From: Bacillus sp. es.034 | Lineage (GTDB): Bacteria; Bacillota; Bacilli; Bacillales; Bacillaceae_B | Direction of reading: 5' to 3' | NCBI RefSeq assembly: GCF_002563655.1 | Contig: NZ_PDIY01000001.1 | Coordinates: 2,764,001-2,828,000 of the forward strand | DNA: 64,000 nt | Shown: in pieces, positions 1-64,000 of the stretch | Numbering within the stretch: position 1 is the first letter of the stretch | How the letters are laid out: each line of letters begins with the position of its first letter | Notes under the pieces: generated by a model | Database searches by the model: none | Seen by the model: only the letters and a program-made list of their open reading frames with translations | Told to the model about the DNA's origin: nothing | Program-made: the position numbers and the translations under genes

Positions 1-1
1 A

Positions 2-601
2 AAATCCTTATGCGCTGGAGCCATCATCCGCGAGGAATTATTCATGGGTGATGCCCGTGAAGGGAAGAGATTAACCGGTTATTATGAAGATAAACCCGTT
101 TTGATGATCATGGGAGGAAGTCTTGGAGCAAGAAAAATCAACGAAGCGGTAAGAGGGAATCTGGAGGAGCTGCTCACTGCCTTTCAAATCATTCATATTT
201 GCGGAAAAGGAAATGTGGATGAAAGCCTCGTACAAAAAGGGTATCGCCAATACGAATTCATCAAGGGTGAACTGCCCCATTACCTGGCGATGACGGATTT
301 CGTGATCTCCCGTGCCGGTTCGAATTCAATCTTTGAATTCCTGGCTTTAAAGAAGCCGATGTTATTGATCCCCCTCTCCAGGGAAGCGAGCCGGGGAGAT
401 CAAATTCTCAATGCCAACAGTTTCGTGAAACACGGTTATGCGATAAAGCTGGAAGAAGAAGAACTGGACGAAAAGAGCTTCCTGGACGGTGTCAATGAGC
501 TTAAGTCAAATCGCGACAACATGATCCGCAATATGGAAAAAGGTGAAAAAGCCTACACCATCCAGGATATGTACGATGTACTTTCGTCCATGTCCCGATA
601 A
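2..601 (+). CDS. murG: MurG-type lipid II glycosyltransferase, 3' part
   Basis: UDP-GlcNAc:undecaprenyl-pyrophosphoryl-MurNAc-pentapeptide transferase, which makes lipid II on the inner face of the membrane. The reading frame is open to the left edge, so the start lies outside the window; about 199 C-terminal residues are present. The family's GGSLGA nucleotide-sugar loop lies near residue 38 of the fragment, followed by a C-terminal SRAGSNS-type acceptor region (SRAGS is seen). No ftsW, divIB or ftsZ follows; the next gene is an unrelated small protein. This copy is therefore not in a division/cell-wall cluster and may be a second murG paralogue. Family assignment is firm; the paralogue status is inferred. 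Confidence 0.9.
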   Translation, partial: KSLCAGAIIREELFMGDAREGKRLTGYYEDKPVLMIMGGSLGARKINEAVRGNLEELLTAFQIIHICGKGNVDESLVQKGYRQYEFIKGELPHYLAMTDFVISRAGSNSIFEFLALKKPMLLIPLSREASRGDQILNANSFVKHGYAIKLEEEELDEKSFLDGVNELKSNRDNMIRNMEKGEKAYTIQDMYDVLSSMSR

Positions 602-661
602 AGAGTCATTGTAATCCCCCTCAAGCATATAGTATACAAATGGTTGAAGGGGAGAAGTGGA

Positions 662-811
662 ATGGCATATCAATATTCAAAAGGATGGTACCTTCAAGAA
701 CTTAAAAAGATGGGAATCAATCATCACCCATTAGAAAAAAGGAAATTGGAAAATTATAAAACATTCGTGGTGAGAAACCTCTATTTCGAAAAATTAGCTA
801 AACAGAAATAA
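662..811 (+). CDS. YflJ-like small protein (DUF2639)
   Basis: A 49-residue basic protein. It starts MAYQYSKGWYLQELK and contains the H-P-L-E-K-R-K-L-E and VVRNLYFE stretches that I associate with the Bacillus YflJ/DUF2639 family of unknown function. The ribosome binding site is GGGGAGA, 7-8 bases before ATG. It lies alone between murG and a hairpin at 811-884. A CATATAGTA string at 626-634 loosely resembles a sporulation -10 element, but no matching -35 is visible. Function unknown. Confidence 0.8.
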   Translation: MAYQYSKGWYLQELKKMGINHHPLEKRKLENYKTFVVRNLYFEKLAKQK

Positions 812-884
812 AATAGGAGCTTGAGTGTATCGGTGCTGATCTTACAAGGTAAAATAAGGCATCAATACATTCAGCTCCTATTTA
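811..884 (+). terminator. Inverted repeat after the YflJ-like gene
   Basis: AATAGGAGCT at 812-821 pairs with AGCTCCTATT at 873-882, and the stem extends inward with one mismatch; the loop is about 34 bases. The repeat is followed by TTATTTAG rather than a pure T-run. It is probably a transcription terminator, though the loop is unusually long. Confidence 0.55.
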
Positions 885-904
885 TTTAGCGGAATGATGG
901 AGGG

Positions 905-943
905 GAATTTGAACTTTTCATGGGATTTTCATTTAACTTTCAT
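905..943 (+). promoter_or_regulatory. Tandem TTTCAT repeats, 11-bp period (candidate response-regulator box)
   Basis: TTTCAT occurs at 916-921, 927-932 and 938-943, separated each time by exactly 5 bases. A degenerate fourth unit, GAATTT, is at 905-910. Candidate -10 elements lie just downstream: TATAGT at 954-959 and TATAAT at 965-970. Three to four hexamers on one face of the helix at about -23 to -60 is the geometry of Bacillus PhoP boxes, although the hexamer differs from the PhoP consensus TT(A/T/C)ACA. The regulator identity is an inference. Confidence 0.5.
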
Positions 944-995
944 GTTTGGGGGTTATAGTAAACGTATAATTCTTAATGAAAATAGGAGAAAGTAA

Positions 996-1574
996 ATGGA
1001 ATCCAAATCGAAAGTCAGCCATCCATCCTTTTTATCGAAATTCATCCCGAATCCTAAGGAACGAAAAAATGTCATCTTTTATTTGGTATTAAGCAGCTGT
1101 TTAATAGCTGCAGGAATTCTCCTCATTTTCACTTACAGGGAATTCCTTATGGGAATGAATGAGGAATCCTACAAGGAATTTCTCAAACAATTCGGGTCCG
1201 CAGCAAGAATTATTTATTTTGTCGTCCTCAGTATCTTTCCTATATTCCTGTTAATGAAATGGAAAGGCTTGAAAGGGGTAAAGTGGAAGGATATAGAAAT
1301 AAAACGTCTTGTCCAATTTGTAGGAAAGCTGTTGAGGAAATGGCACGTTCCCTTAGCACTATTGGCAACGGCAGGTGTCGTGTTACACGGGATTCTGGCC
1401 ATCATCAGGGATTTCCAATGGGACTTCACCAATATTACGGGGATCCTTTCGAGTGTCGCTCTTTTCTTCCTTATAAGCATGGGATTCAAGCGCTTCAAAA
1501 GGAAGGACCGAGCGTGGCATTTAAAACTTGCCATCACCTTTACCGTATTTTTTATGATCCATGCCTCTTTTTAA
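996..1574 (+). CDS. Ferric-reductase-like (FRT) heme membrane protein
   Basis: A 192-residue protein with about five hydrophobic segments (near residues 27-45, 72-86, 118-136, 147-162 and 177-191). Two helices each carry a pair of histidines 14 residues apart: H117/H131 and H175/H189. The H-x13-H spacing repeated in two helices is the bis-heme b signature of ferric reductase-like/NADPH-oxidase transmembrane domains. No FAD or NAD domain is present, so it would need a partner or use quinol. ATG follows TAGGAGA at normal spacing. It sits alone behind the TTTCAT repeats and ends in a strong terminator. The heme role is inferred from spacing only. Confidence 0.65.
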   Translation: MESKSKVSHPSFLSKFIPNPKERKNVIFYLVLSSCLIAAGILLIFTYREFLMGMNEESYKEFLKQFGSAARIIYFVVLSIFPIFLLMKWKGLKGVKWKDIEIKRLVQFVGKLLRKWHVPLALLATAGVVLHGILAIIRDFQWDFTNITGILSSVALFFLISMGFKRFKRKDRAWHLKLAITFTVFFMIHASF

Positions 1575-1585
1575 TCCAGCCTGAC

Positions 1586-1637
1586 AAAAAAGGTTATCAC
1601 AAAGGGTATAAACCTTTATGATAACCTTTTTCTGTTT
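1586..1637. terminator. Bidirectional terminator
   Basis: The stem AAAGGTTATCA(C)AAAGG / CCTTT(A)TGATAACCTTT is flanked by A-rich sequence on the left and T-rich on the right. It serves the rightward FRT gene and the leftward acetyltransferase gene that converge here. Confidence 0.85.
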
Positions 1638-1639
1638 TT

Positions 1640-2197
1640 TTAAGCTTCGAGCGCCTGCTCTTCTTCAGGCGACTGCTGAAGCTGATATAGATAGAGGGTG
1701 TACAAATCTTTCGGAATCTCATACAGATCATACACGTCTTCTTGAGCATTTAATTGATCATAGAGAGATTTCCTTGATTCATTTGCCTTTACGACATAAG
1801 GAAGCTTCTCTGCAGCCTTTTGTGAACGGGTATTCACCTTTCTGATTCTCATAAAAATGGTTTCCATTCCCAGCTCAAAAAATAACTCGGAAAAGAATGC
1901 ATCCTTAGCCGGCTGGTTATACCCTTTGCCATGAAACGGCTTCCCGATCCATGTACCAAGGAATCCTGCATTTTCCTGGATGTCGAATAAATTAATCGTT
2001 CCGATAGGGTTGCCCCACTCGTCCAAAATCGTCCGGGAAATAAGTTCCCCGCGTTCTTCTGCTTCAATGGTTTGTTTTGTCAGGAAAAGAAGCTCCTCAT
2101 AGGAATACGCCTTCTGACGCACAAAAGGGAAGACATCCGGGTGCACCATCAGGTCATAAAGTTCATGACACTCATGTAATTCACGTTTCTTGATCAT
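1640..2197 (-). CDS. GNAT acetyltransferase (RimJ/RimL type)
   Basis: A 185-residue GNAT-fold N-acetyltransferase. The middle (about residues 60-125) carries the RimL-like acetyl-CoA region: a G-x-I-N-L strand, then GTWIGKPFHGKGYNQ and a later RKVNTRSQKAAEKL helix, where the family recognises a slowed aromatic or asparagine position. The substrate cannot be told from sequence. The ATG is immediately preceded by a 28-base hairpin (2198-2225) that holds the whole Shine-Dalgarno sequence AAGGAGGG. The further leader contains a tRNA-like fold, so expression is probably controlled at translation. It is transcribed in the same direction as the amidohydrolase upstream, 277 bases away. Confidence 0.85.
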   Translation of the reverse strand: MIKKRELHECHELYDLMVHPDVFPFVRQKAYSYEELLFLTKQTIEAEERGELISRTILDEWGNPIGTINLFDIQENAGFLGTWIGKPFHGKGYNQPAKDAFFSELFFELGMETIFMRIRKVNTRSQKAAEKLPYVVKANESRKSLYDQLNAQEDVYDLYEIPKDLYTLYLYQLQQSPEEEQALEA

Positions 2198-2225
2198 AGT
2201 AGACCCTCCTTGAGGGCAGTCTACT
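2198..2225 (-). promoter_or_regulatory. RBS-sequestering hairpin of the acetyltransferase leader
   Basis: Read on the minus strand, AGTAGA - CTG bulge - CCCTC, AAG loop, GAGGG - TCTACT ends directly at the ATG. The AAGGAGGG ribosome binding site occupies the loop and 3' arm, so the folded form should block translation. This is seen directly; the regulatory effect is inferred. Confidence 0.7.
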
Positions 2226-2235
2226 TGCGTACGAT

Positions 2236-2282
2236 CCCACCCTCGAAATTTTTAAATGGTAACTAAAAAATTTCGGGGTGGG
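2236..2282 (-). promoter_or_regulatory. Long hairpin competing with the tRNA-like T-arm
   Basis: CCCACCCTCGAAATTTTT (2236-2253) pairs with AAAAATTTCGGGGTGGG (2266-2282) with a single bulged base, giving about 17 pairs around a 12-base loop. Five bases of its arm (2278-2282) are also one arm of the T-stem of the tRNA-like element, so the two folds exclude each other. There is no U-run after it, so it is not a simple terminator. Confidence 0.65.
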
Positions 2283-2331
2283 AATCGAACCCACTAAGAC
2301 CAGTCAAGAAACTGGTGGCGCACCTTTTGCC
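2278..2331 (-). ncRNA. tRNA-like element in leader RNA (degenerate tRNA or mimic)
   Basis: On the minus strand the order is: a D-arm-like GGC-AAAAGGTGC-GCC (2317-2331, loop contains the usual A and GG), an anticodon-like stem ACCAG/CTGGT with an 8-base loop TTTCTTGA (2299-2316; real tRNAs have 7), a 4-base variable loop, and a perfect T-arm GTGGG-TTCGATT-CCCAC (2278-2294) matching the TTCRANY rule. The flanks give only about 4 of 7 acceptor pairs (TGAAGGG / CCCGAAA) and no CCA. It is therefore not a normal tRNA gene. It could be a tRNA pseudogene or a tRNA mimic acting in cis on the acetyltransferase mRNA. Confidence 0.55.
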
Positions 2332-2474
2332 TTCCCTTCATTACAGTCGCTTAATATATGAATAAATCGCGTCTTTGTAATCGGAAATAAATTATCCATC
2401 TGTATCATATACGAAATATCTCAAAAAGGAAATAGGTAAAATGCTGATTTTTGAAGAAAATTTTTAACAAATTT

Positions 2475-3605
2475 CTACACGTTTTGATAAGCGATTTCCC
2501 CGTTGACGAAAGTCAACATAGGCTTTGCCATAAAGTGAAACGGGTGGTGGCTCCAAAGCACCAGATCGGCATCCTTATTTACTTCGATGCTGCCGATCCG
2601 GTCAGATACACCAAGGTTTCTGGCAGGAGCGATGGTGATCCCTTCCAATGCCTTCTGTTCCTCCAATCCTTCACGCACGGCAATCGCCGCACACATGTTC
2701 AGATACTGGATGGGTGTGTATGGGTGATCGGTTGTAACCGACACTTCGACACCGGCTTCCGTCAATTTCTGATAGGTGATCCAGCTCTTGTTCTTAAGCT
2801 CTACCTTCGAGCGTCTTGTAAACGTCGGACCGACAGAAACTTTTAAGTTCCTGCCTTTCAGCTCATCTGATATGAGGTGACCCTCCGTGCAATGTTCAAT
2901 CCGGAGGTCGAGGTTGAATTCCTCAGCGAAACGCACTGCGGATAAAATATCATCTGCCCTGTGAGCGTGGATCCGAACAGGGATTTCCCGTTTTAAAGCG
3001 GAAACTAAAGGAGCGACTCTCAGTTCCTCTGGCTGGTCACAATATTTAGCAGAGAAAAAGGCTTCCCTGAGCATCCCCATGATCCCCATCCTAGTAATGG
3101 AATCATTGTTTCCATTGCTATGGATTCGTTTCGGATTCTCCCCTAAAGCGATCTTCAATCCGGAGGTTTCTTTGATAAGCATGGACCTGATGTTAGAACC
3201 ATGTGTTTTGATCACCGCTGTGGTACCTCCGATCACATTGGCGCTTCCGGGCATGACATTCACGGTGGTGACGCCATATTTAAGGGCGTCTTTAAAGCCG
3301 GGGTCCAATGGATATACCCCGTCGAAGGCCCTGATATGAGGGGTCATCGGTTCGATGGTTTCATTGGCGTCGTTTCCTGCCCACCCTGTACCTTCGTCGT
3401 AGAGTCCTAAATGAGTGTGGCAATCAATGAATCCTGGGAAAAGGAATTTCCCCTGACAATCGTAAACGGAAGTGTGGTGGAATCCCTCCACGTCATGGGG
3501 GAATATTTGTTGGATTTTTCCGTCTTTTATGAGTAAAGCTCCATTATGAATAGGCTTGGATGTAATGGGATAAATGGTTACGTTTCTTAAAAGTATGGAA
3601 TTCAT
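2475..3605 (-). CDS. Metal-dependent amidohydrolase (imidazolonepropionase-like)
   Basis: A 376-residue amidohydrolase-superfamily TIM barrel with the metal-binding FIDCHTHLG motif (H63, H65), a later IHAHRADD histidine pair, an IEHCTEG histidine and a TTDHP aspartate. A small composite beta domain at both ends (RNVTIYPI..., KDADLVLW) is typical. The cyclic amide or similar substrate is unknown. I chose the ATG at 3605 because AAAGGA lies 6 bases upstream. An ATG at 3620, with TAAGGAA 9 bases before it, would add five residues. It follows the DedA gene on the same strand with no visible terminator between, so they may share a transcript. Confidence 0.85.
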   Translation of the reverse strand: MNSILLRNVTIYPITSKPIHNGALLIKDGKIQQIFPHDVEGFHHTSVYDCQGKFLFPGFIDCHTHLGLYDEGTGWAGNDANETIEPMTPHIRAFDGVYPLDPGFKDALKYGVTTVNVMPGSANVIGGTTAVIKTHGSNIRSMLIKETSGLKIALGENPKRIHSNGNNDSITRMGIMGMLREAFFSAKYCDQPEELRVAPLVSALKREIPVRIHAHRADDILSAVRFAEEFNLDLRIEHCTEGHLISDELKGRNLKVSVGPTFTRRSKVELKNKSWITYQKLTEAGVEVSVTTDHPYTPIQYLNMCAAIAVREGLEEQKALEGITIAPARNLGVSDRIGSIEVNKDADLVLWSHHPFHFMAKPMLTFVNGEIAYQNV

Positions 3606-3668
3606 CTTTTTTCCTTTCATGAGGCTTGTTTCCTTATTATTTTAAACAATTTCCAGTAAAAAAAGAAG

Positions 3669-4268
3669 TTAATCCATCCTTTTATTTCTTCTATTCGAAT
3701 ACATCAGATAAAAAAGGGTTGAAATGACAGCTATTAAACTGAGGGGTTTAATATAGCGCGTCCCGATGACTTCAATATGCTCCCAGTGTGTACCGAGTTC
3801 CATCCCGATGATCATAAACAACAATGTCCAGGGCAGCATGGCTGCAAAAGTGTAAAGAGTGAATGTAGAGAAGGGCATGCGGCTTATGCCGGCGGGTATA
3901 CTGATCGCGTGCCGGACGATCGGTATGAAACGTGCCGTGAAAATGACGATCGTTCCGTGCTTCTCAAACCACTTCTCTGCAGCAAGTATATGCTTTGAAT
4001 AAATAAACAGATATTTTCCGTATTTTTCAAAAAACGGTCTGCCTCCATAGTACCCAAGCCAATAAAGAAATAACTGAGCCACGGTCCCGCCGACGACACC
4101 GCTGATGAAGGCCCCGATAAACGTGAGTTTGCCGGCGGTTACCATGAAGCCTGCATAGCTTAGGACAAGCTCGCTTGGGATGACTTCAATCATGAGTGCG
4201 AGAGAGATTCCCGCATATCCCAAATCCGTTAAAAATGTAAGGATGTGTAAAATCCATTCATGGTTCAT
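3669..4268 (-). CDS. DedA family membrane protein
   Basis: A 199-residue SNARE-associated/DedA (VTT domain) membrane protein. It has an N-terminal conserved acidic site (E28 in MIEVIPSE), a GxxxG-rich re-entrant region (residues 53-75) and the hallmark F-x-A-R-F-I-P-x-x-R near residues 108-118. Some DedA proteins (UptA) flip undecaprenyl phosphate back across the membrane. The gene directly follows the undecaprenyl-diphosphatase gene, 10 bases apart, which fits that role. The family is firm; the undecaprenyl phosphate role is an inference from context. Confidence 0.88.
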   Translation of the reverse strand: MNHEWILHILTFLTDLGYAGISLALMIEVIPSELVLSYAGFMVTAGKLTFIGAFISGVVGGTVAQLFLYWLGYYGGRPFFEKYGKYLFIYSKHILAAEKWFEKHGTIVIFTARFIPIVRHAISIPAGISRMPFSTFTLYTFAAMLPWTLLFMIIGMELGTHWEHIEVIGTRYIKPLSLIAVISTLFYLMYSNRRNKRMD

Positions 4269-4278
4269 ATTTTTCCTC

Positions 4279-5067
4279 CTACATGAATCCTGAGTATTGA
4301 AGAATGAGAATCAAGAGCCCCAAAGCCCAAACGTAATAGGAGAATATTTTCAGAGAGTGCTTCTTTAAGAAATTCACCATGGTCATAATGGCGAAATAGC
4401 CGAATACTGCAGCGCTGACTGTTCCGATGGCTAAACTTGTGAAGGGGATCGCTTCAGCCCCGCCACCGATCATTTCTTTTCCTTGAAGCACGATACCTCC
4501 CAATATGGCAGGGGTAGAAAGGAGAAAGGAGAAATAGGCTGCAGTCTCTCTGTCCAATTTCCTGAATAATCCTGCCGCTATCGTTAAACCGGACCTTGAA
4601 AGGGCGGGGAATATGGCAGCCGCTTGGAAGCTCCCGATCACCAAGGCATCTGTATACGAAAGATCATCCAATTTCTTGTAGCCGTTCTTCACGCCGTCAG
4701 CGACATACATAATGCAGCCTGTCACAAGAAACTCCCAACCGATGGTGGCCCCTGTCTTTGAAATGGCGTCAAAATAGTCTTCGAACATAAACCCTATAAT
4801 CACTGCAGGGATGGTCCCTATGATGAGGATCCAGGATAATTTACTGAATGGATGCCTCAGCATGTATAAAAGTTCCTTCTGATAAACGACAAAGACGGCG
4901 ATCAAAGTACCGATATGAAGCATCGTATCCAGGAATAACCCGGCTTCCTCCAAACCGAAAGCAAGCCTCCCGAGATAGAGATGCCCGGTGCTTGAGATGG
5001 GAAGAAACTCTGTTAACCCTTGTATAACGCCCAGTATAAAGGCCTCGATTTTGTTCATATTCATCAC
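4279..5067 (-). CDS. uppP: Undecaprenyl-diphosphatase (UppP/BacA)
   Basis: Removes one phosphate from undecaprenyl pyrophosphate so that the lipid carrier can be reused for peptidoglycan and teichoic acid synthesis; it often gives bacitracin tolerance. The 262-residue polytopic protein has both family motifs: QGLTEFLPISSTGH (16-29, catalytic E20) and PALSRSG (154-160, R158). AAAGG lies 5 bases before the first of two adjacent ATGs (5067 and 5064). It forms an operon with the DedA gene downstream. Confidence 0.95.
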   Translation of the reverse strand: MMNMNKIEAFILGVIQGLTEFLPISSTGHLYLGRLAFGLEEAGLFLDTMLHIGTLIAVFVVYQKELLYMLRHPFSKLSWILIIGTIPAVIIGFMFEDYFDAISKTGATIGWEFLVTGCIMYVADGVKNGYKKLDDLSYTDALVIGSFQAAAIFPALSRSGLTIAAGLFRKLDRETAAYFSFLLSTPAILGGIVLQGKEMIGGGAEAIPFTSLAIGTVSAAVFGYFAIMTMVNFLKKHSLKIFSYYVWALGLLILILQYSGFM

Positions 5068-5255
5068 TGCCTTTCTGCAAATACTCTAAGGACAAACTCC
5101 TCTTCTAAACGTATATTCCAATTCGGCACATTTCATGAGGGTTGTCATGAAGAAACAAAAAAGACCCCTTAAAGAAAATCTTAAAAATGGGTGAAACTTT
5201 ATGAATGCAAGGACGTAAATATAGATGAGGATACAATCAATAAGGAGGAATTGAC

Positions 5256-5579
5256 ATGCCGGCAAAAGATGAAAGAATGATGGCAGCTCTTATCTATATA
5301 TCAAGCTTTTTTACCGTATTCATCGGTCCACTGATCATTTGGCTTATTAAAAAGGATGAATCGGAGTTCGTGGACTTCCATGGGAAGGAATACTTGAACT
5401 TTCTCATTTCGTATGCAGTTTATGGATTTGTAAGCAGCATTCTCATGGTGGTATTAATCGGATTTGTGTTAGCTCCCATCGTAGGGCTGCTGGCGCTGAT
5501 CTTCACCATCCTGGGTGCGGTAAAGGCATATGAAGGTGACTATTACAAAATCCCGACAGTTTTTCGACTATTGAAATAA
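5256..5579 (+). CDS. DUF4870 small membrane protein
   Basis: A 107-residue protein with three hydrophobic segments. It has the DUF4870/Tic20-like pattern: an N-terminal polar start (KDERMMAALIYIS), then a W-L-I-K-K-D-E-S-x-F-V-D-F-H-G-K-E loop, and a final Y-Y-K-I-P motif. Function unknown. A strong AAGGAGG precedes the ATG. It is monocistronic and ends in the hairpin at 5589-5620. Confidence 0.8.
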   Translation: MPAKDERMMAALIYISSFFTVFIGPLIIWLIKKDESEFVDFHGKEYLNFLISYAVYGFVSSILMVVLIGFVLAPIVGLLALIFTILGAVKAYEGDYYKIPTVFRLLK

Positions 5580-5588
5580 ACAAAGTTC

Positions 5589-5620
5589 GAACTCATGAGA
5601 ATCATGGGTTCTTTTTCTTT
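5589..5620 (+). terminator. Terminator after the DUF4870 gene
   Basis: GAACTCATGA and TCATGGGTTC form a stem around a GAA loop, followed by TTTTTCTTT. Confidence 0.85.
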
Positions 5621-5648
5621 CCTGGATACAAAATAGAGGAATGAAAAG

Positions 5649-5676
5649 TTGACAAAACGTTCATTAACTTTATAAT
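5649..5676 (+). promoter_or_regulatory. Sigma-A promoter of the WYL regulator
   Basis: TTGACA (5649-5654), a 16-base spacer and TATAAT (5671-5676), 40 bases before the start codon. Both hexamers are perfect. Confidence 0.85.
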
Positions 5677-5716
5677 TTTATCAAACTATCATCTCTAAAA
5701 AGGAGAATGCATCCCT

Positions 5717-6712
5717 ATGACGAGGATTGATAATAAAGTAAGACTGCTGAAGCTAATGAGTATTTTAAAAGACGAAACGGACGAGGATCACGAGCTGAAC
5801 CTGGATGACATCATTCACCGTTTTAAACAGGCATACGGATCGGATTTGAAACTTAACAAGAATTCCTTAAAGGATGATCTGGATCATCTCATCCGCCATG
5901 GATTCGATGTGACCATCAATCAGGAAAAAGATGGTCTTCCTAAATATTACAGTCATCAATATCGATTGTTCGAGTTATATGAACTCCGGATGCTCATGGA
6001 TGCGGTTGTATCTGCCAAATTCATTTCGAAGAAGGAAACGAGGCAGCTGACAGGGAAGATTAAGCAGCTGACAAGTAAGCAACAAGGGAGGAAGTTACAT
6101 AATGAAATCCAAATCGACTCTTCCATTAAAAGTGAAAGTCCTTTTATTCGCCGCACCATCCATGATATCCATGAGGCAATTGCAGAACGAAGGTTGATCA
6201 CCTTCCAATATGGACGGTATGATGTCAACAAACAGTTTAACCTCAGTCATGAGGGCCGGCTGTATAAAGTGAAACCGTATGCTCTTGCGTGGGCGAATGA
6301 TTTTTACTATCTGATTGCTTACTATTTCGAAGCGGACGAAATACGTCACTACCGGGTTGATCGACTGCGTAATGTTGAAGTGCTTTCGGAAACCTATCCA
6401 TATGAAGGCTTTGATGTATCCAAATACGTTCAGTCAACCTTTCAAATGTTTGCCGGAGATGAAGAATGGATCAAGATTAAGTTTCATAACAACCTCATCA
6501 ATGTGATGATTGATAAGTTCGGGAAAAATGTCCATGTCCAAAGGCACGGCGAGGACCATTTTATTTTATCGACCAAAGCCCGGGTAAGCACCGGTCTCGT
6601 AAACTGGATCTTCACATTTGGAAGTCAGGCTGAAGTGATCTCTCCTCCCTCCCTCGTGGAAACCGTCAAAGCAGAAGTGAATAAACTGTATACTTTATAT
6701 GAAGAGAAATAA
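5717..6712 (+). CDS. WYL-domain transcriptional regulator
   Basis: A 331-residue DeoR/YafY-like regulator. The N-terminal part (residues 1-90) is a winged-helix-like region (VRLLKLMSILKDE..., LDHLIRHGFDV). The central part (about 145-230) is the WYL fold, with the KPYALAWANDFYYLIAYY strand and the YRVDRLRNVEV segment. WYL domains bind nucleotides or nucleic acids and often govern DNA-damage or defence genes; no such target lies next to it. It has a perfect sigma-A promoter and is bounded by a strong terminator, so it is monocistronic. Confidence 0.87.
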   Translation: MTRIDNKVRLLKLMSILKDETDEDHELNLDDIIHRFKQAYGSDLKLNKNSLKDDLDHLIRHGFDVTINQEKDGLPKYYSHQYRLFELYELRMLMDAVVSAKFISKKETRQLTGKIKQLTSKQQGRKLHNEIQIDSSIKSESPFIRRTIHDIHEAIAERRLITFQYGRYDVNKQFNLSHEGRLYKVKPYALAWANDFYYLIAYYFEADEIRHYRVDRLRNVEVLSETYPYEGFDVSKYVQSTFQMFAGDEEWIKIKFHNNLINVMIDKFGKNVHVQRHGEDHFILSTKARVSTGLVNWIFTFGSQAEVISPPSLVETVKAEVNKLYTLYEEK

Positions 6713-6716
6713 CGCG

Positions 6717-6755
6717 CACCGAGCCCCTAAAATGAGAAGGGGCTCGGTGTTTTTA
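6717..6755 (+). terminator. Terminator after the WYL regulator
   Basis: CACCGAGCCCCT (6717-6728) pairs perfectly with AGGGGCTCGGTG (6738-6749), followed by TTTTTAT. Confidence 0.95.
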
Positions 6756-6783
6756 TAATTACAAAAAATTTTTCATTAAAAAG

Positions 6784-6808
6784 TGAACGATTTTTTCTTT
6801 CTGCCGTC
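6784..6808 (+). promoter_or_regulatory. ECF-type promoter (TGAAC-N16-CGTC)
   Basis: TGAACG at 6784-6789 and CGTC at 6805-6808, with 16 bases between TGAAC and CGTC. This is the pattern of extracytoplasmic-function sigma factors and matches what is known for Bacillus SigY (TGAACG/CGTC). In B. subtilis the homologous yxlEFG genes belong to the sigY operon, which supports the reading. No sigma factor gene is in the window. Confidence 0.65.
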
Positions 6809-6841
6809 TTATAGTTGAAAAAGGTAAGGGAGGAAGAAAAA

Positions 6842-7057
6842 ATGAACGAATTACAACAATCGTTACAAGCAATCAATTGGGGACTTATTGCTCCTGTTAT
6901 CGTTATTCAGCTCATTCTTATGGTGGTGGCAATCATTGACGTAATCAGAATAAAATCCACAAATGGCCCCAAATGGCTTTGGGTATTAATCATCATTTTC
7001 ATTAATATTGTTGGACCGGTCATCTACTTCATTTTCGGAAGGAGACAGAATGGATGA
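6842..7057 (+). CDS. PLDc_N-domain small membrane protein (YxlE-like)
   Basis: A 71-residue protein with two hydrophobic helices (about 17-40 and 48-66) and the PLDc_N pattern NGPKWLWVLIIIFINIVGPVIYFIFGRR. YxlE of B. subtilis has the same make-up and the same downstream neighbours. I set the start at 6842 because GGGAGG precedes it; an earlier in-frame ATG at 6815 overlaps the promoter region. Its last bases overlap the ABC ATPase start (ATGA), implying translational coupling. Confidence 0.82.
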   Translation: MNELQQSLQAINWGLIAPVIVIQLILMVVAIIDVIRIKSTNGPKWLWVLIIIFINIVGPVIYFIFGRRQNG

Positions 7058-7956
7058 ATGTTTTGGAAGTATCGTCTTTAGAAAAGAGGTATAAGGAAAA
7101 GCTTGCAGTGAAGGATATCTCCTTTCAGTTGAAAGGTGGGGCTTGCACTGCCTTGCTTGGGCCGAATGGTGCCGGCAAAACGACAACTTTAAATATGCTG
7201 GCAGGATTAATTAAACCAACCGCGGGGACGATCATGGCTCCTGATTCCCCTGATGATATCCGTGAAATAATCGGATGTCTGCCTCAATATCCCGCCTTTT
7301 TTGAGTGGATGACCGGAAAGGAATTCCTGATTTTCTCCGGTGAAATTTCAGGAATGAAGAAGGGGGACGCAGAGAGACGGACAGAAGAACTGATCCCTTT
7401 AGTCGGTTTGGAAGATGGGAAGAATCGGAAGGTGGGTCAATACTCCGGCGGGATGAAACAAAGGCTTGGAATCGCTCAGGCTCTCATTCATAATCCTAAG
7501 CTCATCATCCTTGATGAACCGGTATCAGCACTTGATCCATTTGGCAGAAGGGAAGTTCTTGACTTATTAAAGGAGTTAAAAAAGGATACGACCATTCTAT
7601 TCTCGACCCACATATTAAATGATGCAGAGCAAATATGTGATGATGTCCTTTTTCTTCATGAGGGCGTGCTGATTGAGCAAGGGGCGATCGAGGAAGTGAA
7701 GGCAAGGCACCGTAAATTAAGGTTGACTTTGCATTTCAATGAGGATAGCCATAAGTATACTCAAATCTTAAAGGAAAAAGAGTGGATTCATAATATGATG
7801 TCAGACGGGAAGCGGCTTTCCTTTGAGGTGTTTGATCTGGACCGGGACAGAGCAAAGGTTTTTACAATGATCACTGAGTATGGATGGGGTGTGACCAAAT
7901 TTGAAAGTAGTGAACAAAGCCTGGAAGAGGTCTTCATGGAGGTGATGAAAAAATGA
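7054..7956 (+). CDS. ABC transporter ATP-binding protein (YxlF-like)
   Basis: A 300-residue ATPase of the drug/lantibiotic-type export family. It shows Walker A GPNGAGKT (36-43), signature SGGMKQ (131-136), Walker B LIILDEP (150-156) and a switch histidine in FSTH near residue 186. A roughly 80-residue C-terminal extension is typical of CcmA/BcrA-like subunits. It pairs with the permease whose ATG overlaps its stop. In B. subtilis the YxlEFG set dampens SigY activity, and a similar self-protective or regulatory role is possible here. Confidence 0.9.
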   Translation: MNVLEVSSLEKRYKEKLAVKDISFQLKGGACTALLGPNGAGKTTTLNMLAGLIKPTAGTIMAPDSPDDIREIIGCLPQYPAFFEWMTGKEFLIFSGEISGMKKGDAERRTEELIPLVGLEDGKNRKVGQYSGGMKQRLGIAQALIHNPKLIILDEPVSALDPFGRREVLDLLKELKKDTTILFSTHILNDAEQICDDVLFLHEGVLIEQGAIEEVKARHRKLRLTLHFNEDSHKYTQILKEKEWIHNMMSDGKRLSFEVFDLDRDRAKVFTMITEYGWGVTKFESSEQSLEEVFMEVMKK

Positions 7957-8729
7957 AAATCGGTTGGGTATTATTCAGAAAAGAAATGCTCGAGCTCATC
8001 CGTAATTATAAAATGATCTGGATGCCAATCGTTTTCATTCTATTTGGTTTGAAGGAGCCATTATCGGCCTATTATATGCCGGAAATATTACAATCAGTAG
8101 GGGACTTACCAGACGGCACGGTCATATCCATACCGACCCCTTCAGCAGGTGAAGTACTTCTGTCCATCATGAATCAATTCAGCACAATGGGTGTCCTGGT
8201 CATCGTATTGGGATTCATGGGGACGGTGGCAGGGGAAAGGAAAAGCGGTAACGCAATAATGGTACTTGTGAAACCTGTTCCATACAGTGCGTATATATAC
8301 TCCAAGTGGTCAGCTGCACTAGTGCTTGTGTGGGTGTCATACACCCTAGGGATGCTATCGGGGTTGTATTATATCCATCTGTTATTCGATGGAATCGATT
8401 TATACACATTCATACAGGGGTTCCTGGTTTACGGCCTTTGGCTTACTTTTATCATGACATTGGTGATTTTCTTCAGCAGCCTCGTACAAACACCGGGTCT
8501 TGCTGCATTTTATACAATCGCATCGACCATGCTGATCACCTTCTTCTCAGGATATATGACAAAAACATTAAAATGGTCGCCGGGGCAGTTGACCAACTAT
8601 GTAAACGATCTGATCCTTCAGGACCGGTGGACAGAAAATCTGTCAGGAACACTCTTCTTGACCCTGATCATATGCCTGACCATCCTCATCATCACCCCGG
8701 CCCTCTTCAGAAAAAAAGAACTGAGCTGA
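7953..8729 (+). CDS. ABC transporter permease (YxlG-like)
   Basis: A 258-residue ABC-2 type membrane subunit with about six hydrophobic segments. It shows the typical GERKSGNAIMVLVKPV cytoplasmic stretch (around residues 90-105) and an extracellular first loop (residues 41-70). The substrate is unknown. It starts within the ATPase stop codon (ATGA overlap) and is the last gene of the three-gene operon. Its stop codon lies inside the hairpin at 8719-8750. Confidence 0.88.
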   Translation: MKIGWVLFRKEMLELIRNYKMIWMPIVFILFGLKEPLSAYYMPEILQSVGDLPDGTVISIPTPSAGEVLLSIMNQFSTMGVLVIVLGFMGTVAGERKSGNAIMVLVKPVPYSAYIYSKWSAALVLVWVSYTLGMLSGLYYIHLLFDGIDLYTFIQGFLVYGLWLTFIMTLVIFFSSLVQTPGLAAFYTIASTMLITFFSGYMTKTLKWSPGQLTNYVNDLILQDRWTENLSGTLFLTLIICLTILIITPALFRKKELS

Positions 8730-8750
8730 CGTCTTCTCGTCAGCTCAGTT
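8719..8750 (+). terminator. Hairpin at the end of the yxlEFG-like operon
   Basis: A 13-pair perfect stem AACTGAGCTGACG / CGTCAGCTCAGTT with a TCTTCT loop. No T-run follows on the plus strand, so it may act mainly as an RNA 3'-end stabiliser or a weak terminator. Confidence 0.6.
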
Positions 8751-8837
8751 CGTAATAGGGACGGACCTCTTGTATGAGTAGAAAAGGGTTTCATGGATTT
8801 ATGTCGAATGGTGGTAGAAGAAGGAGGATGATAGAAT

Positions 8838-9251
8838 ATGACCCATCGTGCTGGCATCATCCTCATTGAAAATGGCAATCTGGCAGTTATAAAAAGAATA
8901 AGAGAGGGCTGTATATATTATGTGATTCCAGGGGGAGGTATGGAGGAAGGGGAAACCGAAATGGAAACGGCGGTTCGGGAAGCGGAGGAAGAACTGGGAA
9001 TCAACGTCTCAGAACTGAAACTCGCGTTGACCTTCAAGCAGATTAATACACATTCCTATTATTTTGTGGGAAAATATAATGGCTTATTTGGCTCAGGAAA
9101 AGGTGAAGAATACGATTTTACCAGGGATAGAGGGCATTATATTCCCTGCTGGATCCCGTTGGAGAAACTGTCCGGGGAAAAATTGTACCCTCTTGAAGTA
9201 AAGCAATTTCTATTACAGCAAAAGGCAGGTGATAAAGTCGATGATGATTAA
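8838..9251 (+). CDS. Nudix hydrolase
   Basis: A 137-residue Nudix-fold pyrophosphohydrolase with a full Nudix box at about residues 33-55: G-x5-E-x7-REAEEELGI, including both catalytic glutamates. Its size and the HSYYFVGKY strand resemble the MutT/ADP-ribose-type housekeeping group; the substrate is not predictable. GGAGG lies upstream of the ATG. Its end overlaps the start of the patatin gene by 11 bases, so the two are translationally linked. Confidence 0.88.
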   Translation: MTHRAGIILIENGNLAVIKRIREGCIYYVIPGGGMEEGETEMETAVREAEEELGINVSELKLALTFKQINTHSYYFVGKYNGLFGSGKGEEYDFTRDRGHYIPCWIPLEKLSGEKLYPLEVKQFLLQQKAGDKVDDD

Positions 9252-10116
9252 TGAAACCGGACTTGTCCTCGAAGGTGGCGGAATGAGAGGAATATACACG
9301 GCGGGGGCCTTGGAATTTTTCTTGGAGAACGGAATTGAATTTCCTTATGTCATCGGGGTATCGGCAGGTGCATGCAATGCCGCGTCTTATTTGTCCAAAC
9401 AAAACGGCCGCAATAAAAAGGTGAATGTGGATTTTATCCGCGATCCTAAATACTTATCATGGCGGAACTACTGGAAAACGGGTGAATTATTCGGGATGGA
9501 CTATGTCTTTGATGAAATACCGAATAAACTGGTCCCCTTCGATTACAAAGCCTTTCACTCCAACCGAACGGAATTTGTAGTCGGGACAACCGACTGTCAT
9601 ACAGGAAAGCCTGCCTATTTCTCAAGGAAGGATTATGGAGAGGACCTTCTCACGATCATCCGCGCATCAAGCTCTCTTCCATTTGTGGCTCCGATTGTTG
9701 AATTTGCTTCCCGTCACCTCCTTGACGGGGGTATAAGCGATCCGGTTCCCATTGAAAAAGCCGAGCAGGACGGATTCAAAAAAAATGTGGTCATCCTGAC
9801 CCGGAATAGGGGATATTATAAGAAGCCTTCAAGATTTTCTTTCCTGGTGAGAAGAAAATATCCTCAATATCCAGAGTTGCACAAAACGCTGATGAACCGT
9901 TATATGCGTTATAATCAAACGATACAGGAGATAGAAAGAAAAGAAAAAAATGGAGAGGTATTGATCATCCAGCCCCAGCATCCACTTAAAGTAAGCCGGA
10001 TTGAAAAAAATCCTCAAAAACTGGACGAATTGTACTGGCAGGGCTATCATGACGCAGAATCAAATTGGAAGCAGTTAGTCGATTGGAATCAATCAGGGAA
10101 GCTGGTACATTCATAA
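9241..10116 (+). CDS. Patatin-like phospholipase (YjjU-type)
   Basis: A 291-residue patatin-fold serine acyl hydrolase. The oxyanion loop GGGMRG is at 12-17, the nucleophile elbow GVSAG has S41, and the catalytic dyad aspartate D162 is in DGG. No signal peptide is visible, so it is cytoplasmic or membrane-associated; the lipid substrate is unknown. I chose the ATG at 9241, with AGGTGA eight bases upstream. A GTG at 9229 lies inside that ribosome site. It overlaps the Nudix gene. Confidence 0.88.
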   Translation: MMINETGLVLEGGGMRGIYTAGALEFFLENGIEFPYVIGVSAGACNAASYLSKQNGRNKKVNVDFIRDPKYLSWRNYWKTGELFGMDYVFDEIPNKLVPFDYKAFHSNRTEFVVGTTDCHTGKPAYFSRKDYGEDLLTIIRASSSLPFVAPIVEFASRHLLDGGISDPVPIEKAEQDGFKKNVVILTRNRGYYKKPSRFSFLVRRKYPQYPELHKTLMNRYMRYNQTIQEIERKEKNGEVLIIQPQHPLKVSRIEKNPQKLDELYWQGYHDAESNWKQLVDWNQSGKLVHS

Positions 10117-10251
10117 AACATCAGGGATGAATAGAGCCACTCCTTTGTGAAAGAGTGTTCTGTTCATTTCCCCCCGTTTTCCTGACAAGTGGTCTTTTTA
10201 CGGATTTTTTACATACATATGATAGAGATTCCTTGAAAGGACGAGCATTCT

Positions 10252-10947
10252 ATGAACCTCTATCAAATATACAAAAATGAACAATATACGTTGCTTTTTA
10301 GAAGTGTCATGTATTTTCTCATTGGTGTAGGGATGCTTGTAGTGACACAGCAATTATATTATTTTCCCCTGCTGATCTTCATCCCGGCGTTTTCAAATCT
10401 ATATCTCAGCAATAGCCTGAAAAAGGAACTTAAGAAGGCAAACCGTCTGTATTATGAAAAGATGCCTGTATCCGAGCATTCACTTGTAGGGGTCCATACG
10501 AAGGAAGGCTCCTATTACTTAAAAACGAACGGTTGGTCCCACTATTTTATTCAACGTACATCCATGATCAATAACCCAAAACAATACTTGTTTCACAGAA
10601 AGCATAAACTTCCGCTGTCATTTTCGAAATGGAGCAGGACCATAAAAATCGATCATCCTGAGAGAAGAATGATGTTTCAATTGAAATATCAAAGTGCCAC
10701 CGCCATCGAATGGCAGAATGAAGGTGGGGATACGATCCTCATATATAAAGGGAACAAGAGATGGATCTTGAATTATCAAGAAAAAAATTATCTATCCTTA
10801 CAAAAAGGGTACCTCCCCCAAAGTGTTCAACGGCTGTTCGATTCCCACCACAGTTACGTATCATTTTACGAAACGTATAATGATGACTTGGACTGGCTGC
10901 TGATCTTTCTTTGGTATGTAGACAGTGATTATTTTCTTACATCGTAG
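10252..10947 (+). CDS. Unknown membrane-anchored protein
   Basis: 231 residues, not recognised. Two hydrophobic helices lie near the N-terminus (about 16-32 and 36-52), followed by a basic, aromatic-rich cytoplasmic or extracytoplasmic domain of about 170 residues with many Tyr and Trp. A beta-rich, tubby/phospholipid-scramblase-like domain is possible, but I cannot show it. GAAAGGACG precedes the ATG. It stands alone, followed by a terminator at 11002. Confidence 0.7.
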   Translation: MNLYQIYKNEQYTLLFRSVMYFLIGVGMLVVTQQLYYFPLLIFIPAFSNLYLSNSLKKELKKANRLYYEKMPVSEHSLVGVHTKEGSYYLKTNGWSHYFIQRTSMINNPKQYLFHRKHKLPLSFSKWSRTIKIDHPERRMMFQLKYQSATAIEWQNEGGDTILIYKGNKRWILNYQEKNYLSLQKGYLPQSVQRLFDSHHSYVSFYETYNDDLDWLLIFLWYVDSDYFLTS

Positions 10948-11001
10948 CTCATTCATTTGGGTACATTAATTATGAGAGAATGTAACACATAGGTAAGATA
11001 C

Positions 11002-11031
11002 ATGCTTCTAATCATATAGAGGCATTTTTTC
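11002..11031 (+). terminator. Terminator before the riboflavin leader
   Basis: ATGCTTCTA (11002-11010) and TAGAGGCAT (11017-11025) form a stem with one wobble pair, followed by TTTTTTC. Confidence 0.8.
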
Positions 11032-11145
11032 ATTCCATAATTTCATCACCCTGTATTCTAAAAATTAGGACAAAAATCTTATTTTAGTTCGTCTTACATG
11101 ATTTTATTTATGAAACTATGATAGAATAATGATAATCGAATAGGT

Positions 11146-11290
11146 TTCCTTCGGGGCAGGGTGAAATTCCCTACCGGCGGTGATGAGCAAATGCTCTTAG
11201 TCCGTGACCCGGCTAATACATATTAGACGGTGGATTTGGTGAAACTCCAAAGCCGACAGTGAAAGTCTGGATGGGAGAAGGAACGGCAGC
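11146..11290 (+). promoter_or_regulatory. FMN riboswitch (RFN element)
   Basis: It contains the conserved RFN blocks in order: CTTCGGGGCAGGGTGAAATTCC, CCGGCGGTGAT, AGTCCGTGACCCG, GGTGGATTTGGTGAAACTCC, GCCGACAGT and GGATGGGAGAAGGA. FMN binding is expected to favour the terminator at 11391 and so shut off the rib operon. The identification is by direct motif recognition. Confidence 0.97.
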
Positions 11291-11390
11291 ATTTAGTTGA
11301 TGGATAGGATAGGAGTCCGGCCAGTGTTTATGGATGATTTTTCCTTTCTGGAACATTGAATCAAATGCTTTATTTAGTCATGCCAACTTC

Positions 11391-11422
11391 CCCCAAGTAA
11401 ATCGTTACTTGGGGTTTCTTTA
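11391..11422 (+). terminator. FMN-riboswitch terminator
   Basis: CCCCAAGTAA / TTACTTGGGG with an ATCG loop, followed by TTTCTTTATT, 40 bases before ribD. It is the expression platform of the RFN element. Confidence 0.92.
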
Positions 11423-11461
11423 TTTCTGAATAGTATTTTTGATAGAAGGGGGGTACATCAA

Positions 11462-12556
11462 TTGGATCATACCCATTATATGAAGCTTGCCATTTCAATG
11501 GCAGAGGCAACCCTTGGCCAGACCTCGCCTAACCCTGCGGTAGGGTGTGTAATGGTCAAAAATGGGGAAATTGTCGGGATGGGTGCTCATTTGAAAGCGG
11601 GAGAAGGACATGCAGAAGTGAATGCCATTAAAATGGCAGGACATAAAGCAAAAGGAAGTGACATTTACGTTACCCTTGAGCCTTGTTCCCACCATGGGAA
11701 AACACCTCCATGCTCTCAAGCATTGATTTCAAGCGGGGTAAAGCGAGTCCATATCGCCACCCGGGATCCCAATCCCCTAGTGGCCGGGCGTGGCATTCAA
11801 CAATTAAGGGATGCAGGCATTGAAGTAGTGGTGGGTGATCTCGAAGAAGAAGCCCGGGACCTGAATAAGCATTTTTTCCACTTCATTCAAAATGGTACCC
11901 CATATGTCACGCTTAAAACAGCGGTTACACTGGATGGTAAAACCGCATCGGCTTCGGGAGACAGTAAGTGGATTACATCCGAAGCCTCAAGAACCGATGT
12001 CCACTATGATCGTCACAGGCATGACGCGATATTAGTAGGAGTCAATACCGTCATTCAAGACAACCCACACCTTACCACCCGTTTGCCCCAAGGTGGAAAA
12101 AACCCCATTCGAATTGTATTAGATACTTATTTGCGTACACCGATCCACTCTCATGTCGTAGAGGATCTAGAAAGCAGGACCATCATCTTTACAGGCAGTT
12201 CGGTCAAAGAAGAACAAAAGAAGCCCTATATCGATCGGGGATGTGAAATCATTTCCCTTACCGATGAAAAGATAGGGATTCGAAATGTCCTGAAAGAACT
12301 GGGTTCCCGTAAGATTGCTTCCCTATATGTAGAAGGTGGTTCGACTGTACATTCCGCTTTCCTAGAGGAAAAGGCTTTTCAGGAAATGGTTATATATATG
12401 GCTCCAAAGCTTGTTGGTGGAAGTACTGCCTTCACGAGTTTTGGAGGAAAAGGATTTCCGACCATTGCAGAAGGATTGGAAATGGAGATTGCCCATCTGG
12501 AACGTGTAGGACAGGATATTAAAATTGTCGCACGGCCAAAACGGGAACCTTTGTGA
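11462..12556 (+). CDS. ribD: Bifunctional riboflavin deaminase/reductase RibD
   Basis: Carries out steps two and three of riboflavin synthesis: deamination of the pyrimidine from GTP and NADPH reduction of its ribosyl chain. The N-terminal zinc deaminase domain shows GHAEVNAI (H50, E52) and EPCSHHGKTPPC (C75, C84). The reductase domain runs from about residue 147 to the end (364), with TLDGKTAS and the ILVGVNTV segment. The start is TTG, preceded by GAAGGGGGG; an ATG seven codons in has no better site. It is the first gene of the FMN-controlled operon. Confidence 0.95.
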   Translation: MDHTHYMKLAISMAEATLGQTSPNPAVGCVMVKNGEIVGMGAHLKAGEGHAEVNAIKMAGHKAKGSDIYVTLEPCSHHGKTPPCSQALISSGVKRVHIATRDPNPLVAGRGIQQLRDAGIEVVVGDLEEEARDLNKHFFHFIQNGTPYVTLKTAVTLDGKTASASGDSKWITSEASRTDVHYDRHRHDAILVGVNTVIQDNPHLTTRLPQGGKNPIRIVLDTYLRTPIHSHVVEDLESRTIIFTGSSVKEEQKKPYIDRGCEIISLTDEKIGIRNVLKELGSRKIASLYVEGGSTVHSAFLEEKAFQEMVIYMAPKLVGGSTAFTSFGGKGFPTIAEGLEMEIAHLERVGQDIKIVARPKREPL

Positions 12557-12569
12557 AGGGGGGAAAAGG

Positions 12570-13226
12570 ATGTTTACTGGAATCATTGAAGAAATTGGAG
12601 CAATCGAACAGATGAAAAAGTCTTCCTCTTCCATGGAATTGACGATTGCAGCGAGTCGCATTCTCGAAGATATCCATATCGGGGACAGCATCAGCGTGAA
12701 CGGAGTTTGTTTAACCGTCACCTCATTCAGCTCCAGCAAGTTTCAGGTTGATGTCATGCCCGAGACGTTTGAAGGGACCACCTTACGGACCCTTACCCGT
12801 GGTTCGAAAGTGAACCTGGAAAGAGCCATGGCGGCAAACGGTCGTTTCGGCGGTCACTTCGTCAACGGTCATGTAGACGGGGTCGGTACCATCGGGAGAG
12901 TGGAAAAAGTGGAAAATGCATGGTATATGGACATTACCATCCCGGAACATCAGAGCCATTTGTTCATCATGAAGGGCTCGGTTGCAATAGACGGCACCTC
13001 CCTTACTGTGTTTGGTGTGAAAAATAATACCATTACGATTTCCCTCATCCCTCAGACGAGAGGGGACACGGTCCTTGGTGGAAAAAAAGTAGGGGATCTT
13101 GTCAATATTGAATGTGATGTAATGGCGAAATATTTTCATCGTTTCTATGAAGCAAAGGAACAGTCTAAGAGGACTTCAAGCAGCATCAGCTATGATTTTT
13201 TATCTCAAAACGGGTTCGCTGACTAA
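12570..13226 (+). CDS. ribE: Riboflavin synthase alpha subunit
   Basis: Dismutates two 6,7-dimethyl-8-ribityllumazine molecules into riboflavin. The 218-residue protein shows the internal duplication of the family: [10 protein letters not shown]... and a second lumazine-binding barrel from about residue 98 ([11 protein letters not shown]). Conserved [13 protein letters not shown] and [12 protein letters not shown] stretches occupy equivalent places in each half. GAAGGGGGGAAAAGG precedes the ATG at 12570. It lies 13 bases after ribD. Called ribE in B. subtilis usage (ribC elsewhere). Confidence 0.95.
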
Positions 13227-13242
13227 GAGGAGGGGTTGCCCC

Positions 13243-14436
13243 ATGTTTAATAAGATTGAAGAAGCTCTGGAAGACCTAAAGGCAGGTAAAGTCGTCATCG
13301 TAGTGGATGACGAGAACCGTGAGAATGAAGGAGATTTCATTGCCCTGGCGGATAAAGCGACTCCTGAAATCATTAATTTTATGGCTAAAGAAGGAAGAGG
13401 CTTGATTTGTGCCCCTATAACGGAGGAAATAGCACATAAACTGAAGCTCTCTCCGATGACAATGTCAAATACTGACCCACATGGCACAGCCTTCACCATT
13501 TCGGTTGATCATAAATCGGCAACGACCGGGATTAGTGCATTTGAAAGGTCGACCACCATACAGGAATTGTTGAACGAGAATTCCATTCCGGAGGACTTTA
13601 AACGGCCTGGACATGTATTTCCCCTTATCGCCAAAAATGGCGGGGTTCTAAAACGTGCTGGCCATACAGAAGCAGCCATCGATCTGGCTGTTCTGGCAGG
13701 TGCACAACCATCCGGCGTCATCTGTGAAATCATGAATGAAGATGGAACGATGGCAAGGGTGCCTGAATTAACGAAGCTCGCTGAAAAATGGGATGTTAAG
13801 ATCATTTCCATTGAAGATTTGATCAGATATAGAAGAAAAAAGGAAATGCTTGTGACAAGGGAAGTGGAAATTGAGCTTCCAACTGAGTTTGGAAACTTCA
13901 AAGCGGTTGCTTACACAGAAAACCTTACAGGAAAAGAGCATATCGCCCTTGTAAAAGGAGAATGGGCAGAGGGGGAGGATGTACTCGTGCGTGTACACTC
14001 CGAATGCCTGACAGGGGACGTTTTCGGTTCCAATCGTTGTGATTGTGGCCCACAGCTCGCTACAGCCCTTACCCAGATTGAAGAAGAAGGAAAAGGTGTC
14101 CTGCTCTATATGAGGCAAGAGGGCCGCGGAATTGGATTAATAAACAAGCTGAAGGCGTATAAGCTCCAGGAAGAAGGCTATGACACCGTGGAAGCCAATC
14201 AGAAACTGGGCTTTGGTGACGATTTAAGGGAGTATGGGATCGGAGCGCAGATTCTGAGAGATTTAGGTATAACCAGGATGCGTCTATTGACCAATAATCC
14301 GAGAAAGATCGCCGGGATCAATGGATACGGCTTAGAAATCGCTGATCGGATGCCGATCCAGATGCCTGCGAAATTCGAAAATGAAAAGTATTTAAAAACC
14401 AAGCACACTAAGCTCGGACACTTACTTAAATTTTAG
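13243..14436 (+). CDS. ribBA: Bifunctional DHBP synthase / GTP cyclohydrolase II
   Basis: Supplies both precursors of riboflavin. The N-terminal 3,4-dihydroxy-2-butanone-4-phosphate synthase (1-200) has [11 protein letters not shown] and a later HTEAAIDLA stretch. The C-terminal GTP cyclohydrolase II (205-397) has the zinc cysteines in [18 protein letters not shown] and the RQEGRGIGL catalytic segment. AAGAGGAGG precedes the ATG at 13243; the frame is open further upstream but overlaps ribE. Length 397 is normal for Bacillus (RibA in B. subtilis naming). Confidence 0.96.
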
Positions 14437-14448
14437 GAGGAAATACCA

Positions 14449-14919
14449 ATGAAAACCATTTATGAAGGAAATTTAGTAGGATCAGGATTAAGAGTGGCCA
14501 TCGTCGTTTCACGTTTTAATGAATTCATCACATCCAAGCTACTGGGAGGAGCGGAAGATGCCCTGAAGCGACACGGCGTGGAAGAAGGAAATGTCTCCGT
14601 CACCTGGGTCCCTGGAGCATTTGAAATTCCCATGATCGCCAAGAAACTGGCTCGTTCTGGTAAATATGATGCCGTTGTGACACTGGGAACGGTCATCCGC
14701 GGAGCAACCGCTCATTTTGAATACGTAAGCGGAGAGGTTGCTAAAGGAGTGGCCAATCTTAGCCTGCAGGAAGACGTACCCGTCATATTCGGGGTCTTGA
14801 CGACTGATACAATCGAACAGGCAATCGAGAGAGCCGGCACAAAAGCCGGGAACAAAGGATGGGAAGCAGCGGTCTCAGCCATCGAAATGGCCAATTTGAT
14901 CCGTGAAATAGATAAATAA
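14449..14919 (+). CDS. ribH: 6,7-dimethyl-8-ribityllumazine synthase
   Basis: Joins the RibBA and RibD products to form lumazine, and assembles as an icosahedral shell around riboflavin synthase in Bacillus. The 156-residue protein has the substrate-binding [23 protein letters not shown] and GVLTTDT motifs, and the catalytic histidine in AHFEYV. TAGGAGG is 12 bases after the ribBA stop. It is the last gene of the operon, closed by a perfect terminator. Confidence 0.96.
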
Positions 14920-14926
14920 GGATTGT

Positions 14927-14960
14927 GACGAGTCTCCTAATTTGGAGACTCGTCTTTTTG
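14927..14960 (+). terminator. Riboflavin operon terminator
   Basis: GACGAGTCTCC / GGAGACTCGTC with a 6-base loop, then TTTTTG. Confidence 0.95.
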
Positions 14961-14986
14961 AGTGACGGACCTCACTAAAATACATG

Positions 14987-15015
14987 TTGGCAAACGTCAG
15001 ACCTTTTGCTAGAAT
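14987..15015 (+). promoter_or_regulatory. Sigma-A promoter of the purine permease
   Basis: TTGGCA (14987-14992), 17-base spacer, TAGAAT (15010-15015). The 60-base leader holds a small CCCTTTATAGAGGG hairpin but no purine riboswitch core. Confidence 0.75.
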
Positions 15016-15084
15016 AGTATTTTGTGGCTCCCCTTTATAGAGGGACGAGCGGGTAGGGAGAGGGCAGTTTTATAGGAAGATTAT

Positions 15085-16374
15085 ATGAAAGCACGTGGAG
15101 GTATTTTTCAGTTAAAGGATCACGGTACCACGATGAAACAGGAGATGATGGCAGGTGCGATCGGTTACTTTACGATTGTCTACATCATCGCTGTAAATGC
15201 TTTAATTCTTTCTGAAGCTGGGATTCCATTTGAAGGGGCAGTCATGGCAACGATACTTGCTTCCTTCGTCGGGTGTTTGGTGATGGCCTTTTGGGCAAAT
15301 GCGCCGATCCTTCTGGTTCCAGGCATGGGAATTAATGCAATGTTTACATTCACCCTGGTGAAATCGTCGGGCCTTTCGTGGCAGGAAGCATTAGCTGTCA
15401 TAGTGATTTCAGGAATACTCTTTATGATCATTGCATTTACAAAGCTTTCTAAAGTATTATCGGAAGCCATCCCCAAAACATTGAAAGAAGCCATCACTGT
15501 AGGGTTAGGGATGTTTTTAATGTTTATCGGTCTTGAAAAAGGCGGTCTCATTCAAAGAGGCGACAGTGCCATCATCATGATCGGTGATTTTGGGGAACTA
15601 AAGGTGTTGGCCACAGTGCTGACATTCCTGGTGACGATTTTTCTTTTTATTCGCAATGTAAAAGGTCAATTTTTATGGAGTATCGCTTTTGGTACAGTGC
15701 TGGGGTTCATCTTTGGGATTGAGCCTTCCATTCAATCAAGCTCGTTCCATCTGAGTGAATACAGTCAGGTATTTGGACAAATATCGTTTAGTGCCATTAT
15801 GGAAATTCCGTTTTGGATTGCGGTTTTTTCCGTCACGATGGTGCTGGTATTTGAAAACATCGGTCTCGTTCATGGTCATACGGATATGATCGATCAACCG
15901 CATAAATATTCTAAAGCCTTTCAAGCAAATGCTTTTTCCGCATTCACATCAGGATTTTTCGGAACGAGTCCGACAGTCTCGACGGTGGAAAGTGCAGCAG
16001 CCATGACGGCAGGCGGCCGGACTGGATTGACAAGCCTGACTACGGGTGTATTATTCTTAGGATCTGTGTTGTTCATTCCGTATTTAAAATGGATTCCGGA
16101 TCATGCCATCGCCCCGATACTTATTATCATCGGAGGGTTGATGATTCAAAATATACGACATATGGATCTTCGTGATCTGACAGAGGCGTTTCCCGCCATT
16201 TTCATCATCGCGATGATTCCGTTTACGTACAGTATCGCAGACGGAATCGCAATCGGATTTATTCTGTATCCCGTATTAAAATTGGCTACAGGGAAAGCAC
16301 GGGAAGTTTCCATTCCTCTATATATCATCGCTGCGCTGTTTCTGATGAATTTCTTTGTTCATTCGATTCATTAA
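15085..16374 (+). CDS. NCS2 family purine (hypoxanthine/guanine or adenine) permease
   Basis: A 429-residue AzgA-like NCS2 transporter, close in type to Bacillus PbuG/PbuO. It has about 12-14 membrane spans; the family's N-terminal MAGAIGYFTIVYIIAVNA, the substrate-site loop VPGMGINAMFTF (around residue 77) and the FGTSPTVSTVESAAAMTAGGRTGL motif (near 292-315) are all present. It drives proton-coupled uptake of a purine base; the exact base is not decided by these motifs. It has its own promoter and terminator. Unlike many Bacillus pbu genes it lacks an aptamer-type leader. Confidence 0.9.
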   Translation: MKARGGIFQLKDHGTTMKQEMMAGAIGYFTIVYIIAVNALILSEAGIPFEGAVMATILASFVGCLVMAFWANAPILLVPGMGINAMFTFTLVKSSGLSWQEALAVIVISGILFMIIAFTKLSKVLSEAIPKTLKEAITVGLGMFLMFIGLEKGGLIQRGDSAIIMIGDFGELKVLATVLTFLVTIFLFIRNVKGQFLWSIAFGTVLGFIFGIEPSIQSSSFHLSEYSQVFGQISFSAIMEIPFWIAVFSVTMVLVFENIGLVHGHTDMIDQPHKYSKAFQANAFSAFTSGFFGTSPTVSTVESAAAMTAGGRTGLTSLTTGVLFLGSVLFIPYLKWIPDHAIAPILIIIGGLMIQNIRHMDLRDLTEAFPAIFIIAMIPFTYSIADGIAIGFILYPVLKLATGKAREVSIPLYIIAALFLMNFFVHSIH

Positions 16375-16395
16375 AGCGATTAAAAACATTAGCAA

Positions 16396-16435
16396 AAGAG
16401 GCCCATCACCTTAGTGATGGGCCTCTCTGCTTTAT
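16396..16435 (+). terminator. Terminator after the purine permease
   Basis: AGAGGCCCATCAC / GTGATGGGCCTCT with a CTTA loop, followed by CTGCTTTATT. Confidence 0.9.
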
Positions 16436-16581
16436 TACTGTTGGGGGCTTCGCTTCCTTATTTTACAACTAATGTCAAATTACGTAGACTTTCCGCATAT
16501 TTCTTGTTACTATTAAAGAAAAAATATGAATCTTTTTAACTATTTTTCCAAATGTTGAACAGGAACGCAGGAGTGATTTTG

Positions 16582-17829
16582 ATGGAAGTATTTGTAGCCC
16601 GGCAACCAATTTTTAATCGTAATCAAGAAACGGTGGCGTATGAACTTCTATACCGAAACAATGAAATCAATATGTTTCCATCGATTGATGGGGATCAGGC
16701 AACCGCAGATGTCATCATTAACAGCTACTTGAATATCGGATTGGAAAGCCTTTCGGCAGGCAAGCCTTGTTTTATTAATTTCACAGAGAATCTCCTAAGA
16801 CTGAGGGTCCCTACTTATTTTAATCCGAGGGAGATCGTTGTGGAGATTCTCGAAAGTGTGGTTCCGGGGCCAGATGTGCTGGTCGTTTGTCAGGAATTAA
16901 AAAGCTTGGGGTATAAGATTGCGTTGGATGATTTTATATTCAATGAATACAATCCATATTTCAGGGAATTGATGAAACTGGCGGATTATGTAAAGGTGGA
17001 TTTCATGAATACGACTGACACGGAGCGGGGAAGCATTGAGGTTCTTTCTAATGTACTGGGCTACAGTCTTCTTGCTGAAAAAGTGGAAACCGAGGACCAA
17101 TACGAGGAAGCGTTGAGGAAGGGATATCACTTCTTTCAGGGCTATTTCTTCAGTAAGCCGAAGATCATCGCCACTCAGGATGTACCGACTTATTTTCATT
17201 CGTATTATACCATCATACAGAGCCTGGAAATGACGGAGCCGAACATTGAAAGGATCAGTCAATTGATCGAACAGGATCTTTCCCTGTCATATAAGTTATT
17301 GAAATTGATCAACTCTCCCGCTTACCGTCCCAAGCATAAGATTCATTCCATCCGTCAGGCCATTGTTCTGTTAGGTCTTGTGGAAATCAAGAGATGGATC
17401 TACATTTTGGCAGTCAGGGAACAGGTGGGGAAGAAGAGACAATTGGACAATGAAGTGATTACATTATGTTTATCGAGGGCGAAGATGTGTGAGCTGCTCG
17501 CAGAAAAGCACAACCGGGCATCCAGTAAATCTAGTTACTTCCTGACGGGTATGTTTTCCTTGATGGATACGATCCTCTCCATGCCGATCGATCGCATCTT
17601 GATGGATTTACCTTTGGATGACGATATTTGCAATGCTTTAACGGGGTCCCGTAACGACCTTAAGAAGATATTGGAACTCGTCGTCTCCATTGAACAGGCG
17701 AACTGGACAGAAATCGAAATGAAAATGACAGAATTGAAGTTAACCAAAAGGGAAGTGATGGAGAGTTATCATCATTCCTGCAAGTGGACGGAAGAGCTTC
17801 TGAATCATGAAGTGACCGAGATGACATAA
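16582..17829 (+). CDS. EAL-HDOD domain signalling protein (YuxH-like)
   Basis: A 415-residue protein with an N-terminal EAL-type phosphodiesterase fold (about 1-200) and a C-terminal HDOD domain (about 205-400). The EAL signature is degenerate: YELLYR replaces the E-A-L tripeptide, while EILE, ALDDF and KVDF strands remain. Cyclic-di-GMP hydrolysis is therefore doubtful, and a sensing or scaffold role is more likely. YuxH of B. subtilis has the same architecture. AGGAG precedes the ATG at 16582. Monocistronic; it converges with a small gene on the other strand. Confidence 0.85.
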   Translation: MEVFVARQPIFNRNQETVAYELLYRNNEINMFPSIDGDQATADVIINSYLNIGLESLSAGKPCFINFTENLLRLRVPTYFNPREIVVEILESVVPGPDVLVVCQELKSLGYKIALDDFIFNEYNPYFRELMKLADYVKVDFMNTTDTERGSIEVLSNVLGYSLLAEKVETEDQYEEALRKGYHFFQGYFFSKPKIIATQDVPTYFHSYYTIIQSLEMTEPNIERISQLIEQDLSLSYKLLKLINSPAYRPKHKIHSIRQAIVLLGLVEIKRWIYILAVREQVGKKRQLDNEVITLCLSRAKMCELLAEKHNRASSKSSYFLTGMFSLMDTILSMPIDRILMDLPLDDDICNALTGSRNDLKKILELVVSIEQANWTEIEMKMTELKLTKREVMESYHHSCKWTEELLNHEVTEMT

Positions 17830-17831
17830 TG

Positions 17832-18134
17832 CTACCACGCAGGTTTATAATCCCCCGGGGTAAGATATGTTCTCTGGGGTTTGATATACCGTTTCAATTC
17901 CATGAGCAAGAGCCGCTGCAATTGCTTAGAATAAATCTGACTGCCCACATCTGCAGGGAAAGGGTAGATTCCGATCGTATTGAAACGCACCCGAAAGAGA
18001 CCTTCATGGACGAGGTCTTTTTTGTCGTTGAAGATCCTGGCGAATACAGTCACATCCCTTGACTCATATTCATCCGCTGCTTCTTCCACCTTATGGACTT
18101 GAAAACGAAAACGGTATTCTTCCTTCATCATCAT
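17832..18134 (-). CDS. Unknown ~100-residue protein
   Basis: Not recognised. About 100 residues, charged, beta-rich in appearance (EEYRFRFQVHKVEEA, DVTVFARIFNDK), with no membrane segment and no cysteine. The Shine-Dalgarno GAAGGGG is followed by three consecutive in-frame ATGs (18134, 18131, 18128); the last two have the best spacing. The gene ends three bases from the stop of the converging yuxH-like gene, with no terminator between, so the two transcripts overlap as antisense RNAs. Confidence 0.7.
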   Translation of the reverse strand: MMMKEEYRFRFQVHKVEEAADEYESRDVTVFARIFNDKKDLVHEGLFRVRFNTIGIYPFPADVGSQIYSKQLQRLLLMELKRYIKPQRTYLTPGDYKPAW

Positions 18135-18292
18135 CACCCCTTCTATTTTCTCGAAATGATCAACATAATTCAACTATGAACATGTCTTATTTTTTTTAAA
18201 TGAGGGGAAGAGGATTGCGTAATGAGCTTGTTTGTGGCAAGCTAAGACTATTATGAATAGTTTACTAGTAAATTAGCGTGGAGGGATTCACG

Positions 18293-19288
18293 ATGGACTT
18301 GGATCTAATAAAATGTCATGGCTCTGGAAATGACTTTTTACTTATTGATGAAATGACGAATGGATATGATTTTACCGAAGAAGCCAGACAAAACCTTGCC
18401 CTGGCCTTATGTGATCGTAAGTCGGCCTTCGGGGCAGATGGGATCTTGTTTGTATTATCAAGTGAAAATTGCGATGCCAGAATGCGGGTCTTCAATGCAG
18501 ATGGTTCAGAGGCCTCGATGTGTGGAAACGGCCTGCGATGTGTCGGTCGCTATGTATGCGAGCTGCTGGATAAAGAGACCATCATCGTTCAAACGATGAA
18601 GGCGGATCTTCGCGTGTCTACACAGGAATCCATTTTCGAAAACATCCCGACATACAATGTTGAAATTTCCCCTGTCCTTTTTCAGCTGGATCAACTGCCA
18701 ATGAACATTGACCGTGCAACGTTGGTGAATGAAAGCATCCCTGAAATTTCAGACCATTTGACCTTTTCTGCCCTGGCAGTGCCGAACCCCCATTTGATTA
18801 GTGTCGTCGGCACAGAGCATATCCTCTCAAACGAGCAGAAATCCATAGCTGAAACAGTGAATGGACCCAATAACCTGTTTCCAGATGGAGTCAATGTCAG
18901 TTTTGTGCATCCGCTGGAAAAGGGATCGATCTATGTTCGAACGTATGAAAGAGGTGTCGGTTTCACGAATGCTTGTGGGACAGCCATGTCTGCTTCCTGT
19001 CTTGTAACCTGCTTACTTCAGCAGAATGAATTCGGTCAGGAGATCGATGTATACAATAACGGCGGTAAAGTCCGAGTCGTCGTGAACGAATTGGGTGAAG
19101 GACGATACAACATGGAGTTGATTGGAAATGCAACGTATCTTTATCAATCCCAATTAGAATTGTCCCTTTCTGATCCCGAGCAGTTTAAAGAAGTGTCAAG
19201 ACAGGAATTCACTGAAGAGGGCATGTATGAGCACTTACAGAACCATGCCAAGTCAATCGTCGAAAGCAAAGTGTTCCTGAGTGCATAG
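18293..19288 (+). CDS. dapF: Diaminopimelate epimerase
   Basis: Converts LL- to meso-diaminopimelate for peptidoglycan and lysine. Both catalytic cysteines are present in their motifs: C77 in NADGSEASMCGNG and C228 in ACGTAMSAS; the N-terminal KCHGSGNDF substrate site is intact. The 331 residues exceed the usual ~280 by a C-terminal extension (about residues 285-331, helical and charged). The ATG at 18293 follows GTGGAGG. It stands alone with its own terminator, shared with the converging ligD. Confidence 0.93.
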   Translation: MDLDLIKCHGSGNDFLLIDEMTNGYDFTEEARQNLALALCDRKSAFGADGILFVLSSENCDARMRVFNADGSEASMCGNGLRCVGRYVCELLDKETIIVQTMKADLRVSTQESIFENIPTYNVEISPVLFQLDQLPMNIDRATLVNESIPEISDHLTFSALAVPNPHLISVVGTEHILSNEQKSIAETVNGPNNLFPDGVNVSFVHPLEKGSIYVRTYERGVGFTNACGTAMSASCLVTCLLQQNEFGQEIDVYNNGGKVRVVVNELGEGRYNMELIGNATYLYQSQLELSLSDPEQFKEVSRQEFTEEGMYEHLQNHAKSIVESKVFLSA

Positions 19289-19307
19289 TTAACCATAGTA
19301 AGCAAAA

Positions 19308-19345
19308 GAGGGTTCCCCCATGATTTCGGGGTACCCTTTTTATTT
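19308..19345. terminator. Terminator between dapF and ligD
   Basis: An AGGGTTCCCC / GGGGTACCCT stem (one mismatch) with flanking A-rich (left) and T-rich (right) sequence. Serves both converging genes. Confidence 0.8.
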
Positions 19346-21181
19346 GTCTTGGCCACTCTTTTTTAAAAAATCAATCACTTTGTCAAATGGCTGAGATGCT
19401 TTCACCTGATCAAATGTAGTAAAAGGACATCCTTTCACCTGAAATCTTCTTAAGACTTCTTCAATGGTAAACTCTTCAGGATCGAGATCTTCATTCACTT
19501 CATCCCACCATAGGGGAGTGGCGACCAACGCCTCTTCATTCCCTCTCAATGAATAGGGGGCGATGATGGTTTTGCCTTCGCCGTGTTGAATGTAATCCAC
19601 GTACAGTCTGCCTTTTCGGTTCTTCTTTAACCGCTCGGTCGTGAAATCTTCCGGATCATTGCTTACAAGATAGTGAGCAATGAATTCTGTAAACAAGCCT
19701 GTGTCTTTCCACGTGTATCCGGGAGGTAGGGGGATATACACTTGAAGCCCCTTATTTCCCGACGTTTTGACAAAGCTATGCAGATTCAATCCGTCAAATA
19801 ATCCTTTCATGATGTTGGCTGCTTTAACGGCCAGTGGAAAATGATCCCGGCTAGGTGGATCTAAGTCAAAGACTACCTCATTGACGAATTCTTCCCCTGC
19901 TTTCTGAAAGGGGACATGAAATTCAAGTGCCAGCTGATTTCCAAGCCATATCAACGTTTCCAGGTTATTGCACAGGGTGTAATGAATAGAATCCTCTTTG
20001 TATGTTTCAACAAAAGCAGGAGAATAATCAGGGGTGTTTTTTTGATAAAAGGATTCCCCGAATACCCCGTGGGGAAATCGAATGCAGGTTAAGAGCCTGT
20101 TCTTTAAGAACGGCAAAATCACCACAGACATCTTTCTGAGGAAACGGATATAATCCAGCTTCGTCATGGAAACCTCCCGAAACAATGTCTTTTCCGGGTG
20201 AGTGATATCAACCTTTCTTGGAAGGGACGCTTCGTCCATCATAAATTGCTCAAATGTGCATGCTTCCTGAGGAGTGGAGAAAAGGAATTGTTTAAAATGG
20301 GGTTCCCGAAGCTTTCCCTCCTGCAGATGCAGATATTTGATTTCCACGGTGATGGCAGGATCTATGTAAAAAAGAGAATCTTTCTTTCCTGTACTGTTTT
20401 GCTTTATTGTCGTTTTCACCGTTCTTTTTTCCTCAGCAGAAAGACCGAAATGAAATAAGCCGACCGGCACGATTTGTCCGTTATCGTATACGCCGATGTG
20501 GAAATAATCATTCGCATCATCCAGGGCGGTGATGAAACATTGACAAGTTTTCCAGTTCTTACATTTGATCCAGTCAGCACTCCGTTTCCCCTCGTCCCAT
20601 TTACTCTTGTCCCTTTTCGCTACAACCCCTTCCCCTTCATCGTTTTCCACGATCTCCCACACCCTCTCAAGGTTTTGGTAATAAGGGACCATCTGCAATG
20701 TCGAGGGGAGAGAAGGGATGGGTTCCAATGGTAAATGAAGGCGGGTGAAGACGTCTTTCAGTTTTTCTTTTCTCGTAAGATAGGGTTCCTGGATATATAA
20801 TTTTTTCTCACACTGAAGTAAATCAAATACTAGGAAAGTAACAGGTCTACTGGCAGCGGCCATTAGGATTTTTTGTTCATTCTTCATCCTCCCCCTAATC
20901 TGAAGTTCCTGGAACTCGGTGCTGAAGGAGGAGCGCAATAAGGCAACTTCTCCATCTAAAACGAGAGGGAGGGGGAATGGATGTTCTTCCAGTAATTGTT
21001 GAATTTGCTTCTTTATCTCGGGAAAGTGACTCAGAAGTTCTTTCCCATTCCGGCTTTGAAGGCTGATATGATCAGAAGATTGTACAGATAAAATGCCACG
21101 GAAGCCATCATATTTCACTTCATAAAGCCAGTCATTACCTGAAGGAAGTTCATAACGTAATGTAGGGAGCATCGGTTTCAT
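19340..21181 (-). CDS. ligD: NHEJ DNA ligase D (ligase + polymerase)
   Basis: The multifunctional enzyme of bacterial non-homologous end joining. 613 residues: N-terminal ATP-dependent ligase domain with the adenylated lysine K23 in EVKYDGFR, an OB fold to about 300, then the archaeo-eukaryotic-primase polymerase domain (about 330-610) with the FDLDPP metal-binding motif and a later ..HYSLR-like loop (APYSLRG here). No phosphoesterase domain, as is usual in Bacillus (YkoU). I chose the ATG at 21181 with AAAGGTG six bases upstream; a GTG at 21190 lies within that site. Divergent from ku; a sigma-G-like promoter lies upstream. Confidence 0.94.
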   Translation of the reverse strand: MKPMLPTLRYELPSGNDWLYEVKYDGFRGILSVQSSDHISLQSRNGKELLSHFPEIKKQIQQLLEEHPFPLPLVLDGEVALLRSSFSTEFQELQIRGRMKNEQKILMAAASRPVTFLVFDLLQCEKKLYIQEPYLTRKEKLKDVFTRLHLPLEPIPSLPSTLQMVPYYQNLERVWEIVENDEGEGVVAKRDKSKWDEGKRSADWIKCKNWKTCQCFITALDDANDYFHIGVYDNGQIVPVGLFHFGLSAEEKRTVKTTIKQNSTGKKDSLFYIDPAITVEIKYLHLQEGKLREPHFKQFLFSTPQEACTFEQFMMDEASLPRKVDITHPEKTLFREVSMTKLDYIRFLRKMSVVILPFLKNRLLTCIRFPHGVFGESFYQKNTPDYSPAFVETYKEDSIHYTLCNNLETLIWLGNQLALEFHVPFQKAGEEFVNEVVFDLDPPSRDHFPLAVKAANIMKGLFDGLNLHSFVKTSGNKGLQVYIPLPPGYTWKDTGLFTEFIAHYLVSNDPEDFTTERLKKNRKGRLYVDYIQHGEGKTIIAPYSLRGNEEALVATPLWWDEVNEDLDPEEFTIEEVLRRFQVKGCPFTTFDQVKASQPFDKVIDFLKKSGQDK

Positions 21182-21204
21182 TTGTTTCACCTTTTTTTAA
21201 GTAG

Positions 21205-21234
21205 TAGTGTGTCCGCTTTAGACCCGGAATATTT
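21205..21234 (-). promoter_or_regulatory. Candidate sigma-G promoter of ligD
   Basis: On the minus strand, AAATA (21230-21234) lies 18 bases before CACACTA (21205-21211). The SigG consensus is gHATR-N18-CATWMTA, giving 4/5 and 6/7 matches. The predicted RNA would start about 17 bases before the ligD start codon. The B. subtilis ku-ligD genes are under SigG, which fits. Confidence 0.45.
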
Positions 21235-21320
21235 CCAGATGTTTAAAGGGATGAAGAAAGTTAGGGAACTAAATGCTATGGATAAGGGATTAGTTTATGA
21301 AAAGGAGGGTATTGAAAGAT

Positions 21321-22151
21321 ATGCATACTATTTGGAAAGGTTCCATCAGCTTTGGACTGGTGAATATCCCCATTAAACTTCATTCTGCTACAGAGGACCG
21401 GGATATTAAGCTACGTTCGCTTCATAAAGAATGTCATACGCCCATTAAATACGAAAAAGTATGTCCTGCCTGTGAAAAGGAACTGGATCAAGCCGATATT
21501 GTGAAGGGGTATGAGGTGACGAAAGGCAAATTTGTCGTCCTTGAAGAGGATGAATTGAAAGAGCTGAAGGAAGCAAGTGGTGATAAGGCTGTAGAGATAG
21601 TAGATTTTATTAAGATGGAGGAAATCGATCCGATTTTCTTTGATCGGAGTTATTTCGTTTCTCCGAACGATGGCGGAAAAAAAGCCTATTCCCTTTTGAG
21701 AAAAGCGCTTCAGGAGTCAGGGAAAGTAGGGATTGCCAAAATTACGATGCGGTCGAAGGAACAACTTTCCATCGTCCGTGTATACGAGCAAACGCTTGTT
21801 ATGGAAACCATTCATTATCCCGATGAGGTAAGAGGAACAGGCGATGTCCCGAATGTGCCTGAAGGAGATGAAATCACCGAAAAGGAACTAGAGACCGCTA
21901 CCATGCTCATTGATCAACTTACGACTGAATTCGAGCCTGAGAACTATAAAGATCAGTATCGTGAACGGTTAAGTCAATTGATAGAATCGAAACAAACAGG
22001 GGAAAAGATGGTCACATCCAAAGAAAGAGAACCAAAAGAAAATGTAACGGATCTCATGGCGGCCCTTCAGGCATCCATCGATTCGTCCAAGCCTAAAAAG
22101 GCAAAGAAACCAACTAAAAAGAAAACGACTTCTAAGAAAAAAGCTCAGTAG
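21321..22151 (+). CDS. ku: NHEJ DNA end-binding protein Ku
   Basis: A 276-residue bacterial Ku. It starts MHTIWKGSISFGLVNIPIKL and carries the Ku core to about residue 230. A CHTPIKYEKVCPAC zinc-like cysteine pair replaces the usual spacer. The last 20 residues are a lysine-rich tail, typical of Bacillus Ku and used for DNA binding. Ku forms a ring on double-strand ends and recruits LigD. The ATG at 21321 lies 12 bases after GGAGG; a TTG at 21312 has closer spacing and would add three residues. It is divergent from ligD, whereas B. subtilis has them in tandem. Confidence 0.94.
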   Translation: MHTIWKGSISFGLVNIPIKLHSATEDRDIKLRSLHKECHTPIKYEKVCPACEKELDQADIVKGYEVTKGKFVVLEEDELKELKEASGDKAVEIVDFIKMEEIDPIFFDRSYFVSPNDGGKKAYSLLRKALQESGKVGIAKITMRSKEQLSIVRVYEQTLVMETIHYPDEVRGTGDVPNVPEGDEITEKELETATMLIDQLTTEFEPENYKDQYRERLSQLIESKQTGEKMVTSKEREPKENVTDLMAALQASIDSSKPKKAKKPTKKKTTSKKKAQ

Positions 22152-22181
22152 AAGACGTGAGTCAGGAGAGAGGGAGAAGTC

Positions 22182-22883
22182 TTGAAGGAGAAACATATTG
22201 AACAAGGCGTCTTTGTCGCTGTATCCCTGTTGTGTTTGATTGCATTCACCTGGGGATTTGTATCGATTGTGGAAGAATGGAGAGAAAATGAGATCGCCCA
22301 ATTTGATAATGGTGTATTCGACATCGTCAGAGGGACGATTTCACCTAAATTAACGGAAATCATGACGGTCATCACTTTTTTAGGTGGAATAAAGGGTATC
22401 ACCATCTTCACCGGGTGTGCAGTCACCATTCTTCTATTGATGAAGAAATATCCACTTGCTCTGTTTGTAACGATTACCATACTGACAGGTGCGGGGTTCA
22501 ATGGGCTTCTAAAATGGATATTTAAACGGGACCGTCCCGATATTGAGGCATTGATCCAACAGGGTGGCTACAGTTTTCCCAGTGGTCATTCCATGAGCTC
22601 ATTCATATTCTATGGTTCACTCGCATTCATCCTGTTCCGTGCCCTGGATCGTAACCGATATAAGTGGGCTAGCGTGATACTGGTCGCCATGCTTGTCCTG
22701 ATGATTGGAATGAGCAGGATTTACCTTGGCGTTCATTATCCAAGTGACATTGTTGGAGGATTTACAGCGGGTGGTGCCTGGCTGACCCTTTGCATCACGA
22801 TCTATATGTATTTCTACAAACGCAAGCATTGGAGAGAAGATGAAGATGAAGTTATGCATGCAAAAAACGCTCAGGAGTCCTGA
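22182..22883 (+). CDS. PAP2-family membrane phosphatase
   Basis: A 233-residue type 2 phosphatidic acid phosphatase with about five or six membrane spans. All three catalytic motifs are present: K111-x6-RP (KWIFKRDRP), PSGH at 133-136 and SR-x5-H-x3-D (S178-D189). Likely substrates are phosphatidylglycerol phosphate or undecaprenyl pyrophosphate on the outer face. The start is TTG, with GGGAG upstream. It begins 30 bases after ku and could be co-transcribed. A terminator overlaps its stop. Confidence 0.9.
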   Translation: MKEKHIEQGVFVAVSLLCLIAFTWGFVSIVEEWRENEIAQFDNGVFDIVRGTISPKLTEIMTVITFLGGIKGITIFTGCAVTILLLMKKYPLALFVTITILTGAGFNGLLKWIFKRDRPDIEALIQQGGYSFPSGHSMSSFIFYGSLAFILFRALDRNRYKWASVILVAMLVLMIGMSRIYLGVHYPSDIVGGFTAGGAWLTLCITIYMYFYKRKHWREDEDEVMHAKNAQES

Positions 22884-22893
22884 GCGTTTTTAG
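22862..22893. terminator. Terminator overlapping the PAP2 stop codon
   Basis: AAAAACGCTCAGG / CCTGAGCGTTTTT with an AGT loop; both flanks suit either strand. Confidence 0.93.
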
Positions 22894-22894
22894 A

Positions 22895-24451
22895 TTAAAA
22901 CAAATTAAAGATATACGGTCCGATGGAAGTGACGTATAGAAGAATATAAATCCCCATGAAATAAAATACTCCTCCGAATGTACCCCAGTCCGGATCCCTG
23001 CCAACTTTCCAAAGCAGTGCAGAAAGGATGCTGATGATCACTAATAATACATACTCACTTCCCGAAAATGTGAGATAGCCGGGAGCGGAAAAATAGAAAT
23101 AATCTCCCATCGCCTTACTGATGAATGTCAGTGGCATAAGGATGAAAAGAAAGATTGAAGCATATTCCACCCAGTTGATTTCTTCTTTTTCAAACATATT
23201 CGGTTTGAACATGTAAAGAAGGATCAAGACAAACAGGGAAGGAAGTACCCAATAAAACGAAACCAGAATAGTGACCAAACTGCTGAACAGCATGAGAACA
23301 GAGTTGTTCAAGGCTTCCTTTACGCTTCGTTTCGACCATTCCGTACTTTTTACAATGGCTTTTTCATCCTGTGAGGCGCCGAACAATTCATAATAATCAC
23401 CGCCATAATCAAGCCAGGCGATTTCCTGGTCGGAAATCTGAAGCGGTGAATATGTAAAATGCTTGCTTGTACTGACAGGTGTAGCCACAAACTGATTGGA
23501 TTCACTGAAAGGTGCCACGTACAGGCTGATGGTATTTTGTCCACCTACTTTGTGACTCTCCGATGTGAAGAGGATTGACGGCTCTCCATCGATGTCTGCG
23601 AACTGTACGGACCTCGGACTTTCCAATTTGAACCCTGATTGGTCATTCGTGAATTCAATCTGTTCAGGCTTAATAATAGATGTCCCAATATTGTCTATGG
23701 GCGTTTCCAATTTCAATATCTTATAGGATAATGTACCTTGAGCACGCATTTCTTCATTGTACAAAAGCGTTAATTGATTGTTTTCTTTTGTGAAGGACAG
23801 CCCGTTTATATGATGATTCGTCGCTGTTTTGACCATTGCAAACGGCTGCTTCACCACTTGTAATTCTTCATCTAAGTAGTAAAGATGGGCATGTGTATCA
23901 TCCTGCCTTATTTGTACTACGGCACTGCCGTCGTTATCGACATAGGCTTCAAGGACTTCATCAGGGAATCGGTAAACTTCCTTGCTGGAAAGATCAGCTG
24001 GAGAAAGAGCATACAGGACTTCCTGTTTCCAGTAATAGATGGTGTTTGATGAAGTGCTGATTCCCGTTACGTTATCATCGATGGTCCTGTCTCCGGTGGC
24101 ATCGGATGAAATGAGCTGATCACTCTTTACCTGTATGACCTTATTTCCGTCCGTCCAGAAAGGCTTGCCCCTTGTCACGCTTATATTCAATGAACCTTCT
24201 TTATTAGGATTAAGTGATTCATCGAATGAAAATTGATCTACCTTTCCATTGCTTGCTAAGAATAGTCCTTCCTCGTTATAGAAGACAAGCGGACGTTCGT
24301 CAGATGAATAGCCCAAAGGGATCGATCTGCTCCAATCGGGATCCGGCTGTTGTTTGACGTTCAGAAGCTGGTGAAAGAAAAGTGCACCAATCAATACTAG
24401 AATTACCATGATTGGTATTCCAAATGTTTTCAATTTTGCTCTCACAGTCAT
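22895..24451 (-). CDS. Unknown large membrane protein
   Basis: 518 residues, not recognised. One N-terminal membrane helix (about 10-30), then about 340 residues that are rich in short beta strands with repeating V-x-Y-x-x-D/E elements and would lie outside the membrane, possibly a beta-propeller. Four to five membrane helices follow at the C-terminus (about 385-515). No cysteine or catalytic motif stands out. Monocistronic. Its start region (24452-24540) is followed on the other side by the Fur-box sRNA. Confidence 0.75.
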   Translation of the reverse strand: MTVRAKLKTFGIPIMVILVLIGALFFHQLLNVKQQPDPDWSRSIPLGYSSDERPLVFYNEEGLFLASNGKVDQFSFDESLNPNKEGSLNISVTRGKPFWTDGNKVIQVKSDQLISSDATGDRTIDDNVTGISTSSNTIYYWKQEVLYALSPADLSSKEVYRFPDEVLEAYVDNDGSAVVQIRQDDTHAHLYYLDEELQVVKQPFAMVKTATNHHINGLSFTKENNQLTLLYNEEMRAQGTLSYKILKLETPIDNIGTSIIKPEQIEFTNDQSGFKLESPRSVQFADIDGEPSILFTSESHKVGGQNTISLYVAPFSESNQFVATPVSTSKHFTYSPLQISDQEIAWLDYGGDYYELFGASQDEKAIVKSTEWSKRSVKEALNNSVLMLFSSLVTILVSFYWVLPSLFVLILLYMFKPNMFEKEEINWVEYASIFLFILMPLTFISKAMGDYFYFSAPGYLTFSGSEYVLLVIISILSALLWKVGRDPDWGTFGGVFYFMGIYILLYVTSIGPYIFNLF

Positions 24452-24556
24452 TCCCCCTCATTCTCTCTCTTCATACATGTGAGTACATTTTAGAATTTTA
24501 CCACAATTTTTATTATTGTTCACCAAAATTTTCCTTTAGGGACATTAACTTTTGTG

Positions 24557-24605
24557 TTGACTTTTATTTTTAGAGAGATTACAATGATATTGAAAATCAT
24601 TCTCA
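24557..24605 (+). promoter_or_regulatory. Sigma-A promoter with Fur box
   Basis: TTGACT (24557-24562), 17-base spacer, TACAAT (24580-24585). Directly after the -10, at the expected start point, TGAAAATCATTCTCA (24591-24605) matches the 7-1-7 Fur motif TGATAATNATTATCA at 12 of 14 positions. Iron-loaded Fur should block this promoter. Confidence 0.75.
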
Positions 24606-24717
24606 TTAAACAAAAGAGTTCCCCCTCTTTCAGATAGAGAGAATGGTTCATGATAACCCCCCTTTTATTAGAACAAAAAGACAGGCCTGAAGCACATGCT
24701 TCAGGCCTGTCTTTTTC
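24592..24717 (+). ncRNA. Candidate Fur-regulated small RNA (FsrA-like)
   Basis: A Fur-box promoter is followed within about 125 bases by a strong terminator (24684-24717), with no credible ORF between. The predicted transcript has two C-rich single-stranded patches, TTCCCCCTCTTT (around 24610) and AACCCCCCTTTT (around 24655), which can pair with GGAGG ribosome binding sites. This is the design of B. subtilis FsrA, which spares iron by silencing iron-using enzymes. Identity with FsrA is inferred from architecture, not from alignment. Confidence 0.65.
24684..24717 (+). terminator. Terminator of the small RNA
   Basis: AGACAGGCCTGAAGC / GCTTCAGGCCTGTCT, a perfect 15-pair stem with a 4-base loop, followed by TTTTTC. 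Confidence 0.93.
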
Positions 24718-24778
24718 TTGCATTTCATTTAATCATGTCGTAAATTGTTAAAGGATGTTTATTTATGGGGAGGGATAT

Positions 24779-25060
24779 TTGGAAGTGAATCATAAGAATG
24801 ATAGACGGTTTCGGATCGCCAACCACGAAGCATTAATTGGTGTGGCACTCGTTCTCATAAATTTTTTATGGTGGTATGGATTTGCATTTGGACTCGGCGG
24901 TCAGCCTGTATCAGATTACGATTGGATCTTGGGAATGCCGGCATGGTTCTTCTATAGCTGTATCGTGGGATTTCTTCTTATGGTATTTTTAGTGATTGTT
25001 GTCGTGAAATACCTTCTGACAGATATTCCGTTTGGCGAAGAGGAGGATGATCATGAATAG
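24779..25060 (+). CDS. YhdT-like small subunit paired with the pantothenate symporter
   Basis: A 93-residue protein with two membrane helices (about 20-40 and 60-83) and the family's R-x-R-I-A-N-x-E-A-L-I-G-x-A and FLWWYGFAFG elements. Such DUF997/YhdT proteins are found directly before panF. It presumably assists or stabilises the symporter. The start is uncertain: TTG at 24779 lies six bases after GGGAGG, GTG at 24785 is another option, and an ATG at 24755 precedes the ribosome site. It overlaps panF by 8 bases. Confidence 0.8.
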   Translation: MEVNHKNDRRFRIANHEALIGVALVLINFLWWYGFAFGLGGQPVSDYDWILGMPAWFFYSCIVGFLLMVFLVIVVVKYLLTDIPFGEEEDDHE

Positions 25061-26495
25061 TATGGCAATGATTCCCTTATTTGCCTTTTTGATTTTGATT
25101 TTTATAGTAGGGATTTATACCGCTAGAACCGTAAGCAAATCAGATTCGTTTGTACAGGAATATTTCCTCGGCAGCCGACAACTCGGAGGATTTATCCTCG
25201 CCATGACGATGATTGCTACATACGGCAGTGCCAGCAGTTTCATTGGTGGTCCGGGTGCTGCATATACATATGGGTTATCATGGGTGCTCCTTGCCATGAG
25301 CCAGGTGGTGACAGGATATTTTGTTCTTCTTATACTCGGTAAGAAGTTTGCCATTATGTCAAGGAAGTATAAAGCCGTTACATTGATCGATTATTTACAG
25401 GGGAGATATGGAAGCAATAAGATAACGGTCCTTTCGGCCATCAGTATCATCTTGTTCTTATTCTCTGCCATGATAGCCCAGTGGGTAGGAGGGGCACGTT
25501 TGATCGAATCATTAACGGGGTTAAGCTACGAAACCGCTCTGTTTCTGTTTGCCATATCCGTCCTCGTATATGTTACGATCGGCGGGTTCCGCGCGGTTGC
25601 CATCACAGATGCGATCCAGGGAGTTGTCATGCTTGGAGGGACATTGATCCTGCTGATTGCTACCATCATGGCAGGTGGCGGCATGGAAAAGATCATGATG
25701 GAATTGCAGGCTGAAAATCCAAACTTATTAAGTCCTCATGGTCCAAACGGTGAACTGAGCGCAAAGTATATCTCGTCTTTCTGGATCTTAGTGGGAGTAG
25801 GGGTCGTTGGACTTCCCCAAGTAGCTGTAAGGGCCATGAGCTATAAAAATTCCCGTTCTCTCCACAGGGCTTTGATTATCGGCACGATCGTCGTAGGTTC
25901 GATCATGCTTGGCATGCATCTTATCGGCGTTCTGGCAAGAGTGGTCCTGCCGGGAATCGAAGTGGCGGACAAAGTCATGCCGTTACTTGCGCTTGAAGTG
26001 CTTCCTCCGTGGCTTGCGGGAATTGTTCTTGCAGCTCCCATGGCAGCCATCATGTCCACAGTGGATTCGTTGCTGTTGATCGTATCATCAGCCATCGTAA
26101 AAGATATTTATATGAATTTCATCAATAAGGATGCAAAAGAGAAACAGATCAAAGCGATCAGCTTCTGGGTGACGAGTATTACAGGCATACTGGTTTTTCT
26201 CATGGCATTAAGCCCGCCTGAATTGATTATCTGGCTAAATTTATTTTCTTTCGGAGGTCTTGAAGCAGTCTTTATCTGGCCAATTGTACTCGGACTGTAC
26301 TGGAAAAAGGGAAATAGTGCTGGTGCGCTTGCTTCCATGGTTTCAGGATTGATGGCGTATATTTTATTTCACAGCTTTGCACCGAACTATTTAGATATGA
26401 ATACGGTCATCTTTCCTATTATCATCTCCTTTTTCATGTATGTATTGGCTTCTCTGGCTACTCAATCGAAACACCGGATGGATGGGTTTAAGTAA
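25053..26495 (+). CDS. panF: Sodium/pantothenate symporter
   Basis: A 480-residue solute:sodium symporter (SSS family) with about 13 membrane spans. It has the N-terminal GSRQLGGFILAMTMIATYGSASSFIGGPG region, which forms the sodium site in the family, and VGLPQVAVRAMSYK in the middle, as in PanF. Substrate assignment rests on overall resemblance and on the YhdT-like partner. GAGGAGG lies just before the ATG at 25053. Its stop codon sits within the loop and 3' arm of a terminator. Confidence 0.88.
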   Translation: MNSMAMIPLFAFLILIFIVGIYTARTVSKSDSFVQEYFLGSRQLGGFILAMTMIATYGSASSFIGGPGAAYTYGLSWVLLAMSQVVTGYFVLLILGKKFAIMSRKYKAVTLIDYLQGRYGSNKITVLSAISIILFLFSAMIAQWVGGARLIESLTGLSYETALFLFAISVLVYVTIGGFRAVAITDAIQGVVMLGGTLILLIATIMAGGGMEKIMMELQAENPNLLSPHGPNGELSAKYISSFWILVGVGVVGLPQVAVRAMSYKNSRSLHRALIIGTIVVGSIMLGMHLIGVLARVVLPGIEVADKVMPLLALEVLPPWLAGIVLAAPMAAIMSTVDSLLLIVSSAIVKDIYMNFINKDAKEKQIKAISFWVTSITGILVFLMALSPPELIIWLNLFSFGGLEAVFIWPIVLGLYWKKGNSAGALASMVSGLMAYILFHSFAPNYLDMNTVIFPIIISFFMYVLASLATQSKHRMDGFK

Positions 26496-26510
26496 CCCAT
26501 CCATTTTTGT
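26478..26510 (+). terminator. panF terminator
   Basis: ATGGATGGGTT / AACCCATCCAT (11 pairs) with a 5-base loop, followed by TTTTTGTC. Confidence 0.92.
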
Positions 26511-26569
26511 CTTTTCATGTGCAAAAGAGTACATTGAATAGTAATAAATGACGGATTGGGTGAAGGAAA

Positions 26570-27123
26570 ATGGAACATTCTGTAGTCGTGGTCGGAGGAG
26601 GTATCGGAGGAAGAAACACTGCAGGAAACTCTACCCCTGTTTACACAAATATGCACAAGCAATGAGGGTAATATGACGGAAGGGGATCATCTGTTTTTAT
26701 CGTTATCCCACCCGAATGACAGGCAGCGCGCGCCGGAAGGATTCCGCACTATGACAGTGTCGAACCATACAAGATTAGAGAAATGGGATTCAAAAGAAAA
26801 ATATGATTGGTACAAGGGGAAACTTAAAGAGAAGAGGCTGGATTCAATAGAGACGGTCATATCCACAATCAGAAGTAGTCTTATAGAATTCTACCCGGGT
26901 GCGCCAAAGGCGTGGGCGATATACGGGGCGGCCCGGCGGGATTGTAGGGGGATTCCCCCAAACCAATGATCATGCTCTCTTCAATAGTCTATCGCACAGG
27001 ACTCCACTTGAGAATGTCTGGATGTGTGGAGATTTTGTCTTCCCAGGTGCGGGTACCATCGGGGTGTCTGTCAGTGGGTACCATGTCTTTCACTCTATCA
27101 CACGGAAAAAGCTTCCAACATAA
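26570..27123 (+). pseudogene. Deleted phytoene-desaturase-like FAD oxidoreductase
   Basis: Starts normally with GGTGAAGG and an ATG, then MEHSVVVVGGGIGG, the FAD-binding beta-alpha-beta of CrtI/CrtN-type desaturases. The frame breaks at 26663. From 26673 the C-terminal part resumes (MTEGDHLFLSLSHPND ... FYPGAPKAW). Near 26920 a second frameshift moves it to another frame (RYTGRPGGIVGGFPQT ... GDFVFPGAGTIGVSVSGYH), which is intact to the stop. About 185 of roughly 500 residues remain. The central two thirds are gone and the gene cannot be functional. The end matches the family's conserved C-terminus closely, so the loss looks recent. Confidence 0.82.
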
Positions 27124-27171
27124 AGCAGGAATCAGGATCTGATATGTAGAATGTTGTGATGGGGTGATAAT

Positions 27172-28029
27172 ATGTATAAGCTGACACAGTATAAAGACCC
27201 AATAGCCTTTCATGATAAGGTTCATTCTCTCCTTATGGAGGATGAGGCAGCGAATAATCTGCCTTTGGGATTATTGAATACCATGAAAACGAGTGACAAA
27301 TATATAGATCCACTTCTGCTTTTAGTGGAAAATGAGGATGACAAGGCAGTGGGATCATTCATCATGACTCCTCCTCATTACCTTGTCGTAACCCTGAAAG
27401 TAGGGAAGGATGACATCCAGGCAATAGCCGGACAGCTCAATACGTTTTGTGAGGATTCCGGGATCACGATCCCCGGTTTTGTTGCTGAGAAAGAAACCGC
27501 ACTTCAACTGACCCATGCATGGTGTCACGTTACGGGGAAGGGTTTCACCATCCGTATGAACCAACGTGTGTATCAATTGAATGAAGTGAATGATATCCAG
27601 TTGAGTGAAGGGAAAATGGTCCCTGTCCGTTCAGGTCAAGAGTGGCTCCTGGCCGAGTGGATGAGTGAATTTGTCGCAGATACAGAAGTCATAACTTTGT
27701 CGGGGGATGAAGCGCTCAAAATGGCGATAGATATGATTGAAAATGAGCGTTATGTGTTCTTTTGGGAAGTGGCCGGACAGCCTGTTTCCATGGCAAGGGG
27801 GGCAAGAAGAACGGAAAACGGGATCACCGTAAATTTTGTCTATACCCCATCTGGATTCAGGAAAAAGGGATACGCCTCTTCTGTTGTAGCGGAACTGAGC
27901 CGTCTGTTACTGCATGAACACTCCTTTTGTTCACTCTATACGGACCTGGACAATCCCACATCGAACAAAATCTATATGGAAATCGGTTATAAACCAGTCT
28001 GCGATTCCATGATGATCACGATTGTTTGA
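27172..28029 (+). CDS. GNAT acetyltransferase with N-terminal extension
   Basis: A 285-residue protein. The N-terminal half (1-150) is unrecognised. The C-terminal half (about 165-285) is a GNAT domain with the acetyl-CoA loop YTPSGFRKKGYASSVVAELS (V-Y-T-P-x3-R-x2-G-Y-A pattern), and a closing IYMEIGYKPV strand typical of FR47-like enzymes. Substrate unknown. GGGGTGAT precedes the ATG. It stands between the pseudogene and the trp leader, with no terminator of its own visible. Confidence 0.85.
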   Translation: MYKLTQYKDPIAFHDKVHSLLMEDEAANNLPLGLLNTMKTSDKYIDPLLLLVENEDDKAVGSFIMTPPHYLVVTLKVGKDDIQAIAGQLNTFCEDSGITIPGFVAEKETALQLTHAWCHVTGKGFTIRMNQRVYQLNEVNDIQLSEGKMVPVRSGQEWLLAEWMSEFVADTEVITLSGDEALKMAIDMIENERYVFFWEVAGQPVSMARGARRTENGITVNFVYTPSGFRKKGYASSVVAELSRLLLHEHSFCSLYTDLDNPTSNKIYMEIGYKPVCDSMMITIV

Positions 28030-28069
28030 ACCAATCAGCACAGGTTGGAATAGAATATTAATTAAATGG

Positions 28070-28098
28070 TTGACATCGTGAGAAAAAGCGATTAGTAT
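28070..28098 (+). promoter_or_regulatory. trp operon promoter
   Basis: TTGACA (28070-28075), 17-base spacer, TAGTAT (28093-28098). An overlapping TATAAT at 28096 would give a 20-base spacer. Transcription would start just before the first T-box. Confidence 0.75.
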
Positions 28099-28104
28099 AA
28101 TAAA

Positions 28105-28402
28105 CAATCAATTAAATGAGCGAATGGCTTTGACGAAGAGGAGTACCTATAATCGACACTTCAGAGAGCTGGTGGTGGGTGTGAACCAGTGTGATCGGTA
28201 TTAGGGAATGGACTTCTGAGCTTCCAAACCGAAACCTAAGGGGAGTAGGCTTTGGCGAATGTCTTATCGTTACAAAAGACGCGTATTAGAGCATTTTGCT
28301 CCAATACGATTGAGTGGACTGTAAAAAGCAGTCAACAAAGGTGGCACCACGGGTATCCCGTCCTTTCTTTTAATAAGATAAGGATTGGGATGCCTTTTTT
28401 TA
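28105..28402 (+). promoter_or_regulatory. Tryptophan T-box riboswitch, first of two
   Basis: Stem I begins with GAAGAGGAGTAC. The specifier region reads GGAA-TGG-ACTTCTGAGC, giving the Trp codon UGG. The T-box core AAGGTGGCACCACGGGT is at 28338-28354, followed by a terminator pairing ATCCCGTCCTT (28354-28364) with AAGGATTGGGAT (28380-28391) and TTTTTTT. Uncharged tRNA-Trp should stabilise the antiterminator. Confidence 0.93.
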
Positions 28403-28414
28403 TAATTTCATAAT

Positions 28415-28693
28415 GTTAAATCGTTGAATAAGAGGAGTACATTCAAGTGATGCATAACAGGGAGTTAAGGACAGTGAGACCTTAGCATGATAGCTTGTCT
28501 GGAATGGACTTATGAGAGACGATCTGAATGAAGTAGGGTCGTACGGATTTCCACCGTTAACAGGATAGAGTATCGGGTGATAAACCCCGTACTTGAACCA
28601 AGAGGGGATATAAGTATATCCCAATAGAGGTGGCACCGCGGTCAGCATCGTCCTCTATGAACAGTATTTCTGTTCATAGGGGACTTTTTTTTA
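28415..28693 (+). promoter_or_regulatory. Tryptophan T-box riboswitch, second of two
   Basis: A second complete leader: AAGAGGAGTAC at 28430, specifier GGAA-TGG-ACTTATGAG (UGG again), T-box AGAGGTGGCACCGCGG (28626-28641), and a terminator CTATGAACAG / CTGTTCATAG followed by TTTTTTTT. Two T-boxes in series demand two uncharged tRNA-Trp events for full read-through and so sharpen the response. Tandem Trp T-boxes are known before trp operons of the B. cereus group. Confidence 0.93.
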
Positions 28694-28732
28694 TGGACTT
28701 TGTAAAAGGTGAAAGCGAATGGGAGGATATCG

Positions 28733-30130
28733 ATGATGAAGCATCAAGATTTGAACTATGTGGTGAAAGAATTGAATGGAGATATGTACACACCAATATC
28801 ACTCTTTCAATCCCTAAAGGGGAAGAAGAAATTTTTGTTGGAGAGTTCGCTGAAGCACGAACAATCCGGTCGCTATTCTTTTGTGGGAAGCGACCCGTTC
28901 CTCGAATGTAAGGCATATGGAGATAGTGTACAGATTATAAAAACGTCCACTGCTCAAGTAGAGGAACGAATAGGGGACCCGATTGAGATGATTCAAACCC
29001 TTATACCCCACGTTCCTTTAGAAGACGCACCCTTTCCTTTCACAGGTGGAGGGGTTGGATATTTAGGATATGATGTGATCAGACATTACGAGGAAATCGG
29101 TATCACCCCTGATGACGAATTGGAGATGCCGGACATTCATCTCATGTTCTATGAAAAAGTCATCGTCTTTGATCATCTTGAGCATAAAGTATACATCATT
29201 GTCATGAATGAATGGACAGAAGAAATGGAAGTGGATCTTCAGGAAAAAGTGAAAGAAACCGAAGACGAGCTGACAAATGTGTATTTGGACACACACAAAG
29301 AAAAACTGGATCGTCTTTCCTTTCATGCCCGAGCGTCAAAAGATGAATATATGGAGAGAGTGGAAAGAGCGAAGCAGTCGATTCAGGAAGGAGAAATTTT
29401 TCAAGTGGTGCTTTCCCAAAGACTGCAGGCATCCTTTTCCGGAGATCCTTTTACATTCTATAGAGGCTTAAGGCAATCAAATCCGTCACCATATATGTTC
29501 TTCATCGACTTTGAAGAGTACGTCGTATTGGGGGCATCTCCAGAAAGCATGCTGAGGGTACAGGGCAGGGAAATCACAACCAATCCCATTGCCGGTACAA
29601 GACGCAGAGGGGATACCAATGAAGAAGATGGAAAGCTTGAGAGGGAGCTGCTATCGGATGAAAAGGAAATGGCTGAGCATCGAATGCTCGTAGACTTAGG
29701 CAGGAATGATCTGGGAAGGATTTGTGAAATCGGATCCATCCGTTTAACCAAGTACTTGACCATTGAGAGGTATAAATACGTGATGCACATCGTTTCAGAG
29801 GTGAAGGGTAAATTGAAGGAAGAAGTAACTCCCCTTGAAGCATTGACAGGCTGTTTGCCTGCAGGAACAGTGAGCGGGGCACCGAAGATCAGGGCCATGC
29901 AGATCATCAATGATCTTGAAACGATAAAACGTGGTGTATACTCAGGGGCTGTCGGATATATCGGGGTCAACGGGAATCTCGACTTTGCCCTGGCGATCCG
30001 CACAATGGTCGTGAAAGATGGCGTTGCCAATGTTCAAGCAGGGGCAGGCATCGTGTATGATTCAGATCCTGAATCTGAGTATGAAGAAACGCTGAATAAA
30101 GCGAAATCATTATTGGAGGTGACGGGATGA
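28733..30130 (+). CDS. trpE: Anthranilate synthase component I
   Basis: The first committed step of tryptophan synthesis: chorismate plus ammonia to anthranilate. 465 residues. The N-terminal feedback domain has the LLES-x-RYSF tryptophan-site motif (LLESSLKHEQSGRYSFVG, residues ~35-52). The catalytic domain (from ~200) has QVVLSQRL, IAGTRRRG and the GCLPAGTVSGAPKIRA signature. The ATG at 28733 follows GGGAGG by six bases. The stop overlaps the trpG start (ATGA). Confidence 0.96.
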   Translation: MMKHQDLNYVVKELNGDMYTPISLFQSLKGKKKFLLESSLKHEQSGRYSFVGSDPFLECKAYGDSVQIIKTSTAQVEERIGDPIEMIQTLIPHVPLEDAPFPFTGGGVGYLGYDVIRHYEEIGITPDDELEMPDIHLMFYEKVIVFDHLEHKVYIIVMNEWTEEMEVDLQEKVKETEDELTNVYLDTHKEKLDRLSFHARASKDEYMERVERAKQSIQEGEIFQVVLSQRLQASFSGDPFTFYRGLRQSNPSPYMFFIDFEEYVVLGASPESMLRVQGREITTNPIAGTRRRGDTNEEDGKLERELLSDEKEMAEHRMLVDLGRNDLGRICEIGSIRLTKYLTIERYKYVMHIVSEVKGKLKEEVTPLEALTGCLPAGTVSGAPKIRAMQIINDLETIKRGVYSGAVGYIGVNGNLDFALAIRTMVVKDGVANVQAGAGIVYDSDPESEYEETLNKAKSLLEVTG

Positions 30131-30738
30131 TTCTACTCATTGATAACTATGATTCGTTTACGTATAACCTGTATCAATATATTGAAGAACTGGGTGAAAG
30201 GGTAGTGGTCAGACGGAATGATGCGATTTCATTGGAAGAAATAAAAAAACTGAATCCATCAGGGATTATCCTTTCCCCTGGACCCGGGAAGCCTGAAAAT
30301 GCGGGTATTTGCACCTCGATTATACAGAATCTTCACGCTAGCGTGCCGATTCTCGGTGTTTGTCTCGGTCATCAGGCAATCGGGGCAGCATTTGGGGCAA
30401 CTATTGAAGTGGCAGAAAAGGTCATGCATGGAAAGACCTCGCTTATCAAACACAGTGGGGAAGGAATATTTGAATATTTGCCACAACCGCTGGAAGTGAT
30501 GAGGTACCATTCGCTGGTCATCAAAAAAGGGACTCTGCCAGAACCACTGGAGACGGTTGCCCTTTCTATGGATGACGGGGAAATCATGGCCATCAAGCAT
30601 ATGAGATTTCCTTTGTTTGGAGTTCAATTCCATCCAGAGTCCATCGGTACGAAAACTGGGAAGAAAATCATTCAAAACTTTTTAGATGAGATGAGAAAGG
30701 GGAATAACCGTGAAAAGCTATCTACAAAAGCTGTCTGA
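30127..30738 (+). CDS. trpG: Anthranilate synthase glutamine amidotransferase
   Basis: A class I glutamine amidotransferase of 203 residues that feeds ammonia to TrpE. The PGPGKPENAG loop is followed by the nucleophile in GVCLGHQAIG (C near residue 79) and the catalytic pair in FHPES (H near 169). In B. subtilis this subunit is encoded in the folate operon; here it lies inside the trp operon, as in many other Bacillaceae. Its end overlaps trpD by 29 bases. Confidence 0.95.
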   Translation: MILLIDNYDSFTYNLYQYIEELGERVVVRRNDAISLEEIKKLNPSGIILSPGPGKPENAGICTSIIQNLHASVPILGVCLGHQAIGAAFGATIEVAEKVMHGKTSLIKHSGEGIFEYLPQPLEVMRYHSLVIKKGTLPEPLETVALSMDDGEIMAIKHMRFPLFGVQFHPESIGTKTGKKIIQNFLDEMRKGNNREKLSTKAV

Positions 30739-31735
30739 TGGTCATTCATTAGAAAGAGATGAGATGAGGGAAGCCGTTAAGGAATTATTAAAGGAAGAAA
30801 CGACCGAGAGTCAAATAGCCTGTTTCTTGACCCTGTTGAAAATGAAGGGGGAAACGGTGGGGGAAATGACAGCCCTGGTTGAAGTGCTTCGAGAGAAGGC
30901 ATTGCCCGTGACCAGCACCGTAAAGGACGTATTGGATAACTGTGGGACAGGTGGGGATGGATCCCAGAGCTTTAATATCAGTACAACAAGCGCATTCGTA
31001 TTGGCAGGGGCGGGCGTAAAGGTCGCAAAGCACGGAAATAGGAGTATATCAAGCAAGACAGGTAGTGCAGATGTATTGGAACATCTGGGCGTCTCATTGG
31101 ACTTAGGGGCACATGAAGTGGAAAATCTCCTGAATGAAACCAATATCGCCTTCCTCTATGCCCCCCATATTCATTCAGGGCTGAAAAAAATCATGAAAGT
31201 ACGGAAAGAATTGAAAATCCCGACCATCTTTAATCTGATTGGTCCTTTAACGAATCCCGTTCAATTGGAAACCCAGCTAGTCGGGGTGTACAGAAGAGAT
31301 AAGCTGGAAACGATGGCACAGGTTTTACGTGAATTGGGAAGAAAGCGGGCAATCGTCCTGAATGGGGCGGACTATATGGATGAAGCGTCACTTGCAGGTG
31401 AAAATCATCTTGTCCTTTTGGAGGATGGTGAAATCAGCTCATGTACATTATCAGGGGAAGAAGTCGGGCTCCCGTCTTATTCCCTTGGAGAGATAAAAGG
31501 AGGAGATGCAAGGAACAATGCCCGAATCTTACAGGACGTCTTACAAGGAAAAGGAGGAGCCTATACGGATACGGTCTTATTCAACGCAGGAATCGCCTTA
31601 TTTGCCCATGGTAAAGCTTCGACCTTCGCAGAAGGTGTAAAACTGGCCAGGGAAAGTATAGAAAGCGGACGGGCAAATGAAGCGCTCTCATCCCTTGTAC
31701 ACTATAGCCGACAACGACGAAAGCAGGTGATTTGA
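30710..31735 (+). CDS. trpD: Anthranilate phosphoribosyltransferase
   Basis: Joins anthranilate to PRPP. 341 residues with the family motifs DNCGTGGDGSQSFNIST (PRPP loop, around 80-96), KHGNRSISSKTGSADVLE and the magnesium-binding region near 225. The GTG start at 30710 is inside trpG, with GAGAAAGGGG upstream, so the genes are translationally coupled. It ends one base before trpC begins. Confidence 0.96.
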   Translation: MKSYLQKLSDGHSLERDEMREAVKELLKEETTESQIACFLTLLKMKGETVGEMTALVEVLREKALPVTSTVKDVLDNCGTGGDGSQSFNISTTSAFVLAGAGVKVAKHGNRSISSKTGSADVLEHLGVSLDLGAHEVENLLNETNIAFLYAPHIHSGLKKIMKVRKELKIPTIFNLIGPLTNPVQLETQLVGVYRRDKLETMAQVLRELGRKRAIVLNGADYMDEASLAGENHLVLLEDGEISSCTLSGEEVGLPSYSLGEIKGGDARNNARILQDVLQGKGGAYTDTVLFNAGIALFAHGKASTFAEGVKLARESIESGRANEALSSLVHYSRQRRKQVI

Positions 31736-32524
31736 ATGAGCACCATTTTAGATACCATCATTGAAGAGAAGAAAGAAGAAGTGAACCATTTAAAACGATC
31801 TGGATATCCATCCTTTCATCATCAAAGCACTCCGACCAAATCATTATATGAAACGCTTAAATCGGCTTCCTCCCTACAAGTCATAGCTGAAATCAAGCGG
31901 GCTTCACCATCAAAAGGCGATATCAGGACGGAAGTGGATCCGGAAATACAAGCCGCTATCTATGCAGAAGCTGGAGCATGCGCCATTTCTGTTCTGACGG
32001 ATACACCGTTTTTCAAAGGAAGAATTGAGGATCTTGCAAATGTCCGAAGAGCCGTGTCGATCCCGATACTGTGTAAGGACTTTATTATCGATGAAATCCA
32101 GATCGATCGTGCCAGGGATGCGGGGGCGAATGTGATTCTGTTGATTGTGGCTGCACTGGATTTCACCAAACTTAAAGAATTATATTCTTATGCCTCAAAT
32201 CTTGGACTGGAGGTTCTTGTAGAAGTTCACAATGAGGAAGAAATGATGGACGCCTTAAAACTCGGCGCTACTATAATCGGGGTGAATAATCGGAACCTGA
32301 AAACCTTTGAAGTGGATCTGTTGATCACTGAAACACTGGCATCGATGGTGAAGGGAAGGGACGTCGTACTTATAAGTGAAAGTGGGATCAGAAATGAGTC
32401 GGATTCAAGGAGAGTGAAAGATGCAGGGGCACAAGGGGTACTCGTAGGAGAAACGTTAATGAGAAGTGAAGATCCCGCCGCTACCCTCTCCGCTCTCAAG
32501 GTTGAAAAAGGTGAGAAGAAATGA
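31736..32524 (+). CDS. trpC: Indole-3-glycerol phosphate synthase
   Basis: Closes the indole ring by decarboxylation. A 262-residue TIM barrel with the catalytic K in AEIKRASPSKGDI (near 53), ISVLTDTPFFKG, LCKDFIID, VEVHNEEE, GVNNRNLKTFEV and SESGI motifs all in place. The ATG directly follows the trpD stop; the Shine-Dalgarno AAGCAGGTG lies in the end of trpD. Overlaps trpF by 4 bases. Confidence 0.96.
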   Translation: MSTILDTIIEEKKEEVNHLKRSGYPSFHHQSTPTKSLYETLKSASSLQVIAEIKRASPSKGDIRTEVDPEIQAAIYAEAGACAISVLTDTPFFKGRIEDLANVRRAVSIPILCKDFIIDEIQIDRARDAGANVILLIVAALDFTKLKELYSYASNLGLEVLVEVHNEEEMMDALKLGATIIGVNNRNLKTFEVDLLITETLASMVKGRDVVLISESGIRNESDSRRVKDAGAQGVLVGETLMRSEDPAATLSALKVEKGEKK

Positions 32525-33132
32525 CGAAAGTCAAAGTGTGCGGTATCAGAAGACAGGAAGAAGCCGAGTGGGCACTGGAAGCGGGAGCCGATGCCATAGG
32601 ATTCGTATTTGCCGATAGTAAAAGGAAAGTCGATGTGGAGAAAGCGGCCGAGATCAGCAAATCCGTCACTCCAGGTTTATTGAAGATCGGTGTGTTTGTG
32701 AATGAATCAAAAGAAAGATTGCAAGAGATCTTTCATCTCGTTCAGCTCGATTATGTTCAGCTGCACGGGGATGAATCAGTGGAATTCTGTGAAACTCTCA
32801 ATCTCCCTTTTATCAAGGCGATTTCGGTGAAGGAAAGAAATGATATAGACGGTATCGATGAATTTCCTGGAGAGATGGTGTTGTTGGATAGCGGAAAGGG
32901 ACCCCACCGTGGTGGCAATGGCACCACATTCAATTGGGATTATGCACATTCCCTCGACATTCCTCAGCAGCTGATTCTTGCAGGAGGATTAAATCCGGAC
33001 AATGTCAGGGAAGCCATCACAAAGGTCCGTCCCTATATGGTGGATGTCTCGAGCGGGGTTGAGACGGATGGGGAGAAGGACCGGTTAAAGATGGAAGTAT
33101 TCATAAGGGAAGCAAAATCGGTGTTTGAATAA
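32521..33132 (+). CDS. trpF: Phosphoribosylanthranilate isomerase
   Basis: Amadori rearrangement of phosphoribosylanthranilate. A 203-residue TIM barrel with catalytic C8 in KVCGIRRQEEA, the GFVFADSKRKV loop, VQLHGDE and a catalytic aspartate in LLDSGKG; the phosphate site GGLNPDNV is present. The start overlaps trpC (ATGA). Confidence 0.95.
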   Translation: MTKVKVCGIRRQEEAEWALEAGADAIGFVFADSKRKVDVEKAAEISKSVTPGLLKIGVFVNESKERLQEIFHLVQLDYVQLHGDESVEFCETLNLPFIKAISVKERNDIDGIDEFPGEMVLLDSGKGPHRGGNGTTFNWDYAHSLDIPQQLILAGGLNPDNVREAITKVRPYMVDVSSGVETDGEKDRLKMEVFIREAKSVFE

Positions 33133-33159
33133 ATGAAAACAGTGAATGGAGGAAGAAGA

Positions 33160-34362
33160 ATGGTATATGCACAACCAGATCATAAAGGACTGTTCGGTCA
33201 ATTTGGTGGAAGGTTCGTTCCTGAATCGTTGATGAAAGCCGTTCAGGAACTCGAGGCCGCTTACGATGAAGCAATCAAGGATGTTCGTTTTCAAGAAAGG
33301 CTGCAAAGTTACTTGAAGGACTATGTAGGAAGGGAGAATCCTCTCTACTATGCAGAAAACCTCACCAGGCAGATAGGGGGAGCCAAAATCTATTTGAAGC
33401 GGGAAGACCTGAATCACACCGGTGCTCACAAAATCAACAACACGATCGGTCAGGCCCTCCTTGCTGAACGGATGGGAAAAAGAAAAGTCGTAGCAGAAAC
33501 GGGAGCAGGTCAACATGGGGTCGCAACTGCCACCGTATGTGCCCTTTTAAACCTTGATTGTGTCATTTTCATGGGTGCTGAAGATATCCGCAGGCAGAAG
33601 CTGAATGTATTCAGGATGGAGCTGCTCGGAGCAAAGGTAATCAGCGTCACCCAGGGAAGCGCCACATTGAAGGATGCCGTGAATGAAGCGCTGCGTTACT
33701 GGGTTGCCAATGTTGAAGACACTCACTATATCATGGGGTCCGTTTTAGGTCCACACCCATTTCCGAAGATGGTCCGTGACTTCCAAAGTATCATTGGAAA
33801 AGAAACGAAGAGACAATTCTTTGAAAAAGAAAAATGTCTTCCAAATGCCATAGTGGCATGTGTTGGAGGAGGAAGCAATGCCATTGGAATGTTCCACCCG
33901 TTTATTGAAGACAAAGAAGTGGACTTATATGGTGTCGAGGCAGCCGGAAGCGGCATTGAAACAGAGAAGCACGCTGCCACATTAACGAAAGGATCTGTAG
34001 GAATCCTTCATGGAAGCATGATGTATCTCCTTCAGGATGAAGAAGGGCAGGTACAGGAAGCCCATTCCATTTCAGCAGGACTTGACTATCCAGGTGTGGG
34101 TCCAGAGCACAGCTACTTAAGAGAGATTGACAGAGTCCGTTATGCATCCATTACTGACGGTGAAGCGCTGGAAGCATTCAAACAATTATCACAGACGGAA
34201 GGGATCATTCCTGCACTCGAAAGTTCCCATGCCGTTGCCTACGCGGTGAAGTTGGCAAAAACCCTGACAAAGGACCAATCAATCGTCATATGTCTATCCG
34301 GGAGAGGGGATAAAGATGTTGAACAAGTAAAAGAGTTATTGGGAGGTAGTCAGCATGGGTAA
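33160..34362 (+). CDS. trpB: Tryptophan synthase beta subunit
   Basis: Condenses indole with serine using pyridoxal phosphate. 400 residues. The PLP lysine lies in HTGAHKINN (near residue 87), the glycine-rich phosphate loop is VGGGSNAIG and the indole-tunnel E lies in [17 protein letters not shown] lies six to eight bases before the ATG at 33160; another in-frame ATG at 33133 directly abuts the trpF stop but has no good ribosome site. Overlaps trpA by 8 bases. Confidence 0.96.
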
Positions 34363-35146
34363 ACAATTTCTGGAAAGCAGCCTTGAAGCCGAATTGAAAC
34401 GGGGGAATAAGATGTTCATTCCCTATGTAATGGCGGGAGACGGTGGCATAGACACATTGATAACAACTTTAAAGAAGCTTGAAGAAGGTGGGGCGACGGC
34501 CATTGAAGTCGGCATTCCGTTCTCTGATCCCGTGGCCGATGGACCGACGATTCAAGAAGCGGGTAAAAGAGCATTGGAGAAGGGAACGACACTTCGAAAA
34601 GTGTTCGATGTATTGACTGAAGGAAGGAAAGAAATTGGAATTCCCCTGATATTTATGACCTATATCAATCCGATTTACAAATATGGTGTAGAACGCTTCT
34701 TCGAAGATTGTAAAAAGGCTGGGGTAGATGGGGTGATCATTCCTGATCTGCCCCTGGAGCATTACGATTTGGTTAAGCAGCCCTCAAAGGAAAAAGAAAT
34801 AGCCATCATCCAATTGGCAACCCTCACCAGTCCTTTGGAAAGAGTGAAGGAATTAGCGTCTGTGACAGAAGGGTTCCTCTATGCCATCACGATTAATGGA
34901 ATTACAGGAACAAGAGAGGGGTTTGCCGAGAATATATCCCGTCATTTAAACAAGCTTAAGAGCAACAGTCCGGTTCCGGTTCTGGCGGGATTTGGGATAT
35001 CGAACCCCGATCATGTACGCAACTTGAGTGAAAGCTGTGATGGGGTAGTGGTTGGAAGTAAGATCATTGACCTCATTCAACAGGACTCCTTTGATGAAAT
35101 AAAGGAGTTAATCGGAGCATCCAAGACAGGAGCTTTTCACTCGTGA
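34355..35146 (+). CDS. trpA: Tryptophan synthase alpha subunit
   Basis: Cleaves indole-3-glycerol phosphate to indole, which passes to TrpB. A 263-residue TIM barrel with the catalytic glutamate in [28 protein letters not shown], and the phosphate-binding [10 protein letters not shown] and GVVVGSKII loops. GGGAGG lies in the end of trpB. It is the last gene of the operon; no clear terminator follows in the 146 bases before the next gene. Confidence 0.96.
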
Positions 35147-35292
35147 ATTCGTCCATATTGTAAAGATAACTAGAAGTTGATGAACAGAATCTAAATGAAT
35201 GTTAAATAAAGGTAAATAGCCTTCTCATACTCTAAAAAATCAGTATGATAGAGATGTAGTTGAACAAAGCATCATACTAGGAGGCTATTAAA

Positions 35293-35448
35293 ATGAAAAG
35301 TATGAAAAAGTGGTTGTTAATGTTAATGACAGCACTATCAGTAGTAACTTTTGCAGCCGGATGCAGCAGCGACTCAGAAGATGACACAGGAACAGAAGAG
35401 AACATGGATGAAGAAAGTAATACAGACGAGAGCAACACCGAGGAGTAA
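35293..35448 (+). CDS. Small acidic lipoprotein
   Basis: 51 residues: a short basic start (MKSMKKW), a hydrophobic stretch, then the lipobox T-F-A-A-G-C with the lipidated cysteine at about 24. The remaining 27 residues are almost wholly Asp, Glu, Ser, Thr and Asn. No fold is expected for the tail. AGGAGG precedes the ATG. It is monocistronic with its own terminator. Function unknown. Confidence 0.82.
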   Translation: MKSMKKWLLMLMTALSVVTFAAGCSSDSEDDTGTEENMDEESNTDESNTEE

Positions 35449-35455
35449 AAGAACT

Positions 35456-35486
35456 ACAGCCGATCCTTATAGGATCGGCTGTTTAC
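35456..35486. terminator. Terminator after the small lipoprotein
   Basis: ACAGCCGATCCT / AGGATCGGCTGT with a TAT loop, followed by TTTAC. The T-run is short. Confidence 0.8.
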
Positions 35487-35499
35487 TTGACACGATGAA

Positions 35500-36096
35500 T
35501 TATTTTACACCTTTTATGGAGACAGTCAGTGCAGGGCTTACATCTTTATAAGATAGAGTAATATTATTAAAGCCGGTTTCCTGTAAAGCCTGTGAAATTT
35601 CTTCGCCATAGCGTCGTGCTTTGCTGTCCCGCTCTTCATCTCCCCGGGGCTGGACGGTAATAAGCAGTGTTCCCCCCGCTTTAAGCATTTTGTATATATG
35701 GCTGAGTGCCTGCTTCTGATCATTCCATAACGGGTAATTATTAACGGAAAAGATTCGATCGTACTGAACATCGTTTAACTCGAATCGACTGATATCCTGA
35801 ACAAACAGGCGAACCCTGCCTTTCTCTATGGCTTCCTCGTTCTTACTTTGAGCCGCTTCTTTCATTGTTTCGGAAAGGTCGACTCCGTCTACAAAGGTAT
35901 CAGGGAATCGACTGGAAATTCGCTTAATACAATATCCCGGCCCATATCCCACTTCAAGAACGCGATCGCCCTTTTCGATGGACAGTTGGTTGATGGACCA
36001 ATTGTTGATCTTCCGATTATCAAACTCCATTACTTTCCCCACAACCCAGCCCAGGATACCCTTTGGCCGCTTAAATTGTTTCTGTAGCGTAAACAA
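35500..36096 (-). CDS. Class I SAM-dependent methyltransferase
   Basis: A 198-residue methyltransferase with motif I LEVGYGPGYC (around 46-55), the acidic post-I strand VDGVDLSETM, and motif IV region FSVNNYPLW. An N-terminal helix (FKRPKGILGWVVGKVMEF) resembles that of UbiE-like and phospholipid-type methyltransferases. The substrate is unknown. The start is TTG, with GAGGTGG eight bases upstream. Confidence 0.85.
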   Translation of the reverse strand: MFTLQKQFKRPKGILGWVVGKVMEFDNRKINNWSINQLSIEKGDRVLEVGYGPGYCIKRISSRFPDTFVDGVDLSETMKEAAQSKNEEAIEKGRVRLFVQDISRFELNDVQYDRIFSVNNYPLWNDQKQALSHIYKMLKAGGTLLITVQPRGDEERDSKARRYGEEISQALQETGFNNITLSYKDVSPALTVSIKGVK

Positions 36097-36188
36097 CAGG
36101 GCACCACCTCATTTCCTATATTTTTTAAATTGTTGATCTATCTTTCAATTTTCCACGAAACCTGTGAAGTAAAACCTTGACTGGAATG

Positions 36189-36216
36189 TTGCAATTTTTT
36201 GAAAAAGTGGCATAAT
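36189..36216 (+). promoter_or_regulatory. Promoter of the methionine T-box transcript
   Basis: TTGCAA (36189-36194), 16-base spacer, CATAAT (36211-36216), just before the T-box leader. Confidence 0.6.
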
Positions 36217-36223
36217 ATAATCA

Positions 36224-36530
36224 AATCTACTTTGCGTTGATGAGAAGAGTACATAGTGAAAGCCCCTTATCAGAGAGCTTCGGAAGCTGAAAAGAAGCAG
36301 GGAGATTCCCTATGGAAAATGGTCTCGGAGCATTCTACTCGAACCAATGGGGTGTAGGGTAGAACGGGGTTGGGCGTCCGTTATCACTGCCACGGTATAA
36401 GGGCTTATATTGCTCCGTACTTGTTGAGGTAGTCTTGCGTGAGCAAGCTATAAACTAAGGTGGTACCACGAGCTTAACCCCTCGTCCTTGGATGTCTTTC
36501 GACATCCAGAGGACGAGGGGTTTTTATTTA
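36224..36530 (+). promoter_or_regulatory. Methionine T-box riboswitch
   Basis: Starts GATGAGAAGAGTAC. The specifier region GAAA-ATG-GTCTCGGAGC aligns with the two Trp leaders and gives AUG. The T-box AAGGTGGTACCACGAG is near 36457-36472. The terminator (36478-36530) pairs CCCCTCGTCC and TGGATGTC with their complements, followed by TTTTTATTT. All parts look intact although the gene it serves is broken. Confidence 0.93.
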
Positions 36531-36549
36531 TATCGAGGAGGAAAATACT

Positions 36550-37300
36550 ATGACTGTTTTTATAGGAGGGGCTTGGCCATACGCCAATGGCTCCCTGCAT
36601 TTGGGACACATCGCTGCATTGCTGCCGGGTGATATCATTGCCATCGACGAGCCAAAATTGGGCTGTATGGGTAAAGGATCTTCTTAGTGATTACCATCCG
36701 GATACAATTCGCTACTTTCTGACGATCAATGCCCCTGAAAAGAGGGATGCAGACTTTTCGTGGAGAGAATTTATTTACAGCCATAACAGTGAACTTCTCG
36801 GTGCTTTCGGAAACCTTGTCCAGCGTACCGTGAAATTCTATAAGAAAGAATTCGGTGACAACCTAATCTTAACCAAAGTAGATGAGAGGGTAAAACAGAA
36901 AGTGGAAGAGGTATTCTCATCCGTCGGTCACTGCATTGAATCAGCAAGAACGAGACAGGGGCTTGAGGAAGTATTTGAATTCATCAGGTGGTGTAATAAA
37001 CGTTTTGATGAACAGAAACCATGGGTAATAGTGAAAGAAAACAGGGAAGAAGGGAAAAGGGTACTTGAAGAATACATTTATATCATCAGTAATCTACGAA
37101 ATATTCTTGAGCCTTTTATCCCTTTTACAGCTTCAAAGGTGGGAGAACAGTTAGGGATGACCCATCAACCCCTTTGGGAAAGTGTATCCCTCCCCTTGAA
37201 GCTCACAGTAGAAAATACTTTACCACTGTTCAACCGGATAGAATTGGAATCGATCGATAGAGAAAGGGAAAAGCTGAATGAAAAATTTAAAGGAGAATGA
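36550..37300 (+). pseudogene. Methionyl-tRNA synthetase with central deletion
   Basis: Begins properly (GAGGAGG, ATG) with [20 protein letters not shown], which holds the class I HIGH-type motif (residues 17-20), and runs to GDIIA. The sequence then jumps to [14 protein letters not shown], the tail of the KMSKS loop, in a different frame. The first frame stops at 36685-36687. The anticodon-binding part then reads on intact to 37300. The connective-peptide region and the K-M of the KMSKS motif are missing, so no active enzyme can be made. About 255 of some 540 residues remain. This was probably a second, T-box-controlled MetRS; the essential copy must lie elsewhere. Confidence 0.85.
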
Positions 37301-37301
37301 A

Positions 37302-37790
37302 ATGAAAATCGTCATTGTTTCTGACACTCACATGCCGAGAAAAGGAAGGGGACTCCCTCCTATCCTTCAAAAAGATCTTAAGGAGAGTGATCTCATCATT
37401 CATGGGGGAGATTTCGGGACCTATGAAGTATATATGGAATTTATGGAGTACGGGGAATTGATGGCCGTTGCTGGAAATGTCGATGACCCTGAACTTCAAT
37501 CCCTTCTCCCAAAAAGAAGGATCATAGAAAGAAATGGCGTGAAGATCGGTATAACACATGGGGATGGAAAGGGGAAAACCACTGAAAAAAGAGCTCTGGA
37601 AGCCTTTGAAGATGTTGATGTGGATGTGATCATCTTCGGTCACTCCCACATACCCTATTCCCGATTTATGAAAGGAGTCTTCTTGTTCAATCCAGGTTCT
37701 CCTACGGATAAACGGAAGCTTCCATATTATTCCCACGGTATATTGACAATCGGAGACACCTGGAAGATCGAGCACATATTTTATAAATGA
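37302..37790 (+). CDS. YfcE/MJ0936-type metallophosphoesterase
   Basis: A 162-residue calcineurin-like phosphodiesterase. All metal ligands are seen in order: D8 and H10 in VSDTH, D in HGGDFG, N in AGNVDD, H in THGD, and GHSH near residue 115. The family hydrolyses simple phosphodiesters or cyclic nucleotides. AAAGGAG precedes the ATG at 37302, one base after the synthetase pseudogene ends. It should be co-transcribed from the methionine T-box promoter. Confidence 0.9.
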   Translation: MKIVIVSDTHMPRKGRGLPPILQKDLKESDLIIHGGDFGTYEVYMEFMEYGELMAVAGNVDDPELQSLLPKRRIIERNGVKIGITHGDGKGKTTEKRALEAFEDVDVDVIIFGHSHIPYSRFMKGVFLFNPGSPTDKRKLPYYSHGILTIGDTWKIEHIFYK

Positions 37791-37795
37791 AAATC

Positions 37796-37825
37796 AAAAG
37801 CACAGTGGCTTAACTGTGCTTTTTC
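37796..37825. terminator. Bidirectional terminator
   Basis: AAAAGCACAGT / ACTGTGCTTTTT around a 6-base loop; suits both converging genes. Confidence 0.9.
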
Positions 37826-37827
37826 CA

Positions 37828-38655
37828 TTATTTAATGGGATATTGATAATACTCTTGACTATAAAAGGTTTGAAAACCACTTGATTCATAAAGATTCAGT
37901 GCCTTGCTGTTCGCTGCAGCTACATCAAGGTATATTTCATCGGTCCATTTGGATTCCTGCATCACGACCTGCGACAATGCTTTTCTTCCGATTCCCTTTC
38001 CTTGAAAAGACGGGAAGACGGCAAACCCATAAATGAAACTTTTATTGTCCGTTCGTTGAACTCTTATCTTGCCAATCACTTTCTCATCATGGATGATCAT
38101 AAGATTTCCTTCCCTGGACTCTTCGAATATCCTCTTGGTATAGGATTCAGCATCACTTCTAACAATCCCGAAACATGTTTCATCAAGGTCGATGATGGTT
38201 TCGATATCTTGTTCATCCGCTGTTTTGATCATGACAGAATCAGAGTTTGAGACCAACTCTTGTTCATTCCATTTCATTTCATATTCCGTGAAATCATAGA
38301 CAGCCTCCAAATGTGATATAAACCCTTTTCCAGACGTCGAAGATCCTGGAACATTAAGTAAGAGCGTGTTGACGGGTCGGGATTTTAAAGAGTGCAGTGC
38401 TTTTTGAAACAGTTCTTGGAACATGTGCTGACGGCGGAAATGAGGATGGATCATACCACATATTTCGTAGGAATCACCAAAACCGTATATTCCTAAAAAG
38501 CCGATCAGACGATCCTCCCTATAAAGGAGGAAATCATCTTGGTCATTCTTTCTTTTTTTTAGCATTTCCCAGTTCAATTTTAAGTTTATTTCTTCAAACC
38601 TCTCGCAGACATCCTGAAGATCCTTTATATCTTGAAGTTGTTTTGAAGTAAGCAT
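37828..38655 (-). CDS. Double-GNAT acetyltransferase
   Basis: 275 residues with two GNAT domains. The N-terminal one (about 40-125) keeps only a partial motif (IHPHFRRQHMFQELF). The C-terminal one (about 140-270) has the full acetyl-CoA loop VFPSFQGKGIGRKAL (V-x-P-x2-Q-G-x-G-I-G) and a closing ALNLYESSGF. Tandem forms usually use the C-terminal domain for catalysis. GGGGGAT precedes the ATG. Substrate unknown. Confidence 0.88.
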   Translation of the reverse strand: MLTSKQLQDIKDLQDVCERFEEINLKLNWEMLKKRKNDQDDFLLYREDRLIGFLGIYGFGDSYEICGMIHPHFRRQHMFQELFQKALHSLKSRPVNTLLLNVPGSSTSGKGFISHLEAVYDFTEYEMKWNEQELVSNSDSVMIKTADEQDIETIIDLDETCFGIVRSDAESYTKRIFEESREGNLMIIHDEKVIGKIRVQRTDNKSFIYGFAVFPSFQGKGIGRKALSQVVMQESKWTDEIYLDVAAANSKALNLYESSGFQTFYSQEYYQYPIK

Positions 38656-38781
38656 TCGTTATCCCCCTTTTCCCCAAAGAGAAAGAATTTTCTTACTTGA
38701 TTTTATTTTATGAGCATTATTTATACAAGAGAATCTTGTTATTTCAAAGAAAAAAGCCATGTTGTATAACATGGCTCCATA

Positions 38782-39843
38782 CTATTCCTTATCCTGTATG
38801 CGTTGAATCACTTTATGGAGTTCATCCGGCTTTAAAAATTCCAATGGGGAGAATCCTTTCTCAAACATGACGGACTCGCTTTCAATCATCAGGACGTATC
38901 GACCGTTCACTTTCGCCAAATGAATGCTGTCCCCGAAATCTGAAAGAAGAGCTTTTACTGAAACATGATCAAGCTTGACTTTCAGTTCCACTTCAGGGGA
39001 TTGCTCGACAATTTGGGAAGTGGCTTCCACTACTTGCTCTGTCGTGAATCGTTCCTGCAGTTCACGCTTTGGGCTGATGGCCCATTCTTCCACGGCTTCT
39101 TCAAACTCTACACGCTCGTCACTTTCTTCCGCATAGGTTTCAGAAATATGTTCCTTTACCATACCATATACTTGTGATTTAACGATTTCAGGCATGGACT
39201 TTTCATATTCCACCCATTTCAGGAAATCCTCAAAGTATCTCGCATGTGATGCTTGATGGATCTTGATTTCGGCTGAATCCATCATGCCTTCTTCTGGCAT
39301 ATACGGGTATTGGATGGATTTCATATTTTTCGTCGTAATCGCCATTTCCACATTATGTATCAGGGTTGCTTCATCCGTAATGGTGGCAACCTTTGGTTCG
39401 AAATCACATTTCATGAGGAATAAAAAGGGATCATCAAAAAATTTGGTAAGCTTTGCGGTGGCTACCAGAAATGCTCCGCCGCGAATAGCGCTGGCTTCTA
39501 TGTACATTTGGACAATCTGATCACATGCTTCACGAAAATCTTCTTTACATTCAGCATAACGGGTTCGATGAAATAAATTGTAGTTTGGATTCGATGTAAG
39601 CTCATGACCTGGTTCTACAACAAAGCGGCCAATCTTGGTGGGGGCGGATTCTGATTTGGAGTGCCTGTCCACCTTGCGCTTGACGATCTTAGTCAGTTCA
39701 CCGTCCAGGAAGCTTTTGAGGGGGCTTCCCTCGTACTCATCCCCGGTTAATGTTTGAAAGTGCTTATGTCGTTTATCTGCTTCTTCGCCTTTTCCTTCTA
39801 CTTGGATTAAATAAAAGGAAAGATGCTGTATGGTAAAATCCAT
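38782..39843 (-). CDS. DUF3900-like Bacillus protein
   Basis: 353 residues, no membrane segment. The N-terminal MDFTIQHLSFYLIQVEGKGEE, the central FEPKVATITDEATLI and IQYPYMPEEGM stretches look like the Bacillus-restricted DUF3900 family as I remember it. Function unknown; the domain pattern (two alpha/beta halves, acidic middle at 245-265) gives no catalytic motif. Monocistronic, divergent from the CDF transporter. Confidence 0.7.
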   Translation of the reverse strand: MDFTIQHLSFYLIQVEGKGEEADKRHKHFQTLTGDEYEGSPLKSFLDGELTKIVKRKVDRHSKSESAPTKIGRFVVEPGHELTSNPNYNLFHRTRYAECKEDFREACDQIVQMYIEASAIRGGAFLVATAKLTKFFDDPFLFLMKCDFEPKVATITDEATLIHNVEMAITTKNMKSIQYPYMPEEGMMDSAEIKIHQASHARYFEDFLKWVEYEKSMPEIVKSQVYGMVKEHISETYAEESDERVEFEEAVEEWAISPKRELQERFTTEQVVEATSQIVEQSPEVELKVKLDHVSVKALLSDFGDSIHLAKVNGRYVLMIESESVMFEKGFSPLEFLKPDELHKVIQRIQDKE

Positions 39844-40000
39844 GATTTGTTCTCCTGACCTGATTAGATTCGAATTTTTATGATTTCATATTCATTGTTA
39901 CAGTATAGAAAAGCAGAAAAGGTTCGTCAATCGACTTATGAAAGGGGAGGATTGAGAGATACTATCTATTAGCTTGATAAAACGTAAGGTGGTGAGCTTG

Positions 40001-40984
40001 GTGAGTAATGAATCATTTTTCACATTAATGAAAAAAGGAAATAAATCTTCATTCTTTGCAATGGTGGGAAATGGCATCCTTGCAATCGCAAAGGGGGCGG
40101 CATTCTTTATCAGTGGGAGTGGGGCCATGTTTGCTTCTGCCATGCACTCGTTAGCCGATGCCGTCAATCAAGGGTTTGTGTTTATTGGCAGTGTTCTTTC
40201 AGAGAAGAAGCCGACAGAAAAGTTCCCAACAGGTTTTGGGCGTGTCATCAATCTATTTTGTATGATTGCGGTCATCGTCGTTTCGGTCATGGCTTATGAA
40301 ACGATGCGTGAGGGGTTTCATCTACTCAAACATCCCGCTGAAGTGAAAGGGATTTGGATAAATGTTTCCGTATTACTCCTGAATATCCTCATTGATGGAA
40401 CGATTCTCTTTAAAGTGATGAAGGAAATCAGTCAGGAAGCCCGCGTAGAAAGCAGGGGAACTGGGATTGTAACAGGTGCGTTCAAGCATGTAAAGCGGGC
40501 AGCGCCCCCAACAAGACTTGTGTTTTATGAAGACTTAGTGGCTGTATCAGGTGCCATTCTTGCTTTGATAGCGGTCCTTGTTTCTTATTTCTCCCCGTTT
40601 CAACTATTGGATGGGATTGTGACCATCATGATCGGATTCCTGATGGTGGGTGTTGCCTTTAGGGTCGGTTATGACAATATGGTTGGTCTGATAGGGGTTG
40701 CTGCACCAAAGGAAGTGGAAGACCGGATTGCTGCTGCGATTTTTGAACATGAAGCGGTCATCGATATCTATAAGATGAGGATCACACAGGAAGGCCGCTA
40801 TTACCATGTTGAATCATATCTTGAATTGAAAAAGGGGTTACCCCTGTCTGAAGCGGATGATATTAAGTTTGCCATACAGGATCAATTAATAGCAGATCCG
40901 GATATTGCTGATGTAACATTGGGAATCATAGAGGACAATGGGATTCAGGAGTGGAAAGGGACTGATATGCCCAAAATGCCGTAA
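40001..40984 (+). CDS. Cation diffusion facilitator (CDF) transporter
   Basis: A 327-residue CDF-family metal/proton antiporter with six membrane spans. The first metal-binding site appears as S-x-A-M-H-S-L-A-D-A-V-N-Q in helix II (H-x3-D), and the second as a D-G-x-x-T-I-x-I-G region in helix V; the acidic cytoplasmic domain follows from about 225. The metal (Zn, Mn or Fe) cannot be told. The GTG at 40001 is chosen, with AAGGTGG upstream; a TTG at 39998 is close by. Confidence 0.87.
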   Translation: MSNESFFTLMKKGNKSSFFAMVGNGILAIAKGAAFFISGSGAMFASAMHSLADAVNQGFVFIGSVLSEKKPTEKFPTGFGRVINLFCMIAVIVVSVMAYETMREGFHLLKHPAEVKGIWINVSVLLLNILIDGTILFKVMKEISQEARVESRGTGIVTGAFKHVKRAAPPTRLVFYEDLVAVSGAILALIAVLVSYFSPFQLLDGIVTIMIGFLMVGVAFRVGYDNMVGLIGVAAPKEVEDRIAAAIFEHEAVIDIYKMRITQEGRYYHVESYLELKKGLPLSEADDIKFAIQDQLIADPDIADVTLGIIEDNGIQEWKGTDMPKMP

Positions 40985-40985
40985 T

Positions 40986-41018
40986 GATCATCCGGCTGAT
41001 GATGTCAGCCGGATGATG
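40986..41018. terminator. Strong hairpin between converging genes
   Basis: ATCATCCGGCTGA / TCAGCCGGATGAT around TGATG. No T-run on either side, so termination is uncertain. Confidence 0.55.
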
Positions 41019-41022
41019 CAGA

Positions 41023-41637
41023 TTAATTTTGAATGAACTTTTCAAATACAAACCCAAAATCTTTAAGGGTCAATTCTTTCTTTTTATCCGACAGCCAATT
41101 GAAGGCATATTGATTGACCTCTTTAAACTGCTCAACAACATTTACGCCATCTGTCTTTACTTGTCCCAATGTTGAGGATGCAAGTTGAAGACTTTCATTG
41201 GCGAAGCCGGAATAAATGCTATTGTCAGTAGTGATTTCACCAATTTTTATAAGGGACTTATACAGATCTTTCACTTCCGCTAAATGTTTTTTATGAACAT
41301 CGATGGAGTAGATTTCAGAACCGATCTTAAACTTTATTTCAACATCCAGATCTACTGTTCCCGCCGTTTCGAGAAGGACATTCGTAATGTGATACTTGTA
41401 ATAATCCAAGCGGCGGAGCACCCGTTTCTTGCTTGCTGCACTCGTCCCATCCAAATGGATGAGAGCTTTGTTTGTAAAGCAGTATTCATCGGACTTGGAT
41501 TTGATCAGGAAGTAAATCTTCTCTCCATCTTCATGCATAATGTAATCATCTGAATCGGCTTTGTCGTAATCCTGCGGCTTTATGACTGTGCCGATATCAC
41601 TTAAACCTAATACGTCTGAAGCAACTTTTCCAAACAT
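41023..41637 (-). CDS. yvbH: YvbH-like protein with PH domain
   Basis: A 204-residue cytoplasmic protein. It consists of a bacterial PH domain (about 1-125; LSDIGTVIKPQDYDKAD, DDYIMHEDGEKIYFLIKSKSDEYCFTN) followed by the helical YvbH-like oligomerisation region (about 130-200). Close in pattern to B. subtilis YvbH. PH proteins of this type are thought to form cytosolic oligomers; function unknown. Monocistronic. Confidence 0.85.
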   Translation of the reverse strand: MFGKVASDVLGLSDIGTVIKPQDYDKADSDDYIMHEDGEKIYFLIKSKSDEYCFTNKALIHLDGTSAASKKRVLRRLDYYKYHITNVLLETAGTVDLDVEIKFKIGSEIYSIDVHKKHLAEVKDLYKSLIKIGEITTDNSIYSGFANESLQLASSTLGQVKTDGVNVVEQFKEVNQYAFNWLSDKKKELTLKDFGFVFEKFIQN

Positions 41638-41833
41638 GCTTTCAAATCCTTTCGATTTTGATTGTTTACTTTCTTACCTTGAGATAAGACTTCATCAGTA
41701 TATCATAGATTCATAGAAGGTAAGGAAATTACTGGAAGAGTCTGATTGGGACGCTTATGGTTTGGGTGTTGCATTCTGTTCATACTATAATAAAGAAAAT
41801 CATAGAATAGATTATCGTAAAGGGGGGAATAGA

Positions 41834-42451
41834 ATGGACGTGAACGAACTGCTGATGCGTTTCAAAGGTAGAACTCCTAAAGTGTTAGGAAGTGAATCAT
41901 TTTCTGAATATGCTATTCTACTTCCTTTAATCGAAGTGAAAGGTGAGATTCATGTTCTCTTTGAAGTCCGTTCATTGAATATGCGGAGACAACCGGGGGA
42001 GATCTGCTTTCCGGGTGGAAGAATCGACCGTAGTGACTCTGATGAGAGGGCAGCTGCTATAAGGGAGACGTCAGAGGAATTGGGAATACAAGAACATGTC
42101 ATCTCGGACATTTATCCTCTCGATTATATCGTATCCCCATTTGGGACGATCATCTATCCCTTTGTAGGGAAGCTGAATATATCATTGAAAGAGTTGCGAC
42201 CGAATGCTGCAGAGGTGGAAGAGATTTTCACAACCCCGCTCTCTTACATGCGTGAAAAAGAACCGGAATTGTATAATATCAAATTTAAAATGGAACCGGA
42301 AGAGAGCTTCCCATACAAACAAATACCAGGTGGAGAAAACTACGACTGGCAGGCAAGGAACATGAAAGAACATTTCTACTACTACCAGGACAAAGTCATC
42401 TGGGGCCTCACCGCCCGCGTACTCCATCACTTTATAAAACTTATATCATAG
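41834..42451 (+). CDS. Nudix hydrolase, CoA pyrophosphatase type
   Basis: 205 residues. The CoA-Nudix signature L-F-E-V-R-S-x3-R-x-Q-P-G-E-I-C-F-P-G-G lies just before the Nudix box GGRIDRSDSDERAAAIRETSEELG (around 59-83), with all catalytic residues. Members hydrolyse CoA and its derivatives to phosphopantetheine, and would clear oxidised CoA. AAAGGGGGG precedes the ATG at 41834. Confidence 0.88.
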   Translation: MDVNELLMRFKGRTPKVLGSESFSEYAILLPLIEVKGEIHVLFEVRSLNMRRQPGEICFPGGRIDRSDSDERAAAIRETSEELGIQEHVISDIYPLDYIVSPFGTIIYPFVGKLNISLKELRPNAAEVEEIFTTPLSYMREKEPELYNIKFKMEPEESFPYKQIPGGENYDWQARNMKEHFYYYQDKVIWGLTARVLHHFIKLIS

Positions 42452-43134
42452 TCCTTTTTAGTCATGTAAAACAAAAAAAGAGTAAAAGAAATTCTACATT
42501 TACCTGTACGGATTGACATGCGTTTCGTTTTTATACTTTTTTCGATAGAACAATCTGTCGGAGAAAGTATTTTTGTATGTCAATATGTAGCAAATTGAAT
42601 GGTTTGTAAACGGTTAGGAGGAGGTAAATAGAAGTAACAGAAAGACTTGGAAAAAGGAGAGGGGAATCATTATGATCATTCGTGCTAAATGTTGGAGAAT
42701 GTTAAGCGTACAGGAAAAATTATTTATCCTGAAAGCAGTATGTAATAAGCATCTCAAAAAATAGTCCCCGGATAATACAGCCGATTTGTGCAAGTCACAG
42801 CTTATTGTCTTTGATCCGCAATCACTGGTGGTACGATCAAATCAGGAATGTAAGGTTTGCAAATGAAGTGCGACGTTAAGCAATCCAACCCCATGTAATG
42901 CAGAAATTACATGGAGGCCGTTGATCCAGCCACCTTCTTATTCTTTTCTGATCATGTTCCCTTAATGGAGAAGAAAAAAATCCCCAAAAATATCCCCAGT
43001 CCCGTACCATTCCATTTTATCAATCATCCCACTTTTTTAAATACTTTTTACCTAAAGACAATAAAATGTTTCTGGTGTAATTTATTGGTCTTTTGGTAAG
43101 ATATAAGTGCACATACATATAAGGGGGACAACTA
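42452..43134 (+). other. 680-base gap with few recognisable signals
   Basis: A TTGACA at 42513 has no well-spaced -10 (TATACT is 13 bases away). The gap holds the short ORF at 42672-42764. A hairpin CCATGTAAT / ATTACATGG with a GCAGAA loop lies at 42892-42915. AT-rich sequence leads into the lipoprotein gene. An ORF at 42911-43099 has no ribosome binding site. Nothing matches a riboswitch or RNA class that I know. Confidence 0.5.
42672..42764 (+). CDS. 30-residue basic peptide, unknown
   Basis: The peptide begins MIIRAKCWRMLSVQEK and ends KHLKK. It is basic, has two cysteines and a predicted single helix in the middle (LSVQEKLFILKAV). A very good ribosome site, AAAGGAGAGGGG, lies nine bases before the ATG. 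That site is the main evidence for translation. No homologue comes to mind, and an RNA gene spanning the ORF is possible. Confidence 0.45.
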   Translation: MIIRAKCWRMLSVQEKLFILKAVCNKHLKK

Positions 43135-43584
43135 GTGAAAGCGTCACAAACAGTCATGATAGCCGGCCTATTGATTACTATTCTGTTAAGCGGATGCAAT
43201 CGGAATGCAGCTGACATGGTCGTTGATGGTAGTGTAACGGTAAATGAAGAAGCTGAAACACTTACATTTTCCGGAGTGTTAACGGATGAAGCACTAGAAC
43301 CGGATACGCCTTTTCAAGCCCGTTTTTTCCTTCAGGGCAAAACGATCAAAAATGCGCTGGGAACCGACTTGATCTATACGGATGAAGAGCTTAAGAGCCG
43401 TAAAGAGGGAGAGGGTCCTAAAAAGTATAAAGTAGAAAAAACAGTAGAAATAAAAAAGATTGAAGAGATCGATAAGATCATAAGCGAGATTAAAAACAAA
43501 GATAAAGAATCTGTCACCATTGAAATCGTAAATGATAATGGCCGCATTGATGACAAGGTTCTTCATGACATTAAAAAGGAGTAG
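43135..43584 (+). CDS. Putative lipoprotein
   Basis: 149 residues with a lipoprotein signal peptide; the lipobox L-L-S-G-C puts the lipidated cysteine at about residue 21. The mature part begins with a beta-rich segment (VTVNEEAETLTFSGVLT) and ends in a long, charged, Lys/Glu/Ile helix (about 95-149), probably coiled coil. The start is GTG, with AAGGGGGA upstream. Function unknown. A terminator overlaps its stop. Confidence 0.8.
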   Translation: MKASQTVMIAGLLITILLSGCNRNAADMVVDGSVTVNEEAETLTFSGVLTDEALEPDTPFQARFFLQGKTIKNALGTDLIYTDEELKSRKEGEGPKKYKVEKTVEIKKIEEIDKIISEIKNKDKESVTIEIVNDNGRIDDKVLHDIKKE

Positions 43585-43608
43585 GGAGTTTCATCCCTCT
43601 CCTTTTCT
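43574..43608 (+). terminator. Terminator of the lipoprotein gene
   Basis: AAAAGGAGTAGGGA / TCCCTCTCCTTTT with one mismatch and a GTTTCA loop. Confidence 0.8.
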
Positions 43609-43619
43609 ATGTATGGAGC

Positions 43620-43871
43620 TTATTTAGGATTCACTGGCCTATTCAATGCATAAAGATCGTCTTCAAGTAGAAGCATTTTATCCATCAATACGGTCTTGGA
43701 ATCCATCACTCCCTTATTATATAAGAAGGGACCGATTTCTTTCATAAAGAAGTCAAACCAATTTTCAGCTCCTAAATCCCCGATTTCATCCCCTGTTTGT
43801 TCATAGTAAAAGCTCTGGATCCTCCCAATCATTTCATCCTTTTGTTCTTTAGGTATCTTTGTAAACATCAT
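43620..43871 (-). CDS. DUF2164 protein
   Basis: 83 residues, with the family pattern IPKEQKDEMIGRIQSFYYEQTGDEIGDLGAE and FMKEIGPFLYNKGV. A small cytosolic protein of unknown function. The start is one of two adjacent ATGs (43871, 43868) after GGAGGTG. Monocistronic. Confidence 0.85.
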   Translation of the reverse strand: MMFTKIPKEQKDEMIGRIQSFYYEQTGDEIGDLGAENWFDFFMKEIGPFLYNKGVMDSKTVLMDKMLLLEDDLYALNRPVNPK

Positions 43872-44037
43872 GAGTACACCTCCAGTTTTGTTTCTTCCAT
43901 CGTAACATAAGAGCCCCTGCACGAGAGAGGTGTAAAGGAATTCTTAAGTCAAAGAGCTGTGAATTCTTCTCTAAAAATAAAGGGAATTTCCATACATTAG
44001 CCAATATAGTAAGAGAAGACTGTAAGGGGGACTTAAA

Positions 44038-44592
44038 ATGGAAATGAACTCAATATTCTTAATCAAAGAAAAAAACGGAATGAAAAAGGACTATTCTCTC
44101 CTTCTTTCCATGATGGACTATGCAAGATTGACCACCATTCAGGAAGTGGAAAATTTGCCGGTTGAAATGCTTGATTACCGTTGTCACGATGAAGCCAATT
44201 CCATTGGGATGCTGCTTGCCCATTTTGATGCAGTAGAAAAGATTTATCAGGCATTGACATTCGAACGTATGACCGATGATGAAATAGAGGCATGTGCGAC
44301 GGAATTGGAACCTGCATTAAGTTTAGGCAGCAAGGCAGCCGAAAGGATTAAAGGAAATTCTGTGGAGTACTACCTGGAAAACCTTCAACGTACAAGAATG
44401 GCCACAATCGAGCAATTTAAAAAACTGGACGAAGAATGGCTATATGAAGAAACAGAATGGTGGTACGGGGAAAAAGGGAATAACTTCTTTAAATGGTTTC
44501 ATGTTTTTGAAGACGAAATCAATCATAGGGGTCAAATAAGGATGATCAAGAAGTTGTATGCAAAAGAAAATCAACCTTCTACAGTAGAGTAG
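44038..44592 (+). CDS. DinB-family protein
   Basis: A 184-residue four-helix-bundle DinB/YfiT-type protein. The expected metal ligands are seen: H in LAHFDAVEK (near residue 61), and H in a late DEINHRGQIRMIKK helix (near 162). Members include thiol transferases (bacillithiol S-transferases) and uncharacterised enzymes. AAGGGGGA precedes the ATG; the first 15 residues are an extension. Monocistronic. Confidence 0.82.
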   Translation: MEMNSIFLIKEKNGMKKDYSLLLSMMDYARLTTIQEVENLPVEMLDYRCHDEANSIGMLLAHFDAVEKIYQALTFERMTDDEIEACATELEPALSLGSKAAERIKGNSVEYYLENLQRTRMATIEQFKKLDEEWLYEETEWWYGEKGNNFFKWFHVFEDEINHRGQIRMIKKLYAKENQPSTVE

Positions 44593-44630
44593 GTTAGACT
44601 ATATTTTTTACAATTAGACCCATTCCCACC

Positions 44631-44659
44631 TTGAGCTTTGGAGGGGAATCTGTTATAGT
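44631..44659 (+). promoter_or_regulatory. Sigma-A promoter of the cold-shock gene
   Basis: TTGAGC (44631-44636), 17-base spacer, TATAGT (44654-44659). It leaves a roughly 110-base 5' untranslated leader, typical of csp genes with cold-responsive folding. Confidence 0.75.
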
Positions 44660-44777
44660 AAAGATAATTATTTTTGTTCGATTAATATCCATGATTGAAA
44701 AATATTCATCTTGAATTTTAATCAGAGCAGGAATATAAATATTTTTACGTGCAACTGCACTAGGAGGTACATGTTTT

Positions 44778-44975
44778 ATGTTACAAGGTAAAGTTAAATG
44801 GTTTAACGCAGAAAAAGGTTTCGGTTTCATCGAAGTTGAAGGTCAAGATGATGTTTTTGTTCACTTCTCCGCTATCCAAGGTGAAGGATACAAATCATTA
44901 GAAGAAGGTCAAGATGTTACATTTGAAATCGTTGAAGGCGCTCGTGGACCACAAGCGGCAAACGTTCAAAAGTAA
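44778..44975 (+). CDS. Cold-shock protein
   Basis: A 65-residue single-domain RNA chaperone of the CspA/CspB family, with RNP1 KGFGFIEV (13-20) and RNP2 DVFVHFSAI (25-33) both complete. GGAGGT lies before the ATG. The long leader (44666-44777) fits cold-stabilised expression. Codon use is of the highly expressed type (GGT, GAA, AAA, GTT). Which of the several Bacillus csp paralogues it is cannot be said. Confidence 0.95.
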
Positions 44976-44994
44976 TTCAATCGTATAATTTCAA

Positions 44995-45028
44995 GCAGGG
45001 TACGTCAGCTGACGTACCCTGCTTTTTT
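44995..45028 (+). terminator. csp terminator
   Basis: A 28-base perfect palindrome, GCAGGGTACGTCAG / CTGACGTACCCTGC, directly followed by TTTTTT. Confidence 0.95.
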
Positions 45029-45049
45029 CGCTCTAAAGAGTAGTCGATG

Positions 45050-45077
45050 TGGACAATCAGGTAGAAAGTTCTATAAT
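45050..45077 (+). promoter_or_regulatory. Sigma-A promoter of the MFS exporter
   Basis: TGGACA (45050-45055), 16-base spacer, TATAAT (45072-45077). Confidence 0.75.
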
Positions 45078-45117
45078 GAAATAGACTGTATTACATAGTT
45101 TATGGAGGATGATCGCG

Positions 45118-46638
45118 TTGGTGGCTAAAGAAAGTAATATGAAACTGGCACTTGCCGGCTTATTGTTAGGTATACTCATGTCAGCCATGGATAACACCAT
45201 CGTAGCAACGGCATTGGGATCCATCGTGTCAGATCTGGGTGGACTGGACAAGTTTGTATGGGTCACAAGCGCCTACATGGTAGCGGTCATGGCGGGGATG
45301 CCGATTTTTGGTAAGCTGTCTGACATGTATGGCAGAAAGAGATTTTACATATTCGGTCTTTCCATTTTCTTAATTGGTTCAGCCCTGTGTGGGATTGCAC
45401 AGGATATCGTCCAGTTAAGTATCTTCCGGGCCATTCAAGGAATTGGCGGTGGAGCTTTGCTGCCAATCGCCTTTACCATTGTGTTTGATTTATTCCCCCC
45501 AGAAAAACGTGGGAAGATGACAGGACTCCTTGGTGCAGTATTTGGATCCGCTTCAGTATTCGGGCCGCTGATTGGGGCATTTTTAACGGATCATTTAAGT
45601 TGGCATTGGATCTTCTATGTCAATGTACCAATTGGTCTCCTATCGCTCTTCTTTATTACAACGGCTTATAAAGAATCCACGCAACGATCAGATCAACGAA
45701 TTGATTGGGGAGGGGCGATAACCCTGGTGATAGCGGTTGTCAGTCTCATGTTTGCCCTTGAATTCGGCGGAAAGGAATTCCCTTGGGAGTCGTGGCAAAT
45801 CATTGGATTGTTTGCATCCTTCTTTCTTTTCTTTATAAGTTTCTTATGGATCGAACGAAAAGCATCCGAACCGATCATTTCATTTTGGATGTTTAAAAGT
45901 CCTTTGTTTGCGTCTGCACAGGCCCTCGCTTTTCTATATGGGGCAGCGTTCATTATCCTGACCATATTAATCCCGATCTTTGTTCAGGCTGTGTATGGGG
46001 GATCTGCGACAAATGCCGGATTGATTTTGACTCCATTGATGCTCGGCTCTGTAGCTGGCAGTGCCGTTGCAGGTATCCGGATGACGAAAACAAGTTACCG
46101 TAATATCATGTGGGTTTCCATCATTTCCTTTATCGCAGGCATGGTATTACTTGCGACAATGGGACCGGATACGAGCAGGTTGTTGTTGACGCTCTATATG
46201 GTCATAAGTGGATTTGGTGTAGGTTTTTCATTTTCATTACTCCCTAATGCCACGATCCATAAACTTGATCCGAGGTTTAGAGGGTCTGCAAACTCGACAA
46301 ACGCCTTCTTCCGTTCACTTGGGATGACCATCGGAATCACGGTCTATGGGACGCTGCAAACAAAGCTCTTTGCCTCTAATCTTGAAAATGCCTTCAAGGG
46401 ACAGGAAGCAGGAGGCGGCTTCCAGGGTGATCCAAGAAGTATTTTTGAACCTGAAATGCGTGAAAAGATTCCGGATTTTGTTCTTACTAAAATCGTGGAT
46501 GCTATGTCAGATTCCATTACAACCACTTTTGCCTATGCATTGATACCCCTTGGCATAGCATTGGTGTTTGTATTCCTGATGGGGAAATCGAGACTTGAAG
46601 TGACAACCGCTCTTTCTTCTGAGAAAATGAAGGAATAG
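45118..46638 (+). CDS. MFS multidrug exporter, 14-helix DHA2 type
   Basis: A 506-residue EmrB/QacA-like drug:proton antiporter with 14 predicted spans. It has the helix-1 D in LMSAMDNTIVATAL (motif D1), the loop 2-3 motif GKLSDMYGRKRF, and the helix-5 motif C-like FGPLIGAFL. The substrate is unknown; no regulator is adjacent. The start is probably TTG 45118, nine bases after GGAGG; GTG 45121 is an alternative. The ATG at 45109 touches the ribosome site and is unlikely. Confidence 0.9.
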   Translation: MVAKESNMKLALAGLLLGILMSAMDNTIVATALGSIVSDLGGLDKFVWVTSAYMVAVMAGMPIFGKLSDMYGRKRFYIFGLSIFLIGSALCGIAQDIVQLSIFRAIQGIGGGALLPIAFTIVFDLFPPEKRGKMTGLLGAVFGSASVFGPLIGAFLTDHLSWHWIFYVNVPIGLLSLFFITTAYKESTQRSDQRIDWGGAITLVIAVVSLMFALEFGGKEFPWESWQIIGLFASFFLFFISFLWIERKASEPIISFWMFKSPLFASAQALAFLYGAAFIILTILIPIFVQAVYGGSATNAGLILTPLMLGSVAGSAVAGIRMTKTSYRNIMWVSIISFIAGMVLLATMGPDTSRLLLTLYMVISGFGVGFSFSLLPNATIHKLDPRFRGSANSTNAFFRSLGMTIGITVYGTLQTKLFASNLENAFKGQEAGGGFQGDPRSIFEPEMREKIPDFVLTKIVDAMSDSITTTFAYALIPLGIALVFVFLMGKSRLEVTTALSSEKMKE

Positions 46639-46703
46639 AGGTAATACCATTCATCCCTGGTCTTTGATCAGCGATTGAAACATTGTATTGGAGTGTTTTG
46701 ATT

Positions 46704-46925
46704 TTGTGGAAAAATGCTAAGAAGTTTTTTGTTTTTATAGGAGTATTCCTCGGGATAAGTCTCTTATTGAGTATCATAACCGGTTTGATAATCACCTATA
46801 TGTACGATGGTACCGGTTATAAAGGTTCTCCCGTGATCGGGACCATGATAAATGGAGCTTCAGCTGTCATTGCCGTATTGGTCGCCTATAAACCGTTCAG
46901 AAAAAGCGGGGCACATAAAAGATAG
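46704..46925 (+). CDS. Small two-helix membrane protein
   Basis: About 73 residues with two hydrophobic segments (about 7-27 and 45-62) and a basic C-terminus. Not recognised. The start is uncertain: TTG at 46704 or 46698, after TTGGAGTG. It lies 65 bases after the MFS gene and may be its operon partner. A terminator follows. Confidence 0.55.
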   Translation: MWKNAKKFFVFIGVFLGISLLLSIITGLIITYMYDGTGYKGSPVIGTMINGASAVIAVLVAYKPFRKSGAHKR

Positions 46926-46949
46926 CAATCGCTTTTTAGAACGAATGAT

Positions 46950-46980
46950 AAACCTTCCCATAATGGGGAGGTTTTTTGTG
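46950..46980 (+). terminator. Terminator after the small membrane protein
   Basis: AACCTTCCC / GGGGAGGTT with a short loop, followed by TTTTTTG. Confidence 0.88.
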
Positions 46981-47010
46981 TTTAATCTATTTCAGGTATT
47001 GATACATAAG

Positions 47011-47036
47011 GAAAAAGACCAGTCATTTGACTGATC
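47011..47036 (-). terminator. Terminator of the SASP-like gene
   Basis: On the minus strand GATCAGTCA / TGACTGGTC around AA, followed by TTTTTC (plus-strand AAAAAG at 47012-47017). Confidence 0.8.
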
Positions 47037-47071
47037 TCTCTTTAAGTATCTGATTTTGTTCCTATGTTAGA

Positions 47072-47197
47072 TTATTTATTTTGTTGGTTTTGTTGTTTAG
47101 CAGCTTTTTTAGCTCTTTCAGAAGCGTTTTGCTCTTGAGCAAATTCTGCTTCATTTTTTTGTTGCTGCGGCTTTTTGTTATTATTATTCGTCATCAT
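47072..47197 (-). CDS. Small Gln/Asn/Lys-rich protein, candidate gamma-type SASP
   Basis: 41 residues, no hydrophobic core: MMTNNNNKKPQQQ, then EAEFAQEQNASERAKKAAKQQ and a NQQNK end. The E-F-A-x-E-x-N element and the Gln/Asn/Ala/Lys composition resemble the repeats of gamma-type small acid-soluble spore proteins, but only one unit is present. A perfect GGAGGTGATC ribosome site precedes the ATG, so high translation is likely. I see no clear SigG promoter, so the spore assignment stays tentative. Confidence 0.65.
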   Translation of the reverse strand: MMTNNNNKKPQQQKNEAEFAQEQNASERAKKAAKQQNQQNK

Positions 47198-47300
47198 GAT
47201 CACCTCCTTCTACATTAATTTGCCCGGTTTTGAAAAAAAGATACTCGGAATATTAATTTTTACCATTCACATTGGGACTCCCGTTTCCAGTTACTTACTA

Positions 47301-47326
47301 GTTTAGCTCTTCAAAAAAGAGGGTAT
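47301..47326 (+). promoter_or_regulatory. Candidate sigma-B promoter of the BCCT gene
   Basis: GTTTAG (47301-47306), 14-base spacer, GGGTAT (47321-47326); the SigB consensus is GTTTAA-N12-15-GGGTAT. General-stress control suits an osmolyte transporter. Confidence 0.65.
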
Positions 47327-47394
47327 CACTAAGTTTATGCCTTTATTTTTATTTACATAAGTATGTGACACAATTGATCTGAGGGGGAAGCAAG

Positions 47395-48897
47395 TTGAAA
47401 AATTTTACACCAATGTTTTGGATCGCGATATCGATCGGAGTGATCTTTGTATTATGGGGAGTCTTATTTCCTCAAATACTGATCGATGTCATGACAAATA
47501 CTCAAGGGGTTCTCCTTGATAAATTTGGCTGGTTTTATCAATTTTCAGCCACATTCTTTTTTATCATCGCCATCTTTTTTGCCCTAAGTAAGTATGGGAA
47601 GATTCGCTTGGGGGAAGACACGGACAGACCGGAATACTCTACATTGACCTGGTTTGCCATGCTTTTCAGTGCAGGAATGGGCATCGGTCTTCTTTTTTAC
47701 GGGGTGTCTGAACCTGTTTCACATTATGCTACTCCTCCATTTGGAAAAGGAGGGACCATTGAATCAGCCAAGGTGGGGTTACGGTATACATATCTTCACT
47801 GGGGATTCCATGCATGGGCCATATATGCCGTTGTGGCACTGGCGCTTGCCTATTATAAGTTCAGGAAGGGGATGCCTGGACTGATGAGCGCCACGCTGTA
47901 TCCGGTCATAGGTGAAAGGGCGAAAGGTCCGATCGGTTACATCGTGGATATCATCGCTGTATTTGCCACCATTTTCGGAGTTGCCATTTCACTGGGAATA
48001 GGAGCCCAACAAATCAATAGTGGACTCCATTATCTTATGGATGTACCGATTAATTTCAGCATCCAGCTCATCATCATGGGGATTGCCACGGTCCTTTATA
48101 TTACGTCCGCTTCTACGGGCTTATCCAAAGGAATTAAATATTTGAGTAATGCCAATATGGTTCTCGCGGTCTTGTTATTCTTTGTTTTCCTTATCGTGGG
48201 ACCTTCACAATTTGTTCTGGAATTATTCCTGACGACGTTTGGAAGCTATGTTCAGAATCTGCCGAGTATGGGATTGCGTTTTTCACCATTTAATGTAGAG
48301 AATAACCAGTGGGTGAAGGACTGGACGATATTTTATTGGGCATGGTGGATCTCATGGACACCTTTCGTGGGAACATTCATTGCCAGGGTGTCAAAGGGCA
48401 GGACTGTCCGTGAATTCATCATTGCCGTCATCATCGTTCCTACCATTGTTTGCTCGCTATGGTTTGGGGTATTCGGGGGAACAGGATTGTACTATGATCT
48501 GGTCCAGGGAATAGACGTAGCGGGTCAAAGCTTGGAAACGTCATTATTTTATGTGTTCTATCAGATGCCTTTGAGTGGGGTTTTATCAGTCATCTCCCTA
48601 TTCCTGATCATTACTTTCTTTGTTACTTCTGCCGATTCTGCCACATTCGTATTGGGCATGCAAACATCCAATGGAAGTCTGAATCCTCCATTCTTTGTGA
48701 AATTCAGCTGGGGAATCATCTTGGCGGCTATCGCTGCCATTATAATGGGTACCGGAGGCATCAGTGGACTTCAGGCAGCCACCATCATCACCGCACTGCC
48801 CCTCGGGATCATCCTGCTCGTCATGACATATGGCTTGATCATTTCATTTCAAAAAGAAATCAGGGTGAAGAATAAAAGAAAAACCCAAGAGCATTAA
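47395..48897 (+). CDS. BCCT-family betaine/choline/carnitine transporter (OpuD-like)
   Basis: A 500-residue sodium-coupled glycine-betaine-type uptake carrier with 12 spans. The substrate-site tryptophans lie in the WAWWISWTPFVGTFIARVSKGRT stretch (about 318-342, the BCCT signature). The GMGIGLLFYGVSEPVSHY sodium-site region is near 97-115. It imports an osmoprotectant, probably glycine betaine as in OpuD. The start is TTG after GAGGGGGA. A sigma-B-like promoter is 70 bases upstream. Monocistronic. Confidence 0.9.
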   Translation: MKNFTPMFWIAISIGVIFVLWGVLFPQILIDVMTNTQGVLLDKFGWFYQFSATFFFIIAIFFALSKYGKIRLGEDTDRPEYSTLTWFAMLFSAGMGIGLLFYGVSEPVSHYATPPFGKGGTIESAKVGLRYTYLHWGFHAWAIYAVVALALAYYKFRKGMPGLMSATLYPVIGERAKGPIGYIVDIIAVFATIFGVAISLGIGAQQINSGLHYLMDVPINFSIQLIIMGIATVLYITSASTGLSKGIKYLSNANMVLAVLLFFVFLIVGPSQFVLELFLTTFGSYVQNLPSMGLRFSPFNVENNQWVKDWTIFYWAWWISWTPFVGTFIARVSKGRTVREFIIAVIIVPTIVCSLWFGVFGGTGLYYDLVQGIDVAGQSLETSLFYVFYQMPLSGVLSVISLFLIITFFVTSADSATFVLGMQTSNGSLNPPFFVKFSWGIILAAIAAIIMGTGGISGLQAATIITALPLGIILLVMTYGLIISFQKEIRVKNKRKTQEH

Positions 48898-48906
48898 ATA
48901 ATAGGT

Positions 48907-48941
48907 ATTCACCCCCCTGTCATGTTGATAGGGGGGTGAAT
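48907..48941 (+). terminator. Hairpin after the BCCT gene
   Basis: ATTCACCCCCCT / AGGGGGGTGAAT with an 11-base loop; no T-run follows. Confidence 0.55.
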
Positions 48942-48988
48942 GTGCAGTTGATGGAAATATTTCCATTCGGGCCTCCGAAAGGATCATT

Positions 48989-49015
48989 CATTTGGTAAAA
49001 TAGAGATACCAAATG
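48989..49015 (+). promoter_or_regulatory. Inverted repeat over the peptidase E promoter
   Basis: CATTTGGTA (48989-48997) and TACCAAATG (49007-49015), a perfect 9-base inverted repeat around AAATAGAGA. A -10-like TAAAAT (48996-49001) falls inside. Possible operator, or an RNA hairpin at the 5' end of the message. Confidence 0.45.
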
Positions 49016-49032
49016 GAGAGTGGGGATGGTTC

Positions 49033-49737
49033 ATGAAACAAATCATTGCAATGGGTGGTGGAGGTTTCTCAATGGAACCTGATAACCTGTTATTGGATCA
49101 GTACATAATAAATCAGTCAAAGGCATCCAGGCCAAAGGTGTGTTTCCTACCCACAGCAAGTGGAGATGCAGAAGGTTATATTGAACGCTTTTACAACGCT
49201 TTTACATCCCTGTCAAGTGAACCTTCTCATCTATCTTTATTCAAGCCCTCCACCAGGGATTTAGAAGGCTTCCTGCTTGAAAAAGAGATTATTTATGTTG
49301 GCGGGGGAAATACGAAGAATATGCTTGCCTTATGGAAAGAGTGGGAAATTGACGTGATTCTACGGAAGGCATGGGAGTCAGGAACCATTCTGGCTGGTTT
49401 GAGTGCAGGGTCGATTTGCTGGTTTGAAGAAGGAACCACCGATTCTTACGGGGATGGGCTGGAGACCATCAAGGGATTGGGCTTGATAGAAGGCAGTCAC
49501 TCCCCTCATTATGATGGAGAAGAAAACCGTCGTCCCCTGTATCATTCTTTTATTGAGAGTGGGGAGTTGAAACCAGGCTATGCCGCTGATGATGGAGCAG
49601 CTTTGCATTTCATTGATGGAGGACTGGCCAAAGCGGTGAGTTCAAGACCAAATGCATCGGCTTACCGGATAGAGAAAAAAGATGGAGTAATTCAGGAGTA
49701 CAGAATCGCGACCAACTATTTGGAAAATCCGATGTGA
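49033..49737 (+). CDS. Peptidase E-like (S51) serine hydrolase
   Basis: 234 residues of the peptidase E/cyanophycinase family, related to class I glutamine amidotransferases. The nucleophile is the serine in AGLSAGSICWF (near 122), with the expected GSHSPHYDGEE histidine region (near 157) and an early VGGGNTKNML loop. Family members split Asp-X dipeptides; YgaJ of B. subtilis is similar. GGGGATG lies upstream of the ATG. Monocistronic behind the inverted repeat. Confidence 0.87.
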   Translation: MKQIIAMGGGGFSMEPDNLLLDQYIINQSKASRPKVCFLPTASGDAEGYIERFYNAFTSLSSEPSHLSLFKPSTRDLEGFLLEKEIIYVGGGNTKNMLALWKEWEIDVILRKAWESGTILAGLSAGSICWFEEGTTDSYGDGLETIKGLGLIEGSHSPHYDGEENRRPLYHSFIESGELKPGYAADDGAALHFIDGGLAKAVSSRPNASAYRIEKKDGVIQEYRIATNYLENPM

Positions 49738-49815
49738 TTCTCAAGAAGACCGCATAATCCGGTGTCCCTTTTCATAGGGATAGTGATGAGTCATTTTCCA
49801 GGGAGGAGAATCATC

Positions 49816-50085
49816 ATGAATGAGGATAAACGCAACATGACCGGGGATTTGGTAAAGAAAACATCGAAGCAGGCAAGTGAACTCCTTAACAAAACAGCCG
49901 ATACAGCAAACGGGATCATCAAGAGTGTGAGCGGTGAAGGTGGATTGGTGGGGAAAGTGTCGGATACGTCCGCAGACTTCGTGAAAAACGTAAGCAACAC
50001 CGGAAATAAAATGGTCGGTAAAACCGTTGACACAACAAGTAAAGCCGTAAAAGGTGCATCCAATAAACTATTTAAAAAGAAATAA
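49816..50085 (+). CDS. LEA-like repeat protein
   Basis: 89 hydrophilic residues built from imperfect repeats of about 20: KTADTANGIIKSV, KVSDTSADFVKNV and KTVDTTSKAVKGA share K-x2-D-T-x5-V-K. This amphipathic, Lys/Thr/Ala/Val-rich pattern resembles late-embryogenesis-abundant and stress-protective proteins. GGGAGGAG precedes the ATG at 49816. Function inferred only from composition. A terminator follows at 50094. Confidence 0.7.
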   Translation: MNEDKRNMTGDLVKKTSKQASELLNKTADTANGIIKSVSGEGGLVGKVSDTSADFVKNVSNTGNKMVGKTVDTTSKAVKGASNKLFKKK

Positions 50086-50093
50086 GGCTTTGA

Positions 50094-50131
50094 AAGGAGT
50101 AATCTTCTGGGTGGAGATTGCTTCTTTTTAT
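50094..50131 (+). terminator. Terminator after the LEA-like gene
   Basis: AAGGAGTAATCT / AGATTGCTTCTT with two G-U pairs, followed by TTTAT. Confidence 0.7.
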
Positions 50132-50203
50132 ATGTTTCGGAATCAACAAAGAATGCTATGATAAAATGAATCATGAATGTTAATTAAAACGGGGAGTGAG
50201 TCG

Positions 50204-50641
50204 ATGATTCAGTTTCGAAAGATTCCAGCTGCAGATACATATTCGATTAGACAACAAATTTTACGACCGACACAAACAATGGAAGAATGCAAGTATGAAG
50301 GAGATATGGAAGAATCCACGTTCCACGTCGGAGCTTTTGATGGAGAAAAACTGATCTGTATTGGCTCTTTCTATCAGGAAGCTCAGGGAGACTTGGAAGC
50401 GAGGATGCCCTTTCGTTTAAGGGGTATGGCGACTCTCCCTGATTTCAGATCAAAGGGGATCGGAAAATATCTCATAGAGTACAGCGAAGATATCCTGAAG
50501 AACGAAGGCTGTGATCTGTGGTGGTGTAATGCCAGGACTTCAGCTGCTCCTTACTATACAAAACTGGGACTGACCCAGTCAGGTGGTATCTTTGAAATAG
50601 AACCTATAGGCCCTCATATGATTATGTTCAAAGAGATGTAA
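50204..50641 (+). CDS. GNAT acetyltransferase
   Basis: A 145-residue single-domain GNAT enzyme. The acetyl-CoA loop LPDFRSKGIGKYLIEY (R-x2-G-I-G) is at about 91-106, with the later WWCNARTSAAPYYTKLGL helix. Short GNATs of this kind (ElaA-like) acetylate small molecules or amino acids; the substrate is unknown. GGGGAGTG precedes the ATG at 50204. Confidence 0.87.
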   Translation: MIQFRKIPAADTYSIRQQILRPTQTMEECKYEGDMEESTFHVGAFDGEKLICIGSFYQEAQGDLEARMPFRLRGMATLPDFRSKGIGKYLIEYSEDILKNEGCDLWWCNARTSAAPYYTKLGLTQSGGIFEIEPIGPHMIMFKEM

Positions 50642-50660
50642 GAACGGTATTTCCTTCTAC

Positions 50661-50692
50661 TAAAAAACAACCGGGCAATGGCCCGGTTGTCT
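50661..50692 (-). terminator. Terminator of the AI-2E family gene
   Basis: Minus-strand ACAACCGGGC / GCCCGGTTGT with a CATT loop, followed by TTTTTTA. Confidence 0.88.
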
Positions 50693-50699
50693 CCAGTAT

Positions 50700-51791
50700 T
50701 CACTCCTGTATGGAAGATCTTCTCAGCTTAATAAACTTCACTAAATTCAATACAATCGTTTTCGATACTGCATAGGTGGGTACGGCTAAGATCATGCCGA
50801 GTATTCCAGCTAAGTTACCTGCAACAAGTAATAATATGATGATCGTCGCAGGGTGGGTATCCAATCGTTTGCCTAAAATAAGGGGGGAAAGAAGATTCCC
50901 TTCAATTTGTTGAGCAATCGTGACCACCACTGCGACAAGGATCGCCTTTGTCGGTGAGTCAAACAACGCGATGATGATGGCGGGTGCTGCGCCGATGAAC
51001 GGTCCGATAAACGGGATGATGTTTGTGACGGCCCCGATCAGTGCCATCACGAGTGCATAAGGCAACCCGATGATCAAGTAACCGATAAAGGTGAGTGTCC
51101 CCACAAATGAAGCGACTGTCAATTGTCCCTGTATGTACGCAGCAAGTGTTTCACTCGTATCCTTCAATGTGTTGATTCCTTCCTCACGGTACGCAGGCGG
51201 CAAAAATTTTGAAATGGCCTTCGGGAATTTATGACCGTCCTTGAACATGAAGAACAGAAGGAAAGGTACTGTAACAATGAGAATGGTAATGCTTGTCAAC
51301 ACACTGAGTAATCCCTTCAAGGCAGTGGTAATATTATCAGGCAATGTATTGGCGAAATCCACCAGCTGATTCTCAATATCCTTCAGTGACACATAATCCT
51401 GATTCATCATCCATTTAAATTGCTCTGTTTCAGACAAATATTCAATGAAGTTCCTCGTTTGCTTTGCATACTCAGGCAGAGCATTGAATAACGCTGTTAC
51501 CTGACGTGTAATGACAGGCGCGATATTCCCAATGATCAACACTAATGCCCCGATGATCGCAGCATAAAGTACGATGATCGCAATCGTCCTCGGGAGCTTT
51601 GCTTTCACCAGAAGATCGACTAATGGATTCAGTAAAAAGTAAAGAAACCCTGAAATGATGATTGGGAAAAATAAAGTAGATGCAAATACGACAATGGGTT
51701 CAAAAAGAAAAGAAATCTTGGTTGAAACATAAATGATGGTAAGAATAATAAGAATTTGTAAGCTCCATGAATAAACTTTTTTCTTGGTCAA
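50700..51791 (-). CDS. AI-2E family (YtvI/PerM-like) membrane transporter
   Basis: About 363 residues with seven to eight hydrophobic segments. The family pattern is seen: an N-terminal helix pair, a large outside/inside domain (about 95-205), then PFLLFFMFKDG, GQLTVASFVGTLTFIGY and the conserved GAVTNIIPFIGPFIGAAPA region (about 258-276). Members export autoinducer-2 or act as sodium/proton antiporters. The start is TTG at 51791, six bases after AGAGGTG; a GTG at 51800 lies in that site. Confidence 0.87.
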   Translation of the reverse strand: MTKKKVYSWSLQILIILTIIYVSTKISFLFEPIVVFASTLFFPIIISGFLYFLLNPLVDLLVKAKLPRTIAIIVLYAAIIGALVLIIGNIAPVITRQVTALFNALPEYAKQTRNFIEYLSETEQFKWMMNQDYVSLKDIENQLVDFANTLPDNITTALKGLLSVLTSITILIVTVPFLLFFMFKDGHKFPKAISKFLPPAYREEGINTLKDTSETLAAYIQGQLTVASFVGTLTFIGYLIIGLPYALVMALIGAVTNIIPFIGPFIGAAPAIIIALFDSPTKAILVAVVVTIAQQIEGNLLSPLILGKRLDTHPATIIILLLVAGNLAGILGMILAVPTYAVSKTIVLNLVKFIKLRRSSIQE

Positions 51792-52002
51792 ACTGTTCAC
51801 CTCTGATACGACTAGTTTATCTGATTAAGTATATCAAAAATAGGAGGAGAACCCCTACTAATATCTGAGATAATAGAAGAATTATTTTTGAAGGGTAACC
51901 TATAAGTTTATGAATCCACCTCTAGCGTAGGAAGAAAAATGCATAATGAACCAAACGATGGGGACAATAATAAGAAAAATGATTCTGACTGAAGGTGCAA
52001 AT

Positions 52003-53526
52003 ATGAGTTCCTTTTACAAAAAGAATAGAAGAAAACCGAAGCAGCTCCTTTCAGAAAAAGAAGAAGTCGTCGTAGAAGCCCTCACCTTGGACGAGAAAGT
52101 GTCCTTTTTTCAGGAAGGTCTTTTTCACACAGATGATTTGAAAGTAAGAAACTTAACTTTTAATGAAAAAAGAATGACCATCCTTTTTTTGGATTCTGTC
52201 ATTGATAATAAAAGTTTACAGACATATATCATCCACCCCCTCTTAGAAAAAAAGACCGGAACGATTCAAGATTCGGTAAGCAGTAATAGTGTGAAAGAAA
52301 CACTTCAGTTAGAAGAGGCACTGAGGGTAATGGTGGATGGGCACTGTGTCATTTTACAGGAAGATCGTGAATGGGTTACTTTCATAAGTATGCCAAAGAT
52401 TTCTTCCAACCTGAATGAGCCCCTTAATGAAAAGGTGATCAGAGGATCTCATCAGGGGTTTAGTGAAAACATTTCGGAAAATATTCATCTGATCCGTGCA
52501 AGAATCTCCAGTCCTAAGTTTACTGTGAAATACTCGAGTGTAGGGGAAACGACAAGAACGAAGTATTCTCTTGTTTATTTGTCCGATTTGACAGATATGG
52601 AAATTGTTAAGACTATAGAGGACCGAATCAGCTATATTGACACCGATTCCATCCAATCACCGGGGTATTTTGAAGAATTCCTGGAGGATAATTCGTTTTC
52701 CCCATTCCCGCAGTTTTTGAATACGGAACGTCCGGACCGTGTTGCGGGAAATCTGATGGAGGGGAGGGTGGCGATGGTGATGGAGGGAAGTCCGACTGTT
52801 CTGATTTTTCCTGTGAATTTCTTCAGCTTTTTTCAAACGACGGAGGATTATAATAATCGCGCATTTATTGGGTCCTTTATTCGTTTTATCAGGTTAATCA
52901 GCTTTATTGCCACCCTTTGTTTACCGGCTTTTTACATCGCAGTCATTTCCTATAATTATGAGATCATACCTGTGGAAATCATTTTTTCGATTAAAAGCTC
53001 ACTTGAATATGTGCCCTTTCCACCATTGATTGAGGCGGCGATCATGCAGCTTACCTTGGAGTTACTGCGTGAAGCAGCGATACGGCTTCCTAATCCGATT
53101 GCCCAAACCATCGGGGTTGTAGGTGGTCTCGTCATTGGGACAGCTGTGGTAGAAGCCAATTTGGTTTCGAATACGATGGTTATTGTTGTAGCGATCACAG
53201 CGATTTCTTCTTTTGTCATACCTTCAAATGAGATGAGTACTTCTGTGAGGATCCTGGGATTCCCACTTATGATCGCTGCAGCTTTATTCGGTGTCCTTGG
53301 AATTGTTATCGGTTTGATGCTGCTTTTAATCCACATGTCCAATCTGAAGTCGATGGGTCATCATTATTTATATCCGGTAGCCCCCCTTGATATTAAGGGA
53401 TTGAAAGATACGTTTATTCGGCTTCCTGTATGGCTGATGAAAAAGCGGCCAAAGGATTTACGAACAGTATACAGATGGAAAACGTCGGATTCCCGGGGAT
53501 GGAAAAAAAATGAAGATACAGACTAA
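52003..53526 (+). CDS. Spore germination receptor A subunit (GerAA type)
   Basis: 507 residues. A large N-terminal hydrophilic domain (1-280) contains DGHCVILQE and the PGYFEEFLEDN segment. Five membrane helices follow (about 285-475), including the PLIEAAIMQLTLELLREAAIRLPNPIAQTIGVVGGL signature region of GerA proteins. Forms the nutrient receptor and channel of the spore inner membrane with the B and C subunits encoded next. I chose the ATG at 52003 (AAGGTG upstream). It overlaps the B gene by 17 bases. Confidence 0.93.
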   Translation: MSSFYKKNRRKPKQLLSEKEEVVVEALTLDEKVSFFQEGLFHTDDLKVRNLTFNEKRMTILFLDSVIDNKSLQTYIIHPLLEKKTGTIQDSVSSNSVKETLQLEEALRVMVDGHCVILQEDREWVTFISMPKISSNLNEPLNEKVIRGSHQGFSENISENIHLIRARISSPKFTVKYSSVGETTRTKYSLVYLSDLTDMEIVKTIEDRISYIDTDSIQSPGYFEEFLEDNSFSPFPQFLNTERPDRVAGNLMEGRVAMVMEGSPTVLIFPVNFFSFFQTTEDYNNRAFIGSFIRFIRLISFIATLCLPAFYIAVISYNYEIIPVEIIFSIKSSLEYVPFPPLIEAAIMQLTLELLREAAIRLPNPIAQTIGVVGGLVIGTAVVEANLVSNTMVIVVAITAISSFVIPSNEMSTSVRILGFPLMIAAALFGVLGIVIGLMLLLIHMSNLKSMGHHYLYPVAPLDIKGLKDTFIRLPVWLMKKRPKDLRTVYRWKTSDSRGWKKNEDTD

Positions 53527-54619
53527 TCTTACTTCCGTCCAACTAATATTCTTTATCATTCAGACCCAAATCGGGGTAGGGGTTCTCGGGCTTCCATTCA
53601 GTGTATTTTCTGTTTCGATGGCAGATGCGTGGTTATCTGTATTGCTTGCCGGCTTCATTGTTCAGATCCTTATCGTTCTCTTCTGGATATTGGGGAGGCG
53701 ATTTCCAAAGAAGTCTCTTTTTCAGTACTCCCGACAACTTTTGGGTAAAGTCGCAGGATCGATGGTCAATATTTCTTTTATACTATACGGGCTTCTGGTC
53801 ACAGCCTTGATCTTAATGTACTCAACCGCCATCATCAAGACGTGGGTGCTTCCCCTTACGCCCAAATGGATTGTCATGTTTCTATTGATTTTTACTGGAA
53901 TCTACTTGGGGAAGGAAAAGGTTGCTGCGATCAGCGATGTATATGTGGTGGTGTCGAGTCTGATCTTTTTTCTTCTTCTAATTTCTGTAGTGGTGCTGGT
54001 CACATATCCCGTTGAATGGAGATATTTATTACCGATCGGACAATCCGGTGGTATGCAGATTGTGAAGGGAGCTAAAGAAGCATACTTTTCAATGTTAGGG
54101 TTTGAATTGCTGTTGTTTCTTTTTCCATATTTTCAACACAATGGTGAACGTTCAATCCTTTATTCAGCATCGATTGCCAACCTGTTTGTGACCCTGACCT
54201 ATACTTATCTCACCATCGTAAGCCTTATTACCTTCAGTCCTGAAGAAATCGTCATCGTTCCCCAACCGGTTCTTTACTTTGTGAAATCCATTTATTTACA
54301 GATTATTGAGAGGATTGATTTAGTATTCATGTCATTATGGGTTGTCAATGTCATCACCTCCCTAACAAGTTATCTATTTTTATCTACAGAAGGGAGTATT
54401 CAAACGTTCCGGTGGTTTAAACGTAAACGGTACATTTATACTGTATTATTTGGAATGATTGCGTATGTCATTGCATTAATTCCAAGTAAAGAAGGAGAAA
54501 TGGAAATCTATAATAAAATGGTGATCAATCTCTCGTATCTCTATATTTTGGTGATCCCTGTTTTATTATTAAGCATTTCATATCTTTTCAAGAAAGCAGA
54601 AAGAGGGGAAGACGCATGA
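53510..54619 (+). CDS. Spore germination receptor B subunit (GerAB type)
   Basis: 369 residues with ten predicted helices, of the endospore germination permease (APC-fold) family. It has QTQIGVGVLGLPFSVF at helix 1 and GFELLLFLFPYF near 205, which form the amino-acid binding pocket in this family. The subunit senses the germinant; which amino acid or sugar cannot be told. Overlaps the A and C genes by 17 and 4 bases, so one translationally coupled operon. Confidence 0.93.
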   Translation: MKIQTNLTSVQLIFFIIQTQIGVGVLGLPFSVFSVSMADAWLSVLLAGFIVQILIVLFWILGRRFPKKSLFQYSRQLLGKVAGSMVNISFILYGLLVTALILMYSTAIIKTWVLPLTPKWIVMFLLIFTGIYLGKEKVAAISDVYVVVSSLIFFLLLISVVVLVTYPVEWRYLLPIGQSGGMQIVKGAKEAYFSMLGFELLLFLFPYFQHNGERSILYSASIANLFVTLTYTYLTIVSLITFSPEEIVIVPQPVLYFVKSIYLQIIERIDLVFMSLWVVNVITSLTSYLFLSTEGSIQTFRWFKRKRYIYTVLFGMIAYVIALIPSKEGEMEIYNKMVINLSYLYILVIPVLLLSISYLFKKAERGEDA

Positions 54620-55722
54620 AAAAACGAGTGTTCATCATTTGTATTCTTCTTGTTATTCTCCCTTTCTTAACCGGCTGTTGGGATCAGCGGCTACTTCGAA
54701 ATGGAAGACTTGTTTTTTCTTCTTCTTTTGATTTAATGGATGATGAAACCATCCGATCCACTGCAATCATCCGGGATTTCAAGAATGGAACCCCTATCAA
54801 TACAATGGTCCAAGGCGAAGGGAAGACCATACGTGAAACACGGATGGCAATGGATAGAAAGATTTCTGGAGCATATGAGCCGTCGAAAAACCGAATATTT
54901 TTATTAGGGGAAGAACTAGCCAAAAAGGATATTTATAAGTTTTTGGATATTTTTTACCGTGATCCAAACAGTTCGATTTCAGCAAAACTTGCAGTGGTGG
55001 AGGGGAACGGAGAAGACATCCTTTCTAAATTGAGTGAAAAGAACGTGTTGATATCAGAATTCATGATTGAACTACTCACGAGTGCTGAATCCGCCACGGG
55101 CGTCCCGAAACAGAATCTACAAACGGTCTGCACACTGATGTTCGATGAAGGAAAGGACTTTGCCCTGCCTCTCTTAAAATTGAAGGATGGCGAGGTCATA
55201 TTAGACGGTACAGCTATTTTTCATAAAAATTCATTATCGGGTGCTTTAACGTTCAAGGAATCATCATTATTCCTGATCATGAACAACCAAAAGGCAAAAC
55301 TTGCCCGTTTCGTATCCAAAATAGACAATGATAAACGTCTGAACGTGGACAATTATATTACGTATAATGTGACAGAATCCAAGTCAAGGCTCAACATCAT
55401 TTCAGATGCCCCGGATCATATACAGGTGGGGATAGACGTAGCGATGGAAGTATCAATCGTCGAATTCCCCCAGGATAAATTAACAGATAAGAAAAAATTA
55501 AAGAAACTCAATGATGAAATTTCAAAGAAATTAACAGAAGATGCAGAAGAGATGATTGAAAAGATTCAACTGGCAAACTCGGATTTATTCGGGATCGGGA
55601 GGGAGCTGATGGCGTTCCATCCCAAAACGTGGGAAAAAGTTAATTGGGATGAAGCTTACCCTGAGATCACGATCGTACCGACAATAAAAGTCGATATTAT
55701 AGGGCATGGGATTATAAACTAA
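54616..55722 (+). CDS. Spore germination lipoprotein C subunit (GerAC type)
   Basis: 368 residues of the Ger(x)C family. Lipoprotein signal peptide ending in L-T-G-C-W-D, so C21 is lipidated on the outer face of the spore inner membrane. The first domain has V-I-L-D-G-T-A-I-F, and the last domain (about 260-360) ends with the family's late WDEAYPEITIVPTIKVDI strand. It completes the receptor. A hairpin follows its stop. Confidence 0.93.
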   Translation: MKKRVFIICILLVILPFLTGCWDQRLLRNGRLVFSSSFDLMDDETIRSTAIIRDFKNGTPINTMVQGEGKTIRETRMAMDRKISGAYEPSKNRIFLLGEELAKKDIYKFLDIFYRDPNSSISAKLAVVEGNGEDILSKLSEKNVLISEFMIELLTSAESATGVPKQNLQTVCTLMFDEGKDFALPLLKLKDGEVILDGTAIFHKNSLSGALTFKESSLFLIMNNQKAKLARFVSKIDNDKRLNVDNYITYNVTESKSRLNIISDAPDHIQVGIDVAMEVSIVEFPQDKLTDKKKLKKLNDEISKKLTEDAEEMIEKIQLANSDLFGIGRELMAFHPKTWEKVNWDEAYPEITIVPTIKVDIIGHGIIN

Positions 55723-55754
55723 CGGTCCAGCACTATTGATAAAGTACTGGACCG
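55723..55754 (+). terminator. Hairpin after the germination operon
   Basis: CGGTCCAG / CTGGACCG with the AC/GT pairs inside; no T-run follows, so termination efficiency is doubtful. Confidence 0.55.
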
Positions 55755-55764
55755 AGGTTCATGT

Positions 55765-56079
55765 TCATGAGACAATCTTCAATCCGATGATGCTTCCAAC
55801 AATACAGCAGATGAAAAACAGCCTTTTCATATCCCTGGTTTCATCGAAAAACATCATTCCCATGAGCACAGCACCTGCAGAGCCGATGCCGGTCCAGATC
55901 CCATAACCTGTGCTGACGGGAATATCCAGCAGGGATAGAGACAATAGGTAAAAACTCATGGCTCCCGCTGTGAAACTGATCAGGGAAGGGAAGAATCTTT
56001 TATATCCTTCTGAAAGCTTCATGAACGTCACCATGATCACTTCGGAGAAACCTGCAAAGATGAGAAACAACCATGCCAT
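55765..56079 (-). CDS. SMR exporter, second subunit (YkkD-like)
   Basis: A 104-residue small multidrug resistance protein with four helices; the essential membrane glutamate is E13 in FAGFSEVIMVT. Forms dimers that export cations or guanidinium-like compounds in exchange for protons. Its start overlaps the stop of the preceding SMR gene, so they probably form a hetero-dimer, as YkkCD do. Last gene of the tetR-smr-smr operon. No guanidine riboswitch was seen upstream. Confidence 0.9.
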   Translation of the reverse strand: MAWLFLIFAGFSEVIMVTFMKLSEGYKRFFPSLISFTAGAMSFYLLSLSLLDIPVSTGYGIWTGIGSAGAVLMGMMFFDETRDMKRLFFICCIVGSIIGLKIVS

Positions 56080-56423
56080 CAGGAGCCACCCCCAGTATCT
56101 GTTTCTGCTTTATCACTCATCTTCAGACCAATGACTGCAAAAATGAGTAAAGAGATGAATGCAATCTTCAATATGCTTATCCCATCATTCAAGAACAACA
56201 TACCAACCACAGCCGTTCCTGCTGCTCCGATCCCCGTGAAGACGGCATATGCTGTCCCGATTGGCAGGAGTTTCATTGATTGAGAAAAAAAGTAAAAACT
56301 CACTAAAATGAGGAATGCCGTTATGATACTGGGCACCGGTTTCGTAAACCCTTCTGAAAGGGATAATCCCGTTGCCCAGCCGATTTCCAGGATTCCCCCA
56401 ATAATCACATATAGCCAGCCCAT
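56079..56423 (-). CDS. SMR exporter, first subunit (YkkC-like)
   Basis: A 114-residue four-helix SMR protein with the proton/substrate glutamate E13 in GGILEIGWATGLSLSEG and a C-terminal MSDKAETD tail. AAGGAGA precedes the ATG at 56423, which lies five bases after the TetR stop. The pair differs in sequence, typical of obligate hetero-dimers that insert in opposite directions. Confidence 0.9.
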   Translation of the reverse strand: MGWLYVIIGGILEIGWATGLSLSEGFTKPVPSIITAFLILVSFYFFSQSMKLLPIGTAYAVFTGIGAAGTAVVGMLFLNDGISILKIAFISLLIFAVIGLKMSDKAETDTGGGS

Positions 56424-56427
56424 GATG

Positions 56428-57021
56428 CTACTCTCCTTTGCGGCTTGATATTCCAAGTGCATACACTTTCCAAGCCGATTCGATTCGTTGTTGAAATATT
56501 TTTTCCGTGTAATAGTGATGCTCCAGAAAGACACCGTCAACCAGACATAAGAAAGACGCTACAAATTCATCCTCACTGACCTCTTGAAACATTTCCTGGT
56601 TAACTCCTTCCTTGTAGACCGTAACCAAGATCGATGTAGTGACCCTTTCGAAGTGAATGAATTGCTCCTGTATGAAATCCTTAAACTGTTCAGGAGGGAA
56701 GAATGTCACCCTTTTCCACAGTAAAGCTTCCTTCGTTGTCATTAAACGATGACAAAACAAATCAAACAGCATCCTGATATTCGTGAGGGGTTCTTCCTGA
56801 TTCATGGTGCACTCCGTTTTTCTGTACGCTGTCACTTCTGATACGATCAAGTCCTCTAATACTTCGATAAAAAGATCCTCTTTACTGCGGAAATGATTAT
56901 AAATAGAAGGTTTTTTAATTCCAACCTCCTTTGCGATTTCTGCCAAAGATGTATCTTCATAGCCCTTTTGACCAAATAAATCCAAAGCCACATTTTTTAT
57001 CATCTGCTTATTATCCTTCAC
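56428..57021 (-). CDS. TetR-family repressor
   Basis: 197 residues. The N-terminal helix-turn-helix (about 1-50) reads LFGQKGYEDTSLAEIAKEVGIKKPSIYNHFRSKEDLF in pattern (A-L-x-L-F-x-x-x-G-Y-x-x-T-S-x-x-x-I-A), and the ligand domain is C-terminal. It is the first gene of the operon with the SMR pair and has a TetR-like palindrome just upstream (57044-57061). It should repress itself and the exporters until a toxic cation binds. Confidence 0.9.
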   Translation of the reverse strand: MKDNKQMIKNVALDLFGQKGYEDTSLAEIAKEVGIKKPSIYNHFRSKEDLFIEVLEDLIVSEVTAYRKTECTMNQEEPLTNIRMLFDLFCHRLMTTKEALLWKRVTFFPPEQFKDFIQEQFIHFERVTTSILVTVYKEGVNQEMFQEVSEDEFVASFLCLVDGVFLEHHYYTEKIFQQRIESAWKVYALGISSRKGE

Positions 57022-57043
57022 GTTGATTCCTCTCCCTTAAACT

Positions 57044-57061
57044 AACTAACGGTCGTTAGTT
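57044..57061. promoter_or_regulatory. TetR-type operator palindrome
   Basis: AACTAACG-GT-CGTTAGTT, a perfect 8-base inverted repeat with a two-base centre, 23 bases before the tetR start codon. It likely overlaps the promoter and is the autoregulatory site. Confidence 0.75.
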
Positions 57062-57189
57062 TATTATAAATCCCATTTCAGCAAAATGCAATAAACAAAA
57101 ATGGTCACATTAAAATAAACACTCGAATGATCAGCCTTTCCCATACATATAATCTTCTGTTGCTTTTAAACGGGGGAAAGGGGATTAGC

Positions 57190-57519
57190 ATGAAGGTCTT
57201 ATGGTGGAAAACGACCATTCTAAGTTTATTGGTTTTAACGCTGGTGTGTTTACTGTTATTGAAAATAGTGATTAGCACGAAGGGTGACTGGGTAGTAATC
57301 GAAGAGAAGTACTTTCCCGCAAAGGATGGACACCGTCCGATAGGAATCAAGTCGGGGGGAAAACTCGATACCCCTCAAAGTGGTTCCACATGTGCCATGA
57401 AATTTGATAATGGTCATACGTATTCAGTGGACTGCGATGAATACCTTGATTACAACATCGGTGAGAAGGTCAGAATCGTCTCGGTTGATAAAAGGGAGGT
57501 AAAACTAAGAAGGAAGTAA
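57190..57519 (+). CDS. Unknown membrane-anchored small protein
   Basis: 109 residues, not recognised. One membrane helix (about 9-29), then an extracellular beta-rich domain (30-109) with two cysteines, in STCAMKF and SVDCDEY, that could form a disulphide. AAAGGGG precedes the ATG at 57190. Ends with a very basic RRK tail. Monocistronic or weakly linked to the next gene. Confidence 0.7.
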   Translation: MKVLWWKTTILSLLVLTLVCLLLLKIVISTKGDWVVIEEKYFPAKDGHRPIGIKSGGKLDTPQSGSTCAMKFDNGHTYSVDCDEYLDYNIGEKVRIVSVDKREVKLRRK

Positions 57520-57570
57520 GTGTGGTAGGATAATACCATAGTACTGAATACATTTATGATAGGAATGATC

Positions 57571-57942
57571 ATGCATATGGCGAAGAAGGACCTTGTTCAA
57601 TATTTTATCGTTAACAGAGATCTATCGATGTCGAAAGGGAAGACCGCTGCACAAGTGGCACATGCCGCTACCTTGAGTACGCTATCGATGATGTCAAAGG
57701 ATTCTCCTTTCCAAGACAGGCAGGAGGAATTTATAGAATGGGTGCAGACCGGCATGAAGAAAGTGATATTAAAGGGTAAAACGACAGAACTGGAGAAATT
57801 AGAGAAGAAGGGGTATTTCAGTATACATGACAGCGGTTTAACTGAAATCAAAGAGGGGTCCTTGACTGTGACCGCACTACCCCCGATGGAAAAGGATGAA
57901 GCTAAGGGAATCGTCGGTCATTTGTCCCTATTAAAAGATTAA
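57571..57942 (+). CDS. Peptidyl-tRNA hydrolase 2 family protein
   Basis: About 123 residues of the Pth2 fold, best known from archaea and eukaryotes. It has the conserved N-terminal YFIVNRDLSMSKGKTAAQVAHA stretch (K and Q in the active-site region) and a late GLTEIKEGSLT strand. It would release peptides from peptidyl-tRNA. Several ATGs are possible; I take 57571, seven bases after AGGA. It lies 18 bases before the VOC gene and probably shares its transcript. Confidence 0.8.
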   Translation: MHMAKKDLVQYFIVNRDLSMSKGKTAAQVAHAATLSTLSMMSKDSPFQDRQEEFIEWVQTGMKKVILKGKTTELEKLEKKGYFSIHDSGLTEIKEGSLTVTALPPMEKDEAKGIVGHLSLLKD

Positions 57943-57960
57943 ATAGAGTGAAGGAGGAAA

Positions 57961-58311
57961 ATGGCATTGTTTTCGAAAATCGATACCGTACATATTCAAG
58001 TAAATGATTTGAAGAAAGCGCAACACTGGTACGAAGAGGTACTGGAGTTGGAACAGATTTTTGATTCAGGTAAATATTTGGTATTTAAAATAGGGGTAGG
58101 GGAATCGACTCTTACGATTCAAGAAGGAGAGGTCCGTCCCTCATCGATTAAACCAATCTTGTTTTCCGATGCGCTGGAAGAAACCAGATTGAAGCTTCTG
58201 GAGAAGGGTGTGAAGGTCGGGGATATAGAAGTGGATGAAGATGTGACCTATTTTGAGTTTCACGACCTGGATGGGAATGGTTTTGAAGTGTGTCAATACC
58301 TACCGTTATAA
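57961..58311 (+). CDS. VOC-family (glyoxalase/bleomycin-resistance fold) protein
   Basis: A 116-residue single vicinal-oxygen-chelate domain with the double beta-alpha-beta-beta-beta layout. H at about 11 (DTVHIQVNDLKKAQHWYEEVL pattern) and the late E-F-H-D-L-D-G-N-G-F-E-V motif with the metal-binding glutamate are present. Substrate unknown. GAAGGAGG precedes the ATG. Followed by a strong terminator. Confidence 0.87.
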   Translation: MALFSKIDTVHIQVNDLKKAQHWYEEVLELEQIFDSGKYLVFKIGVGESTLTIQEGEVRPSSIKPILFSDALEETRLKLLEKGVKVGDIEVDEDVTYFEFHDLDGNGFEVCQYLPL

Positions 58312-58327
58312 ACCATTGTCAATATCG

Positions 58328-58366
58328 CAAAAAAGCTGATCAGAGAAAGTTCTGATCAGCTTTTCT
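58328..58366. terminator. Bidirectional terminator
   Basis: AAAAGCTGATCAGA / TCTGATCAGCTTTT with a short loop; both flanks suit either strand. Confidence 0.92.
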
Positions 58367-58380
58367 ATAGAGATTAGCGT

Positions 58381-58572
58381 TTATTTTAATGTATCTAGAT
58401 ACGCATAATATGCGGCTAGTTTTTGGTTGTTGTTGGCAGCTTTACCGTTTCCCTTTAATGATTTACCTATTGCAAAGTATTCTTTATGAACAGGTAAGAC
58501 GTGAACCGTAACAGCTGGTCGCCCTCTATGCCTGAAATCCTTAGGTACGTGAAGCATGGAAAATCGTTTCAT
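58381..58572 (-). CDS. Unknown 63-residue basic protein
   Basis: Not recognised. A basic, histidine-containing N-terminal half (MLHVPKDFRHRGRPAVTVHVLPVHKEYF), then a Lys/Asn/Gly-rich link and a short helical end (QKLAAYYAYLDTLK). Excellent AAGGAGG ribosome site. Monocistronic; its end converges on the VOC terminator. Could be a spore or stress small protein; nothing decides this. Confidence 0.7.
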   Translation of the reverse strand: MKRFSMLHVPKDFRHRGRPAVTVHVLPVHKEYFAIGKSLKGNGKAANNNQKLAAYYAYLDTLK

Positions 58573-58824
58573 CAGTATGCCTCCTTTAAGGAGAAAGACA
58601 TTCTACCCATTTATTTCTATTTGAGTAGAATCTATGGTCGTCTAACGGTAACATAAATGATTATTTTACTCAACTTTCTGATTATTATACACAATTTTCA
58701 AATTAATTTTTTTAAAAAGTACCCCCACGAATGAAGTGATGGATTCGTATACTATAGTGATGATGATGACGGATCATCTTCCAGCACATTCTGGTATTAA
58801 CAACTGTGGGAGGTATTTATAAGT

Positions 58825-58938
58825 ATGAATATAGACGAAGTACTAGAAGATACCGTAGAACTTGGACAAGAAGATATCAATCGCCCCATTTATCGCGTAG
58901 ATATCGATAAACTATTAGAATTAACAAGTGATATATAA
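58825..58938 (+). CDS. Unknown 37-residue acidic peptide
   Basis: Starts MNIDEVLEDTVELGQED, ends KLLELTSDI. Acidic, two predicted helices, no cysteine. GGGAGG lies upstream but with a wide spacing of about 11. It has its own strong terminator, and the AT-rich upstream region contains TATACT at 58751-58756. The independent transcription unit is the best evidence that it is real. Confidence 0.6.
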   Translation: MNIDEVLEDTVELGQEDINRPIYRVDIDKLLELTSDI

Positions 58939-58963
58939 TAGGAGTTCCATATAGAGAATGAAG

Positions 58964-58996
58964 AAGGCAGGCCCTAAGAATGGTCTGCCTTTTTCA
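58964..58996 (+). terminator. Terminator of the 37-residue gene
   Basis: AAGGCAGGCC / GGTCTGCCTT with one G-U pair, followed by TTTTC. Confidence 0.88.
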
Positions 58997-59021
58997 TGCT
59001 TCACACTGATTATGCCCGCTT

Positions 59022-59219
59022 TTAGTCGTGTCTTTTATGTTTATTCAGTAATTCCTTCATCATATTGATGATGGTTGCTCTTTCAGTCTTATCGAATGAG
59101 CTGGTCCATCCGGTTAGAAGGGTTTCCTCTTCGGTTGACAGGTCACGTTGCAATCCATCCACGAAAATCTCTTTGATTTCGTCTGTTCCATATTTAGGGT
59201 TAATCGTTTCATGTCTCAT
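59022..59219 (-). CDS. Unknown 65-residue protein
   Basis: Not recognised. 65 residues, largely helical and charged (KYGTDEIKEIFVDGLQRDLS..., ERATIINMMKELLNKHKRHD). A strong AAGGAGG lies before the ATG at 59219. Monocistronic. Confidence 0.7.
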   Translation of the reverse strand: MRHETINPKYGTDEIKEIFVDGLQRDLSTEEETLLTGWTSSFDKTERATIINMMKELLNKHKRHD

Positions 59220-59348
59220 CGTATTACCTCCTTGATTCTTCTTCCTTATTTTCCCGAAATCAAGTAATTCAAACATCTAAGTGTTTTCTAAATGTTATGT
59301 TGTGTAGGGTTTAAGGGAAGAATGAAGAAAAAAGTATAGGAGATTCTT

Positions 59349-59834
59349 ATGTCGCTCCCTTTCTTTATTACCGTGTTGATCATGTTGATATATATTGTTC
59401 TTTTTATGAAGAAGCAACTGTCATTTACTGCTAACTCCATTCAATTTATGGTGTTATCCATTGTTTCCACTAATTATATTACTATTATGACGAATAACCT
59501 AAAATGGATGAAGGCTTCCGAGGATGTCACCCAATTTATCAGTCTTCTTATAAACCGTGAATGTAACTTACCTTTGGTGGGTGTGATCATGGTGAATGGC
59601 TACTTGAATTATAAAAAAAGAAGTGAAAAAATGCTTTGTTTTTTAAGTCTTTTGTTTTTTATCAGTATGTTGGACGTCCTACATGTGCATTTTCATTCTC
59701 TTTCCTATCCGGATTGGAGTCTTTTTAATACAGTTATCGTCAATGGGTTGTATTTAGTATTCTGTATTTGGATGGGGAAGGGACTATACTATTTCCAGAA
59801 GAAGGAGGAAGGAAGGCGTGGACAGGATATATGA
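59349..59834 (+). CDS. Small polytopic membrane protein (CBO0543-like), first of pair
   Basis: 161 residues with about five hydrophobic segments (near 2-20, 30-48, 70-85, 96-110, 125-145). No charged motif stands out except HVHFHSLSY near residue 112. It resembles the CBO0543 family of Bacillus membrane proteins as I remember it, but I cannot confirm this. GTATAGGAGA precedes the ATG. Overlaps the next gene by 17 bases. Confidence 0.65.
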   Translation: MSLPFFITVLIMLIYIVLFMKKQLSFTANSIQFMVLSIVSTNYITIMTNNLKWMKASEDVTQFISLLINRECNLPLVGVIMVNGYLNYKKRSEKMLCFLSLLFFISMLDVLHVHFHSLSYPDWSLFNTVIVNGLYLVFCIWMGKGLYYFQKKEEGRRGQDI

Positions 59835-60309
59835 GAGATCCTTTGATTTAAATGAATGGTTCATCATCATTAGTCTGATCGGTCTTCTTTTACTGATATG
59901 GGTAACTCCTAAGATCTTCTCCTTACTTGAAGGGATGAGTTATTTCGTTTATGGAATCTCGGTGGGCATGTTCTATGATCATACCATCAGCATCCCGCCA
60001 TGGGACTTTTATGATGTAAACGATAGCTCCGCCTATCAGGGGATTGATTTTATCAGTTATATTATGTATGGACCATTTAGTTATTTTTTTATTTATATCT
60101 ATCGTAAGTTGAGAATTAACGGGATCATGAACTTTGCGTACATATTGATCTGGACCGCTTTCTCCCTCTTGATGGAGTGGTTTACAGTGAAGATCGGAAT
60201 CTTCCACTTCGACAAGGGATATAAGATGTATTGGTCCATCCCTATCTATATGGCCGTTCAAAGTATTCAACTTCTAATACATCATCAGATCAAAAAAGAC
60301 TGCAGATAG
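59818..60309 (+). CDS. Small polytopic membrane protein (CBO0543-like), second of pair
   Basis: 163 residues with five hydrophobic segments. The loop DHTISIPPWDFYDVND (about 50-66) and the WFTVKIGIFHFDKGYKMYWSIPIY stretch near 120-145 are typical of the CBO0543-like group. The start is GTG, with GGAGGAAGGAAGG upstream, inside the preceding gene. Function unknown; the overlap suggests a joint complex. Confidence 0.68.
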   Translation: MDRIYERSFDLNEWFIIISLIGLLLLIWVTPKIFSLLEGMSYFVYGISVGMFYDHTISIPPWDFYDVNDSSAYQGIDFISYIMYGPFSYFFIYIYRKLRINGIMNFAYILIWTAFSLLMEWFTVKIGIFHFDKGYKMYWSIPIYMAVQSIQLLIHHQIKKDCR

Positions 60310-60320
60310 CTATCAAATAG

Positions 60321-60357
60321 AAAACCGGAAACCACTGTTACTTGGTTTCCGGTTTTG
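60321..60357. terminator. Bidirectional terminator
   Basis: AAAACCGGAAACCA / TGGTTTCCGGTTTT, 14 perfect pairs with an 8-base loop. Confidence 0.93.
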
Positions 60358-60358
60358 T

Positions 60359-61213
60359 TTAGACGGAGAGGACCGCTTCGTATTGTGTGAAGCCGATATC
60401 TTCCAGGGCTTTTTTCAGGCTTGAGCTTGTTTTCAGATCCTCAAAGGTAATACCTAGATTCCCCAGTGTATGAGCCACTTCAGGCCGGATACCGGTTAAG
60501 ACGGATTGAACACCCATCATTTTAAGCGCACTAATGATCTGATATATATTATGGGATACCATCGTGTCCATGATGGCAACACCGGAAATATCTATAAATA
60601 GATAGTCCAATTGCAGATCAGAGCTTTTCTTCAATGCTGTTTCCATGATGGCACTCGCTCTGAGGGTATCAATTTCCCCTATAAGGGGCAGGATCGCAAT
60701 CTTCTCGGCTATGGGTACTACAGGGGCCGAGAGTTCATCCATGACAGTGTGGATGAGGGCAATCTGATCCTTTTCTTGAGTGCGGAATACTTCGTTTAGC
60801 TGGTACGCAATTTCATCAAGAATGGGATTGATTTCTTTATTGACTTGAAGCATAAGGGAGGCTGAAATTTGATCATCATTCAATTGCTCCATGAATATAT
60901 CCCAAATGGCAGTACGGAAACCTGATAGAGTTTTTAGGGATTCATTGAGAGGCATTCCATTTTCAAGAGCCGCTTTCCCCACTTTCCCAGTCCATTCCTT
61001 TACTTTTCGGGATGATTCTACTTTGTCTTCGTACAAAGACTGTCCGAGCATTTCAATTAATTGCATACGCCATTCGGTGACTTGTTCCATCTTCAGTACC
61101 GATAACATAAGCGGATCAGAAAATTTCTGTTCCTGGTAGTGAATGACACCCTGAGCGATTTCGGATTTATGGGAAACAATTTGTTTACCCAGATATAATA
61201 ATTCGTCTCTCAT
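60359..61213 (-). CDS. RsbR-family stressosome protein
   Basis: 284 residues. The N-terminal helical sensor domain (1-150) does not show a heme site. The C-terminal STAS domain (about 165-278) contains the phosphorylatable threonine region DISGVAIMDTMVSHNIYQI and an earlier IGEIDTLRASAIMETAL segment, as in RsbRA-RsbRD. Such proteins form the stressosome with RsbS and RsbT and release RsbT to activate sigma-B. No rsbS or rsbT is beside it, so this is an orphan paralogue. The ribosome site is weak. Confidence 0.85.
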   Translation of the reverse strand: MRDELLYLGKQIVSHKSEIAQGVIHYQEQKFSDPLMLSVLKMEQVTEWRMQLIEMLGQSLYEDKVESSRKVKEWTGKVGKAALENGMPLNESLKTLSGFRTAIWDIFMEQLNDDQISASLMLQVNKEINPILDEIAYQLNEVFRTQEKDQIALIHTVMDELSAPVVPIAEKIAILPLIGEIDTLRASAIMETALKKSSDLQLDYLFIDISGVAIMDTMVSHNIYQIISALKMMGVQSVLTGIRPEVAHTLGNLGITFEDLKTSSSLKKALEDIGFTQYEAVLSV

Positions 61214-61422
61214 TTTCTTCAGACAACTCCTTATACTGCATGTTTATTTATACTATTACGAAATAATCTCTATTAATGGTAATATAGTATACCATAGAAT
61301 CTAGTGAAATTATACTTCTCTTTAAGGAGGCACATCACGTTTAGTCCATTATTCTTTATCCGTTTCTTGAGTGTAGTATAGTATAAGTATATGGAAATTC
61401 ACTAAGACGAAGGGTGATTTAC

Positions 61423-61812
61423 TTGCGGATCATTTTGTTCGACGGCATATGCAATTTTTGCAATAAAAGTGTACGGTTTATCATTAAGCGTGATGCAAAA
61501 GGGGAATTTCGATTTGCCTCCCTGCAAAGTGAGACGGGACAGAAGTTATTAGAGGAGCATAACATACCTAAAACGACTGACAGCTTCGTATTGGTCGATG
61601 GGGATCAGGCTTCCGTTGAATCATCAGCAGCCTTGAAAGTATGTTCTAAACTAAAATGGCCATGGAAGATTTTCGCTCTGTTTCTCGTCATTCCGAAGCC
61701 TTTAAGAGACAGCATATACAGGATTATTGCTAGGAATAGATATAAATGGTTTGGGAAACAGGAATCATGCGTGATTCCCTCAAAGGAGATCAGGGAAAGA
61801 TTCATAGAATAA
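61423..61812 (+). CDS. DCC-family thiol-disulphide oxidoreductase-like protein (YuxK type)
   Basis: About 129 residues with the family's D-x-x-C-x-x-C at the N-terminus (D7, C10, C13 in FDGICNFCNKS) and the late RNRYKWFGKQESC segment with a third cysteine. It probably has a thioredoxin-like fold. The start is TTG at 61423, seven bases after AAGGGTG; a GTG at 61414 lies within that site. Monocistronic. Confidence 0.87.
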   Translation: MRIILFDGICNFCNKSVRFIIKRDAKGEFRFASLQSETGQKLLEEHNIPKTTDSFVLVDGDQASVESSAALKVCSKLKWPWKIFALFLVIPKPLRDSIYRIIARNRYKWFGKQESCVIPSKEIRERFIE

Positions 61813-61859
61813 GCAATCTTGCGCTTGGAAATGTGATGAGGGAAAGAATCAAGCCATTT

Positions 61860-61895
61860 AAATAGACCCTGGACGAGTGCCAGGGTCTATTTACC
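61860..61895. terminator. Terminator between the DCC gene and yjbQ-like gene
   Basis: AAATAGACCCTGG / CCAGGGTCTATTT with a 7-base loop. Confidence 0.9.
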
Positions 61896-61914
61896 ATTCC
61901 AATGGTATAAGCTC

Positions 61915-62322
61915 TTATTCACTTTGAATTGTCTTAACGGAGACTTTTCTTCCTGGACGGGGGCCGTCGAATTCACAAAGGTATATACCCTGCCATGTCC
62001 CCAATAATAGCTCACCATCTGACACGATGACTGTCTGACAATGGCCGACGGTACTGGTTTTTAAATGAGCAGCTGTATTTCCTTCTCCATGTAGATCAGA
62101 CGAGTGTTGCCATGGGTAAAGTTCGTCTAATCGGCGGATGAAGTCGGTTTTCACATCGGGATCGGCATTCTCGTTTACCGTGATACCCGCTGTTGTGTGC
62201 AGGGACTGCACCGCCACAAGACCTTCTGTCATTCCAGACCGATTAATGATATCTTGTACATAACGAGTAATGTCGATCATTTCATCTCGCTTCTTTGTAT
62301 CGATGGTTAATGTTTTTAGCAT
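61915..62322 (-). CDS. YjbQ/UPF0047 family protein
   Basis: 135 residues. The conserved metal-site histidines appear in [18 protein letters not shown] (about 61-78), [13 protein letters not shown] and SVGH-like TVGHCQTV segments. It has been called a secondary thiamine-phosphate synthase because of weak activity; the true role is uncertain. It is followed upstream by the 2H gene on the same strand 55 bases away, suggesting one transcript. Confidence 0.9.
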
Positions 62323-62377
62323 AATTAAATCCTTCCCTTATTAGACCTATTCGTTTACATTCCACAAAGCGAACAGG

Positions 62378-62899
62378 TTAAAACCTGTCGCCCTCAAGGG
62401 GGACACGACCGATGACGTTGGAAACATCGTCTTCCCCTATTTCTTCTAATGTTATTTCCTTTACTACCGTATGAAAGGTGTCCCTCCAATCCTGATACTC
62501 CTCAAGGGCGTTGATATATTCTTCGCTGTTTCCAGGCCGTCCAAGTGTGATGTGTGGAGAGTATGTATAACGGGGGTTTCGATAAGGCGCAAGTATTCCT
62601 TCATACAACTCGTCATGTAATTCTATAAGAAAGTCATTGCCTTTCTTAACATTCAAGAATAAAAATTCCCCGCCGGAACCTGTCACATCCTTTAATGTCA
62701 TGTGGAACGGAGACATGTGCTCCGCTACTGACTTAATATGTACCAGGATATCAACGGAGGGGATGGAAGATTCAAAAGGAAAAACGAGGGTAATATGGGG
62801 AGGTATTTTATCCGACAGAGGGTCATACCTATTTCTGATCTCCTGGATTTTATCAACTGATTGAAATGAAGGGAAGATATGGATCGCTCTTTTCATCAT
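62378..62899 (-). CDS. 2H-type phosphodiesterase / 2'-5' RNA ligase family
   Basis: 173 residues with both catalytic H-x-T motifs: H35-I-T37 in PPHITLVFPF and a second in SPHITLGRPG (near 117-119). The fold handles 2',3'-cyclic or 2'-5' linked RNA ends, or related cyclic phosphates. The start is one of two adjacent ATGs (62899, 62896) after AAAGGAGG. Probably co-transcribed with the downstream yjbQ-like gene and the upstream small membrane gene. Confidence 0.9.
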   Translation of the reverse strand: MMKRAIHIFPSFQSVDKIQEIRNRYDPLSDKIPPHITLVFPFESSIPSVDILVHIKSVAEHMSPFHMTLKDVTGSGGEFLFLNVKKGNDFLIELHDELYEGILAPYRNPRYTYSPHITLGRPGNSEEYINALEEYQDWRDTFHTVVKEITLEEIGEDDVSNVIGRVPLEGDRF

Positions 62900-62908
62900 G
62901 ATCCTCCT

Positions 62909-63202
62909 TTACTGGCAAGGCGATTCTTGATTGTCAATGAGTGTATATGCTGAACGTTCGAATGATGCCCTGAAACATTTTCCTTCTTCTGTTTTATAGA
63001 GAGCCCGATAGATCTTATCATGGCTCTTTGTGGTATGGTTCTGAATGATCCCCACAATGGTCGAACCTGGTGCCACCGTGCGAATGGTGGATTGAATATT
63101 GTTGTGCAGAATGCTCCGTTTGTATACGTATACTACAATGACCAAAGCAATAAGGAAGATGAACATCCACCTCAACCCGTTTAATAGAAATGTCTTATTC
63201 AC
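62909..63202 (-). CDS. Unknown small membrane-anchored protein
   Basis: 97 residues, not recognised. One membrane helix (about 10-28), then a 65-residue extracytoplasmic domain with two cysteines (in GKCFRAS and ESPCQ) that may form a disulphide. It ends nine bases before the 2H gene starts, so it is probably in the same operon. Confidence 0.7.
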   Translation of the reverse strand: MNKTFLLNGLRWMFIFLIALVIVVYVYKRSILHNNIQSTIRTVAPGSTIVGIIQNHTTKSHDKIYRALYKTEEGKCFRASFERSAYTLIDNQESPCQ

Positions 63203-63249
63203 GGTCAGCCCCCATCTCCCTTATAGCTTCATCTTTCACGAATGCTTCC

Positions 63250-63975
63250 CTAACGTAACTTATTACATAGACGCTTGGCCAGGGATAGGGCCGCTTCATT
63301 ATCTCCATGGAGACAAATCGTGTCAGCCTGAATGGATACGGTTTTCCCATCAATAGATACCACTTCCTGTTTTTCTACCATTCGAAGTACCTGTTTTTCC
63401 ACTTCGTCCCCGTCATGAAGTACAGCATGAGGAAGAGAGCGTGGAGTTAATGTACCATCGGATTGATAGGCACGATCGGCAAATACCTCATGAGCTACTC
63501 GTAATCCTGCTTCTTCACCAGCCCTTGTAAGTTCACTTTGTGACAGACCGAATAGAGTGAGAGTGGGGTCAAGGTCGTAGACGGCCTCAGCAATCGCTTC
63601 AGCCAGTGTGAAATCCTTTGCAGCCATATTGTACAGTGCTCCATGTGGTTTTACATGTGATAGTTTCCCGCCTTGTGCTTTTATAAAAGCATATAAAGCT
63701 CCTATTTGATATTGAATGAGGGCATAGGTTTCCTCGGGGGAAATCTGCATCATTCTTCTTCCAAATCCCTGGATGTCTGGCAGCCCGGGATGCGCCCCCA
63801 TCTTCACTTCATGCTTCATTGCGCTTGAAACAGTTCTTTTCATCACAAGGGGATCTCCCGCATGGAAACCGCAAGCGATATTGACGGATGTGACATAGTT
63901 CATCATTTCTTCATCTTTTCCTATCGTATATGCACCAAAACTTTCCCCTAAATCACAATTTAGATCTATTTTCAT
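63250..63975 (-). CDS. pxpA: 5-oxoprolinase subunit A (LamB/YcsF)
   Basis: Part of the ATP-dependent PxpABC complex that opens 5-oxoproline to glutamate. 241 residues with the family's N-terminal [25 protein letters not shown]-like ([12 protein letters not shown]) and [10 protein letters not shown] motifs. AAAGGATG precedes the ATG at 63975. The pxpB and pxpC genes would be expected nearby, but only 25 bases remain to the window edge on the upstream side, and none lie downstream on this strand before 63250. Confidence 0.92.
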
Positions 63976-64000
63976 TTTTTCATCCTTTCGAGCATGAGAA

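Follow-up and report, generated by a model that had tools for sequence, protein, structure and literature searches.

A conserved tRNA-like leader RNA ahead of a GNAT acetyltransferase gene in Bacillus and its relatives, a candidate riboswitch-like regulator

The tRNA-derived RNAs akin to the leader described here include tRNA-Other of B. cereus and the tRNA-mimicking thrS operator of E. coli. The closest precedent that we found is the yjdF riboswitch, an RNA that binds azaaromatic compounds, which the available parts of one report present as a translational ON switch with a tRNA-like fold, the contact between its D-loop and T-loop being supported by small-angle scattering and mutants (PMC9142559). 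According to the same parts, activating ligands stabilise the tRNA-like fold over a state in which the Shine-Dalgarno sequence (SD) is masked; in this off state the masking is done by strands of the T-arm equivalent, with 9-11 nt of P4 pairing directly with the SD, and instances of acetyltransferases under yjdF control are mentioned (PMC9142559). A crystal structure of another yjdF RNA has, in the available part of its description, a core pocket built from the T-loop-like L2b and joining regions (PMC10987639). The original prediction for the present locus had stated that no switch with this layout was described; since yjdF is already known as a switch of translation whose fold resembles tRNA, that statement needs correcting.

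The window, that is, the whole 64,000-nucleotide stretch of Bacillus sp. es.034 DNA that was analysed, carries on its minus strand a GNAT acetyltransferase gene of 185 aa (1640-2197; Pfam Acetyltransf_3, E 2.5e-12), with its ATG at 2195-2197 and a structured leader, also on the minus strand, ahead of it. Judging from its letters, a -10-like TATGAT at 2404-2409 is presumed to belong to the leader's own promoter; of 193 leaders, 141 have a TATNATR motif no more than 140 nt upstream of the core, against a mean fraction of 0.38 after shuffling. The tRNA-like domain (2275-2336) is made up of a 3-bp acceptor, a D-arm (2317-2331) that is conserved and has GG in its loop, an anticodon-like arm (2299-2316) whose loop is free in sequence and length, a 4-nt variable linker and a perfect T-arm, GTGGG-TTCGATT-CCCAC (2278-2294). 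The acceptor, which pairs GGG (2334-2336) with CCC (2275-2277), had been absent from the original prediction. As an alternative to the T-arm and acceptor, a long hairpin of 17 pairs with one bulged A (2236-2282) can use five bases of the T-stem (2278-2282); it contains an AU-rich hairpin (2245-2274) and the competitor strand GAGGGTGGG (2236-2244). Between this hairpin and the gene lie GCCCTC (2212-2217), a target common to the competitor strand and the SD, and the SD itself, AGGAGGG (2204-2210), in a masking hairpin over the ribosome-binding site (RBS; 2198-2225) that adjoins the ATG. A check of the sequence placed the D-arm, anticodon-like arm, T-arm, 17-pair hairpin and RBS hairpin exactly where they had been predicted. 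The fold of the region 2190-2420 had a stability z-score of -4.28, and none of 200 shuffles was equally stable.

On comparative grounds, the leader is a conserved RNA and not a chance fold. We aligned 122 of 124 distinct tRNA-like domains, leaving out two with very long anticodon-like arms. In this alignment (n = 122), 97.9% of the cells were paired and 27 columns were invariant, and two-sided changes were seen in 8 of 17 pairs (80 cells); none of 500 column shuffles came up to this on any measure, and covariation on 71 relatives was likewise above all 500 column shuffles, bearing in mind that the shuffles of both sets, like the partner-swap controls below, ignore relatedness. The T-stem was 100% paired with two-sided changes in three of its five pairs, and the anticodon-like stem was 95.2% paired with such changes in five of six. 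The D-arm was 99.7% paired and almost invariant; since there is hardly any variation in the D-stem and the acceptor, the case for these two is one of conservation alone. All 122 domains have GG in the D-loop and AA in the first linker, and the T-loop reads UUCGAUU in 121 and UUCAAUU in one. The D-loop GG and the T-loop are the letters expected of a tRNA elbow, and they suggest a putative contact between the loops. Covariation of the AU hairpin was found on the 71 relatives. The prediction of a leader combining a tRNA mimic with competing hairpins is supported.

Outside the core, the leaders are less uniform. By eye, two loci (L215 and L219) keep the core with the AU hairpin and GAGGGTGG missing or replaced; in three more (L247-L249), the strand beside the acceptor is altered, and a longer, upstream-extended acceptor could form. 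A conserved aptamer-like core joined to variable expression platforms is a general trait of riboswitches and is found here. Six loci (L021, L025, L120, L234, L236 and L241) have a lineage-specific stem ending just 5' of the acceptor, GGCAAAG/CTTTGCC in L120, which is perhaps an accessory stem. We rejected it as a part of the core, as it occurs in some lineages only and exceeded the 95% point of shuffles in 15 of 144 cases, with about seven expected.

The likeness to tRNA lies in the cloverleaf, the canonical T-loop and the D-loop GG. The domain departs from a tRNA gene in its acceptor, which has 3 bp instead of 7 bp and no CCA at its end, in the varying length of the anticodon-like loop and in its place in an mRNA leader ahead of one gene. 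In an Rfam covariance search for a known class, as suggested with the original prediction, no family reached its gathering score at the leader. The tRNA model (RF00005) stayed below its cutoff of 29 with 23.1 bits at the window's leader, and a microRNA model, also sub-threshold, fitted the long hairpin. ARAGORN called no tRNA in the window, none of 18 related loci matched the Rfam tRNA model at E<=0.5, and the sole tRNA-type match at L027 was to tRNA-Sec, with 16.9 bits. When the own genome's tRNAs were compared in search of a parent (34 distinct sequences, taken from 30 of 80 tRNA matches and their surroundings), tRNA-His came first (48 matches, gapped, to the 61-nt consensus) and tRNA-Trp second, and no clear parent emerged.

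By the tests made, the leader is not a member of the yjdF class. Neither of two leaders (window 2195-2400 and L027 1340-1510) had a match to the yjdF model at E<=10, and none of the 18 loci had one at E<=0.5. The extended, purine-rich J1/2 that forms the ligand pocket of yjdF, as described in the parts of the reports available, is absent, the present leader having only AA in 122 of 122 domains; nor is the core pocket layout in the available part of PMC10987639 seen here. As far as the same parts describe yjdF, the present leader also differs in having a separate 3' competitor strand and a GCCCTC relay instead of direct pairing with the SD, and the usual gene of yjdF is not the GNAT gene. In mechanism, on this evidence, the leader would nevertheless work like the yjdF riboswitch.

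We then turn to the distribution of the RNA and its linkage to the GNAT gene. GNAT orthologues occurred in 38 of the 41 genomes of a first sample, counting a weak match only in G037, and by eye the leader was present in the 30 GNAT loci next retrieved. A T-arm pattern without the D-arm matched 184 of 299 genomes of the order, and its reversed control matched none. With a covariance model, R1, built on 71 of the 82 distinct cores known by then, the RNA was detected at E<=1e-7 in 225 of the order's 299 sampled genomes, and GNAT was detected at E<=1e-20 in 229 of the same 299. All 225 RNA-positive genomes were also GNAT-positive; the four GNAT-positive, RNA-negative genomes (G052, G094, G171 and G253) have GNAT loci without the core, and G204 holds a second GNAT copy (L211) that is without a leader. 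R1 had a single match in the window's own genome. In a class-level R1 search of 299 genomes, 175 had matches at E<=0.01. We did not accept R1 matches of 43.6 bits or less as members: all eight that were turned into loci (L123-L130) are ordinary tRNA genes, as in L129, where the match at 373-474 of the locus lies on tRNA-Gly.

The best 80 of 300 named loci, which include Rossellomorea, Neobacillus, Cytobacillus and Mesobacillus, had the core in 80 of 80 cases, 130-168 nt ahead of the start codon. Beyond the order, the RNA was found in 30 of 81 genomes of a family of another order (f49). Across the phylum, where 299 genomes were searched with an exact pattern, it matched four, of which three belong to the order and one to f49; the same pattern was without a match in viral contigs. 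The core was searched by a 20-base pattern with four substitutions allowed, and this pattern itself makes the core counts favour a conserved D-arm; 236 core matches yielded 194 distinct leaders with a GNAT gene behind and two matches without one. One of the two is a chance match inside L134. The other, L067 (contig 23 of G095), is a third, intact leader of its genome with no GNAT gene behind; as the GNAT genes of G095 are all elsewhere, namely two close genes each with its own leader (L065 and L066) and a 37% relative on another contig, L067 is possibly a leader whose gene has been lost. A copy of leader and gene also resides on a large Cytobacillus spongiae plasmid, the feature table of which is blank at the leader. 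GNAT relatives of 46-50% identity in genus g29 (L217, L218 and L220) have no leader and provide a natural outgroup for dating the gain of the switch.

The competing pairings recur across the leaders, in counts that are partly due to chance because the best helices were counted: the competitor GAGGGTGG can form a helix of 6 bp or more with CCCACCCC, the 3' strand of T-arm and acceptor, in 148 of 193 leaders and with GCCCTC in 173, and GCCCTC and the SD can form one of 4 bp or more in 169. Competitor and target are matched to each other within leaders. For 165 distinct pairs, their own combinations scored 16.88 as against 15.41 (sd 0.135) for swapped partners, and none of 100 permutations was as high, which supports the prediction that the competitor's AGGG pairs with the CCCT by which the SD would otherwise be masked. 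The same comparison did not show covariation between T-strand and competitor (own 16.25, swapped 16.11, highest of 200 permutations 16.33), and in L238 and L240 this pairing is down to 2 bp.

When the tRNA-like state or the long hairpin was forced in silico, SD accessibility was greater by more than 0.2 in the tRNA-like state in 102 of 189 leaders and smaller by as much in none, five of the 194 leaders having been skipped for a short AU hairpin. In 114 non-redundant leaders, accessibility in the ON minus the OFF state exceeded 0.2 in 69 and showed the reverse in none; in the control, with the stretch from competitor to SD shuffled by single bases, the numbers were 92 versus 64 of 570. A translational switch would fit the predicted pairings and SD accessibilities, and the fit is weak for the window's own leader, where the predicted gain is small (0.49 vs 0.41) because a very stable local RBS hairpin wins in both states. 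In nearest-neighbour calculations for 183 of the 194 leaders, the tRNA-like state lay on average 7.2 kcal/mol above the energy minimum, within 2 kcal/mol of it in 11 of 183 and 14.1 kcal/mol above it in the window's leader, which means that the ON state would need tertiary contacts, a ligand, a protein or folding during transcription. A run of at least five consecutive U within the last 14 nt was present in 31 of 194 leaders; with this run behind it (for example, by eye, in L026 and L042), the masking hairpin may double as a terminator in that minority.

Together, these comparisons among related sequences show that the leader is conserved and closely linked to the gene, that its anticodon-like arm, T-arm and AU hairpin covary, and that competitor and target are matched. 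The leader is probably an unclassified cis-regulatory RNA of a riboswitch-like kind that uses a tRNA-like, short-acceptor cloverleaf as its sensor. We infer the direction of the switch, the invasion of the T-arm and the existence and nature of a ligand, as follows. A small molecule bound in the core or elbow, or a tRNA-binding protein, would stabilise the tRNA-like fold. T-arm and acceptor would then hold CCCACCCC, and the freed competitor GAGGGTGG would pair with GCCCTC and expose the SD of the GNAT gene (ON). If the fold is not stabilised, the competitor would lengthen the AU hairpin at the expense of the acceptor and T-arm, leaving GCCCTC to mask the SD (OFF); in the minority of leaders in which a U-run follows the masking hairpin, transcription might stop as well. 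The RNA would then be a second, apparently unrelated leader with a tRNA-like sensor beside yjdF, with elbow loops near-invariant across many families. As it precedes one uncharacterised GNAT in 225 of 299 genomes, the ligand could be sought by reporter screens, and would point to the role of the GNAT enzyme.

A tentative alternative to a small-molecule switch is that a tRNA-handling protein, for example a T-loop modification enzyme (TruB or TrmFO), RNase P, RNase Z or EF-Tu, reads the tRNA-like domain, the leader reporting the amount of that protein not occupied by real tRNA. The pattern of conservation fits such a reader, in that the elbow loops are conserved (UUCGAUU in the T-loop of 121 of 122 domains) and the anticodon-like loop is free, and elbows are bound by several proteins and RNAs, as stated in the available part of PMC4810234. 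However, an acceptor of just 3 bp and the absence of a CCA end fit it less well, as do the two linkers, since neither the AA of the first nor the UCUA found in most variable linkers has the usual letters of tRNA. Rather doubtful, in turn, is the broader proposal that a domesticated tRNA fold serves an mRNA switch as sensor of the state of the tRNA machinery and so sets the dose of the acetyltransferase; what is sensed might be, for example, unoccupied enzyme that modifies T-loops, or real tRNA competing for a site that binds tRNA. If true, the leader would monitor tRNA metabolism through a mimic in cis and so mirror the T-box. The leader also makes it testable whether tRNA folds in cis are general regulators of bacterial mRNAs.

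It is unlikely that the GNAT protein, or acetylation by it, acts on its own tRNA-like leader. The pairing of one RNA with one gene would suit such autoregulation, all but two of the 236 core matches preceding GNAT, but binding to the tRNA-like fold would, in the scheme proposed above, raise expression and not lower it, and GNAT relatives without the leader exist. The protein itself has no NCBIfam family at E<=0.001 and no PADLOC assignment. Against the PDB, its single sequence gave one weak match and its profile four, to a RimJ/RimL-like protein, MccE and two other GNATs. Its AlphaFold model is poor (mean pLDDT 68.3), and Foldseek on this weak model returned a mix of RimL-like, FdhC, SpeG and MccE structures, none of them titled RNA acetylase. 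With NCBIfam and PADLOC empty and the PDB and Foldseek matches weak and mixed, we abandoned assignment of a substrate by homology. The neighbouring genes suggest a cell-envelope setting for GNAT in these genera. An amidohydrolase gene (2475-3620, minus strand) lies upstream in the window, followed by genes for a VTT/DedA protein (3669-4268, minus strand) and, by eye, a UppP-like protein (4279-5067, minus strand); a MurG-like glycosyltransferase gene is at 44-601 on the plus strand. An amidohydrolase is upstream of GNAT in 16 of 20 named loci, with an SDR/RecX-like pair (named by eye) in other loci, a MurG-like gene is nearby in the window and in the two f49 loci checked, and the same kinds of gene are annotated around GNAT on the Cytobacillus spongiae plasmid.

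A constitutive role, in which the tRNA-like fold enhances translation or stabilises the mRNA and senses nothing, seems improbable to a like degree. With authentic tRNAs placed ahead of an SD, in vitro translation rose 2- to 6.3-fold, according to the available part of PMC9142559; such a role, however, leaves the matched competitor and target strands unexplained. Very little favours control of the gene by a small upstream ORF starting in the D-loop with ATG or TTG behind GGGAAGG: of 115 distinct segments (four off-pattern leaders left out), 111 have ATG or TTG as the codon ahead of the D-loop GTG, but this codon is AAG in the window and its nearest relatives, and we rejected the ORF since its frame relative to the TAG of the variable linker varies, the three phases occurring in 46, 34 and 35 of the 115. 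A T-box leader or remnant that binds real tRNA is hardly credible: in the window and its near relatives, AGGGTGGGATCGTACG is similar to the core of the T-box, and AGGGTGG letters in many members, the leader position and the tie to tRNA shape are T-box-like, but neither window 2195-2400 nor L027 1340-1510 matched RF00230 at E<=10, although three T-boxes were detected by this tool at other places in the window, the competitor letters vary among relatives (GAGGACAG, GAGCGGGG, GAGGGGGC and AGGGACCG), the originally predicted resemblance being lost in the first two and the last, AGGGTGG is accounted for by complementarity to the T-arm, and here the leader RNA is itself tRNA-like.

A survey of 2017 reportedly listed 224 candidate RNAs. 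In the literature covered, we found no tRNA-like leader before a GNAT gene, an earlier listing being possible; the available parts of PMC8632094, PMC11109978, PMC6429828, PMC2864571, PMC2965389 and PMC10043782 contain none. The window also holds other leader RNAs, all on the plus strand and above their Rfam cutoffs. Two tandem T-box leaders (28121-28368 and 28415-28658) precede, by eye, an anthranilate-synthase-like gene (28709-30130) and then a glutamine-amidotransferase-like gene, an arrangement that is probably ordinary for Bacillales. A third T-box lies at 36228-36492, an FMN riboswitch at 11143-11286 and a cspA thermoregulator at 44619-45025.
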